Source of the DNA: Chloroflexota bacterium
GTDB lineage: Bacteria; Chloroflexota; Anaerolineae; UBA4142; SHND01
NCBI GenBank assembly: GCA_029778615.1
Contig: JAKOPZ010000119.1
Location: 1-37,823, forward strand
Reading direction: 5' to 3'
DNA: 37,823 nucleotides
Part shown: one piece after another, positions 1 through 37,823 of the stretch
How positions within the stretch are numbered: position 1 is the first letter of the stretch
Layout: the number at the start of each line of letters is the position of its first letter
The notes under the pieces: model-generated
Told to the model about the DNA's origin: nothing
Databases searched by the model: none
Seen by the model: only the letters and a program-made list of their open reading frames with translations
Made by a program: the position numbers and the translations under genes

Positions 1-201
1 CCGCAGTTTTTCATACGGACGTTGGACGTGACGGGAGACATCAACTTGCCGGAAGGTGTGGAGATGGTGATGCCGGGGGACAACGTGACGATGCACGTCA
101 AGTTGATTACGCCGGTGGCGTTGGAAAAGGGATCGCGGTTTGCGATTCGCGAAGGGGGACGCACCGTCGGTGCCGGTGTCATTACCAAGGTGATTGAATA
201 A
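1..201 (+). CDS. tuf: Elongation factor Tu, C-terminal part (partial)
   Basis: The window opens inside this gene; 66 codons and the TAA stop remain. EF-Tu is the GTPase that delivers aminoacyl-tRNA to the ribosome in the cytoplasm. The visible part is the end of beta-barrel domain 3, recognised by RTLDVTG, the [13 protein letters not shown] stretch and the terminal [16 protein letters not shown] motif, which are near-invariant in bacterial EF-Tu. The GTPase domain lies outside the window. tuf directly before rpsJ is the usual junction of the str and S10 operons. It is followed by a word-repeat palindrome rather than a terminator with a T-tract, so read-through into rpsJ is likely. Confidence 0.97.
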
Positions 202-262
202 TCTCAAATCTCTAGTCTCCGGTTATTGAGACTAGAGACTGGAGACCAGAGATTGAAGATTC
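202..262. repeat. Word-repeat palindrome between tuf and rpsJ (family A)
   Basis: The left arm (about 208-222, atctctagtctccgg) is the inverse of the right arm (about 231-253), which is built from the related words actagagact, ggagacc and agagatt. The same vocabulary recurs before rpsE, rpsM, the SCO1664 gene and the ABC ATPase gene. No T-tract follows, so it does not look like an intrinsic terminator. The right end reaches to within a few bases of the rpsJ start, and rpsJ has no well-placed Shine-Dalgarno sequence. Confidence 0.8.
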
Positions 263-265
263 GAC

Positions 266-574
266 ATGGCTCGACAAAAAATTCGCATTCGACTCAAAGG
301 GTACGACCACCGCGTGCTTGACCAATCGGTGAAACAAATTGTCGAAACAGCAGAGCGCACGGGCGCGGCAGTCATTGGACCCGTGCCACTTCCGACAAAG
401 ATTGAAAAATTTACCGTCATTCGCGGCGCGTTCATTGACAAAGATTCGCGCGAACAATTCGAGATTCGCACCCACAAGCGTTTGATTGACGTGCTCGAAC
501 CGAGCAGCAAAACAATTGATACGCTGATGCGCTTGAACTTGCCGGCGGGTGTGGACATTGAGATAAAACTTTGA
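266..574 (+). CDS. rpsJ: 30S ribosomal protein S10 (uS10)
   Basis: A 102-residue protein of the family's usual length, from the 30S head and also known as the antitermination factor NusE. The S10 signature is clear: [16 protein letters not shown] at the N terminus, GPVPLPTK near residue 50, and [17 protein letters not shown] around residues 60-76. It is the first gene of the S10 operon, directly after tuf. The start is the only ATG giving the standard N terminus [14 protein letters not shown]. No convincing Shine-Dalgarno is seen because the spacer is a word-repeat palindrome. Confidence 0.98.
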
Positions 575-645
575 CATAGGACGAACGACGAAGGACGAAA
601 CAAGTTGTGAGGCATTCGTCATCCGTCGTTGGTCATTCGTCATAT
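575..645. repeat. Word-repeat palindrome between rpsJ and rplC (family B)
   Basis: The left arm (578-600) is made of ggacgaacgacgaaggacg words and the right arm (about 614-642) of the inverse words attcgtcat, ccgtcgtt and ggtcattcgtcat. The same words reappear before rplX and after the ABC permease gene. Here the palindrome ends about 50 nt before rplC, which keeps its own ribosome-binding site. Confidence 0.8.
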
Positions 646-697
646 ATTGCCTACTGTCGCGCGAAATTTTTCGATGCGATGAAGGGGAGAAATTGAA

Positions 698-1333
698 ATG
701 GCAGAAGGATTGTTGGGACGCAAGCGCGGCATGACCCAAATTTTCAGTGAAAAGGGACAAGTCGTCCCGGTCACGGTGTTGGAAGTGGGTCCGTGCTATG
801 TGACACAAATTCAAACGCAAGACAAAGTGGGTTACGGCGCAGTCCAGTTGGGCTATGAAGAAACGCGCAAGTTAAACAAACCCGAGCGCGGACATTTGAA
901 AAATTTGCCGTCGCTGAAACATTTACGCGAAGTGCGTACCACCCAAACTGACAATTACAAGTTGGGGCAAAAGCTCACGGTTGGAATTTTCAACGTCGGC
1001 GAAAAAGTGGATGTTGTCGGCACCAGCAAAGGCAAAGGCACCGCCGGTCCGGTCAAGAAATATCATTTTCACGGCGGACCCAAAACGCACGGTCAATCCG
1101 ACCGCACGCGTCGCCCCGGCTCGAGCAGCGCGACGACCACGCCCGGACGCGTTTTGAAAGGCACACGCCGCGCGGGGCAGATGGGCAATGTGCGCGTTAC
1201 CATTTCCAATTTGGATGTGGTGCAAGTGGACCCGGAGCGCAATTTGATTGCCGTGCGCGGCGCGGTTCCCGGTCCAAAGAACGGTTTGATTTTTGTGCAA
1301 AAGGCGCGCAAACAACCCAAGGGGAAAAAGTAA
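698..1333 (+). CDS. rplC: 50S ribosomal protein L3 (uL3)
   Basis: This 211-residue 50S protein has a long loop that reaches toward the peptidyl-transferase centre. It starts [16 protein letters not shown], the canonical L3 opening. It carries the signature region [20 protein letters not shown] and [10 protein letters not shown] (about residues 125-165), including the GQMG glutamine that is methylated in some bacteria. Length is typical. A ggggag ribosome-binding site lies about 10 nt upstream of the ATG. It is the second gene of the S10 operon. Confidence 0.98.
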
Positions 1334-1432
1334 TCAGTAAACAGTAAGCAGTGACCGGTAGCAGTCACCCGTTTCCGCACGGATGATTGACCACTGATGA
1401 CTGATGACTGATGGCTGATGACTGATGTAACG
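1334..1432. repeat. Word-repeat palindrome between rplC and rplD
   Basis: The left side has the words cagtaaacagtaagcagtgac. The right side has five near-identical copies of actgatg/gctgatg (about 1393-1427), which are partly the inverse of the cagt words. The repeats create several ATG triplets just before rplD, including an in-frame one at 1418. Confidence 0.75.
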
Positions 1433-2089
1433 ATGCAAGTTCCATTATTTAATCAGGCGGGCGACGAGATTGCCCAAATCGAATTGCGCGACGATATTTT
1501 TGGTATCGAGCCAAACAAAGCCGTTATGCATCAGGCGTATGTGCGGCAAATGGCGAACGCGCGTCTGGGCACGGCAAACACCAAAACGCGCGGGCAAGTG
1601 CGCGGCGGCGGCAAGAAACCGTGGAAGCAAAAAGGCACGGGACGCGCACGGCAAGGGTCCACACGCGCGCCGCATTGGAAAGGCGGCGGTGTGGTCTTTG
1701 GTCCGCACCCGCGTTCGTACGAGCAAAAGATGCCGCGCAAAATGCGTCATCTCGCATTAAAGTCTGCCCTCGCCGCCAAAGCGCAAGAAAACCAAATCAA
1801 AGTGGTGGACGATTTTAATTTGGATGGCGTCAAGACGCGCGAGATGAAAAATATTCTGGAGCGTTTGCAAGCCAAACCTTCGGTCTTGATTCTTTTGTCG
1901 GAAGCCAACGCGAACGTCGCCAAGTCCGCGCACAATTTGGACAAGGTGAAAACGCTTCGCACAGGTTATCTCAATGTGCGCGATTTGCTGGGCTATGAAA
2001 TTGTCGTCATGAGCAAAGCCGCGTTGAGCGCGGTCGAGAGTTTTTTTGACACCGCTCAGACCAAAGCGGTCGCGTCGGAGGGCAATTAA
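1433..2089 (+). CDS. rplD: 50S ribosomal protein L4 (uL4)
   Basis: L4 binds 23S rRNA, lines the exit tunnel and in some bacteria autoregulates the S10 operon. The core motif is clear: [25 protein letters not shown] (abridged here to residues [18 protein letters not shown]) near residues 60-80, followed by [14 protein letters not shown]. From the ATG at 1433 the product is 218 residues and begins [12 protein letters not shown], matching the family. An in-frame ATG at 1418 would add MTDVT, but it lies within the actgatg word repeat and I regard it as accidental. No Shine-Dalgarno is visible for either start. It ends two bases before rplW. Confidence 0.96.
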
Positions 2090-2091
2090 CC

Positions 2092-2388
2092 ATGCACACG
2101 TACGAAGTTTTGCGCCGACCGCTCACGACCGAAAAGAGCAACTACTTGCGCGATACATATCGCAAGTACGCCTTTGAGGTGGATGGTCGCGCGAACAAAC
2201 AACAAATCAAACAAGCCGTCGAAACCGCGTTTCCGAAAATCAATGTGCTCGATGTCCATGTCATGACGATGCCGCGCAAAGCGCGCCGCTCGTTGCGCCG
2301 CCGTAAAACGCGTTTCACTTCGATGTGGAAAAAAGCCATTGTCACCATTCCGGCGAATCAGAGAATTGACCTGTTTGAGGGAGTTTAG
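2092..2388 (+). CDS. rplW: 50S ribosomal protein L23 (uL23)
   Basis: A 98-residue protein at the tunnel exit that docks trigger factor and SRP. It begins HTYEVLRRPLTTEKS, the standard L23 opening, and has KYAFEVDGRANKQQIKQAVE and VNVLDVHVM-like positions in the middle. The C terminus SMWKKAIVTIPANQRIDLFEGV fits the family. The start follows rplD by two bases, with GGAGG at 2078-2082 inside the end of rplD, so the pair is translationally coupled. Confidence 0.97.
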   Translation: MHTYEVLRRPLTTEKSNYLRDTYRKYAFEVDGRANKQQIKQAVETAFPKINVLDVHVMTMPRKARRSLRRRKTRFTSMWKKAIVTIPANQRIDLFEGV

Positions 2389-2461
2389 AGAATGCACAAT
2401 TGACAATGCGCAATGCAGGACGACAAGATTTGCATTGAGCATTGCACATTGAGCATTATGG
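2389..2461. repeat. Word-repeat palindrome between rplW and rplB (family D)
   Basis: The left arm contains atgcacaattgacaatgcgc and caatgcagg. The right arm contains tgcattgagcattgcac and attgagcatta, the inverse vocabulary. The same words form the palindrome before truA, and related attgagcgttgagc words occur before rpoA. Confidence 0.8.
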
Positions 2462-2503
2462 ATTGCAGGTTTTTCGTACGCGAATGCGTGAAAAACCGCA
2501 ATC
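2461..2503. repeat. Second hairpin before rplB
   Basis: GATTGC-a-GGTTTTTC (2461-2475) is perfectly inverted as GAAAAACC-GCAATC (2490-2503) around a 14-nt loop. It sits directly after the word palindrome and ends 13 nt before the rplB start. No T-tract follows. It could be a structured element in the rplB leader. Confidence 0.7.
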
Positions 2504-2516
2504 CCGCATTGTTGAC

Positions 2517-3350
2517 ATGCCAATCAAAGCATACAAACCCACGTCGCCCGGACGCCGCTGGCAAACCGTTTCGACGTTTGAAGAAATCACCAAAGGCAAG
2601 AAACCTGAAAAGAGTCTCTTGCAGCATAAAAAGAAATGGGCGGGACGCAACAACAAAGGTGAGTTGACGGTGCGTCATCGCGGCGGCGGCACATCCCCAA
2701 AATATCGCGTTATTGATTTTCGTCGCGAAAAAGTTGGGATTCCTGCCAAAGTGGCGTCCATCGAGTACGACCCGAATCGTACGGCGCGCATCGCGTTGCT
2801 GCATTACGCGGACGGCGAAAAGCGTTACATTCTTGCGCCGCTCGGCGTCGTCGTCGGAGATACGGTCATGTCCGGCGCCGAGGCGGAAATTAAACCGGGC
2901 AATACGGTGCCGATTAAAAATATTCCGCTGGGCACGGTGATTCACAACATCGAACTCGTCAAAGGCAAAGGCGGACAAATCGCGCGCAGCGCGGGCACGG
3001 GCGCGCAGCTGCTGGCGAAAGAAGGCAAATACGCGCAGGTGCGTATGCCGTCCGGTGAAGTGCGCTACATTTCGATGGAATGCTCTGCGACGATTGGACA
3101 AATCGGCAACATTGAACAGAGCACTATCAAAATCGGCAAAGCGGGACGCCGACGCCATATGGGTTGGCGCCCGAGCGTGCGCGGTGTGGCAATGACCCCG
3201 CGCGACCACCCACACGGCGGCGGCGAAGGTAAATCCGGTATCGGAATGCCCGGACCCAAAACGCGGTGGGGCAAACCGGCGCTCGGCTTTCGCACGCGCA
3301 ACAATTCACGGACGGACAAGTATATTGTGCGAAGACGTGGGAAAAAGTAA
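2517..3350 (+). CDS. rplB: 50S ribosomal protein L2 (uL2)
   Basis: A 277-residue protein essential for subunit joining and for the peptidyl-transferase centre. It starts [18 protein letters not shown], the expected opening. The C-terminal signature [21 protein letters not shown] (shortened: residues [12 protein letters not shown]) includes the conserved histidine close to the catalytic centre. A longer frame opens upstream at 2442, but that part is translated word repeat and hairpin and resembles no L2. The chosen ATG has no Shine-Dalgarno. L2 lies between L23 and S19, as in other S10 operons. Confidence 0.97.
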
Positions 3351-3431
3351 TTTATGATTACTGATTTATGATTTTTGATTTGTGCAAAATTATTTGAAAT
3401 CATAAATCATAAATCTCAAATCAAAAATCCA
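3351..3431. repeat. Word-repeat palindrome between rplB and rpsS (AT-rich)
   Basis: The left arm repeats tttatgatta/ctgatttatgattttt and the right arm repeats the inverse words aaatcataaatcataaatc and aaatcaaaaatc. It fills the whole spacer and runs to the base before the rpsS ATG. It is much more AT-rich than the flanking genes. Confidence 0.85.
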
Positions 3432-3716
3432 ATGAGCCGTTCACTCAAAAAGGGACCTTTTGTCGAACCGAAATTGCTCAAGCGCATTGAGCTGATGAAT
3501 CGCAACAACGAAAAACGCGTTGTGAAAACGTGGTCGCGCGCTTCGGTTATTTTTCCGCAAATGGTCGGACACACGATTGCGATTCATGACGGACGCCGCC
3601 ACGTGCCGATTTACATTACCGAAAATATGGTCGGGCATCGTCTCGGTGAATTTGCGCCGACGCGTCATTTTCGCGGACACTCGTCCAAGGAAAAAGCGAC
3701 AGAGGTCAAGAGCTGA
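3432..3716 (+). CDS. rpsS: 30S ribosomal protein S19 (uS19)
   Basis: A 94-residue protein of the 30S head that contacts S13 and 16S rRNA. It starts [19 protein letters not shown] and has the signature [29 protein letters not shown] (key residues [12 protein letters not shown], then [11 protein letters not shown]). The open frame extends upstream to 3375 but only through the AT-rich word repeat. The ATG at 3432 gives the family N terminus. No Shine-Dalgarno is present. The C terminus KEKATEVKS is ordinary. Confidence 0.98.
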
Positions 3717-3792
3717 TGGGGTGACAGCGTGACAAGGTGACAGCGAAAGCTGTGTCAGCTTGTCACTCGCTCACCTTGTCACCTTGTCAGGT
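3717..3792. repeat. Word-repeat palindrome between rpsS and rplV
   Basis: The left arm is ggtgacagcgtgacaaggtg followed by acagcgaaagc. The right arm is gctgtgtcagcttgtcactc followed by gctcaccttgtcaccttgtca. This is one of the cleanest examples: gtgaca-type heptads on the left are mirrored by tgtcac-type heptads on the right. Confidence 0.88.
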
Positions 3793-3797
3793 GTATC

Positions 3798-4148
3798 ATG
3801 GCAGATTTCGAAGTCAAGGCAGTTGAAAAATATCTTCGCATGTCTCCGCGCAAAGTGCGGTTGGTGCTGGACACCGTGCGCGGCAAACAAGTAGACCAGG
3901 CGATAGGCATGCTCAAGATGTCATCCAAGGGCTCCGCCGTGGCAATTGCCAAAGCCATCAATTCGGCGGCGGCGAACGCGGAAAACAATTACGGCTGGTC
4001 GCGCGATGACCTGTTTATTTCGACGGCGATTGCCGACAAGGCGCCGTCGCGCAAGTGGCGCAAAATCGGGTCGCGTTCGCGTGTGAAACCGATTGAACAT
4101 CGTTACACACACATCACCGTCGGCGTTTCGGAAAAGGAGACTCGCTAG
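3798..4148 (+). CDS. rplV: 50S ribosomal protein L22 (uL22)
   Basis: This 116-residue protein has a beta-hairpin that lines the exit tunnel next to L4. It begins MADFEVKAVEKYLRMSPRKVRLVLD and ends with RSRVKPIEHRYTHITVGVSEK; the basic hairpin APSRKWRKIGSRSRVK is visible. The start follows a word palindrome with no good Shine-Dalgarno. The stop overlaps the rpsC GTG start by one base. Confidence 0.97.
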   Translation: MADFEVKAVEKYLRMSPRKVRLVLDTVRGKQVDQAIGMLKMSSKGSAVAIAKAINSAAANAENNYGWSRDDLFISTAIADKAPSRKWRKIGSRSRVKPIEHRYTHITVGVSEKETR

Positions 4149-4843
4149 TGGGTAGAAAAGTTCATCCTTTCGGTTTTCGCTTGGGCGTTATCAAAGACAG
4201 CCGTTCGCGTTGGTACGCGGCGGACAAGAAAACGTACCATCAACTTTTGTTGGAAGACCGCGAAATTCGCAAATTGATTTACGATAAAGTTTCCAACGCG
4301 GGCATCGCCGATGTGGAAATTGAACGCTATCCGGGCAATGTCACCGTGAATGTGTATACGGCGAAACCGGGACTTGTCATCGGGCGCAAAGGCGCCACCG
4401 TTTCGGAACTGCGTAAAAAGTTGGACGAGCTGACCAAAAAGAAAACCAAGCTCGAAGTGCTGGAAGTGTCGAAACCGGAAACCAGCGCGCAGTTGATTGC
4501 CGACAGCATTGCGCAGCAAGTGCAAAAACGGATTTCGCACAAACGCGCAATGAAACAGTCCGTCCAGCGCGGCATGCGCGCGGGCGCCAAAGGCATCAAG
4601 GTCGAAATGGCGGGTCGGCTTGCCGGCTCGGAAATGAAACGCCGCGAAACGGTCAAAGACGGACGCGTGCCGTTGGGCACCTTGCGCGCCGATATTGATT
4701 ACGCCCGGCGCGAAGCGCACACCACGTACGGACGCATCGGAATCAAAGTGTGGGTGTACAACGGCGAAATCCTGCCCGAAGACCGCAAGCGCAAATTGGA
4801 AGAGCGCATTGCGCGCGTAGTGGAAGCGAGCGCGACAAATTAG
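4148..4843 (+). CDS. rpsC: 30S ribosomal protein S3 (uS3)
   Basis: A 231-residue protein at the mRNA entry channel. It starts with GTG as M-GRKVHPFGFRLGVIKD, the canonical opening. The KH RNA-binding domain is around residues 75-95 with the loop GLVIGRKGATVSELRKKL. The C-terminal S3 domain has SQLIADSIAQQ-like and GRLAGSEMKRRETVKDGRVP positions, then DYARREAHTTYGRIGIKVW. An AAGGAGA at 4134-4140 inside rplV serves as the ribosome-binding site, and the one-base stop/start overlap indicates coupling. Confidence 0.98.
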   Translation: MGRKVHPFGFRLGVIKDSRSRWYAADKKTYHQLLLEDREIRKLIYDKVSNAGIADVEIERYPGNVTVNVYTAKPGLVIGRKGATVSELRKKLDELTKKKTKLEVLEVSKPETSAQLIADSIAQQVQKRISHKRAMKQSVQRGMRAGAKGIKVEMAGRLAGSEMKRRETVKDGRVPLGTLRADIDYARREAHTTYGRIGIKVWVYNGEILPEDRKRKLEERIARVVEASATN

Positions 4844-4920
4844 CAGATAACAGATAGCAGATAGCCAACCTCTGTTTCAACAGCATCAGGCGCTATCGGC
4901 TATCAGTCCTCTGCCAGTAT
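4844..4920. repeat. Word-repeat palindrome between rpsC and rplP
   Basis: The left arm is cagataacagatagcagata followed by gcc. The right arm is ggcgctatcggctatcagtc followed by ctctgcc. A loop of about 25 nt lies between. The palindrome reaches almost to the rplP start, which lacks a Shine-Dalgarno. Confidence 0.78.
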
Positions 4921-4925
4921 TGACT

Positions 4926-5345
4926 ATGTTGATGCCAAAACGAACCAAGCACCGCAAGCAGCACCGCGGGCGCATGAAAGGGAAAGAATTGCGCGGCGTC
5001 GAAGTTTCCTTCGGCGAGTTCGGGCTGCAAGCGTTAGAACCGGCTTGGATTACCAGTCGCCAAATTGAAGCGGCGCGGCGCGCGATTGTGCGCTTTGTCA
5101 AGCGCGGCGGCAAAATTTGGATTCGGATTTTTCCTGACCATGTCGTCACCATCAAAGGCGCGGAAACGCGCATGGGCGGCGGGAAAGGCGCGCCCGACCA
5201 TTGGGTCGCAGTTGTCAAGCCGGGGCGCGTGCTGATGGAAATCGGCGGGATTAAAGAAGATGTGGCAGAAGAAGCCATGCGTCTCGCATCCCACAAATTT
5301 CCAATCAAGACGCAGTTTATCCGCAAGCATGAGGTGGGACAATGA
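4926..5345 (+). CDS. rplP: 50S ribosomal protein L16 (uL16)
   Basis: A 139-residue protein near the A site and a late assembly factor of the 50S subunit. The sequence [19 protein letters not shown] is the family opening, so I place the start at the ATG at 4926. An upstream TTG at 4920 and a downstream ATG at 4932 are in frame. The signatures [10 protein letters not shown]-like ([14 protein letters not shown]) and [19 protein letters not shown] are present. Its stop overlaps the rpmC start in an ATGA arrangement. Confidence 0.96.
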
Positions 5346-5566
5346 AATCCAATATCGGTGAATTGCGCCGCCTCAACGATGCCGAGCTGCAAAAACAATT
5401 GGACGATTTGTACGAGGAACAATTTAACCTGCGCTTTCAAGATGCGTCAGGACAGGTCCCCGACCAAAATCGTTTCAAAGTGGTGCGTCGCCAAATCGCG
5501 CGTATCAAGACGCTCCAACGCGAGCGCGAACTCGCGGGCGTTTCCGTCAAGAAGGGAGGCGCATAA
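5342..5566 (+). CDS. rpmC: 50S ribosomal protein L29 (uL29)
   Basis: A 74-residue, two-helix protein at the tunnel exit beside L23. The helical pattern [20 protein letters not shown] followed by [11 protein letters not shown] and the conserved [16 protein letters not shown] is typical. It overlaps rplP by four bases and rpsQ by one. The GGAGG just before its own stop (aagaagggaggcgca) is the ribosome-binding site of rpsQ. Confidence 0.96.
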
Positions 5567-6060
5567 TGAGCAGCGATGCCAAAAGTGAGCGCCAATACAA
5601 AGGCAAAGTGATGGTCGGAAAAGTGGTTTCCGACAAGATGCAGAAAACGGTCGTCGTGCTCGTCGAAACGCGCCGCCGTCATCCGCTGTATGGAAAAACC
5701 ATTACCGTACGACGCCGTTTCAAAGCGCACAACGAACAACCACAGGCGAAAGCGGGCGACCTTGTAAAAATTGTTGAATCGCGTCCACTCTCGCGCGAGA
5801 AACGCTGGCGCGTGGCAGAAATTGTACGCGCGGGGCAAGTCGTCGAAATGGTTCGCGATGCGGAACTCGAAGCGTTAATCGAAAAAGAACGCACCGAAAA
5901 GCAGGCGCGCAAGGACGAAGAACGCAAGCGCGCCGCAGAACGGCTCGCCAAACTTGGCGGCTTTGGATCGGTCCGAGATATGCAAGGCGCGGACGAAACG
6001 GAAAGCGACTTTGCGGCGGAATATGAAGGTGATGAGGCGAGCGAGGAGGACGAAGAATGA
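5566..6060 (+). CDS. rpsQ: 30S ribosomal protein S17 (uS17) with long C-terminal extension
   Basis: Residues 12-95 are a normal S17 OB-fold: [19 protein letters not shown], then [16 protein letters not shown] and [20 protein letters not shown]. Bacterial S17 usually ends around 80-90 residues, yet this one continues to 164. The extra part first has a charged helix-forming segment (about 100-135, rich in Glu, Arg, Lys and Ala, such as [20 protein letters not shown]). It then has an acidic tail ending [13 protein letters not shown]. The frame is intact and overlaps rplN by four bases (ATGA), so the tail is not due to a lost stop from a nearby frameshift. Its role is unknown. A clear Shine-Dalgarno, ggaggcgcata, precedes the start. 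Confidence 0.96.
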
Positions 6061-6428
6061 TTCAGGAAACCACTCGCTTGAAAGTTGCCGACAACACCGG
6101 CGCGCGCACTATCATGTGCATTCGCGTGATGGGCGGTTCCAATCGGCATTACGCGTCCGTCGGCGATATTATCATGGCGTCCGTCAAATCGGCGACGCCG
6201 AACGGCACCGTCAAAAAGGGCGAAGTCGTCCGCGCGGTGGTGGTTCGCACCGCCAAAGAATACGGACGCAGCGACGGCTCGTACATCAAGTTTGACGAAA
6301 ACGCGGCGGTCATTTTGGAAAAGGAATCCACGAATCCGCGCGGCACGCGCATTTTCGGTCCCGTCGGGCGCGAATTGCGTGAAAAAGGATTCATGAAAAT
6401 TGTGTCGCTGTCGCCGGAAGTTTTATAA
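6057..6428 (+). CDS. rplN: 50S ribosomal protein L14 (uL14)
   Basis: A 123-residue protein that forms an intersubunit bridge and is the binding site of the silencing factor RsfS. It begins [28 protein letters not shown] (key part [10 protein letters not shown]). The later motifs [17 protein letters not shown] and [17 protein letters not shown] are standard. It overlaps the end of rpsQ by four bases. Length is normal. Confidence 0.98.
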
Positions 6429-6511
6429 CGACGAACGACGAATGACCAATGACGAACGCTGTCCAGTCGAAAGCTTTGTCCTTTGTCCTTTGTCCTTTGT
6501 CCGTAGTTGAA
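6429..6511. repeat. Word-repeat spacer between rplN and rplX (family B)
   Basis: The left side is gacgaacgacgaatgaccaa followed by tgacgaac. The right side is aaagctttgtcc followed by three more tttgtcc words, the inverse of the ggacaaa word seen in other family-B copies. The two arms are related through the family vocabulary rather than perfectly base-paired here. It ends at the base before the rplX ATG, and no Shine-Dalgarno is present. Confidence 0.75.
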
Positions 6512-6835
6512 ATGAACAAAATTCGTAAAGGCGATAACGTCCAGATTTTGAGCGGTGATGACAAAGGCAAAACCGGCGCGGTGCAGTACGTGTATCCCAA
6601 AAAAGAACGCGTCGTCGTTGCCGGCGCCAACATGATGAAAAAGGCGCAGCGGCGCGTGCCCGGGCAGGTGCGCACGCAGACGGGCATTATCGAACGCGAA
6701 GGACCGATGCACTGGTCCAAAGTGGCGCTCATTTGTCCGAACTGTGGGAAACCGACCCGCGTAGGTTTTGAATTCGCCGCCGACGGCACAAAATATCGCG
6801 TCTGCCGTAAATGCGGCAATGCAATTGACAAGTAA
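6512..6835 (+). CDS. rplX: 50S ribosomal protein L24 (uL24)
   Basis: A 107-residue assembly initiator of the 50S subunit. The KOW motif is at the start (MNKIRKGDNVQILSGDDKGKTG). The C-terminal half has the zinc-ribbon-like CPNCGKPTRVGFEF with a second CRKCG near the end, a four-Cys arrangement found in many bacterial L24 proteins. The frame is open upstream to 6449, but that part is translated word repeat; the ATG at 6512 gives the standard start. Confidence 0.97.
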   Translation: MNKIRKGDNVQILSGDDKGKTGAVQYVYPKKERVVVAGANMMKKAQRRVPGQVRTQTGIIEREGPMHWSKVALICPNCGKPTRVGFEFAADGTKYRVCRKCGNAIDK

Positions 6836-6928
6836 ATCAAGTTAAAAGTTAAAAGTTAAAAGCTAAAAGCGCCAAGTAAAAATCCCTTTCCTTTTAGCTC
6901 TGAACTTTTTACTTTTAACCTTACAAAA
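6836..6928. repeat. Word-repeat palindrome between rplX and rplE (family C)
   Basis: The left arm has agttaaaagttaaaagttaa, then aagctaaaagc. The right arm has ccttttagctctgaactttt followed by tacttttaacctt. The same vocabulary, including the 13-mer gaactttttactt, is found before rpsK. Confidence 0.85.
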
Positions 6929-7621
6929 ATGGCTGACGAAAAGAAAGACAAGCAACGGAGCGCACAAACGGCTTTGCAACCAAAAGGCGATAAGGCGGCG
7001 AAAGCCAAGTCCGCCGAAGCCAAAGGCGACGGCAAAGATGCGGCTCCCAAAGAAAAAGCGCCGCGCGCGGAACGCGTCCCGCCGCGTTTGCTGGAACGCT
7101 ATCGCAAAGAAATCGCGCCCGCGTTGATGAAGGAATTTAGTTTTTCCAACGCAATGCAGGTGCCGCATGTGGACAAGGTGATTGTCAATATCGGCGTGGG
7201 CGAAGCGTTGTCGAATGCCAAAGCGCTCGACGGCGCGGTCAAAGATTTGACCACTATCACAGGACAAAAGCCGTTGGTACGCAAAGCGAAAAAATCCATC
7301 GCGACATTCAAACTGCGCGAAGGGAACGCGATTGGCGTCAAGGTGACTTTGCGCGGGGACCGCATGTATTGGTTCTTGGACCGTTTGATGAACGCCGCGC
7401 TCCCGCGTGTGCGCGATTTTCGCGGCGTGCCGCGTGACGCGTTTGACGGACGCGGCAACTATACGTTGGGCTTGCGCGAGCAATTGATTTTTCCCGAAAT
7501 CGAATACGATTCGATTGACAAGCTGCGCGGCATGGAAATTACAATTGTAACCAGCGCCAAGAATGACGAAGAAGGACGCCGCTTGCTGCAATTGATGGGG
7601 ATGCCGTTTCGGCAGAAATAA
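6929..7621 (+). CDS. rplE: 50S ribosomal protein L5 (uL5) with N-terminal extension
   Basis: L5 binds 5S rRNA and contacts P-site tRNA. From about residue 48 the family sequence is clear: [18 protein letters not shown], then [36 protein letters not shown] and the C-terminal [22 protein letters not shown]. The total is 230 residues against the usual 180. The extra 45 are Lys/Ala/Asp-rich with low complexity (for example [20 protein letters not shown]) and probably disordered. An internal start such as the Met in ALMKEF would remove conserved residues, so the long form is preferred. The first 14 bases ATGGCTGACGAAAA are shared with rpsK, and both follow family-C repeats. Confidence 0.95.
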
Positions 7622-7695
7622 AACGCAGTGGGAACGAGTTCATTCGCCAGTCCAGGCGTCGAATAAATTCGTTACCACACACAGCGTGGAGAGAA
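7622..7695. repeat. Imperfect inverted repeat between rplE and rpsN
   Basis: The left arm cgcagtgggaacgagttcat followed by tcg is mirrored by cgaataaattcgttaccaca followed by cacagcg, around the loop ccagtccaggcgt. It differs from the word palindromes because the words are not tandemly iterated. It stops short of the rpsN ribosome-binding site. Confidence 0.6.
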
Positions 7696-7699
7696 ATTA

Positions 7700-7882
7700 G
7701 TGGCAAAGAAATCCATGATTAATCGCGAGCTGCATCGCAAATATCCGAATCGGGTGCGCAATCGCTGCAAATTGTGCGGACGCCCGCGCGGTTATATCCG
7801 ACGGTTTCAGCTCTGCCGGATTTGCTTTCGTAAAGAAGCGCTCGAAGGGCGATTGCCCGGCGTAACCAAATCGAGTTGGTAA
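7700..7882 (+). CDS. rpsN: 30S ribosomal protein S14 type Z (zinc-binding uS14)
   Basis: A 60-residue, short zinc-containing form of S14. It has [20 protein letters not shown], two Cys pairs in the CxxC-x12-CxxC arrangement, and ends [11 protein letters not shown] as expected. The start is GTG with ggagag 7-12 nt upstream. The zinc-binding form is typical of Gram-positive bacteria, Chloroflexota and similar lineages, which supports the organism guess. Confidence 0.97.
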
Positions 7883-8032
7883 ACTATTTTCGTTTGTCCG
7901 CCAGCGCGCATTTTTTTGCCGCGCGTGAACGCGACAAACATCCGCTCCGACGATTGAAGGATATTTTGAGTGACGTAACGCGGCGGTCACAAAGTGACCC
8001 AAGCTTATGCGTCGCTTCCAGGAGTTCGAGTA

Positions 8033-8425
8033 ATGAATGATCCGATTGCTGACATGCTCGCGCGAATGCACAATGCGGCGATGGTACGTCATCCCCAAGT
8101 GGTGATGCCTGCCTCGAAAATGCGCGTGGCAATCGCTAAAATCTTAAAAGACGAAGGTTTCGTGGACAAGCTCGAAGTAACGCGCGACCATCCGCAAGCC
8201 CAGCTCAAGCTTTGGCTCCGCTACGACGCGTCCCGCAAGCCGGTGTTGTCCGGCGCGCGGCGAGTTTCCAAACCCGGACGCCGTGTATACGCCAGCAAGC
8301 GCGATATTCCATGGGTTCGCAACGGACTGGGCGTAGCCATTGTTTCGACCACGCGTGGGGTGATGTCGGGCGCACGCGCGAAAAAAGAGGGCTTGGGCGG
8401 CGAAATTTTGTGTGAGGTGTGGTGA
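8033..8425 (+). CDS. rpsH: 30S ribosomal protein S8 (uS8)
   Basis: A 130-residue central organiser of the 30S platform; in E. coli it represses the spc operon. It begins MNDPIADMLARMHNAAMVRH and ends VRNGLGVAIVSTTRGVMSGARAKKEGLGGEILCEVW (key part STTRGVMSGARAK). A frame runs upstream to 7994, but the ATG at 8033, with aggag 9 nt before it, gives the family N terminus. The 150-nt spacer before it (7883-8032) contains gtttgtccgc...gcgacaaac (an inverted repeat) and gtcacaaagtgac but no gene. Confidence 0.97.
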   Translation: MNDPIADMLARMHNAAMVRHPQVVMPASKMRVAIAKILKDEGFVDKLEVTRDHPQAQLKLWLRYDASRKPVLSGARRVSKPGRRVYASKRDIPWVRNGLGVAIVSTTRGVMSGARAKKEGLGGEILCEVW

Positions 8426-8426
8426 T

Positions 8427-8975
8427 ATGTCACGTATTGGTAAAATGCCTGTGGCACTGCCCAAGGGAGTGACCGTCTCCATTGACGGCACCACCGTCAA
8501 GGTGAAAGGTCCCAAGGGCGAACTTTCCCAAACCTTTCACCCGGATATGACCATCCAACAAGAGGATGGCAAAATCGTCGTTTCCAAACCGGACGATCCC
8601 GCGTATGATGCCATGCACGGGCTGGTGCGCGCATTGATTAACAATATGGTCAAAGGCGTGACCGACGGTTTCATCAAGACGTTGGAAATTGAAGGCGTCG
8701 GTTATCGCGGTGAACTTCAGGGCAAGAATTTGGTCTTGGCGCTGGGCTTTTCGCATCCCGTGCCGGTGCAAGCGCCTCCGGGAATCAATTTCACGGTGGA
8801 CAAATCGCAGCGGGTGATTACGGTGGAAGGCGCGGACAAACAGACCGTTGGACAAGTTGCGGCGAACATTCGCTCTCTGCGTCCGCCCGAACCGTACAAA
8901 GGCAAAGGCATTCGCTATCAGGGCGAAAAGATTCGGCGCAAAGCGGGCAAGGCAGGCAAGGCGGGAGGCAAGTAA
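8427..8975 (+). CDS. rplF: 50S ribosomal protein L6 (uL6)
   Basis: A 182-residue protein near the factor-binding site. Two tandem alpha/beta repeats are present, starting [20 protein letters not shown], and the C-terminal signature [23 protein letters not shown] (key part [11 protein letters not shown]) is intact. It follows rpsH by one base, with gaggtg inside the rpsH end as ribosome-binding site. It ends in an Ala/Gly/Lys tail and overlaps rplR by one base. Confidence 0.98.
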
Positions 8976-9352
8976 TGGCTGGGCAGAAAAATAAATCCGC
9001 GCTGTTGCGTCAGCGTCGTCACTGGCGCGCGCGCGAACGTCACAATCTACGCGGCACCGCCGAGCGTCCGCGCTTGAATGTCTTTCGCAGCTCGAAACAT
9101 ATTTTTGCGCAAGTGATTGACGACAGCAAAGGACATACGCTCGCGGCAGCGTCCACGTTGGACAAGGACATTTTGGCGCACGCAAAAGAGCTGACCAAAG
9201 TGGAAGAAGCGAAACGCGTGGGCAAATTAATCGCCGAGCGCGCACAGTCGGCAGGCATCAAACAAGTGGTTTTTGACCGCGGCGGTTTTATGTATCACGG
9301 GCGCGTCAAAGCGCTCGCGGACGCCTCGCGCGAAGCAGGATTGGAATTCTAG
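8975..9352 (+). CDS. rplR: 50S ribosomal protein L18 (uL18)
   Basis: A 125-residue 5S rRNA-binding protein. It has [20 protein letters not shown], the S/N-rich [11 protein letters not shown] segment and the family end [20 protein letters not shown] with SREAGLEF. The start overlaps the rplF stop by one base (TAATG) with gggaggc as ribosome-binding site. Length and position are normal. Confidence 0.98.
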
Positions 9353-9440
9353 AGATTCGAGATTCGAGATTAGAGATTGGAAACTCTTTACTCTGTTCAG
9401 AACGACATTCATCCAATCTCTAGTCTCCAATCTCCACGTA
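9353..9440. repeat. Word-repeat palindrome between rplR and rpsE (family A)
   Basis: The left arm is gattcgagattcgagattag plus agattggaaactc. The right arm is ccaatctctagtctccaatc plus tcc. The loop contains ctctgttcagaacgacatt, similar to the loop ctgttcggaatgaca in the palindrome before the SCO1664 gene. The right arm ends three bases from the rpsE region and replaces any Shine-Dalgarno. Confidence 0.85.
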
Positions 9441-9442
9441 AT

Positions 9443-10060
9443 ATGCCAGAGCAACGAAACAATCGGTCAGGCGGGCAAGGTGGTCAAGGTGGGCGCGGAC
9501 GCGGCGGAGACCGCCGCCGAGATGAACGTCCGCGTGACCAAGAACAAGAAGGTCCTTCGTTTGACGAACGCGTCGTAGATATTGGACGCACCGCCAAAGT
9601 GGTAAAAGGCGGGCGGCATTTTGGATTCCGCGCGGTCGTCGTCGTCGGCGATAACAAAGGCACCGTCGGCGTCGGCGTTGGCAAAGCGCGTGAGGTCCCC
9701 GATGCCGTTCGCAAGGGCACCGAAAAAGCCCGCAAAGCGATGCGCGCGTATGCGATTTCTAACAATACCATCCCACATCCGGTGACCGCGAAATTTGGTG
9801 CGTCGCAGGTGATGTTGAAACCCGCGACGCCGGGCACGGGCGTTATCGCGGGCGGCGGGGTGCGCGCCGTTTTGGAATGCGCGGGCGTGCATGATGTGTT
9901 GACCAAATCGCTCGGCAGCGCGAACAAATTAAATGTCGTGCGCGCGACGATTCTGGCGTTGAGCCAAATGCAAAACGCCGAGACCGAAGCCCGCAAACGC
10001 GGCAAAGATACGGCAGAGCTGCTGCCGCCGTGGAGAAAGAGCAATGGCAACGGAAACTAA
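9443..10060 (+). CDS. rpsE: 30S ribosomal protein S5 (uS5)
   Basis: A 205-residue protein of the mRNA entry site that affects fidelity. The first 45 residues are a Gly/Arg/Gln-rich tail (for example [17 protein letters not shown]). The core follows: [20 protein letters not shown], then [20 protein letters not shown] and [22 protein letters not shown]. It ends with a short Asn/Gly tail. The ATG at 9443 gives the extended form; no shorter start before the core is obvious. It overlaps rpmD by 17 bases. Confidence 0.96.
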
Positions 10061-10235
10061 AACCGTGCGCGCCACCTATGCCAAGAGCGCCATCGGTTAC
10101 AAAAAAGACCAGAAGGCAACTATCGCCGCGCTGGGTTTCAAGAAACTTGGACAGACGCGTGTACTCGCGGATACGCCCGCCATTCGCGGAATGCTGCGCA
10201 AAGTACGGCATTTGGTGACGGTAGAAGAAAAGTAA
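10044..10235 (+). CDS. rpmD: 50S ribosomal protein L30 (uL30)
   Basis: A 63-residue protein with the L30 pattern [20 protein letters not shown] and a C-terminal helix [19 protein letters not shown]. The start ATG lies inside the end of rpsE, with gagaaagag just before it, giving a 17-base overlap in another frame. Gene order rpsE-rpmD-rplO is canonical. Confidence 0.95.
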
Positions 10236-10307
10236 GACGTGAAGCGTGAAACGTGAGGCGCTGTGTGAGGGCGCGACGTTTGACGCATGACGTTTGACGC
10301 ATGACTT
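10236..10307. repeat. Word-repeat palindrome between rpmD and rplO
   Basis: The left side is gacgtgaagcgtgaaacgtg plus aggcg. The right side has two copies of gacgtttgacgcat plus gactt, inverse of the gcgtgaaacgt word. It fills the spacer and abuts the rplO ATG with no Shine-Dalgarno. Confidence 0.78.
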
Positions 10308-10781
10308 ATGAAATTATCTGATTTGCGTCCGCCAAAGGGCGCGAAAAAAAGTAAAACGCGCAAAGGTCGCGGTATCGCGGCGGGTAAAGGCAAGACCGCC
10401 GGACGCGGCACCAAAGGTCAAGGCGCGCGCGCCGGCGGCACCAAAGGTCCGTACTTTGAAGGCGGTCAATTGCCGCTCGTGCGCCGCTTGCCGCATGTGC
10501 GCGGGTTCAAGAATATTTATCGCCAAGAATTCGAGATTGTGAATCTCGATACGCTGGAAACGAAATTTGACGCCAACGCGCAGGTGACGCCCGACACGCT
10601 GCGCGCCCAGGGCATTATTGACAATGGCAAGCGCGTCAAAGTGTTGGGACGCGGCGAAATTACAAAAGCGCTCGCGGTGAGCGCACATTCGTTTTCCGAC
10701 AGCGCAAAAGAAAAGATTACGGCGGCAGGCGGCACAGCCACAGAACTGGCTTGGCAGAGACCACCGCGCAAAATTCGCTAG
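10308..10781 (+). CDS. rplO: 50S ribosomal protein L15 (uL15)
   Basis: A 157-residue late-assembly 50S protein. It has the Gly/Lys-rich N terminus KLSDLRPPKGAKKSKTRKGRG, then GKTAGRGTKGQGARAGG and FEGGQLPLVRRLPHVRGF. The C-terminal region VKVLGRGEITKALAVSAHSFS is the L15 signature. It lies just upstream of secY, as in most spc operons. Confidence 0.97.
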   Translation: MKLSDLRPPKGAKKSKTRKGRGIAAGKGKTAGRGTKGQGARAGGTKGPYFEGGQLPLVRRLPHVRGFKNIYRQEFEIVNLDTLETKFDANAQVTPDTLRAQGIIDNGKRVKVLGRGEITKALAVSAHSFSDSAKEKITAAGGTATELAWQRPPRKIR

Positions 10782-10852
10782 ATGAATTGTTTCTCCTTGT
10801 TCGCTCTTTTCGTTTGTGAAAGGACGCGTGAGGAGAGCAGAGAGTTACACTC

Positions 10853-12181
10853 ATGCTGGATGCCCTTCAAAATGCAATGCGACTGCCGGACTTGAGGCGC
10901 AAAATTTTGTTTACGCTGTTCATTCTGGTTGTCTATCGGATTGCCGCACATATTCCGGTGCCGGGGGTAGATTTGGCAGCGTTGGAGTCGGTGTTCAATC
11001 CTGCCAACGCGAACGCCACAAGCGGTCTGTTGAATGTGTTGGATATTTTTTCCGGCGGCGCGCTGTCAAACTTTTCGATTGTGGCGATGGGCGTTTATCC
11101 GTACATCACCGGCTCGATTATCATGCAGCTCTTGACGCCGTTGATTCCCCAGCTCGAAGCGCTGCAAAAAGAGGGCGACCAGGGCCGCCGCCGCATCAAC
11201 CAAATCACGCACTGGATTACGATTCCCCTCGCGTTTTTGCAAGGCATCGGACAGGCATCCATTATGGCGAACACCAACCCGCCTGTCCTGCCCGGCTATA
11301 ACGCGTTGAACTTGGTCAATCCGACTTCACCGCTGTTCATTTCGACGTGGGCAATTATGGCGACCTTGGTCGCGGGCACAATGTTTGCCTTGTGGCTCGG
11401 CGAATTGATTTCGGAACAAGGGATTGGTAGTGGCGTTTCCATTATTATCTTTGGCGGCATCGTCGCGGCAATTCCGACGCGTGTGTTTCAACTTGCCACA
11501 CAGAGCGCGCTGACATTGATAATCTTTTTGGTCATTACCGTCATTACAATTGTGGGCATTGTGTATCTGCAAGAGGGTCAGCGCCGCATTCCCGTACAGT
11601 ACGGCAAGCGCGTGCGCGGGATGAAAGTGTATGGCGGTGGCAGCACCTATATTCCACTGCGTGTGAATTCGGCGGGCATGATTCCGCTCATTTTCGCCGT
11701 TTCGATTTTGATTTTCCCGGCGTTAATTGCGTCGTGGTTTCAAAATTCAAACGTCGAATGGCTCCGTAATTTTGCCATCAGCGTGGTAAATTTGTTTGAT
11801 ACGCGCGGCTGGTTCTACGCGGCGATTTATTTCGTGATGGTGATTGCGTTTACGTTCTTTTACACGTACATCGTCTTTCAGCAGCAGAACCTCTCCGAGA
11901 CGCTGCAGAATCAAGGCGGCTTTATTCCGGGAATTCGTCCGGGGCAGGCGACCACGCGTTATCTCAACGGCGTTGTCATGCGCATTACCATCATTGGCGC
12001 GGTGGGCTTGGGTGTCATTGCACTGCTCCCGTTTTTGGAGCGCTTTATTTCGGGTTCGGATACGCAGACACTGATTGTTTCCAGCACGGGGTTGTTGATT
12101 GTGGTCGGTGTGGTATTGGATACAATGAAGCAGCTCGAGGCGCAGCTGATGATGCGTCATTATGAGGGCTTTATCCGCTAA
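10853..12181 (+). CDS. secY: Protein translocase channel subunit SecY
   Basis: A 442-residue inner-membrane protein that forms the Sec channel with SecE and SecG. About ten hydrophobic segments alternate with charged loops. The family motifs RIAAHIPVPGVD (near residue 30), SGGALSNFSIVAMGVYPYIT (the plug and TM2 region), LGELISEQGIGSGVSIIIF and GFIPGIRPGQAT are present. A gaggagagcagagag stretch lies upstream of the ATG. The 71-nt spacer after rplO shows no strong repeat. secY is followed by adk and map, the common order. Confidence 0.98.
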   Translation: MLDALQNAMRLPDLRRKILFTLFILVVYRIAAHIPVPGVDLAALESVFNPANANATSGLLNVLDIFSGGALSNFSIVAMGVYPYITGSIIMQLLTPLIPQLEALQKEGDQGRRRINQITHWITIPLAFLQGIGQASIMANTNPPVLPGYNALNLVNPTSPLFISTWAIMATLVAGTMFALWLGELISEQGIGSGVSIIIFGGIVAAIPTRVFQLATQSALTLIIFLVITVITIVGIVYLQEGQRRIPVQYGKRVRGMKVYGGGSTYIPLRVNSAGMIPLIFAVSILIFPALIASWFQNSNVEWLRNFAISVVNLFDTRGWFYAAIYFVMVIAFTFFYTYIVFQQQNLSETLQNQGGFIPGIRPGQATTRYLNGVVMRITIIGAVGLGVIALLPFLERFISGSDTQTLIVSSTGLLIVVGVVLDTMKQLEAQLMMRHYEGFIR

Positions 12182-12241
12182 GTTTCGCCAGACGAATTTT
12201 AGCGGTCGTAAACTCGTCACGGTTAGGCGAGGAACGCAAAG

Positions 12242-12279
12242 GCGTAACAAAAGAGGCAGGGCTGCCGGAATTGTTACGC
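12242..12279 (+). promoter_or_regulatory. Hairpin in the secY-adk leader
   Basis: GCGTAACAA (12242-12250) is perfectly mirrored by TTGTTACGC (12271-12279), with an inner GGCAG...CTGCC stem between them. No T-tract follows, so it is not an intrinsic terminator. It lies in the 144-nt spacer between secY and adk, upstream of a perfect AAGGAGG. It could be a processing or regulatory element. This is an inference from the inverted repeat alone. Confidence 0.5.
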
Positions 12280-12325
12280 GGGGTCTAGCTCCTCACCCTT
12301 CTCACTTTTCGCAAGGAGGCGTCAA

Positions 12326-13096
12326 GTGGTGCAAGATATTGCGCGGGCAAGTTCTCTCGCAAGCGGCAGAGGGCAGACATCAACGACGATGGCGAATCTA
12401 AAACGTTCGTTTAACAATCGCACCTGCGAAGCGCCGTATCTGATTTTTTTGGGACCGCCCGGTTCCGGCAAAGGAACGCAAGCGGAAAAATTACATCAGA
12501 ACTTTCGACTCGTGCAACTTTCGACGGGCAATTTGTTCCGCGAACACATTTCCAAAGGCACAGAGCTGGGACTCAAAGTCAAAAATATTTTGGCAAAAGG
12601 CGAATTGGTTCCGGATGATTTGACGATTGCGATGGTGATGGAGCGGCTCGCCCGCCCCGATACCATCATGGGCGTGGTGTTTGACGGGTTTCCGCGCACG
12701 CGTGACCAGGCGCTGGCGCTCCAGTACAGATTGGATGAAAAGGGCAAGTGCATTACGGCGGCGATTCAATTCAAAATTGACGATGACGATATTATCGAGC
12801 GTTTGAGCTCGCGCCGCATGTGCCCCAAAGACAACACCATTTACAATCTCAAGAGCAACGCGCCCAAAGAGGACGAGAAATGTGATTTGTGCGGCACGGC
12901 ACTGATTATGCGAGACGACGACAAACCGGACGTGATTCGTCATCGCCTGCAAGTGTATCGGCAGCAGACCGAGCCGTTAATCGAATTTTATCGCGAACAG
13001 GACATGCTGGTGGAAATTGATGCGGGACGCTCGATTGAGGATATTACCGCGCAGTTGGATGAATGGATGCCCATGTTCATCTATAACGCGAATTAG
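12326..13096 (+). CDS. adk: Adenylate kinase
   Basis: Converts AMP + ATP to two ADP in the cytoplasm. The P-loop GPPGSGKGTQ is about residues 45-54, with the AMP-binding STGNLFREH, the DGFPRTRDQA motif and the LID domain with RRMCPKDNTIYN and CDLCGTALIMRDDDKP. The LID keeps three Cys; the second position of the first pair is Asp (CPKD). The GTG at 12326 has AAGGAGG 7 nt upstream and gives 256 residues with a 40-residue head before the P-loop. An ATG at 12389 without a good ribosome-binding site would give 235, closer to the usual 215. I favour the GTG because of the Shine-Dalgarno, but the start is uncertain. Confidence 0.93.
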   Translation: MVQDIARASSLASGRGQTSTTMANLKRSFNNRTCEAPYLIFLGPPGSGKGTQAEKLHQNFRLVQLSTGNLFREHISKGTELGLKVKNILAKGELVPDDLTIAMVMERLARPDTIMGVVFDGFPRTRDQALALQYRLDEKGKCITAAIQFKIDDDDIIERLSSRRMCPKDNTIYNLKSNAPKEDEKCDLCGTALIMRDDDKPDVIRHRLQVYRQQTEPLIEFYREQDMLVEIDAGRSIEDITAQLDEWMPMFIYNAN

Positions 13097-13111
13097 AGCA
13101 ATCCAAGAGTG

Positions 13112-13927
13112 ATGTTTAAACGTGAAGAAAAGCCGCGTCCGATTGAAATCAAATCACGCAAAGAATTGGAATTGATGCGCGCGGCAGGCAAAATTGTTGC
13201 AGAAATTTTGAACGACTTGCAAGAGCGCGCCAAGCCCGGCGTCAGCACCCGCGAATTGGACCGCCGCGCCCAACAAATCTTGGACAAGTACGGCGCGACG
13301 TCGCCCTTTATGGGCTATCCGAATGCGCGCGAGGGCGGACCAAAATTTCCCGCCGCGATTTGCGCTTCCCTGAACGAAGAAATTGTTCACGGCATCCCGC
13401 GCAAAAAACGCATTTTACAAGAAGGCGATATTTTAAAAATTGACGTGGGCGCCAATTACGCGGGCTATATCGGCGATTCGGCGTGGACGTTTGCGATTGG
13501 CAACGTGAGCGCCGAGGCACAAAAGCTGATGCTCGTAACGCAAGAGTCGCTAAAAATGGGCATCGGGCGCGTGCAAGCGGGCGGGCGGCTCTGGGAATTG
13601 ATTTCGACGATTCAAGAGTATGTGGAAGACAATGGCTTGAATGTCATTCGCGAATATCAAGGACACGGCGTCGGACGCGACATGCACGAAGAGCCAAGCA
13701 TTCCAAATTTTCTGGATGAGGAATTTGACAAGCGTCCCGCCAACATCCAATTTAAACCGGGCATGACGCTGGCTATCGAGCCGATGGTGGTGACGGGCAG
13801 TTGGGAAACAAAAGTGCTGGGCGACGAATGGACGGTCATCACCCAAGACCACGGGCTCGCGGCGCATTACGAACATACGGTACTCGTCACGGACAACGGA
13901 CCCGAAATCCTGACGTTGTGGAATTGA
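13112..13927 (+). CDS. map: Methionine aminopeptidase, type I
   Basis: Removes the initiator methionine from nascent proteins. The pita-bread fold is recognised by KSRKELELMRAAGKIVAEIL near the start, the metal ligands in KIDVGANYAGYIGDSAWTF (two Asp), the His of YQGHGVGRDMHEEP and the Glu residues in LAIEPMVVTG and near the C terminus. Its 271 residues are slightly longer than E. coli MetAP. A GTG three bases upstream (13109) is an alternative start. It sits after adk, as in most spc/alpha operons; infA, which normally follows, is absent. Confidence 0.96.
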   Translation: MFKREEKPRPIEIKSRKELELMRAAGKIVAEILNDLQERAKPGVSTRELDRRAQQILDKYGATSPFMGYPNAREGGPKFPAAICASLNEEIVHGIPRKKRILQEGDILKIDVGANYAGYIGDSAWTFAIGNVSAEAQKLMLVTQESLKMGIGRVQAGGRLWELISTIQEYVEDNGLNVIREYQGHGVGRDMHEEPSIPNFLDEEFDKRPANIQFKPGMTLAIEPMVVTGSWETKVLGDEWTVITQDHGLAAHYEHTVLVTDNGPEILTLWN

Positions 13928-14002
13928 TGTAAGATATATAGACTTTTCAACACTTTATTTGTCGTGGATTTTAGGCAAGCTGTAGCGTAAGGAGTTATCA
14001 TC

Positions 14003-14116
14003 ATGAAAGTGAAACCATCCGTCAAAAAGCGCTGTGAAAAGTGCAAGATTATTCGTCGCAAAGGCATCGTTCGCATTGTCTGTCAGAATCCCAAGCACAA
14101 TCAGCGACAAGGGTAG
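14003..14116 (+). CDS. rpmJ: 50S ribosomal protein L36 (bL36)
   Basis: A 37-residue protein, [20 protein letters not shown] and on to KHNQRQG, with the zinc-knuckle pattern CEKC...C...H typical of L36. The AAGGAG at 13989-13994, 8 nt before the ATG, is a strong ribosome-binding site. It lies between map and rpsM. The 75-nt spacer before it contains no infA and no other frame of similar length. Confidence 0.96.
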
Positions 14117-14176
14117 AGATTAGCGACTAGAGATTTGATTCGCAAAGGAATCTCTAGTCTCCGGTCTCCGATTATC
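14117..14176. repeat. Word-repeat palindrome between rpmJ and rpsM (family A)
   Basis: The left arm is agattagcgactagagattt and the right arm is aatctctagtctccggtctc, with gattcgcaaagg as loop. The words match those before rpsJ, rpsE, the SCO1664 gene and the ABC ATPase gene. rpsM, immediately downstream, has no Shine-Dalgarno. Confidence 0.85.
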
Positions 14177-14180
14177 AAAC

Positions 14181-14564
14181 ATGGCTCGTATTGCAGGAGT
14201 TGACCTGCCTCGACAAAAACGCGTGGACATTGCCTTGCGCTATATTTACGGCATCGGTCCGACGCGCAGTAACGAAATTTTGGAAAAAGCCGAAGTCGCG
14301 CCCGAAATTCGCGTCAAAGATTTGAGCGAAGCCGAAGTGTCGCGCATCCGCACCGTCATTGACCGCGAGTTCAAAGTCGAAGGCGATTTGCGGCGTGAAG
14401 TCGCGCTCAACATCAAACGCTTGCAAGAAATCGGTTCGTATCGCGGCTTGCGGCATCGCCGCAATTTGCCGGTGCGCGGACAACGCACACGTACCAACGC
14501 GCGCACCAAACGCGGCACCAAGAAAACCGTTGCCGGTCGCAAGAAATCCAAGGCAAAGAAATAA
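14181..14564 (+). CDS. rpsM: 30S ribosomal protein S13 (uS13)
   Basis: A 127-residue protein of the 30S head that contacts the 50S subunit and P-site tRNA. It starts [20 protein letters not shown] and has the H2TH-like [14 protein letters not shown] and the C-terminal signature [20 protein letters not shown] ending in a basic [15 protein letters not shown] tail. It is the first large gene of the alpha segment. Length is normal. Confidence 0.98.
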
Positions 14565-14648
14565 ACAAGTAAAAAGCTAAAAGTAAAAAGCGAAAAGCAA
14601 GAATCGCTCGAACTTTTTACTTGGCACTTTTAGCTTTTAACTTTTTAA
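14565..14648. repeat. Word-repeat palindrome between rpsM and rpsK (family C)
   Basis: The left arm is taaaaagctaaaagtaaaaa plus gcgaaaagc. The right arm is gaactttttacttggcactt plus ttagcttttaactttt. It shares the 13-mer gaactttttactt and general vocabulary with the spacer before rplE. Confidence 0.85.
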
Positions 14649-14650
14649 TC

Positions 14651-15061
14651 ATGGCTGACGAAAAACAACAAGCCCCTCGTCGTCCGCAGCGCGGGCGGCG
14701 CAAAGAAAAGAAAAATATTCCGGTCGGCATCGCAACCGTGAACGCGTCGTTCAACAACACGCTTATCACCATCGCCGACCCCCAAGGCAACGTCTTGGCG
14801 CAGGGCAGCGCGGGCGCAAGCGGTTTTCGCGGCTCGCGCAAGAGCACACCGTTCGCCGCAGGCATCGCCGCGCAAAATGCCGCGCGTCAGGCGATGGAGC
14901 AGGGTGTGCGCGAAGTGGATGTACGCATCACAGGTCCCGGACCCGGGCGCGAATCTGCCGTGCGCTCGATGCAGAACGCGGGCTTGAAAGTACGTTCCAT
15001 CACGGACATCACGCCCATCCCGCACAATGGCTGCCGCCCGCCCAAAAAGCGACGCGTGTAA
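14651..15061 (+). CDS. rpsK: 30S ribosomal protein S11 (uS11)
   Basis: A 136-residue protein of the 30S platform that contacts mRNA in the E site. After a basic head ([20 protein letters not shown]) come the S11 motifs [38 protein letters not shown] and the C-terminal [20 protein letters not shown]. The frame is open upstream to 14621 through the repeat. The ATG at 14651 gives the family start and shares its first 14 bases with rplE. Confidence 0.97.
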
Positions 15062-15135
15062 AAGTTGGAAACAGGGAGCGAAAGGCAAGTCAGTGTTCAA
15101 CTGACCATCACCCGTAAACCTGTTTACCCATTTCG
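15062..15135. repeat. Imperfect inverted repeats between rpsK and rpsD
   Basis: An inner stem GTCAG/CTGAC encloses tgttcaa. An outer relationship links ggaaacaggg on the left to cccgtaaacctgtttaccc on the right. It may be a decayed word palindrome. It stops before the ribosome-binding site ggag of rpsD. Confidence 0.5.
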
Positions 15136-15146
15136 TGGAGTAATCA

Positions 15147-15782
15147 ATGGCTCGATATATCGGTCCCGTATGTAGATTATGCCGCCGTGAAGGCGAAAAA
15201 TTATTTTTAAAAGGCGGACGCTGTTTCTCGCCGAAATGCGCGATTGAAAAACGCAACCAGCCGCCCGGACAGCATGGCGCGTCGCGCACGTTCCGCAAAA
15301 AAGCGAGCGACTATTCGATGCAGCTGCGCGAAAAACAAAAAGCCCGCCGCATTTATGGCGTTCTCGAACGCCAATTCCGCCGCTATTATGCTGACGCCTC
15401 GCGGCGCAGCGGCGTCACCGGCGCGGTCCTCTTACAATATCTCGAATCGCGTCTCGACAATGTGGTATATCGGCTCGGCTTTGCGTCCTCGCGTAAACAA
15501 GCGCGTCAATTCATCAGCCACGGACATTTCACTGTCAACGGCAAAAAGGTCAACATTCCTTCGTTCCTCGTCAAACCCGGTGACAAAATTGCGGTTGCCG
15601 AAGCAAGCCGCAAGGATGTGTATTTTGCCGAATTGGACAAAGGGCTCAAGAGCGCGCGCACGCCGGGTTGGCTCACGGTAGACCCGCGCCAATTGAGCGG
15701 CAGCGTCATGAGCTTGCCCACGCGCGAGCAGATTGACACGCCGGTCAAAGAACAGCTCATCATCGAATTTTACAGCCGCTAA
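15147..15782 (+). CDS. rpsD: 30S ribosomal protein S4 (uS4), zinc-binding form
   Basis: A 211-residue primary 16S rRNA binder that helps start 30S assembly. It starts [20 protein letters not shown]. Four Cys (CRLC near residue 9, C around 26 and 31 in GGRCFSPKC) form the zinc-binding N terminus kept by the C+ form. The S4 RNA-binding domain [20 protein letters not shown] with [15 protein letters not shown] is at about residues 95-150. The ribosome-binding site is cgtggag, 7 nt upstream. Confidence 0.98.
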
Positions 15783-15862
15783 AAACAGTGCCGAGCGTTG
15801 AGCATTGAGCGTAGAGTAAATGTCATGGTTTACTCAATGCTCAACGCTCATCCCTCAATGCT
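15783..15862. repeat. Word-repeat palindrome between rpsD and rpoA (family D relative)
   Basis: The left arm is gagcgttgagcattgagcgt plus agagtaaa. The right arm is tttactcaatgctcaacgct plus catccctcaatgc. The pairing between the arms is nearly continuous over about 20 bp. Here the palindrome ends just before a real Shine-Dalgarno (ggagg) for rpoA. Confidence 0.85.
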
Positions 15863-15874
15863 TGGAGGACTGCG

Positions 15875-16858
15875 TTGTTAGATATTTTTCCAAAAATCGA
15901 AGCCGAAGCCAGCAGCAAAAACTATGGCAAGTTCATCATCGGTCCGCTCGAAAGCGGTTACGGTGTGACACTGGGCAATGCCCTGCGCCGCGTTTTGTTG
16001 TCGTCCCTTCCGGGCGCGGCAGTGACTTCGATTAAAGTGGATGGCGTGCATCACGAATTCACGCCCATCCCGAACGCCAAAGAAGATACCACGCAGTTGA
16101 TTTTGAATGTCAAACAGCTGCGAATGAAAATGCACGGCGACGAAGGTCCACTGCGTCTTTCGCTTGAAGCACGCGGCAAGGGTAACGTCACCGCCGCCGA
16201 CATTCAAGCGCCCGCCCAAATTGAAATCATCAATCCCGATTTACACTTGCTCACGCTCGACAGTGATGATGCCCAATTCATGATGGACCTCACCGTCAAC
16301 AAAGGCAAGGGCTATCACCCCGCCGAGAGCGGCGGCAAACTCGCGATTGACGAAATTCCGGTGGACGCCATTTTCACGCCCGTACGCAAAGCCAACTTTC
16401 GCGTCGAACGCGCGCGCGTCCAACAAATGACCAATTTCGATTCGCTGGTGATGGAAATTTGGACCGACGGTTCCATCTCCCCGCGCGAAGCGCTGACCGA
16501 ATCCGCGCGTCTCTTGGTGAAATTGCTTGGCATGGTCGCGGGCTTTGCCGGCGAAGAAACGGTGGAAGTCGTCGCCGAGTCCGAAATTCCCAGCCGCATT
16601 TACGAAACGCCGATTGAAGAGCTGGAACTTTCGGTGCGCGCGTACAACTGCTTGAAACGCGCCAGCATTACCAAAGTGGGCGAGATTCTCGAAAAATTGA
16701 AAAAGGGCAAAGAAGAACTTTTGACCATTCGCAATTTCGGACAAAAGTCATTGGATGAATTAATGGAACGCCTCGAACAAAAAGGATATCTCGAAGCGAT
16801 TCAGACACCGCCCGATAGCGCGCCTGCCGATACCGCAGGACTGGACGGAGACCAATAA
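15875..16858 (+). CDS. rpoA: DNA-directed RNA polymerase subunit alpha
   Basis: The 327-residue assembly platform of RNA polymerase. The N-terminal domain (1-235) has [40 protein letters not shown] and the dimer region. A linker leads to the C-terminal domain (about 250-315) with [20 protein letters not shown] and [18 protein letters not shown], the DNA- and activator-binding part. The start is TTG, with ggagg about 8 nt upstream; starting there gives the family opening [10 protein letters not shown]. An Ala/Asp-rich tail ends the protein. Confidence 0.98.
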
Positions 16859-16860
16859 TC

Positions 16861-17226
16861 ATGCCGCACCAAATTGCCGGACGTCACCTCGGACGCAATA
16901 CTGCGCGCCGCAAAGCATTGTTCAAAGGATTGGTGACGCAAGTTTTACAACACGAACGCATTGAAACCACCGAAGCCAAAGCCAAAGCCGTGCGCGCCGA
17001 TATTGAAAAAGTAATTACGCTTGCCAAACGCGGTGACGTGCACGCGCGCCGCCTGGTGTTGAAAACAGTCAACGACAAAAAAGTCGTCGAAAAACTTTTT
17101 GACAAAATCGGTCCGCGTTTCAAAGAACGCAACGGCGGTTATACACGCATCATCAAGCTCGGTCCGCGTCACGGCGACGCCGCCGAAATGGTACTGTTGG
17201 AATTGACCGAACGCGAAACGGAATGA
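16861..17226 (+). CDS. rplQ: 50S ribosomal protein L17 (bL17)
   Basis: A 121-residue protein that follows rpoA by two bases. It contains [20 protein letters not shown], the central [20 protein letters not shown] and the C-terminal [20 protein letters not shown], all standard for L17. Length is typical. The rpoA-rplQ-truA-rplM-rpsI order is common in Gram-positive bacteria and Chloroflexota. Confidence 0.98.
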
Positions 17227-17292
17227 ACAATGCATAATGCACAATCGCGTGTTTTTGACTTGTGCATGGTGCATTGAAAATTGTGCATTTAC
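17227..17292. repeat. Word-repeat palindrome between rplQ and truA (family D)
   Basis: The left arm is acaatgcataatgcacaat and the right arm is tgtgcatggtgcattgaaaa followed by ttgtgcattt, around gtgtttttgact. The right arm runs into the truA coding region, so the possible start codons of truA lie within the repeat. Confidence 0.85.
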
Positions 17293-18008
17293 TTGCAGTT
17301 CTGGAATATGACGGCACTGACTTTCAGGGCTTTCAGATTCAAAAGAATGGCAGAAGCGTTCAACAGGAATTGGAACACGCGCTGTACGATTTTGCCAAGA
17401 CGCGCGTAAAAACCGTAGGAGGCGGACGCACCGATGCGGGCGTTCATGCCAGAGGTCAAACCGCATCGTTCTCAATCGAATGGACGCGCGAGCTGGAAAT
17501 TTTCCAACGCGCGCTCAATGCAAAATTACCAAACGATATTTATGTTCGCCGCGTGGTCGAGGTGGATGAAAAATTTTCCGCCCGCTACAGCGCCACGAGC
17601 CGCGTGTACCAATATCGCGTATGGAATCATCCCGAACGCGATGTATTTCGCACTCGTTACGCATACTGGATTCCCGAACCGCTTGACGCGCACGCGATGC
17701 AAGTTGCCGCTCAACCGCTCGTCGGCAAGCAAGATTTTGGCGCGTTCGGCAGTCCGCCGCAAGGCACCAGCACGATTCGCCATCTGCTGCGCGCGGACGT
17801 GACGCGGCACGGTGACGAGATTTTTTTCGACCTCGAAGCGAACGCTTTTTTATATCGAATGGTGCGCCGTATCGTGGGCACCTTGTTGTGGGTGGGGCGC
17901 GGCAAAATGCGTCCCGCCGAGATGGAAAACGTAATTCAGCGCAAGCGACGTTCGGGGTTTTCGGTCCCGCCGCATGGATTGACGCTGATGGAGATAAAGT
18001 ACGCATGA
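17274..18008 (+). CDS. truA: tRNA pseudouridine(38-40) synthase TruA
   Basis: Converts U38-U40 of the tRNA anticodon stem to pseudouridine. The family motifs are [14 protein letters not shown] near the start, the catalytic Asp in [14 protein letters not shown] (about residue 50), YQYRVWN and the C-terminal [20 protein letters not shown]. Possible starts are GTG 17262, TTG 17274 and GTG 17283, all within the preceding palindrome. I chose TTG 17274 ([14 protein letters not shown], 244 residues), with low certainty. The stop overlaps rplM in an ATGA. Confidence 0.93.
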
Positions 18009-18439
18009 AAACGTATCACGCCAAACCGGAAGATGTCAAGCGCGAATGGTATGTGGTGGACGCCGAAGGCAAAACGCTCGGACGCCTCGCCTCGCAAATC
18101 GCGCGCCTTCTCACAGGCAAACACAAACGCATCTATTCGCCGGATGTGGACACGGGCGATTTCGTCGTCGTCGTCAACGCTGCCAAATTTGTGGTCACCG
18201 GCAACAAGATGGATGAAAAATTTTACACGCGCCATTCGCAATACCCCGGCGGCTTCCGCAAAACCATTTTGCGCGAACAACTCGTCGTCCATCCCGAACT
18301 CGTTATCCAAAAAGCAGTCTGGGGCATGTTGCCGCACAATCGGCTGGGGCGCAAACAATTAAAGAAATTGAAAATTTACACTCAAGCCACGCACCCGCAT
18401 ACGGCGCAGCAGCCCAAAGTGTTGGAGGTCAAAGCGTAA
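18005..18439 (+). CDS. rplM: 50S ribosomal protein L13 (uL13)
   Basis: A 144-residue early-assembly 50S protein. It begins [20 protein letters not shown] with [17 protein letters not shown] and the family core [18 protein letters not shown]. The signature [20 protein letters not shown] is present. The start overlaps the truA stop by four bases and gives the standard N terminus; a longer upstream frame is the truA region read in another frame. Confidence 0.98.
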
Positions 18440-18837
18440 TGGCAGCCACCGGAAAATATTACGAAGGCGTCGGTCGCCGCAAAACATCCACCGCGCGCGT
18501 TCGCATTTACGCGGGGCAGGGCAGTTTCTTGGTGAACGAGCGTCCCGTCGAAGAATACTTTCCGCGTCCCTTGTGGATGCAAATGATGCGCGAACCCCTG
18601 CGCGCGACGCAAAACGAAGGACGCTTTACCATCTCTGCCAAAGTTGTCGGCGGAGGGCCTTCGGGGCAAGCCGCCGCCGTACAGCTCGGACTTGCGCGCG
18701 CTCTTGTCGCCGCCGATGAAAATTTCAAAAAGCAATTACGCGCCACCAATCTTTTGACGCGCGACCCGCGCGAAAAGGAACGCAAGAAACCGGGTTTGAA
18801 AAAGGCGCGCAAAGCCAAGCAATACACGAAACGCTAA
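18439..18837 (+). CDS. rpsI: 30S ribosomal protein S9 (uS9)
   Basis: A 132-residue protein of the 30S head whose C-terminal tail touches P-site tRNA. It has YYEGVGRRKTSTARVRIYAG, the signature GGGPSGQAAAVQLGLARALV and the basic end PGLKKARKAKQYTKR. The C-terminal Arg that contacts tRNA is present. The start overlaps the rplM stop by one base. It is the last gene of the ribosomal cluster, followed by a terminator. Confidence 0.98.
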   Translation: MAATGKYYEGVGRRKTSTARVRIYAGQGSFLVNERPVEEYFPRPLWMQMMREPLRATQNEGRFTISAKVVGGGPSGQAAAVQLGLARALVAADENFKKQLRATNLLTRDPREKERKKPGLKKARKAKQYTKR

Positions 18838-18850
18838 TCGTTGTATAATC

Positions 18851-18894
18851 ATTGCGGAACGAATTTACTTTTCGTTCCGCAATTTCTTTTTTTT
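18851..18894 (+). terminator. Intrinsic terminator after rpsI
   Basis: A perfect 13-bp stem attgcggaacgaa/ttcgttccgcaat with loop tttactt is followed by a run of ten T in eleven bases (18884-18894). It closes the ribosomal superoperon. Confidence 0.93.
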
Positions 18895-18897
18895 CGT

Positions 18898-18918
18898 CGG
18901 ACGAATTAAGGTCGTCCG
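18898..18918. repeat. Short inverted repeat upstream of the LysM gene
   Basis: CGGACGA (18898-18904) and TCGTCCG (18912-18918) are perfect inverse copies around attaagg, directly between the rpsI terminator and the LysM gene ribosome-binding site. It could be an operator or leader hairpin; nothing else supports a role. Confidence 0.4.
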
Positions 18919-18940
18919 AGACCTCAAAGGAGGTAACAGC

Positions 18941-19480
18941 ATGGCACAAGATGAAAGCACTGGCTCGCCATTGGAATATCAAGCCAAGATGAAACTGGCG
19001 CAAGCCGAAGCAAGACTGCGCGCTGCCAAGACAGCAGCCGAACGCGTCGACGCGCAAAAAATGATTCAGCAAGCGAGCGCGGAATTGGACAAGGTCGCAC
19101 AAGCCGCGAAAAAAGTGACGGTCGCCGAAGCGGAAAAAATGCTGCGCGAGGCGAAAACCGCCGCCGAACGCGTGAACGCACAAAACTTGCTGCGCAGCGC
19201 GTCGGAAGAAGCACAGAAAATGGAAACTGCCGCGTCGGCGGTGTCCACTGCGGTAGCGGGTGCCGCCACAACTGTCGCACAGGAATTAAAGGCGGAAGCG
19301 GCGCCCGTGAAAAAGCACGTCGTCAAAAAAGGCGAATCGCTTTCCCTCATTGCCAAACAGTACACCGGCGATGTAAAAAAGTGGAAAGAATTGTACGAAA
19401 AGAACAAAGAGGTCGTGGGCAACAATCCCGACCTGATTCAACCCGGAATGGAATTGATTATTCCGTGGGAAGGTGTGTAA
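18941..19480 (+). CDS. LysM-domain protein with duplicated helical repeat
   Basis: A 179-residue protein with a very strong ribosome-binding site (aaggaggt, 7 nt upstream). The C terminus (about 128-177) is a LysM domain: HVVKKGESLSLIAKQYTGD, then NPDLIQPGMELIIPW. There is no signal peptide or membrane segment, so it appears cytosolic, like the YgaU/Kbp LysM proteins. The N-terminal half contains two similar helical units, EARLRAAKTAAERVDAQKM and EKMLREAKTAAERVNAQNL, followed by alternating Ser and Ala. It sits alone between two terminators. Binding of peptidoglycan seems unlikely without export; the ligand is unknown. Confidence 0.85.
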   Translation: MAQDESTGSPLEYQAKMKLAQAEARLRAAKTAAERVDAQKMIQQASAELDKVAQAAKKVTVAEAEKMLREAKTAAERVNAQNLLRSASEEAQKMETAASAVSTAVAGAATTVAQELKAEAAPVKKHVVKKGESLSLIAKQYTGDVKKWKELYEKNKEVVGNNPDLIQPGMELIIPWEGV

Positions 19481-19488
19481 CGAAAATC

Positions 19489-19523
19489 AACCCGCCGCGA
19501 ACTTTGCGGCGGGTTTTTGTTTT
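19489..19523 (+). terminator. Intrinsic terminator after the LysM gene
   Basis: The stem acccgccgc/gcggcgggt with loop gaactt is followed by tttttgtttt. GC-rich stem and T-run are both clear. Confidence 0.92.
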
Positions 19524-19571
19524 GGCGGATGTGATTTAGAATAAAGCAACGCAATGGAGAGGGAGTTACCA

Positions 19572-21182
19572 ATGGCAGCATCTAAAAAACCGAACGCAGG
19601 AAAAAAGAACAGCGCCAAGAAAACCACCGCGTCGCGCGCGCCACAAACAAACCAGACACTCAAAAAACCTACCGCGCGCAAAACGCGTTCCACGCGCGAT
19701 GCGCGCAAGAAAACGCAGCGCGGCGCAGCGGCAAAACCGAAGGCGGGCGCGCGACAGCGACGCGCGAAACAAATGGAAACCTTGCGCGAAATCACGCAGC
19801 CCGCGCCCGCAGATTTGCGTGAGGCACTGCGCCAAGAAGAAAAACCACCCGTCAGGGTGTCACCAACCCCACAACAAGAAATCGAAAAAATTCGCGAGTC
19901 GGCACAGCGGCTCGGCATCGAACTCGATGAAGATGAAGCGTTACAGTGGCTGACGCAAATGGCGGTGCAGGACAAGAGCGAAATTACCGTCGACGCGAAA
20001 AATTTCGTGTACGGCGCCAAAGTTGCCATCATGGACTTTTCGCCACAGGACCTGGAATATTTTCGCCGTATCGGCAAAATTGTCGCGATTCCCGACCAGC
20101 CCGGTGTCGTCGAGACGGCGCTCGCGTTGAGCGGCAGCGCGGCGCAAAGCAAAATTCAACGCAACCCCGGCGACGCGGACTTTTTTCAACGCGTCAACAT
20201 CAAAGCGCCGACCCGCGCAGACGCCATAAAAATTCTCGCCGACGCGATGCGCGCCAAAGGGCTGGAAACGATGCACGGCGCCGATTATCAATTGCTCTCG
20301 GTGAAATTTGGCACGCATCCCGAAGCGGTCACTCGCGATAGTTTGCCGCTCAAAGCCGGTTCGCCGATGACGTGGCGTCCGCGTGATTTGGTACGCGGCG
20401 AATTCGAGGTGCAGCGCGCGGATGGGACCAAGCAGACCGTCCGTTGGGAAGACGGCATGGCAGACCCCGGTTGGACGAAATTGGATTGGGTCGTGGCGGA
20501 CGTGCAGCGCGGACAGTTGGCGAACGCGAGCAATCTGCTCGACGTGACGTGGGAAGCGCCGACCGCCGAAATTGTGCCGCTGGACGGTTTCATTGACCCG
20601 TACTTTCAAGAAATTTATCTCGACGCCGCGTCGGTGCCGGTCTTTAGCAAACTCGTGCGCCAAGTGGACGAGAACGCGTTGGACAAGTATGTCACCGACC
20701 TCGAACATGAGGTGTACAAATATCTCGTCAAGCATGTGAACTATGGCAAGGTTGCCAAACGTTCTTACAATATCTTTCGCCTGACGAATCGTTTTCTCGA
20801 AGCGGCGTACATTCGCGAATTATTTGACGAACCGACGACCGCGCTGTATCGCGTATGGTCACTGTTCGAAACGTTAATGGGCGCGCAAACGGACGATTCG
20901 CAATTGGACCGCGTGGCGCTGCTCAAACAATATGACCAATTGATTCAACAGGTGGTGGAACACACCGAAGGCGAACGCGAAATTCGCATTGTGCGCGCGT
21001 TGATGCGCGCGCGTGACGAAGCGCTGGGCTTGCAGCCGGTGGTGGAATCGCTGGAACAACAATTCGAGGCGTCGCGCGAAGACGTGATGGAAATTTTGAA
21101 CGAGTACTTTCACGATTTGTTGTACGGCTTTCAACCCGTCGCGGAATTTTTGGAAGGGATTCGCGAGCGCAAGTACGATTAA
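19572..21182 (+). CDS. Unrecognised 536-residue protein with basic N-terminal tail
   Basis: I do not recognise this family. Residues 1-75 are a Lys/Arg/Ala/Thr-rich low-complexity tail (such as KKPNAGKKNSAKKTTASRAP), suggesting nucleic-acid contact. Residues 80-150 look helical and acidic. The core has FFQRVNIKAPTRADAIKILA, LSVKFGTHPEAV and GSPMTWRPRDLVRGEFEV, suggesting an alpha/beta domain, then conserved-looking blocks TKLDWVVADVQRGQLANAS, PLDGFIDPYFQEIYLDAAS and VPVFSKLVRQVD. The last 180 residues are mostly helical. No signal or membrane segment. The ATG at 19572 has gagggag 8 nt upstream; an ATG at 19554 would add MERELP. It is a single-gene unit between a terminator and the RIO-kinase leader. 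Confidence 0.85.
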   Translation: MAASKKPNAGKKNSAKKTTASRAPQTNQTLKKPTARKTRSTRDARKKTQRGAAAKPKAGARQRRAKQMETLREITQPAPADLREALRQEEKPPVRVSPTPQQEIEKIRESAQRLGIELDEDEALQWLTQMAVQDKSEITVDAKNFVYGAKVAIMDFSPQDLEYFRRIGKIVAIPDQPGVVETALALSGSAAQSKIQRNPGDADFFQRVNIKAPTRADAIKILADAMRAKGLETMHGADYQLLSVKFGTHPEAVTRDSLPLKAGSPMTWRPRDLVRGEFEVQRADGTKQTVRWEDGMADPGWTKLDWVVADVQRGQLANASNLLDVTWEAPTAEIVPLDGFIDPYFQEIYLDAASVPVFSKLVRQVDENALDKYVTDLEHEVYKYLVKHVNYGKVAKRSYNIFRLTNRFLEAAYIRELFDEPTTALYRVWSLFETLMGAQTDDSQLDRVALLKQYDQLIQQVVEHTEGEREIRIVRALMRARDEALGLQPVVESLEQQFEASREDVMEILNEYFHDLLYGFQPVAEFLEGIRERKYD

Positions 21183-21188
21183 ACGCGT

Positions 21189-21217
21189 TTGACATCCCGG
21201 ATGCTTTTTGATATAAA
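21189..21217 (+). promoter_or_regulatory. Promoter of the RIO-kinase leader
   Basis: TTGACA (21189-21194) and TATAAA (21212-21217) are separated by 17 bases, the ideal sigma-70-type spacing. Transcription would start near 21224, right at a perfect 8-bp hairpin CATTCGCA/TGCGAATG (21226-21247). Confidence 0.75.
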
Positions 21218-21281
21218 CCAAACCGCATTCGCAAAACCGTGCGAATGTGTTTTGACCAAATCGGTTAAAGGAGGCGCAGCG

Positions 21282-21341
21282 ATGCAATCTGAATATTTTG
21301 CTACAACGATGACCAATTGTTCGCGTGCGCCTGCCGACTGA
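21282..21341 (+). CDS. 19-codon leader ORF upstream of the RIO kinase
   Basis: ATG at 21282 to TGA at 21341 encodes MQSEYFATTMTNCSRAPAD. AAAGGAGG at 21267-21274 lies seven bases upstream, one of the best ribosome-binding sites in the window. A consensus-like promoter is about 60 nt upstream, and three hairpins follow, the last with a T8 tract. The peptide has no amino-acid bias that would suggest classical amino-acid attenuation. It is most likely a leader peptide or tiny independent gene. The evidence is context only. Confidence 0.5.
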   Translation: MQSEYFATTMTNCSRAPAD

Positions 21342-21343
21342 GC

Positions 21344-21379
21344 GTGCTTGCATAGCAAGCACAATTCCCCGTTGGAATT
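21344..21379 (+). promoter_or_regulatory. Two contiguous hairpins after the leader ORF
   Basis: GTGCTTGC-ata-GCAAGCAC (21344-21362) begins two bases after the leader-ORF stop. AATTCC-ccgtt-GGAATT (21363-21379) follows with no gap. Both are perfect stems. Confidence 0.65.
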
Positions 21380-21384
21380 CCTCA

Positions 21385-21418
21385 CCGTGGGCGCATTCAT
21401 GCGCTCACGGTTTTTTTT
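21385..21418 (+). terminator. Intrinsic terminator inside the RIO-kinase leader
   Basis: ccgtgggcgcat/atgcgctcacgg is a 12-bp stem with one mismatch around tc, followed by eight T (21411-21418). It lies between the leader ORF and the kinase gene on the same strand, so it either ends a small transcript or attenuates kinase expression. Confidence 0.85.
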
Positions 21419-21420
21419 GG

Positions 21421-21490
21421 AGCCGTGAGCTCGCTTGCAAGGCAAGCGTGGACTTGCGGCTTTTCTTTGCCGCGAGTGGAACATCGCGGC
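21421..21490 (+). promoter_or_regulatory. Mutually exclusive hairpins before the RIO kinase gene
   Basis: CGCTTGC-aag-GCAAGCG (21432-21448) has an outer stem AGCCG/CGGCT (21421-21425 with 21457-21461). ACTTGCGGC (21452-21460) can instead pair with GCCGCGAGT (21469-21477). GCCGCGA (21469-21475) can in turn pair with TCGCGGC (21484-21490). Neighbouring stems compete for the same bases, the layout of a switching RNA. With the promoter, leader ORF and terminator upstream this fills the 348-nt gap 21183-21530. Confidence 0.55.
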
Positions 21491-21530
21491 TCTTGTTTAC
21501 GAGTCCGCATTCAAACAAGGAAAACAAATC

Positions 21531-22505
21531 ATGCTCGACATGAATGCTGATTACGCTGAAAATCTGTACGACGATTCTTTCGACGCGGAATTTCTCGACG
21601 CTGCAACAGACGACCTGCCAAAACTGAAACGCAAATCGAAACGCTTCAAACATTCCTACGCCGAAGTTCTCGACGCGCCGGCGGACGCGCGCAATGACGA
21701 CCCCAACACATTCAACCCATCGTTCACCGGCTCCAAGCACGAGCGCCAATGGATTATCGAATACTTGGGTCTCTTTTACGACGACCACGTGATTACAGAT
21801 GTATTGCGTCCGGTGAAGGGGGGCAAGGAAGCGACCGTGTACTGCTGTCGCGCGAATCCCGCGTTGGGCGTGGAATTCATCGCGGCAAAAGTATATCGCC
21901 CGCGCATGTTCCGTCAGTTACGCCATGACGCCGTGTATCGCCAGGGGCGCGCGGTGATTGACGAAGAAGGCAAAGCGGCGCGCGGGCGCCGCGAAAAATT
22001 GGCGATGCAGAAAAAGACCGGGTTTGGACAAATTCTGCGGCACACCACGTGGCTCGCGAACGAGTATGAAACCTTAAAGAAATTGCACGCAGCGGGCGCC
22101 GATGTGCCCAAACCGTTCGCGAGCAGTGACAATGCAATTCTGATGGAATACGTGGGGGATGAAAAATTTCCCGCGCCCGCGCTCAATCATGTGCAGCTCG
22201 CGCCGCACGCCGCACACGCGCTGTTTGAGCGCTTGATGCACAATGTAGAACTGATGCTCGCGCAGGAACGCGTGCACGGCGACCTCTCGGCATACAATGT
22301 ATTGTATTGGAAGGGTCAAGTAAAAATCATTGACCTGCCGCAAGCGGTGAATCCGTACATGAATCCCGAAGCGTTTACGCTGTTTGCGCGTGACGTGGAG
22401 CGCTTGTGCGAATACTTTGCGCGCTATGGCGTCCGTTCCAATCCAATGCAAATCGCGCGCGAGATGTGGGAACAACACATTTTGCGCCGCGATACGCTGC
22501 GTTAA
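21531..22505 (+). CDS. RIO-type atypical protein kinase
   Basis: A 324-residue RIO1-like kinase/ATPase. The P-loop region VKGGKEATVYCC (about 95-106) and the ATP-binding Lys in AAKVYRPRMFRQL (K120) are present. The catalytic loop is VHGDLSAYNVLYW (D251, N256) and the metal motif is IIDLPQAV (D268). RIO1 proteins in archaea and eukaryotes act in small-subunit maturation; the bacterial role is unclear. The first 60 residues are acidic and then basic, with no homology I recognise. The ATG at 21531 has aagga 9 nt upstream and lies after a 300-nt structured leader. A longer in-frame extension (from 21435) would translate the leader hairpins and is rejected. Confidence 0.9.
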   Translation: MLDMNADYAENLYDDSFDAEFLDAATDDLPKLKRKSKRFKHSYAEVLDAPADARNDDPNTFNPSFTGSKHERQWIIEYLGLFYDDHVITDVLRPVKGGKEATVYCCRANPALGVEFIAAKVYRPRMFRQLRHDAVYRQGRAVIDEEGKAARGRREKLAMQKKTGFGQILRHTTWLANEYETLKKLHAAGADVPKPFASSDNAILMEYVGDEKFPAPALNHVQLAPHAAHALFERLMHNVELMLAQERVHGDLSAYNVLYWKGQVKIIDLPQAVNPYMNPEAFTLFARDVERLCEYFARYGVRSNPMQIAREMWEQHILRRDTLR

Positions 22506-22511
22506 AAAACT

Positions 22512-22550
22512 TTGCGGTTTGGGTGACGCAATGGATCGCCCAAACCGCAA
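22512..22550 (-). terminator. Terminator between convergent genes
   Basis: TTGCGGTTTGGG (22512-22523) and CCCAAACCGCAA (22539-22550) form a 12-bp perfect stem. Read on the minus strand the stem is followed by agttttttaac, so it should end the UbiA-family transcript. On the plus strand no T-tract follows, although it may still help stop the kinase message. Confidence 0.85.
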
Positions 22551-22561
22551 GGGTCATTCGT

Positions 22562-23515
22562 TCAACCCGTTCGCCCGAACAGATACAAGATGATGACGAC
22601 TGCCGCGCCCCACAAGAGCGCATCTATCAGCAGCGGGCGGTCACGCAACAGCGCTTCTTCCGGACTGCCGCCTTCGTTTTTAATGTAAATGAGATACATG
22701 TAGCGAAAGATGCCATACAACGCGAACGGAATGGTCAACATCATCGAATGGTTCTTGGGCAAATTTTCTGCGGTAAAGGTGTAGAGAAAATACGCAATCG
22801 CGGTGCACGCCATCGTAATCGCAATCATTTGGTCGAGCAGCTGTGGACTGTATTCATCCAAAATCGCGCGATGATTTTTTGCGTTGTCTTCGAGAATCAC
22901 AATTTCGTTGCGCCGTTTCGCAAAACCGATAAAGAGTGAAAGCAGCGTCGTCAAGACATAAAGCCATGGTGAAATCGGCACCTGAATAATTGCCGCGCCC
23001 GCGACCGTGCGCAGCACAAAGCCCGCCGCAATACAAAACACGTCAATAATCACCACATGCTTGAGCCAAAACGAATATGCCACTTGCAAAACGAGATACG
23101 CGATGGTGACGAGGGTGAACGCGAAAGGTAGCGGGAAAATCGGCGCGCCGGTGGGATAGGGAAACGCTTGCGCGAATTGGTCCAGCGCAATGGCGCCGCC
23201 GAGGGTGATGAACAACAATGCCACCGCGATTCCGCGCGCCAATCGCTCCGGCAGTGCGCCCGAAGCAATCGGACGTTTGCGCTTGGTCGGATGCGCGCGG
23301 TCCTTTTCCACATCCACCAAATCATTTACGTAATAGACAAATCCCGACGCAAAACAAAACACGATGAACGCCCCAATCGTCAGCGCGAGAAACTCCCACA
23401 TCGTGTCGGTAAAAGGACGCCAGTACTGCCGCACGGTAAAGATAAACGGCAAAAACACAAACGCATTTTTGGGCCATTGGCGCGGACGCATTTCTTTGAT
23501 GATGAGTTTCAGCAT
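22562..23515 (-). CDS. Decaprenyl-phosphate phosphoribosyltransferase-like UbiA-family protein
   Basis: A 317-residue polytopic membrane protein of the UbiA prenyltransferase superfamily. It opens MRPRQWPKNAFVFLPFIF, typical of the decaprenyl-phosphate 5-phosphoribosyltransferase subgroup (Rv3806c-like). The first Asp-rich motif is NDLVDVEKDRAHPTKRKRPI and the second region is GFAKRRNEIVIL with DEYSPQLLDQM. About eight or nine hydrophobic segments are visible. The expected reaction is transfer of phosphoribose from PRPP to a polyprenyl phosphate, a precursor of arabinose donors for cell-surface glycans. It is transcribed convergently with the RIO kinase and divergently from the Uma2 gene. A TTGACT-N16-TAAGAT promoter just upstream predicts an almost leaderless message. 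Confidence 0.85.
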   Translation of the reverse strand: MLKLIIKEMRPRQWPKNAFVFLPFIFTVRQYWRPFTDTMWEFLALTIGAFIVFCFASGFVYYVNDLVDVEKDRAHPTKRKRPIASGALPERLARGIAVALLFITLGGAIALDQFAQAFPYPTGAPIFPLPFAFTLVTIAYLVLQVAYSFWLKHVVIIDVFCIAAGFVLRTVAGAAIIQVPISPWLYVLTTLLSLFIGFAKRRNEIVILEDNAKNHRAILDEYSPQLLDQMIAITMACTAIAYFLYTFTAENLPKNHSMMLTIPFALYGIFRYMYLIYIKNEGGSPEEALLRDRPLLIDALLWGAAVVIILYLFGRTG

Positions 23516-23525
23516 AGCGTCAGGT

Positions 23526-23553
23526 ATCTTAGCCGTTTATCAAGCCAAGTCAA
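23526..23553 (-). promoter_or_regulatory. Promoter of the UbiA-family gene
   Basis: On the minus strand TTGACT (23553-23548) and TAAGAT (23531-23526) are 16 bases apart. The expected start of transcription is near 23519, about four bases before the ATG. Confidence 0.55.
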
Positions 23554-23560
23554 AACTTGA

Positions 23561-23569
23561 TGTTATAAT
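23561..23569 (+). promoter_or_regulatory. Extended -10 promoter of the Uma2 gene
   Basis: TGTTATAAT fits the extended -10 consensus TGnTATAAT. No good -35 hexamer is present, as expected for this class. It lies back to back with the UbiA-family promoter, in a 73-nt divergent spacer. Confidence 0.6.
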
Positions 23570-23588
23570 TGCGTCGCGGAGTTCGATC

Positions 23589-24185
23589 ATGATTCAAGAC
23601 AAGACCAAGTACTCGCCCGAAGAATATCTCGCGCGCGAAGAAAAAGCGGAATACAAAAGTGAATACTATGACGGCGAAATCCGCATGATGGCGAGCGGGA
23701 CGGAAGAACATAGTATCATTAAAGGAAATCTTGTCGCCGTGTTGAATGTTGAAACACAACCCAAGCCATGCCGCGTGTATGACAGCGATATGCGCTTGCT
23801 GGTTTCCGCGCGCGGAAGTTATACCTATCCCGATGCAATGGTGATTTGCGGGAAAACTGTTTTCCAAGAAGGTCGCAAGGATGTCATCACAAATCCGCTA
23901 GTGGTAGTTGAGGTTCTCTCCGCGTCCACGCGTGAATATGACTGCATCGAAAAATTTCGGCTCTACAAAGAAATTGATTCACTGCGCGAATATGTGCTGG
24001 TAGATTCGGAACGGATGGTCGTTTCGATTTTGCGACGCGAAATGGATACAGGCAAATGGACCATCGAAATCTTGAACGAGGTCAATGATGTGCTTGGGTT
24101 GGAGACGCTGCAGATTGAAATCCCGCTGTCGCGAATCTACGCCAAAATTGATTTTCAAACGAATGTTGAAACGGTCACCGAATAA
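23589..24185 (+). CDS. Uma2-family PD-(D/E)XK endonuclease-like protein
   Basis: A 198-residue protein of the Uma2 (DUF820) family, a predicted nuclease fold abundant in Cyanobacteria and Chloroflexota. It has the opening YSPEEYLAREEKAEYKSEYY, the EEHSIIKGNLVAVL helix and the acidic site: Asp in YTYPDAMVICG, Glu in NPLVVVEVLSASTREYD and the Lys-containing IEKFRLYKEI. The C-terminal REYVLVDSERMVV is also typical. The function of the family is not established. The frame is open far upstream, but the ATG at 23589, just after the extended -10 promoter, gives the family start. Confidence 0.88.
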   Translation: MIQDKTKYSPEEYLAREEKAEYKSEYYDGEIRMMASGTEEHSIIKGNLVAVLNVETQPKPCRVYDSDMRLLVSARGSYTYPDAMVICGKTVFQEGRKDVITNPLVVVEVLSASTREYDCIEKFRLYKEIDSLREYVLVDSERMVVSILRREMDTGKWTIEILNEVNDVLGLETLQIEIPLSRIYAKIDFQTNVETVTE

Positions 24186-24190
24186 ATTGC

Positions 24191-24223
24191 CTCCGAACGC
24201 ATCGGGTCGTTCGGAGTTTTTTT
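24191..24223 (+). terminator. Intrinsic terminator between Uma2 and tlyA
   Basis: CTCCGAACG/CGTTCGGAG, a 9-bp perfect stem with loop catcgggt, is followed by seven T (24217-24223). The T-run ends only four bases before the tlyA ATG. Confidence 0.9.
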
Positions 24224-24227
24224 AACC

Positions 24228-25022
24228 ATGAGCAAAAAACGTTTGGATGTTTTGCTCGTGGAACGCGGGCTCGCCGAAACGCGCGAACGCGCGCAAGCAT
24301 TAATTCTCGCAGGCGATGTCACAGTCGCGGGGCGCGTGGCAGACAAAGCGGGCGCGCAAGTGAACACGCACGCGGAGATTACAATTCGTGCCCCACTGCC
24401 ATATGTTTCGCGCGGCGGCTACAAACTCGCGGGCGCGCTCGATGCGTTCGACGTGAATCCGCAAGATGCTGTGTGCGCGGACATTGGCGCGTCGACCGGC
24501 GGTTTCACGGATGTGTTGTTGCAGCGCGGCGCAAAAAAAATTTATGCGATTGATGTCGGCTATGGGCAGCTTGCGTGGAAAATTCGCCAAGACCCGCGCG
24601 TGATTGTCATGGACCGCGTAAACGCGCGTTATCTAGAAAAATTGCCTGAACGCGTAGATTTGATCGTTGTTGACGTTTCATTCATTTCGCTCACTCACAT
24701 GCTTCGCGCCGCCCAAACTCTCTTGAAACCAAACTCGGGAAAAATCATCGCGCTGGTCAAACCGCAATTCGAAGCGGGAAAAGGTGAGGTGGGACGCGGC
24801 GGCATTGTCCGCGACGTGCAGGTGCATCGCGCCGTTTTGGAAAAAATCGCACGCTTTGCCGAATCCCTCGATTTCGGTGTGCGTGGGTTGATGCGTTCGC
24901 CGATTCAAGGCACGGAAGGGAATGTGGAATTTTTGATGTACCTTACAAATGATGCCGCGCAAACTTCCATCAACGTTGCGGATGCCATTTCGAGTGTGAC
25001 TGCCAAGGCACCAGACGTTTGA
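24228..25022 (+). CDS. tlyA: TlyA-family rRNA 2'-O-methyltransferase
   Basis: A 264-residue protein with an S4 RNA-binding domain (residues 4-60, [20 protein letters not shown]) fused to an FtsJ-like methyltransferase. The SAM motif is [12 protein letters not shown] (84-95). The K-D-K-E set is K66 (GYKLAGAL), D149 (IVVDVSF), K178 ([12 protein letters not shown]) and E234 (GNVEFL). TlyA 2'-O-methylates cytidines in 16S and sometimes 23S rRNA, a modification required for capreomycin sensitivity in mycobacteria. The start follows a terminator hairpin by four bases and has no Shine-Dalgarno, so how it is transcribed is puzzling. The Nudix gene follows closely. Confidence 0.93.
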
Positions 25023-25032
25023 CATGACCCGT

Positions 25033-25060
25033 TTGACGCCCTCTCTCATTGCTGTACAAT
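25033..25060 (+). promoter_or_regulatory. Promoter of the Nudix-lipoprotein-reductase genes
   Basis: TTGACG (25033-25038) and TACAAT (25055-25060) are 16 bases apart. The predicted start of transcription falls at about 25067, next to the ATG at 25069, implying a leaderless message. Confidence 0.55.
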
Positions 25061-25068
25061 TTCTACCG

Positions 25069-25722
25069 ATGCTGCAAAAACCCATTACGCTTGACGCGGT
25101 ACGTCGCGCACTGGCTGGCGCGCGCGTGGGGCGCGCCGCGCAAGAACGCATGAGCCCGCGCCCGCGTCCCGGCGATGTTTTTCCGATGCCGGAAAATCCT
25201 GTCGGCAAGCAAGCCGCCGTTTTGATTTTATTGTTCGAGCGCGCGGGCGAGCTGTATTTTTTTCTCACGCGGCGCACCGAAACCGTCGGCACACACAAGG
25301 GACAAATTTCACTGCCGGGTGGCGCGCGCGATGCGGACGAATCATTGCAAGCCACCGCGCTGCGTGAAGCGCGTGAAGAATTGGGCATTGACCCCGCGCA
25401 AGTGGAAATTTTGGGCGCGCCGTTGACGCCGTTGTTCATTCCCGTGAGCGGGTTTTGGGTGACAGCATTTGTGGGTTACTATTGTTGTGACGAACCACAG
25501 CCGAGCGCGTCCGCCGCCGAAGTGTACGAGATTTTGCCGACGCGCCTCGCGGATGTGTTGGACGAAAATGCTGTCGCCGAAGAAGACTGGGAATTGCGCG
25601 GCTATCCAGTGCGCGTGCCTTTTTTTAAATTGCACACTTATAAAGTCTGGGGCGCGACGGCGATGATTCTTGGTGAGTTTGTGTCGCTGTTGCGCGCGCA
25701 GCACGTTGGACAAGCACAATGA
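25069..25722 (+). CDS. Nudix hydrolase, CoA pyrophosphatase type (NudL/YeaB-like)
   Basis: Likely cleaves coenzyme A or its derivatives to phosphopantetheine and 3',5'-ADP. The UPF0035 motif LTRRTETVGTHKGQISLPGG (67-86) is directly followed by the Nudix box: G86, E91, then REAREELGI (99-107). This arrangement is diagnostic for the CoA-directed subfamily. A longer version starting at 25024, two bases after tlyA, is open. However, its first 15 codons overlap a TTGACG-N16-TACAAT promoter, so I prefer ATG 25069 (217 residues). The stop overlaps the lipoprotein gene by four bases. Confidence 0.88.
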   Translation: MLQKPITLDAVRRALAGARVGRAAQERMSPRPRPGDVFPMPENPVGKQAAVLILLFERAGELYFFLTRRTETVGTHKGQISLPGGARDADESLQATALREAREELGIDPAQVEILGAPLTPLFIPVSGFWVTAFVGYYCCDEPQPSASAAEVYEILPTRLADVLDENAVAEEDWELRGYPVRVPFFKLHTYKVWGATAMILGEFVSLLRAQHVGQAQ

Positions 25723-26120
25723 GATTTTTTCGCATTCATTGGTTCGTATTAAGCATAGCTTTGCTTTTTGTCGTCGCGTGTGGCAACACACCGCCGCGCG
25801 TGACGGGCGCAACCTTGGGCACGACTGTGACGGCAGGAAAAATCGCGGACCCGAAAACGACGTTCGCGCCGCGCGACCACATGATTCAATTGGTAGTGGA
25901 TGTGGAAAATGTCGTCACCAACACCACCGTCGGCGTCAAGTGGTACGCCGTTGGTTCGAGCAACCGTTTGTTGTTTGAGGGCGAAGCCGCGCTGGACGCG
26001 TTCAACACCTCTGCCGAATTTGCGCTGAACAGTGCGAACGATTGGCAGGCGGGCAACTATCAAGTCGTGATTTATTTGAACGGCAATCCGGACCGCACAC
26101 TCAATTTCCAAGTGCAATAA
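25719..26120 (+). CDS. Small lipoprotein
   Basis: A 133-residue protein with a classical lipoprotein signal: MRFFRIHWFVLSIALLFVVAC, where VVAC is the lipobox and C21 the lipidated residue. After it comes a small beta-rich domain with VTNTTVGVKWYAVGSSN and WQAGNYQVVIYLNGNPDRTL, resembling an immunoglobulin-like or Ig-fold wall protein. No family assignment is possible by eye. It overlaps the Nudix gene by four bases and lies two bases before the aldo/keto reductase gene, so the three form an operon. Confidence 0.8.
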   Translation: MRFFRIHWFVLSIALLFVVACGNTPPRVTGATLGTTVTAGKIADPKTTFAPRDHMIQLVVDVENVVTNTTVGVKWYAVGSSNRLLFEGEAALDAFNTSAEFALNSANDWQAGNYQVVIYLNGNPDRTLNFQVQ

Positions 26121-26122
26121 AA

Positions 26123-27100
26123 ATGATGAACTATCGCACGCTCGGTTCGACTCGACTGCAAGTTTCGGAATTGTGTCTTGGTACCATGACGTTTCGTTGG
26201 ACAAGCACCGAAGACGAAGCGTACCAAGTGATGGACGCGGCGTGGGACGCGGGCATCAATTTTTTTGACACGGCAGATGTGTATTCGCGTTGGGCGCCCG
26301 GAAATCCCGGCGGCGTTGCCGAAGAAATTATTGGCAAATGGCTCGTGACGCGCCGGATTCCACGCGACAAGATTATCATTGCGACCAAAGTGCGCGGGCG
26401 GATGTGGGAAGGCGCGGACGGGGAAGGGCTGTCGCGCGCACACATTCTGCGCGCGGTGCAAGATTCCCTGCGTCGTCTGCAAATCGAATACATTGATTTA
26501 TATCAAAGTCACTCGCCGGATGAACATACGCCGCAAGAAGAAACGTTGCGCGCGTATGATGATTTGATTCATCAAGGCACTGTGCGGTTCATCGGTTGTT
26601 CCAATTTCAACGCGCAGCAATTGCGTCAAGCGTTGGACATTAGCCAAGCGCTGCGGATTGCGCGCTATGAAACGCTTCAACCGCATTACAATTTAATTTG
26701 GCGCGGCGAGTTTGAAAACGAATTGCAAGCGTTGTGCGCGCAAGAAAATATCGGCGTCATTCCCTACAGCCCCTTGCAAGGCGGATTTCTCACCGGCAAA
26801 TACAAACGCGGGCGACCGCTGCCGGCGACAGGACGCGGCGCCAACAATGAACGTTTCAAAAAGTGGCTGCAAGATGAACGCGCGCTGACGCTTTTGGAAA
26901 CGCTGGAACAAATCAGCGCGGAACGCGGCGAAAGCATGACCGTGACCACGCTCGCGTGGATGCTCACCAATCCCGTCGTTTCGAGCGCCATCATCGGCGC
27001 GAACAATGCCGCACAGCTGAACCAAGCGCTCCCCGCGTCCGGGAAAAAACTCGGCGCGTCGGAAATGGAACGGCTGCATCGCATTAGCCAATGGAGTTGA
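26123..27100 (+). CDS. Aldo/keto reductase
   Basis: A 325-residue NADPH-dependent oxidoreductase with a TIM-barrel fold. The catalytic tetrad is D49 and Y54 (FFDTADVYSRW), K89 (IIIATKVRGRM) and H130 (IEYIDLYQSH). The NADPH region near the C terminus (SSAIIGANNAAQLNQAL) fits. The N terminus RTLGSTRLQVSELCLGTMTF is that of the YajO/IolS-like group. An open frame reaches upstream to 26042 inside the lipoprotein gene, but the ATG at 26123 gives the family start. The substrate cannot be told from sequence. Confidence 0.93.
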   Translation: MMNYRTLGSTRLQVSELCLGTMTFRWTSTEDEAYQVMDAAWDAGINFFDTADVYSRWAPGNPGGVAEEIIGKWLVTRRIPRDKIIIATKVRGRMWEGADGEGLSRAHILRAVQDSLRRLQIEYIDLYQSHSPDEHTPQEETLRAYDDLIHQGTVRFIGCSNFNAQQLRQALDISQALRIARYETLQPHYNLIWRGEFENELQALCAQENIGVIPYSPLQGGFLTGKYKRGRPLPATGRGANNERFKKWLQDERALTLLETLEQISAERGESMTVTTLAWMLTNPVVSSAIIGANNAAQLNQALPASGKKLGASEMERLHRISQWS

Positions 27101-27157
27101 AAACACCGTCAACCGGCAATGCAGGAATACTTATCACTTTCGAATGACTGACTACAA

Positions 27158-28360
27158 ATGACTATTTTCTTACTCATCCGCCACGCATCGAATGATTACA
27201 TCAAGGAAGGGCGTTTGGCGGGACGCACGCCCGGCGTACATCTCAACGCCGAAGGGCAGCGCGAAGCCGAAGAGATGGCGCGCCGCACTGCCCACATCCC
27301 ACTCGAAGCAATCTATTCGAGTCCGCTTGAACGCGCGCGCGATACCGCCCAAGCATTGGCAGCTTGTCACAAGCTGCCCATCACGATTGTCGAGGGACTG
27401 TTGGAAGGCGACGCGGGCGAATGGACGGGCAAAAAACTGAGCGAGTTGAACACCACCGAAACATGGAAGCAAATTCAAACCAAGCCGATTGGTGTAAAAT
27501 TACCGGGCGGCGAAAGTATTGACGAGGTACAAGCCCGCATGGTCGCCGCAATCGAAACGATTCGCGAAAAACATCCGGACTCGATTGTGGCAATTGTTTC
27601 TCATGCCGACCCGCTCAAAAGCGTCGTCGCACACTATCTCAATTGGGACTTGAACAATTTCCAACGCATTGCCATCAGTCCTGCTTCGGTAACCATCCTG
27701 AATGTGGACGATAAAGGCGCGACACTGCTGCGGAGCAACGATACGGGCGCGCTGCCAAAACTGGAAAAACCCAAGCCCGCGAAAAAAGAGGCAAGCCAAG
27801 AAACCGAGGAAAAGGAAGAACGCAAAATGGCGGAAGCAAACATTGTGCATGACCTGAATCCTGTCTCGCGCGTAACCGTTGGCGCATTAGGCGAACCCGG
27901 ACAGCGGACCTTTTTTTTGCAAGGGCGGCAAAGCAGTACGCTGGTCAGTCTGGTGACGGAAAAAGAACAAATGCAATCCCTCGCTCAAGGCATCACCGAT
28001 TTACTCACACGCTTGGGCGAACGCACGGACGGTCCGGACGATGTCTCGGACTATGAGCTGCAATTGGAACTGCCTGTCGAACCCTTGTTTCGCATCGGGC
28101 AGTTGGGACTTGGCTATGACCAAGAAAATGATTTGCTCGTCATTGTCGCTTACGCGCTGCCCGAACAAGAGGAACAGGAAACGGTGGACGTCGTGCGATT
28201 TTGGGCGACGCGCGACCAAATGCGCGCGTTGGCGCACCACGTAACTCAAGTTGCCGCTGCCGGTCGTCCGACCTGTGTCTTGTGCGGACGCCCCATTGAC
28301 CCCGCCGGACATTTTTGCCCGCGCCGCAACGGACACGCAGAATTTGTGCAAATGATTTAA
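27158..28360 (+). CDS. Histidine phosphatase-DUF3090 fusion protein
   Basis: A 400-residue two-domain protein. Residues 1-200 form a histidine phosphatase (phosphoglycerate-mutase-like): LLIRHASNDY with catalytic H9, SSPLERARDTAQALA, EGDAGEWTG and VSHADPLK with H149. A charged linker (205-224, PKPAKKEASQETEEKEERK) leads to a DUF3090 domain (225-400): VTVGALGEPGQRTFFLQGRQ and a C-terminal zinc-knuckle-like CVLCGRPIDPAGHFCPRRNGH. In Actinobacteria these two are separate adjacent genes followed by an SCO1664-family gene, as here. In the linker an AAGGAAG lies about 9 nt before an in-frame ATG (27827) whose product MAEANIVHDLN would be a free DUF3090 protein, so internal initiation is possible. 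Confidence 0.9.
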   Translation: MTIFLLIRHASNDYIKEGRLAGRTPGVHLNAEGQREAEEMARRTAHIPLEAIYSSPLERARDTAQALAACHKLPITIVEGLLEGDAGEWTGKKLSELNTTETWKQIQTKPIGVKLPGGESIDEVQARMVAAIETIREKHPDSIVAIVSHADPLKSVVAHYLNWDLNNFQRIAISPASVTILNVDDKGATLLRSNDTGALPKLEKPKPAKKEASQETEEKEERKMAEANIVHDLNPVSRVTVGALGEPGQRTFFLQGRQSSTLVSLVTEKEQMQSLAQGITDLLTRLGERTDGPDDVSDYELQLELPVEPLFRIGQLGLGYDQENDLLVIVAYALPEQEEQETVDVVRFWATRDQMRALAHHVTQVAAAGRPTCVLCGRPIDPAGHFCPRRNGHAEFVQMI

Positions 28361-28446
28361 TGTGATGCGAGACGAGAGATTGGAGACTGGAGCTTCCTCA
28401 CGCTGTTCGGAATGACAAGTCTCCAATCTCCAATCTCCAATGTCTA
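28361..28446. repeat. Word-repeat palindrome before the SCO1664 gene (family A)
   Basis: The left arm is gagacgagagattggagact plus ggag. The right arm is agtctccaatctccaatctc plus caatgtcta. The loop cttcctcacgctgttcggaa plus tgac resembles the dispersed repeat gtcattccgaacgcagtgag found in many bacteria. The start codon of the next gene lies in the last word (ccaatgtctaatgtcc). Confidence 0.85.
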
Positions 28447-29220
28447 ATGTCCGATTCTTTTGACGACAAAAAATTTCTTATCGGCGCGTTTCGTTCGCGC
28501 GCGGAACGGGACGCGCTGCGCGAGTTTTTGACGCGCGGTGAGATTGCGCTCGAAGGCATGGTGCCGTGGAGTTCCAATTACACTTATCTCGTTCGCATTC
28601 AATGGAAGGAACAGGAAGAGTACGGCATTTACAAACCACAGTGCGGCGAACGTCCGCTGTGGGATTTTGAAACGGGTTCGCTGTGCAAGCGCGAAGTCGC
28701 CGCGTATGAACTCAGCGCCTTTTTGAATTTTCCCAATGTGCCTGTGACGGTGATGCGCGCGGACGCGCCGCAAGGACTGGGCATGGTACAGCAATTCATT
28801 GAGCACAAGCGCCGCGAAAATTTTTTCACCCTGCGCGACAAATGCCGCGACGAGATGCAGCGCATTGCCGTGTTCGACGCTCTCATCAACAACACCGACC
28901 GCAAAGGCGGACACATTCTGCTCGACCAGAACGGAACGGTTTGGGCAATTGACCACGGCGTCACCTTTCACGAAGACCCAAAGCTGCGGACCGTGATTTG
29001 GGACTTTATTGATGACCCGATTCCCGAACTACTCTTGAATCAATTGGAAGCCCTGCGCGCGGCCCTCAAGCCGAACGAACCGCTGCGCACGACTCTCGAA
29101 CCACTCCTCTCGCGCGCCGAACTGCGCGCGTTGACCCTGCGCTTGAACCAGCTGTTGAAAAACCGCGTGTATCCTTCGCCGCCCGAAGACTGGCCCCACA
29201 TTCCCTGGCCTCCCGTCTGA
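28447..29220 (+). CDS. SCO1664-family kinase-like protein
   Basis: A 257-residue protein of the SCO1664 family, distantly related to phosphatidylinositol 3/4-kinases. Kinase-like motifs are K63 in YGIYKPQCGE, the catalytic-loop-like VFDALINNTDRKGGHILL (D144, N149, D151) and the metal-loop-like VWAIDHGVTFHED (D169). The segment GMVQQFIE occupies the hinge position. Substrate unknown. Together with the upstream phosphatase-DUF3090 gene it forms the same functional trio as in Actinobacteria, which suggests a phosphorylation/dephosphorylation pair. No Shine-Dalgarno: the start sits in a word repeat. Confidence 0.88.
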   Translation: MSDSFDDKKFLIGAFRSRAERDALREFLTRGEIALEGMVPWSSNYTYLVRIQWKEQEEYGIYKPQCGERPLWDFETGSLCKREVAAYELSAFLNFPNVPVTVMRADAPQGLGMVQQFIEHKRRENFFTLRDKCRDEMQRIAVFDALINNTDRKGGHILLDQNGTVWAIDHGVTFHEDPKLRTVIWDFIDDPIPELLLNQLEALRAALKPNEPLRTTLEPLLSRAELRALTLRLNQLLKNRVYPSPPEDWPHIPWPPV

Positions 29221-29231
29221 GCCCCGAACCT

Positions 29232-29264
29232 CCACGCGTCCCGTTGCGCGTGGTTTTTTGTTTG
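29232..29264 (+). terminator. Intrinsic terminator after the SCO1664 gene
   Basis: CCACGCG/CGCGTGG with loop tcccgttg is followed by ttttttgtttg. Confidence 0.88.
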
Positions 29265-29295
29265 AAACCTCTCCGCTACCGCGTCGTATGAAAGA

Positions 29296-29324
29296 TTGAA
29301 AAATCTAGTTACTCGTATTATAAT
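29296..29324 (+). promoter_or_regulatory. Promoter of the padR-like gene
   Basis: TTGAAA (29296-29301) and TATAAT (29319-29324) are 17 bases apart, close to the ideal. Transcription would begin near 29331, leaving a 27-nt leader before the ATG. Confidence 0.75.
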
Positions 29325-29357
29325 TTCCCCGTTTTTGGAAACGATGGGAAATCTGAC

Positions 29358-29945
29358 ATGTCCGTTCGTCATGCCGTTTTAGGGTTGCTCGCTCAACGTC
29401 CGCGTCATGGGTACGAATTGCGCGCGGCGTTCGAGGCGTTCGTTGGTGGGCGCGAAAATTGGGAGGTCAATCCCGCGCAAATTTATGCGACGCTCACGCG
29501 ATTAGAAGAAAGCGGCTTGGTGCGCGAACACGGCATGGCTCAGGCGAGCGGTCCCGAAAAGCGCATCTATTCCATCACACGGCAGGGCAAAGACGCGCTG
29601 CGCGAATGGTTTAGCACCGCGATTGAACGCGAACATCAACGCGATGAATTTTTTATCAAACTCATGCTGTGTTTGGCGACAGGGCAAGCGGACCCGTACA
29701 AATTGATTCAAACGCAGCGCGCCAAACTCTATCAAGATTTGCACAACATTACCGTGCAGCGCACGCGCGCCAATCCGCAAGCTGAACTCGCGCGCATTTT
29801 GTTGTACGACAAAGCCATCATGTATCTCGAAGCCGATTTGCGTTGGATGGACTTGGTGCAAGCGCGCCTCGACGAAATTATGCGACAACCGATGCCTGAA
29901 CCCGATTTGAAACCGCGCGGCAGACCGCGCAAAATGCAAGACTAG
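29358..29945 (+). CDS. PadR-family transcriptional regulator with C-terminal AT-hook-like motif
   Basis: A 195-residue regulator. The N-terminal winged helix has HAVLGLLAQRPRHGYELRAA, NPAQIYATLTRLEESGLVRE and GPEKRIYSITRQGKDALREW, all diagnostic of PadR. A helical dimerisation domain follows (about 100-175). The last residues, KPRGRPRKMQD, match the AT-hook core (GRP between basic residues), unusual for PadR. It lies upstream of an ABC transporter pair in the same direction, so it is a likely repressor of that transporter, as with PadR/LmrA-type regulators. It has its own strong promoter. Confidence 0.9.
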   Translation: MSVRHAVLGLLAQRPRHGYELRAAFEAFVGGRENWEVNPAQIYATLTRLEESGLVREHGMAQASGPEKRIYSITRQGKDALREWFSTAIEREHQRDEFFIKLMLCLATGQADPYKLIQTQRAKLYQDLHNITVQRTRANPQAELARILLYDKAIMYLEADLRWMDLVQARLDEIMRQPMPEPDLKPRGRPRKMQD

Positions 29946-30001
29946 CGACTGGAGACTGATTACCGGTAACAAAAGACTCGTTACTGCAATCTTTAATCTC
30001 T
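29946..30001. repeat. Left arm of an interrupted word-repeat palindrome (family A)
   Basis: The spacer after padR begins agcgactggagactgatta and continues ggtaacaaaagactcgtta to tttaatctct. The matching right arm, gatctccaatctctagtctc plus caattc (30147-30173), is displaced by the MITE-like element at 30002-30146. Confidence 0.7.
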
Positions 30002-30146
30002 AGGACTTGCGCTTGTCATTTCGAACCCCTCAATCCTTCGGGGTAAACTCTGTGAGAAATCTCGGACTGTACCACTGAGCTTTCTCGCAAAGCATGTCCC
30101 GAAGCATTGAGGGAACGGCTCGAAATGACATCTGAGCGCAAGTCCT
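30002..30146. mobile_element. MITE-like element with 12-bp terminal inverted repeats
   Basis: AGGACTTGCGCT (30002-30013) is perfectly inverted as AGCGCAAGTCCT (30135-30146). Sub-terminal TGTCATTTCGA (30014-30024) and TCGAAATGACA (30120-30130) are also inverted. Internally, ctcaatccttcgggg pairs loosely with cccgaagcattgaggg. Total length is 145 bp, with no coding capacity. No clear target duplication was found. It is inserted inside a family-A word palindrome. Similar AGGACTTNCGC ends occur on small non-autonomous elements in filamentous bacteria to my knowledge, but I cannot verify the parent transposase. Confidence 0.7.
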
Positions 30147-30173
30147 GATCTCCAATCTCTAGTCTCCAATTCA
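30147..30173. repeat. Right arm of the interrupted word-repeat palindrome (family A)
   Basis: Words ccaatctctagtctccaatt run to the base before the ABC ATPase ATG, as in the spacers before rpsE and rpsM. No Shine-Dalgarno is present. Confidence 0.7.
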
Positions 30174-30917
30174 ATGTCTCTCGTTCAAACGCAAGACCTC
30201 ACAAAAATTTACGGCAGCGGTGAAACCGCTGTGACCGCGCTGGACCGCGTGAACGTCAAAATTGACGCGGGCGAATTTGTCGCGGTCATGGGCCCGAGCG
30301 GTTGCGGCAAATCAACGCTTTTGCATTTGCTCGGCGGACTCGACCGTCCAACATCGGGAGAGGTGTTGATTGAAGGCGCATCGCTCGGCAAATTGTCCGA
30401 TGACAAATTGACGGAACTGCGGCGGCGCAAAATCGGATTTGTCTTTCAATTTTTCAATCTCATTCCCGTTCTCGACGCGGTGGAAAATGCCGCGCTGCCT
30501 GTGATGCTCGACGGCGTGAACGCGTCGAAAGCGAAAACGCAAGCGCGCGATTGGCTTGAACGCGTCGGCTTGCAAAACCGTTTGCACAGTCGTCCCGACC
30601 AACTTTCGGGTGGGCAGCAGCAGCGCGTCGCGATTGCGCGCGCGCTCGTCGCCGAACCCGCGCTCGTTCTCGCCGACGAACCGACGGGCAATCTCGATTC
30701 GCGCGCGGCGGATGAAATTGCGGGACTCTTGCGTCAAGTTGCCGAAGCATGGGGACGCTCTGTCGTGATGGTCACGCACGACCCGCGCATCGCCGCATAT
30801 GCGGACCGCATTATCTTTTTAAAAGATGGAACGATTGTGGATGAAACGCGCTTGCATACAAAAGACGGTCAAGACGCGGAAATGGTATTGGGAAAAATGA
30901 AGGTGTTGGCAGAGTAG
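30174..30917 (+). CDS. ABC transporter ATP-binding protein (MacB/LolD type)
   Basis: A 247-residue ATPase. Walker A is GPSGCGKST (about 40-48), the Q-loop [12 protein letters not shown], the signature [15 protein letters not shown], Walker [13 protein letters not shown] and the switch His VTHDPR. The sequence places it in the MacB/LolD group, which pairs with FtsX-type permeases. It is followed by such a permease after a word-repeat spacer. Its start lies directly after the right arm of the repeat and lacks a Shine-Dalgarno. Regulation by the upstream PadR protein is likely. Confidence 0.95.
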
Positions 30918-30990
30918 CAAGTAGTAGGTAGTAGGTAGCAAGGAACAAGATGCTCGTTGCGCTCCCTGCTACATGCTACCTGATACCTTA
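30918..30990. repeat. Word-repeat palindrome between ABC ATPase and permease genes
   Basis: The left arm is tagcaagtagtaggtagtag plus gtagcaagg. The right arm is ccctgctacatgctacctga plus tacctt. The loop is aacaagatgctcgttgcgct. The first word overlaps the stop codon of the ATPase gene; the last word ends three bases before the permease start. Confidence 0.88.
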
Positions 30991-30993
30991 ACC

Positions 30994-33537
30994 ATGTCCA
31001 TTCAACTCACTCTCGCCGCCCGCTATTTGTGGGGACGCAAATTGCGAACCTTGCTCACGACGCTCGCAATTATTTTTGGCGTGCTCGTCATTTTCGGCAT
31101 GAACATTCTTTTGCCGACGATGCTCAGCGCGTTTCAAACGTCGCTGCTGAACGCGTCGGGACAAGTGGATGTTTTGATTACGCACAAAACGGGCGAAACG
31201 TTTGCGCCGCGCCTTATCAATCGCATTCAAGATATTCGCGGTGTGCGCGCGGTTTCGGGTTCGCTCGAACGTACCATCAACATTCCCGCGAACTTTTATC
31301 GCAGCGGCACGGTGGGCGCGGTCTCGCTCATCGGGATTGAACCGCGCGCCGCGCAGCAAATTCGCGACTATACCCTCGCGCAGGGACGCTTTTTGCAAAA
31401 CAATGATACAAACGTCGCAGTGATTACGGGCGCGCTCGCGGACACGTTGAAATTAAAATTGGGCGACGACCTCACGCTGCCGACTGTGCAGGGTGCGGTG
31501 AAATTGAAAATCATCGGCATTCGGCAAACGCTAACGATGCCCGGCAACGAACCCGTGTGGGTGACGTTGAGTGAGGCGCAAAAATTACTAAACCTCCCGA
31601 ATCGTATCAATACGATTGAAGTGAAACTCGATACGCTGGACGCGGCACAGCGCGACGCGATTACGAACGCGATTGCGGAAACGGCGGGCGACGATTATCA
31701 ATTGGGCGGACTCGCGAGCGGCTCGGAATTTCTCGCGAGTTTGCAGTCCGCGCAGCTCGCGTTCAATGGGCTTGGTTTTCTCGCGCTCTTTATGGGGGGC
31801 TTTATTATTTTCAACACGTTCCGTACCGTCGTCGCCGAACGCCGTCACGATATCGGGATGCTGCGCGCGATTGGCGCGAGCCGCCGTACCATTATTGGAC
31901 TGATTTTGGTGGAAGGAATTTTGCAAGGTGTTCTCGGCACTGCCATCGGCATCGGTCTGGGCTATTTGGCTGGCGCGGGCATTGTGGCAGCGGTGAGCGG
32001 TCTCTTTCAAGATTTTTTGCACATTACGCTCGGCGCGCCCGTGATAGAACCCATGCTGCTTGTGGTGACGATTGTTTTAGGAGTCGGCGTCACCTTGTTC
32101 AGCGGGCTGATGCCTGCCTTGAGCGCGAGCCGCGTGCCGCCGCTTGAAGCGCTGCGTCCGAGTGTGGCGCAGGTGGAAACGGTGCGCCGTATCAGCAAAG
32201 CGACGATTGCGGGAATTCTTTTGATTGTGTTCGCGGGCGCAAGCTTATTTACGCACAACATCAGCATCGTCGCGCTGGGCGGTCTCTGTTTTTTGATTGG
32301 ACTCGTTTTGCTCGCGCCCGCATTGGTGAAACCGATTGCGCGCGTCTTTGGCGGACTCGTCGCAGTCGTCTTTGCGCGTGAAGGTACTGCAGACCTCGCG
32401 CGCGGCAATCTCACGCGCCAACCTTCGCGCGCGGCGATTACGGCGAGCGCGACGATGATTGGACTTGCGATTTTGGTCGCGGCGGTTGGCGTCTTGATGA
32501 GTTTGCGCGGCGGCATTGACAATGTGTTGGAAAAAAGTTTGGGCAGCGATTATTTGTTATTGCCACCTGCGCTCGGTACGTGGGGCAGCGATTTGGGTGC
32601 GGATGAAAATTTGGCGAATCGCCTGCGCGCGGTGTACGGCGTGCGCGCGGTGAGTACGACGCGTTTTGCGGCGACGAGTGTTGGCGACAAACAAGTGAAT
32701 CTTTTGGGCATTGACCCCGAAACCTTTCCGCAAGTATCGGGACTGAATTTTTCCGAAGGCGACTCGCGCACGGCGTTCGAACAATTGGCGCAAGGACGCG
32801 CCATCATTTTGAATGGTGTTGGCGCGGCGCAGTATCGGCTTCACGCGGGCGATTCGGTGAAACTCGCTTCGCCCGAAGGCGAACAAACGTATCAAGTCGT
32901 CGGCGTCGCGAACGATTTTATCAATACGAAAATTTCGACCGCGTATATTTCGCAGGCGAACTTGAAACGCGATTTTCACAAGACCGAAGATGTTTTGATT
33001 CAAATTGACCTCGCGCCGAATGCGGACGTGGCGCAAGTGGAAGCGCGGTTTCAAGAAATCGTCGCGCGCTATCCGCAGTTCAAATTGATTTCGGGCAGCG
33101 CGTACGTACAAGAAATGCGGCAAACGTTCAACGCGGCGTTTTCGTTCTATTACATCTTGCTCGGCTTTTTGGCGCTCCCGTCACTCATCGCGATTCTCAA
33201 TACGCTCGCGATTGGCGTCATCGAACGCACGCGCGAAATCGGAATGTTACGCGCCATCGGCGCGACGCGGCGTCAAGTGCGCCGCACGATTCTTGCTGAA
33301 GCGATTTTGCTCGCGGCGACGGGCACCGCGTTTGGAATTCTTGCGGGCTTGTATCTCGGTTACGTCATCGTGTTGGGCATTGGCGCGAGTGGAATGTTTC
33401 CGCTCGAGTACTCGTTCCCGTTTGCGGGCGCGCTCGCGGCGGTCGCCGTCGGTTTGCTCTTTGGCGTCATCGCCGCGCTCATCCCCGCGCGTCAAGCCGC
33501 GCAGATGGATATTATTCATGCGCTGCGGTATGAATAA
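30994..33537 (+). CDS. ABC transporter permease with two FtsX domains
   Basis: An 847-residue membrane protein. It has an N-terminal TM segment (about 18-40, TLAIIFGVLVIFGMNILLP), a large external domain (about 45-260) and an FtsX module with GGFIIFNTFRTVVAERRHDI and GMLRAIGASRRTIIG. A second copy follows: two central TMs, another external domain (about 510-705) and a C-terminal FtsX module with EIGMLRAIGATRRQVRRTIL. Such duplicated permeases export lipoproteins, peptides or small molecules. The start ATG 30994 is chosen over 30973 because the upstream codons are word repeat. Function with the ATPase gene is inferred from adjacency. Confidence 0.93.
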   Translation: MSIQLTLAARYLWGRKLRTLLTTLAIIFGVLVIFGMNILLPTMLSAFQTSLLNASGQVDVLITHKTGETFAPRLINRIQDIRGVRAVSGSLERTINIPANFYRSGTVGAVSLIGIEPRAAQQIRDYTLAQGRFLQNNDTNVAVITGALADTLKLKLGDDLTLPTVQGAVKLKIIGIRQTLTMPGNEPVWVTLSEAQKLLNLPNRINTIEVKLDTLDAAQRDAITNAIAETAGDDYQLGGLASGSEFLASLQSAQLAFNGLGFLALFMGGFIIFNTFRTVVAERRHDIGMLRAIGASRRTIIGLILVEGILQGVLGTAIGIGLGYLAGAGIVAAVSGLFQDFLHITLGAPVIEPMLLVVTIVLGVGVTLFSGLMPALSASRVPPLEALRPSVAQVETVRRISKATIAGILLIVFAGASLFTHNISIVALGGLCFLIGLVLLAPALVKPIARVFGGLVAVVFAREGTADLARGNLTRQPSRAAITASATMIGLAILVAAVGVLMSLRGGIDNVLEKSLGSDYLLLPPALGTWGSDLGADENLANRLRAVYGVRAVSTTRFAATSVGDKQVNLLGIDPETFPQVSGLNFSEGDSRTAFEQLAQGRAIILNGVGAAQYRLHAGDSVKLASPEGEQTYQVVGVANDFINTKISTAYISQANLKRDFHKTEDVLIQIDLAPNADVAQVEARFQEIVARYPQFKLISGSAYVQEMRQTFNAAFSFYYILLGFLALPSLIAILNTLAIGVIERTREIGMLRAIGATRRQVRRTILAEAILLAATGTAFGILAGLYLGYVIVLGIGASGMFPLEYSFPFAGALAAVAVGLLFGVIAALIPARQAAQMDIIHALRYE

Positions 33538-33590
33538 CGACAAAGGACGAACGACGAATCACGAACGACGAATCACCAACAACGTTTTAC
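33538..33590. repeat. One-armed word repeat after the permease gene (family B)
   Basis: The words acaaaggacgaacgacgaat and cacgaacgacgaatcacc repeat without a matching inverse arm. The vocabulary is that of the spacers before rplC and rplX. It may be half of a palindrome. Confidence 0.65.
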
Positions 33591-33592
33591 GT

Positions 33593-33620
33593 TTGACGCG
33601 TCGTACAATCTGCATATAAT
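33593..33620 (+). promoter_or_regulatory. Promoter of the tRNA-Glu gene
   Basis: TTGACG (33593-33598) and TATAAT (33615-33620) are 16 bases apart; the expected start is near 33627, six bases before the tRNA. Confidence 0.75.
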
Positions 33621-33632
33621 CATTTCGCTGTT

Positions 33633-33705
33633 GTCCCTATCGTCTAGTGGACTAGGACGTGGCCCTTTCAAGGCTAAAACACGGGTTCGAATCCCGTTAG
33701 GGGCA
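33633..33705 (+). tRNA. tRNA-Glu (anticodon UUC)
   Basis: The 73-nt cloverleaf folds by eye. Acceptor GTCCCTA pairs with TAGGGGC. The D-arm is GTCTAGTGGACTAGGAC. The anticodon stem TGGCC/GGCTA holds the loop CTTTCAA with anticodon TTC. The T-arm is CGGGT-TCGAATC-CCG with discriminator A. CCA is not encoded. It has its own promoter and terminator. Confidence 0.95.
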
Positions 33706-33722
33706 TTGGGGTCTGACGAATT

Positions 33723-33756
33723 GCAGAGTTTCCACAGAGATAACTCTGCTTTTTTT
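33723..33756 (+). terminator. Intrinsic terminator after tRNA-Glu
   Basis: GCAGAGTT/AACTCTGC, a perfect 8-bp stem with loop tccacagagat, is followed by seven T. Confidence 0.9.
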
Positions 33757-33763
33757 ATTGTAC

Positions 33764-33964
33764 ATGTTTGAGGGATTGCCACCGACGGACACGCTGTTGG
33801 GCGGTTTTGGCTTGGGTTTAATCGCCGCGCTTGCCTTTATTTTGGCAGAGCGAGTGATGAACCCGCGTCTGCGCCTTGTCATCGTCTTTGCGGCGTTTGT
33901 TTTGTGCCTCGCCGCAATTGTGGTTGTCGTCATTTCGCTGCGCGTAATGCCGCAAGCGGAATAG
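33764..33964 (+). CDS. Small two-TM membrane protein
   Basis: A 66-residue protein, family not recognised. Two hydrophobic helices are visible: GGFGLGLIAALAFILAERV (about 13-31) and LVIVFAAFVLCLAAIVVVVI (about 40-59), separated by a short basic loop (MNPRLR). It starts eight bases after the T-run of the tRNA terminator, with no Shine-Dalgarno, and lies 13 bases before the thioesterase gene. A TTG at 33758 is an alternative start. Coding status is supported by the membrane pattern and spacing, not by homology. Confidence 0.6.
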   Translation: MFEGLPPTDTLLGGFGLGLIAALAFILAERVMNPRLRLVIVFAAFVLCLAAIVVVVISLRVMPQAE

Positions 33965-33977
33965 GGGAAACTGCGCC

Positions 33978-34434
33978 ATGTCCAATCCGATTCTCGAATG
34001 GATGCAAGAAAATCTCGGCAAGACGATGAGCGAAGCGCCGTCGCCGGTCGCGCGCTGGCTGAAGGGCACCTTGCGCGACGCGCAAGAAGGCGCGCTCGTC
34101 GCGGATTTTGTCGTGCGTCCCGAAACCTGTCCCGAAGAATTGAGGGATGACGAACGTCGTCGGCATTTTGCACGGCGGAATGATTGCGGCGATTATGGAT
34201 GATTTTATCGGCGCAACAATTTTTGCGTTGGGACGCGATGGTTTTTATACGACAGTGGATTTGAGCGTGGACTATTTTGCCAGCGCGAACGAAGGCGATG
34301 TCGTCACCGCGAAAACGCGTTTGGTGAAAGCGGGACAGCGCGTCATTCACGGCGAATGTGATTTGTTCAACGCGGACGGACGCTTGCTCGCGCGGGGACG
34401 AACGAATTTACTGCGCGTGGAACCGCGCGAATAG
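33978..34434 (+). pseudogene. PaaI-type hotdog thioesterase, frameshifted by a short insertion
   Basis: The first part (33978 to about 34124) reads LEWMQENLGKTMSEAPSPVA and on to VADFVVRPE. The second part (from 34147, one frame over) continues MTNVVGILHGGMIAAIMDDF with the active-site HGG and Asp, then YTTVDLSVDYFASANEGD. In intact homologues VRPE or similar is directly followed by MTN..GILHGG. A block of 19-22 bases (34125-34146) between them breaks the frame. Removing 19 or 22 bases restores one frame of about 145 codons. The block contains TGTCCCGAAGAATTGAGGGA (34128-34147), 19/20 identical to part of the MITE-like element at 30095-30114. A genuine split gene or assembly error remains possible. 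Confidence 0.8.
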
Positions 34435-34470
34435 TTTCCGCTGCGACTGCATTTTCTCCTTTGAGGCGTG

Positions 34471-34479
34471 TGCTATACT
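34471..34479 (+). promoter_or_regulatory. Extended -10 promoter of the BTAD regulator
   Basis: TGCTATACT fits TGnTATAAT with one mismatch. Transcription would start about 34486, the A of the start codon, implying a leaderless message. Confidence 0.5.
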
Positions 34480-34485
34480 TGAGAC

Positions 34486-37422
34486 ATGGCGCGCGCAAAA
34501 TCCTCGGCGGCTCCTCTCACAAAACTTTATTTACTCGGCGGGTTCCGTCTGGAACGTGACGGAAAAATCCTCCGCCTGCCGCGCCGCAAAGTCGAAGCGC
34601 TGCTCGCGTACCTCGCGCTGTTTCCGCACGAACACACCCGCGAAAAACTCGCCGCGTTATTCTGGGGCGATTCCACCGACGCCGACGCGCGCACCTCGCT
34701 GCGCGTCGCGCTCACCAATCTTCGCACCGCGTTGGGCGAAAACTTGCTCCTCGCCGACCGCGAAACAATTGAACTGAATCCCGAGTTTCCCTTGTGGGTG
34801 GATGCGCTCGAATTTGAACGCGCGGCACGCGCAGAATCGAGCGTTGAAAATTATAACGGCGAGCTGCTCCCCAATTTTTACGACGAATGGGTTTTGGAAA
34901 AACGCGAGGCACTGCGCGAACTCTATTTGGAAACGCTGCTGTCGCTCGCGCAGAGGCACCGGGCGGCAGGTAACTATGCGGAAGCCATTGGCTCTGCGCG
35001 ACGCGTGCTCGAGACCGAGCTGTCGAACGAATCCGCGCATCAACAGTTGATGTTTTGTTATGCGCAAAGCGGTGACCGCAGCGCGGCGTTGAAACAATAC
35101 GCGGAATGCAAAAAAATTCTCGCGCAAGAACTCGGCGTCGAACCATCACCCGAAACCGAACAGCTGTATCAACGCATCAAGTCCAGTCCAATCTCTTCAC
35201 CAACGCTCACCACCGAACTCACCAATCTCCCTCTGCCGCTGACCAGTTTCATCGGACGCGAAAAGGTTTTGGAATCGTTACAAGCTCTCTTGGCGACGAC
35301 GCGCTTGCTCACGTTGACGGGTCCGGGCGGCTGCGGCAAAACGCGCTTGGCGATTGAACTGGCGCGGCGTGAAATGAACCGTTATTTGGACGGCGTGTGG
35401 TGGCTTGACCTCGCGCCGCTCAGCGATGCGGCGAGCGTGGTGGACATACTGATGCGGACGCTCGGGGTGCAAGCCGCATCGCGTCAAGATGCACTCGACT
35501 GTATCGTTAACTCGCTGCGCCACAAACGGCTTTTGCTCGTGATGGACAATTGCGAACATGTGTTGGACGCGTGCGCGCAAATTGCCGAGATGATTCTCGC
35601 GCAGGGTCCCCAAACGCAAATCATCGCGACAAGCCGCGAGGCGCTCAACATTTCGGGTGAAATTGGCTGGCTCGTGCCGCCATTGTCCGCGCCGCGATTG
35701 GACGCGGCAAACTTGGCATCATTGGAAAACATCGCTGCGTTCGAGAGCGTGCGTTTGTTTTTGGAACGCGCGCGGGCGACGCGTCCCGATTTTGCCTTGA
35801 CGCGCGAAAACGCGCTCGCCCTTGTCGAAATTTGCGTCAAGTTGGACGGAATTCCGCTCGCGTTGGAATTGGCGGCGGCGCGCGTGCGCGGCTTGAGTGT
35901 GCAGGACATTGCCGCGCATCTCGATGACCGTTTTCGCCTTTTGGCGGGCGGAAGCCGCACCGCGCTGCCACGCCAGCAGACCCTGCGCGCGTTGATTGAT
36001 TGGAGTTACAACTTGTTGAACGAGACCGAACGCATGGTCTTGCGTCGCGTTTCGGTCTTGGTGGGAACGTGGACGCTCGACGTCGCGCAAGGGATTTGTT
36101 TTGAAGGGGATGGGCAAGATGAAATTGAATTGTGGCAAGAGCTGCCGCATTTGGTAGACAAGTCGCTGTTGAATCTGCAAGAAACGGGACCGCGCACCGC
36201 GTATCGCATGTTGGATACAATTCAACATTATGCGCGCGAACGCCTGCGGGAAAAGAACGAAGAGGCAAAAACGTTTGACGCGCATCTGGCGTATTTCCAC
36301 GACCTCGCGCGTAACGCGCATCCGAAATTTTTCGCGGCAGAACAAATGCGCGTGTGGCAAGAACTGAACGCGGTGACGGAAAATTTACGCGCCGCACTCG
36401 ATTGGGCGCTCGTGCGCGCGACTCGTGACCCCGCGCGGGTCCAACGCGGGATTGAGTTGGCAGACGCGCTGTGTCCGTTTTGGATTATGAACAGCGAATT
36501 TGTGGAAGGACTGCGGTGGATGAATCTGGCCGCACACCTTGCGCGGAATACATTTCCGCTCTTGTACGCCCAAGCGCTATTCGACACGGGCGTTTTGTAT
36601 TTTCACTTTGTGGACCGCCAAGCGGCATATCCCGTGCTGGAGGAGAGCGCGCGTGAATTTCGCACGTTGGGCGATACATGGAACACGGCGCGCGCGGAAC
36701 TGTATCTCGCGTTCGGTGAATTTGAACGCGGCAAGCGCGCCGCCGCGGAACAAATGTGGGCGAATAGTTTGCAGGAATTGAACGCGCGCGGCGATATGCC
36801 CAGTGTGGCGCGCTTGCGCGGCTGGCAGGCGCGCGCCGCGCGTTATGCGGGCGAATATGCGCGCGCGCAAGAGTTAAATGCACAGAGTGTCGAGCTGTTT
36901 GGACAGCTGGGGGATGAATTCATGCGCGCATATCAGTTGAATATGTGGGGCACGGCGGCATATTTGGACGGCGATTTTGAAATGGCAAAGCGCTGTTTGG
37001 AGGAAAGCATCGCCTTTACGGAACGAAATCAGTTTCGCAAAGTGTACGGCGCCGCCTTGTTCCGTTTGGGCTTGGTGGCATGGAGTGAGCGCGATGTGGC
37101 GCGCGCGGAAAATTTTTGGAAAGAAAGTTTGCGCATCCTGCATCGTTTGTCGGCGCTGCACGATGTTGGCGAAGATTTAGCGTCCCTCGCCTTGGTCGCA
37201 GAACAGAAACAAAAATGGCGCGAGGCAGCCCTGTTGTGGGGCGCGGCAGAGTCGGCGGGCATCGCCTCCAAATATCACGACCGCGTCCGCGAACCCAACG
37301 CGTACGCGTCCGGTCAAGCGAATGTGCGCGCGAGGTTGGGCGCGCCCGAGTACGAGGCGTTATGGCGCGAGGGCAAAGCGCTGCCGCCCGAAGAGGCAAT
37401 TCAATCTGCACTGGCAATCTAG
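34486..37422 (+). CDS. BTAD/NB-ARC-type transcriptional regulator (AfsR/SARP-like)
   Basis: A 978-residue signalling regulator. Residues 12-85 form an OmpR-like winged helix (KLYLLGGFRLERDGKILRLP, then ALFWGDSTDADARTSLRVAL). Residues 90-235 form the BTAD domain (FYDEWVLEKREALRELYLET and ALKQYAECKKILAQELGVEP). The NTPase module has the P-loop GPGGCGKTRLAIELA at about 279-293, Walker B LLLVMDNCEHVL near 350 and IIATSREAL. After about residue 590 helical TPR-like repeats run to the end (ALFDTGVLYFHFVDRQAAYP, ALFRLGLVAWSERDVARAEN). No LuxR-type C terminus is present. Such proteins sense a ligand through the repeats and activate nearby genes. The target is unknown. Confidence 0.93.
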   Translation: MARAKSSAAPLTKLYLLGGFRLERDGKILRLPRRKVEALLAYLALFPHEHTREKLAALFWGDSTDADARTSLRVALTNLRTALGENLLLADRETIELNPEFPLWVDALEFERAARAESSVENYNGELLPNFYDEWVLEKREALRELYLETLLSLAQRHRAAGNYAEAIGSARRVLETELSNESAHQQLMFCYAQSGDRSAALKQYAECKKILAQELGVEPSPETEQLYQRIKSSPISSPTLTTELTNLPLPLTSFIGREKVLESLQALLATTRLLTLTGPGGCGKTRLAIELARREMNRYLDGVWWLDLAPLSDAASVVDILMRTLGVQAASRQDALDCIVNSLRHKRLLLVMDNCEHVLDACAQIAEMILAQGPQTQIIATSREALNISGEIGWLVPPLSAPRLDAANLASLENIAAFESVRLFLERARATRPDFALTRENALALVEICVKLDGIPLALELAAARVRGLSVQDIAAHLDDRFRLLAGGSRTALPRQQTLRALIDWSYNLLNETERMVLRRVSVLVGTWTLDVAQGICFEGDGQDEIELWQELPHLVDKSLLNLQETGPRTAYRMLDTIQHYARERLREKNEEAKTFDAHLAYFHDLARNAHPKFFAAEQMRVWQELNAVTENLRAALDWALVRATRDPARVQRGIELADALCPFWIMNSEFVEGLRWMNLAAHLARNTFPLLYAQALFDTGVLYFHFVDRQAAYPVLEESAREFRTLGDTWNTARAELYLAFGEFERGKRAAAEQMWANSLQELNARGDMPSVARLRGWQARAARYAGEYARAQELNAQSVELFGQLGDEFMRAYQLNMWGTAAYLDGDFEMAKRCLEESIAFTERNQFRKVYGAALFRLGLVAWSERDVARAENFWKESLRILHRLSALHDVGEDLASLALVAEQKQKWREAALLWGAAESAGIASKYHDRVREPNAYASGQANVRARLGAPEYEALWREGKALPPEEAIQSALAI

Positions 37423-37454
37423 TCCGTCCTCTGAATGAGGACGGATTTCTTTTT
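37423..37454 (+). terminator. Intrinsic terminator after the BTAD regulator
   Basis: TCCGTCCTC/GAGGACGGA with loop tgaat is followed by tttcttttt. The stem starts at the base after the stop codon. The 149-nt stretch after it (37455-37603) holds no clear gene. Confidence 0.9.
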
Positions 37455-37603
37455 GCAACGGAAACTGCAACGCTCGGTGAGTTGTTTTGCAACGCGGAAT
37501 TAACGTTCGACGTGTATGATTCCCACAGATGAAGCGTGAGGAAAACAAAATGCCATACGCCATCCCATTCAAATCATCAGATTCGTTACCAGAGGAGGAC
37601 ATC

Positions 37604-37823
37604 ATGAACACCAAACAGCTCATTTTCGTAGGATTGCTCGGCGCCATTTTGATTGCGAGCGCGTTTTTCGCACAGACCGCGTTCTCCAAGCCGACGCTTC
37701 CGCAAACCAACGCCAGCGTCGAGCAAGCGGAAGGCGCAAACGTGGGCGAACCCGGCTGGCGCACGCCGCCGATGTCGCAACATTATCCGCCGTTCATTCC
37801 GACCCCGGGCTGGCACACGCCGC
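37604..37823 (+). CDS. Secreted proline-rich protein (partial, runs off the window)
   Basis: The first 73 codons are visible. An N-terminal signal sequence, MNTKQLIFVGLLGAILIASA followed by FFAQTAFS, ends in a plausible signal-peptidase site. The mature part is Pro/Gly-rich with a repeated EPGWRTPP / TPGWHTP unit. AGAGGAGG, seven bases upstream of the ATG, is a strong ribosome-binding site; an in-frame ATG at 37551 is less likely. No family is recognised, and the end lies outside the window. Confidence 0.65.
   Translation, partial: MNTKQLIFVGLLGAILIASAFFAQTAFSKPTLPQTNASVEQAEGANVGEPGWRTPPMSQHYPPFIPTPGWHTP

Follow-up and report, generated by a model that had tools for sequence, protein, structure and literature searches.

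A RIO kinase gene behind a structured leader

The window, a contig of 37,823 nucleotides from a Chloroflexota bacterium, carries a gene for a RIO1-like protein kinase preceded by a structured leader (Table 1). The kinase also matches Rio1 crystal-structure sequences (E 7e-20), and it has the catalytic/metal motifs, with HGDLSxYN and IDLPQ intact. Rio1 and Rio2 act in small-subunit maturation in eukaryotes and archaea. For the bacterial RIO kinases, we found no paper on their role and none that links RIO kinases with attenuation, with Chloroflexi or with RsgA, and we found little on attenuators in the phylum Chloroflexota. Directly upstream of the leader, at 19554-21182, lies the gene for a 542-aa protein with no Pfam match, which is also found upstream of the kinase in the same-genus locus L054.

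A first-pass annotation of this DNA, made from the letters alone, had listed a promoter, a 5' hairpin, a Shine-Dalgarno sequence (SD), a 19-codon upstream open reading frame (uORF), hairpins after its stop codon, a terminator with T8 and competing hairpins, and all of these are present where it placed them. An independent scan also recovers the terminator T1 and a hairpin at 21469-21490; it made no promoter call solely because it required a T at the last position of the -10 element. The annotation contained neither what we regard as the key pairing, among the SD, a complementary anti-SD stretch and the T1 5' arm, nor the multi-gene nature of the leader. The anti-SD core has two partners, one within the SD region (21272-21278, helix P1) and one in T1 (21389-21395, helix P2). 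Downstream of T1, strand-sharing hairpins occupy 21420-21490: the T2 5' arm CCGTGAGC (21423-21430) has its complement in the T1 3' arm GCTCACGG (21403-21410), and in the window the T3 5' arm GCCGCGAGT (21469-21477) has an alternative partner in ACTTGCGGC of T2 (21452-21460).

Table 1. Features of the leader and the kinase gene, in window coordinates
Feature	Position	Strand	Basis
Promoter, sigma-70-type, TTGACA-N17-TATAAA	21189-21217 (TTGACA 21189-21194; TATAAA 21212-21217)	+	Sequence
5' hairpin of the leader RNA, CATTCGC...GCGAATG	21226-21247	+	Sequence
SD AAAGGAGG	21267-21274	+	GGAGG core conserved
Region 1, SD AAAGGAGG plus CGCAGCG, 5' strand of the putative anti-antiterminator helix P1	21267-21281	+	Covariation with anti-SD
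uORF, ATG at 21282, 19 codons plus stop at 21339-21341 (MQSEYFATTMTNCSRAPAD)	21282-21341	+	Short SD-preceded ORF common among relatives
Region 2, anti-SD core TGCGCCT, 3' end of uORF	21326-21332	+	Own-locus pairings and covariation
Two spacer hairpins, uORF stop to T1	about 21341-21379	+	Sequence and folding
Intrinsic terminator T1 with T8	21384-21418 (hairpin 21384-21411; T8 21411-21418)	+	Independent scan and covariation
Region 3, T1 5' arm GGGCGCA, SD mimic	21389-21395	+	Sequence and covariation
T2, second terminator-like hairpin	21420-21468	+	Own-locus pairing with T1 3' arm; folding
T3, third hairpin	21469-21499	+	Sequence, independent scan, folding
RIO1-like protein kinase, 324 aa, putative regulated gene	21531-22505	+	Pfam PF01163, E 8e-36

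Conservation of the leader and uORF among RIO kinase loci

Homologues of the kinase are found in 142 of the 396 genomes of the class around the source genome, apparently the Anaerolineae of the Chloroflexota. DNA upstream of 119 homologous loci, together with the window, gave 120 RIO upstream regions, and a short SD-preceded uORF is present in 104 of them. A strict set of 70 loci from 16 families combines such a uORF with a terminator no more than 100 nt from the uORF stop; the uORFs of this set have a median length of 22 codons (16-30). The promoter TTGACA-N17-TATAAA is kept in the two nearest relatives, L054 and L055, and a promoter-like match of at least 9/12 lies upstream of the SD in 75% of 68 RIO leaders, compared with 12% of shuffles. 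The 5' hairpin has a 9-pair equivalent in the same-genus L054, with none seen in L055, and the first spacer hairpin is present in L054 with altered arms. A further proposal of the first-pass annotation, that CTTGC/GCAAG arms on either side of the terminator pair with each other, did not survive the comparison: L054 has TGTTCCC/GGGAGCA at the hairpin and no such arms in the T2 region. The RIO leader of L055 contains a separate ACCCTAAGGGT hairpin between T1 and T2.

When the leader DNA was searched directly against 60 relatives, the only strong match was in the same genus, a yield that we attribute to an element conserved in pairing rather than in sequence. The uORF peptides of the RIO leaders, which were listed and tallied, share little except what RNA pairing dictates. 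Among them we found no conserved peptide, no run of regulatory codons, no residue conserved beyond those dictated by the anti-SD and no drug-specific motif. The anti-SD core falls in uORF frame 0, 1 or 2 in 38, 12 and 18 loci, respectively.

A related family, f2, uses a layout other than the T1 leader. Its loci L056-L062 keep an (A)AGGAGG uORF at a distance of about 150-280 nt before the kinase gene. At several f2 loci, T1 gives way to a hairpin of the GCACGGTG...CCGTGC type immediately ahead of the kinase start, and in some of them the uORF stop lies within the 5' arm of this hairpin, a layout that is perhaps a translational version of the switch. Genes for an ABC-2 permease and a TetA(P)-like MFS protein lie ahead of the f2 kinase gene, which is often followed by a GNAT-like gene (by resemblance to scanned proteins), and two f2 operons have a leader-like match at the operon head. 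A gene resembling those of TetA(P)-like MFS exporters adjoins the RIO kinase gene upstream in L056, L057, L058, L060 and L062 and downstream in L055, which suggests that bacterial RIO kinases are functionally connected with drug efflux.

Covariation of three alternative helices

The first strand of P1 begins with the AGG of the SD, ends immediately ahead of the start codon and pairs with a stretch near the uORF end; P2 pairs this same stretch with the 5' arm and loop of T1. Both helices are stronger within loci than between families. An SD pairs with its own uORF at -16.0 kcal/mol and with uORFs of other families at -13.3 kcal/mol (z -10.8; 0 of 2000 permutations); for P2, the corresponding values are -19.2 and -15.8 kcal/mol (z -11.0; 0 of 2000). 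The permutation nulls were drawn across the 16 families and do not fully remove relatedness. Controls that paired the SD with T1 or with the reversed uORF were near zero, and the largest control value, for the reversed uORF with T1, was z -2.0. In 94% of loci, the overlap of the P1 and P2 sites exceeds 0.5; the figure is still 79% when T1 arms of other families are substituted, which leaves the strength of own-locus pairing as the informative measure.

In an alignment of 46 RIO leaders, double-change cells numbered 41 for P1, 48 for P2 and 66 for T1, each level reached in 0 of 500 shuffles, and slid registers of all three helices were far worse paired. Within the T1 alignment, 94% of cells are paired, and 8 of 9 pairs show changes on both sides. 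The structure of the covariance model R1, trained on these 46 leaders, includes P1 and T1 and does not include P2. On 41 aligned leaders outside the model definition, matched by R1 only, P2 was nonetheless 87.7% paired with 28 double changes (0 of 500 shuffles). Covariation of P1, P2 and T1 is thereby observed, for P2 in two sets of leaders, and this conservation and covariation in relatives place the leader layout far beyond chance. Judging by its strands, P2 overlaps T1 and should be mutually exclusive with it. In 23 two-terminator loci, pairing of the T1 3' arm with the T2 5' arm of the same locus also exceeded permutations (z -4.6), so tandem hairpins may act as a chain in which each terminator is disarmed by a strand freed from the one before; in the window, the T2 3' strand (21452-21460) and the T3 5' arm (21469-21477) would extend this chain.

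The first-pass annotation had offered a translation-coupled attenuator among its readings, and that reading is strongly supported by a uORF, an SD, a terminator and two alternative helices that are conserved and covary across 16 families. The checks it had proposed, a covariance model from homologous leaders and a search for conservation of the uORF and SD, both came out positive, with the peptide itself not conserved.

Ribosome position and predicted folding

The 3' end of the anti-SD lies a median of 14 nt before the end of the uORF stop codon. A terminating ribosome should cover the anti-SD, and a ribosome on the start codon should cover the SD and leave the anti-SD free. When the 70 leaders of the strict set were folded with ribosome footprints blocked, the mean probability of T1 was 0.92 with no ribosome, 0.65 with the start codon masked and 0.94 with the stop codon masked. 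The drop at the start nearly disappeared when the uORF was exchanged for that of another family (0.85) or shuffled (0.88). The model thus predicts that, on average, readthrough is favoured by a ribosome on the start codon only, with a clear drop of T1 at equilibrium in only about half of the 70 leaders. P1, which pairs the SD itself, would act as an anti-antiterminator that can be broken by a ribosome.

In the short form of the window leader, T1 beats P2 at equilibrium despite a ribosome at the start (probability of T1 0.96), and the switch would therefore need either the order of co-transcriptional folding or the T2 step. When T2 and T3 are included and the start is masked, the minimum-energy fold of the window leader shifts from P1 plus T1 to P2 plus the T1 3':T2 5' pairing.

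Spread of the leader and the genes behind it

At E<=0.1, model R1 detects the leader in 193 of the 396 genomes of the class; repeated matches within one genome are frequent, and genomes without the kinase are among those matched. In a sample of 301 genomes of the phylum searched at E<=0.001, only 3 marginal matches fall outside the class (E 1e-5 to 4e-4), and the leader is nearly confined to the class. A full-length match at E<=1e-5 is present in 68 of the 120 RIO upstream regions, including the window and the 46 training leaders, whereas about 40% of these regions fall short of this threshold. No Rfam family, riboswitches and r-protein leaders included, matches the leader at gathering or relaxed thresholds; the relaxed search gave only sub-threshold miRNA and sRNA matches, mostly at a hairpin of L055. 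In that locus, at about 3020-3096, a strong long inverted repeat draws weak, spurious Rfam miRNA matches.

Sixty R1 matches, none of them at a main RIO gene, were examined for the first recognised gene behind the leader. These genes belong to few classes, with a GNAT acetyltransferase in 22 loci, an ABC exporter in 17, the ribosome-assembly GTPase RsgA in 12 and an ABC-2/DrrA-like protein in 3, and the remainder comprised one MFS protein, one second RIO kinase, one M24 peptidase, one aspartyl-tRNA synthetase and two unclassified genes. The GNAT genes often form tandem arrays, the ABC exporters are MsbA/BmrCD-like with several followed by a second exporter gene, and the RsgA loci are accompanied by RNHCP-domain proteins or TetA(P)-like MFS exporters. 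The leader before the aspartyl-tRNA synthetase gene (L271:2493-2645) is unusual among the exporters and acetyltransferases.

Several arrangements join these genes to the kinase. A single leader precedes a GNAT gene and then a RIO kinase gene in L252, and in one genome (G339), a leader-RsgA-RIO operon has the kinase directly after RsgA. RIO kinase and RsgA co-occur, with RsgA present in 117 of the 142 genomes that have a RIO kinase (odds ratio 3.0, p 6e-6, uncorrected for phylogeny), so the two are not mutual alternatives; in the source genome, no protein passes the Pfam cut-off for RsgA. That genome does carry a second copy of the leader (G000:C135:34996-35175; L203:197-376), which precedes at least three tandem GNAT genes. 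With a broader model, R2, run on 19 near genomes including the source genome, the RIO and GNAT-array leaders are the only two convincing members in the latter. Leaders with GNAT arrays also occur in the same-genus genomes G001, G002 and G004 and in family f29, and G005 has a leader match. We regard the leader as a well-supported family of regulatory RNA, missing from Rfam and distributed like a regulon.

Proposed mechanism and alternative explanations

Quite probably, the leader acts as a ribosome-mediated transcription attenuator with the logic of vmlR and bmrB, and the RIO kinase belongs to the translation-stress regulon under its control. The geometry would be of the trp/vmlR type, with 1:2, 2:3 and 3:4 pairings among the uORF SD (1), the anti-SD (2) and the arms of T1 (3 and 4). 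When no ribosome is present, the SD would pair with the anti-SD, T1 would form and transcription would stop after about 195 nt; under normal translation, the ribosome finishing the uORF would mask the anti-SD, and T1 would again form. A ribosome arrested at the start or first codons would instead cover the SD and leave the anti-SD free to capture the T1 5' arm. The freed T1 3' arm could then take the T2 5' arm and T2 could take T3, allowing RNA polymerase to read into the kinase gene. The important pairings are accordingly those of SD with anti-SD, anti-SD with T1 5' arm, T1 3' arm with T2 5' arm and T2 3' arm with T3 5' arm.

Because region 1 is the ribosome binding site, initiation and early elongation would be sensed, and the signal may be general early translation arrest (ribosome-targeting inhibitors or failing initiation) rather than the lack of one amino acid. 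Each operon would carry its own copy of the switch, in a regulon of RIO kinase, ABC exporters, GNATs, RsgA and TetA(P)-like MFS exporters. The genes behind the leader, from which alone the antibiotic link is drawn, suggest that the switch responds to ribosome-targeting inhibitors or to translation arrest, and the presence of the same switch before exporters, acetyltransferases and RsgA ties the RIO kinase to the translation-stress response. We infer the polarity of the switch, its inducer, a terminated transcript in vivo and its regulation, and the terminator chain, as well as a part for the kinase in ribosome maturation or in the response to drugs.

The same three-way switch could respond not to antibiotics but to a shortage of ribosomes, to starvation, to cold or to faulty maturation of the small subunit, which we judge possible but distinctly less likely. 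Two ribosome-linked factors, RIO kinase and RsgA, and once an aspartyl-tRNA synthetase stand under the leader, and the uORF peptide has no drug-specific motif, as such a signal would allow; most members, however, are exporters, GNATs and TetA(P)-like MFS proteins, the usual antibiotic-response set. A still more tentative variant holds that the leader senses ribosomes or small subunits parked at the start codon without elongating. RsgA and the RIO kinase, acting on the 30S subunit, would then be maturation or rescue factors switched on together with drug exporters.

The other readings are very improbable. A separate tiny gene, encoding a 19-aa protein or a short RNA unrelated to the kinase, would explain why promoter, SD, ORF and terminator make up a complete short transcription unit, and the first-pass annotation had raised it; yet the RNA pairings covary while the peptides differ, the frame of the anti-SD shifts among families, both of which speak against a small-protein gene, and the leader recurs before several unrelated operons that share one functional theme. 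Binding of a protein, as in r-protein-like autoregulation by the kinase, or of a small molecule would suit a structured 5' region before a possibly ribosome-related gene, but no conserved aptamer-like core was seen, one leader type stands before many unrelated genes, and the uORF and SD are conserved; the riboswitch-like element of the annotation, like any known RNA, also lacks a matching Rfam family. Least probable of all is an amino-acid attenuator, in which stalling at specific uORF codons reports a missing amino acid: the 1:2, 2:3, 3:4 geometry is that of trp-type leaders, but the uORFs offer neither regulatory codons nor conserved residues of their own, and the downstream genes are not biosynthetic.

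As a translation-stress attenuator, the leader gives the bacterial RIO kinases a testable context in translation arrest and in an operon shared with RsgA. The combination of SD, anti-SD and an SD-mimicking terminator is a clean design by which ribosome arrest could be sensed with no peptide code. If the more tentative variant with parked ribosomes or small subunits is true, bacterial RIO kinases would belong to a ribosome-repair response, in likeness to Rio1 and Rio2, under one RNA family copied before many operons.

Comparison with known systems

In attenuators of the trp-operon type, the fold among 1:2, 2:3 and 3:4 pairings is chosen by ribosome position. The present leader differs in having no regulatory codons and in using the ribosome binding site as region 1. 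Translation-stress regulons of the WhiB7/WblC type in Actinobacteria contain efflux pumps, GNATs and ribosome-linked factors and are driven by one attenuated transcription factor. The gene content found here is similar, whereas the operons each appear to carry their own RNA switch.

The closest parallels are in Bacillus subtilis. Experiments on the vmlR leader, which forms anti-antiterminator, antiterminator and terminator structures, show that stalling of a uORF ribosome prevents the anti-antiterminator (PMC9226507). The disruption of an anti-antiterminator by a stalled uORF ribosome and the resulting antiterminator are predicted here as well, and vmlR likewise tolerates variant uORF peptides and controls a translation-linked resistance gene (PMC9226507). 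The vmlR uORF has 3 codons and its SD lies outside the anti-antiterminator hairpin (PMC9226507), whereas in the present leader, from a different phylum, the SD would itself be a strand of that helix, the anti-SD lies inside a uORF of ~16-30 codons and tandem terminators may chain. In the bmrB-bmrCD leader, ribosome-mediated transcription attenuation controls a heterodimeric multidrug ABC exporter, again with a predicted terminator, antiterminator and anti-antiterminator (PMC4191407). Its terminator lies within the bmrB coding region (PMC4191407), whereas T1 of the present leader follows the uORF stop at a distance of 20-99 nt. The present leader also differs in its helices, which covary throughout a class, and in its occurrence before many types of gene. 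By analogy with these two systems, we conclude that the leader probably works as vmlR and bmrB-bmrCD do.
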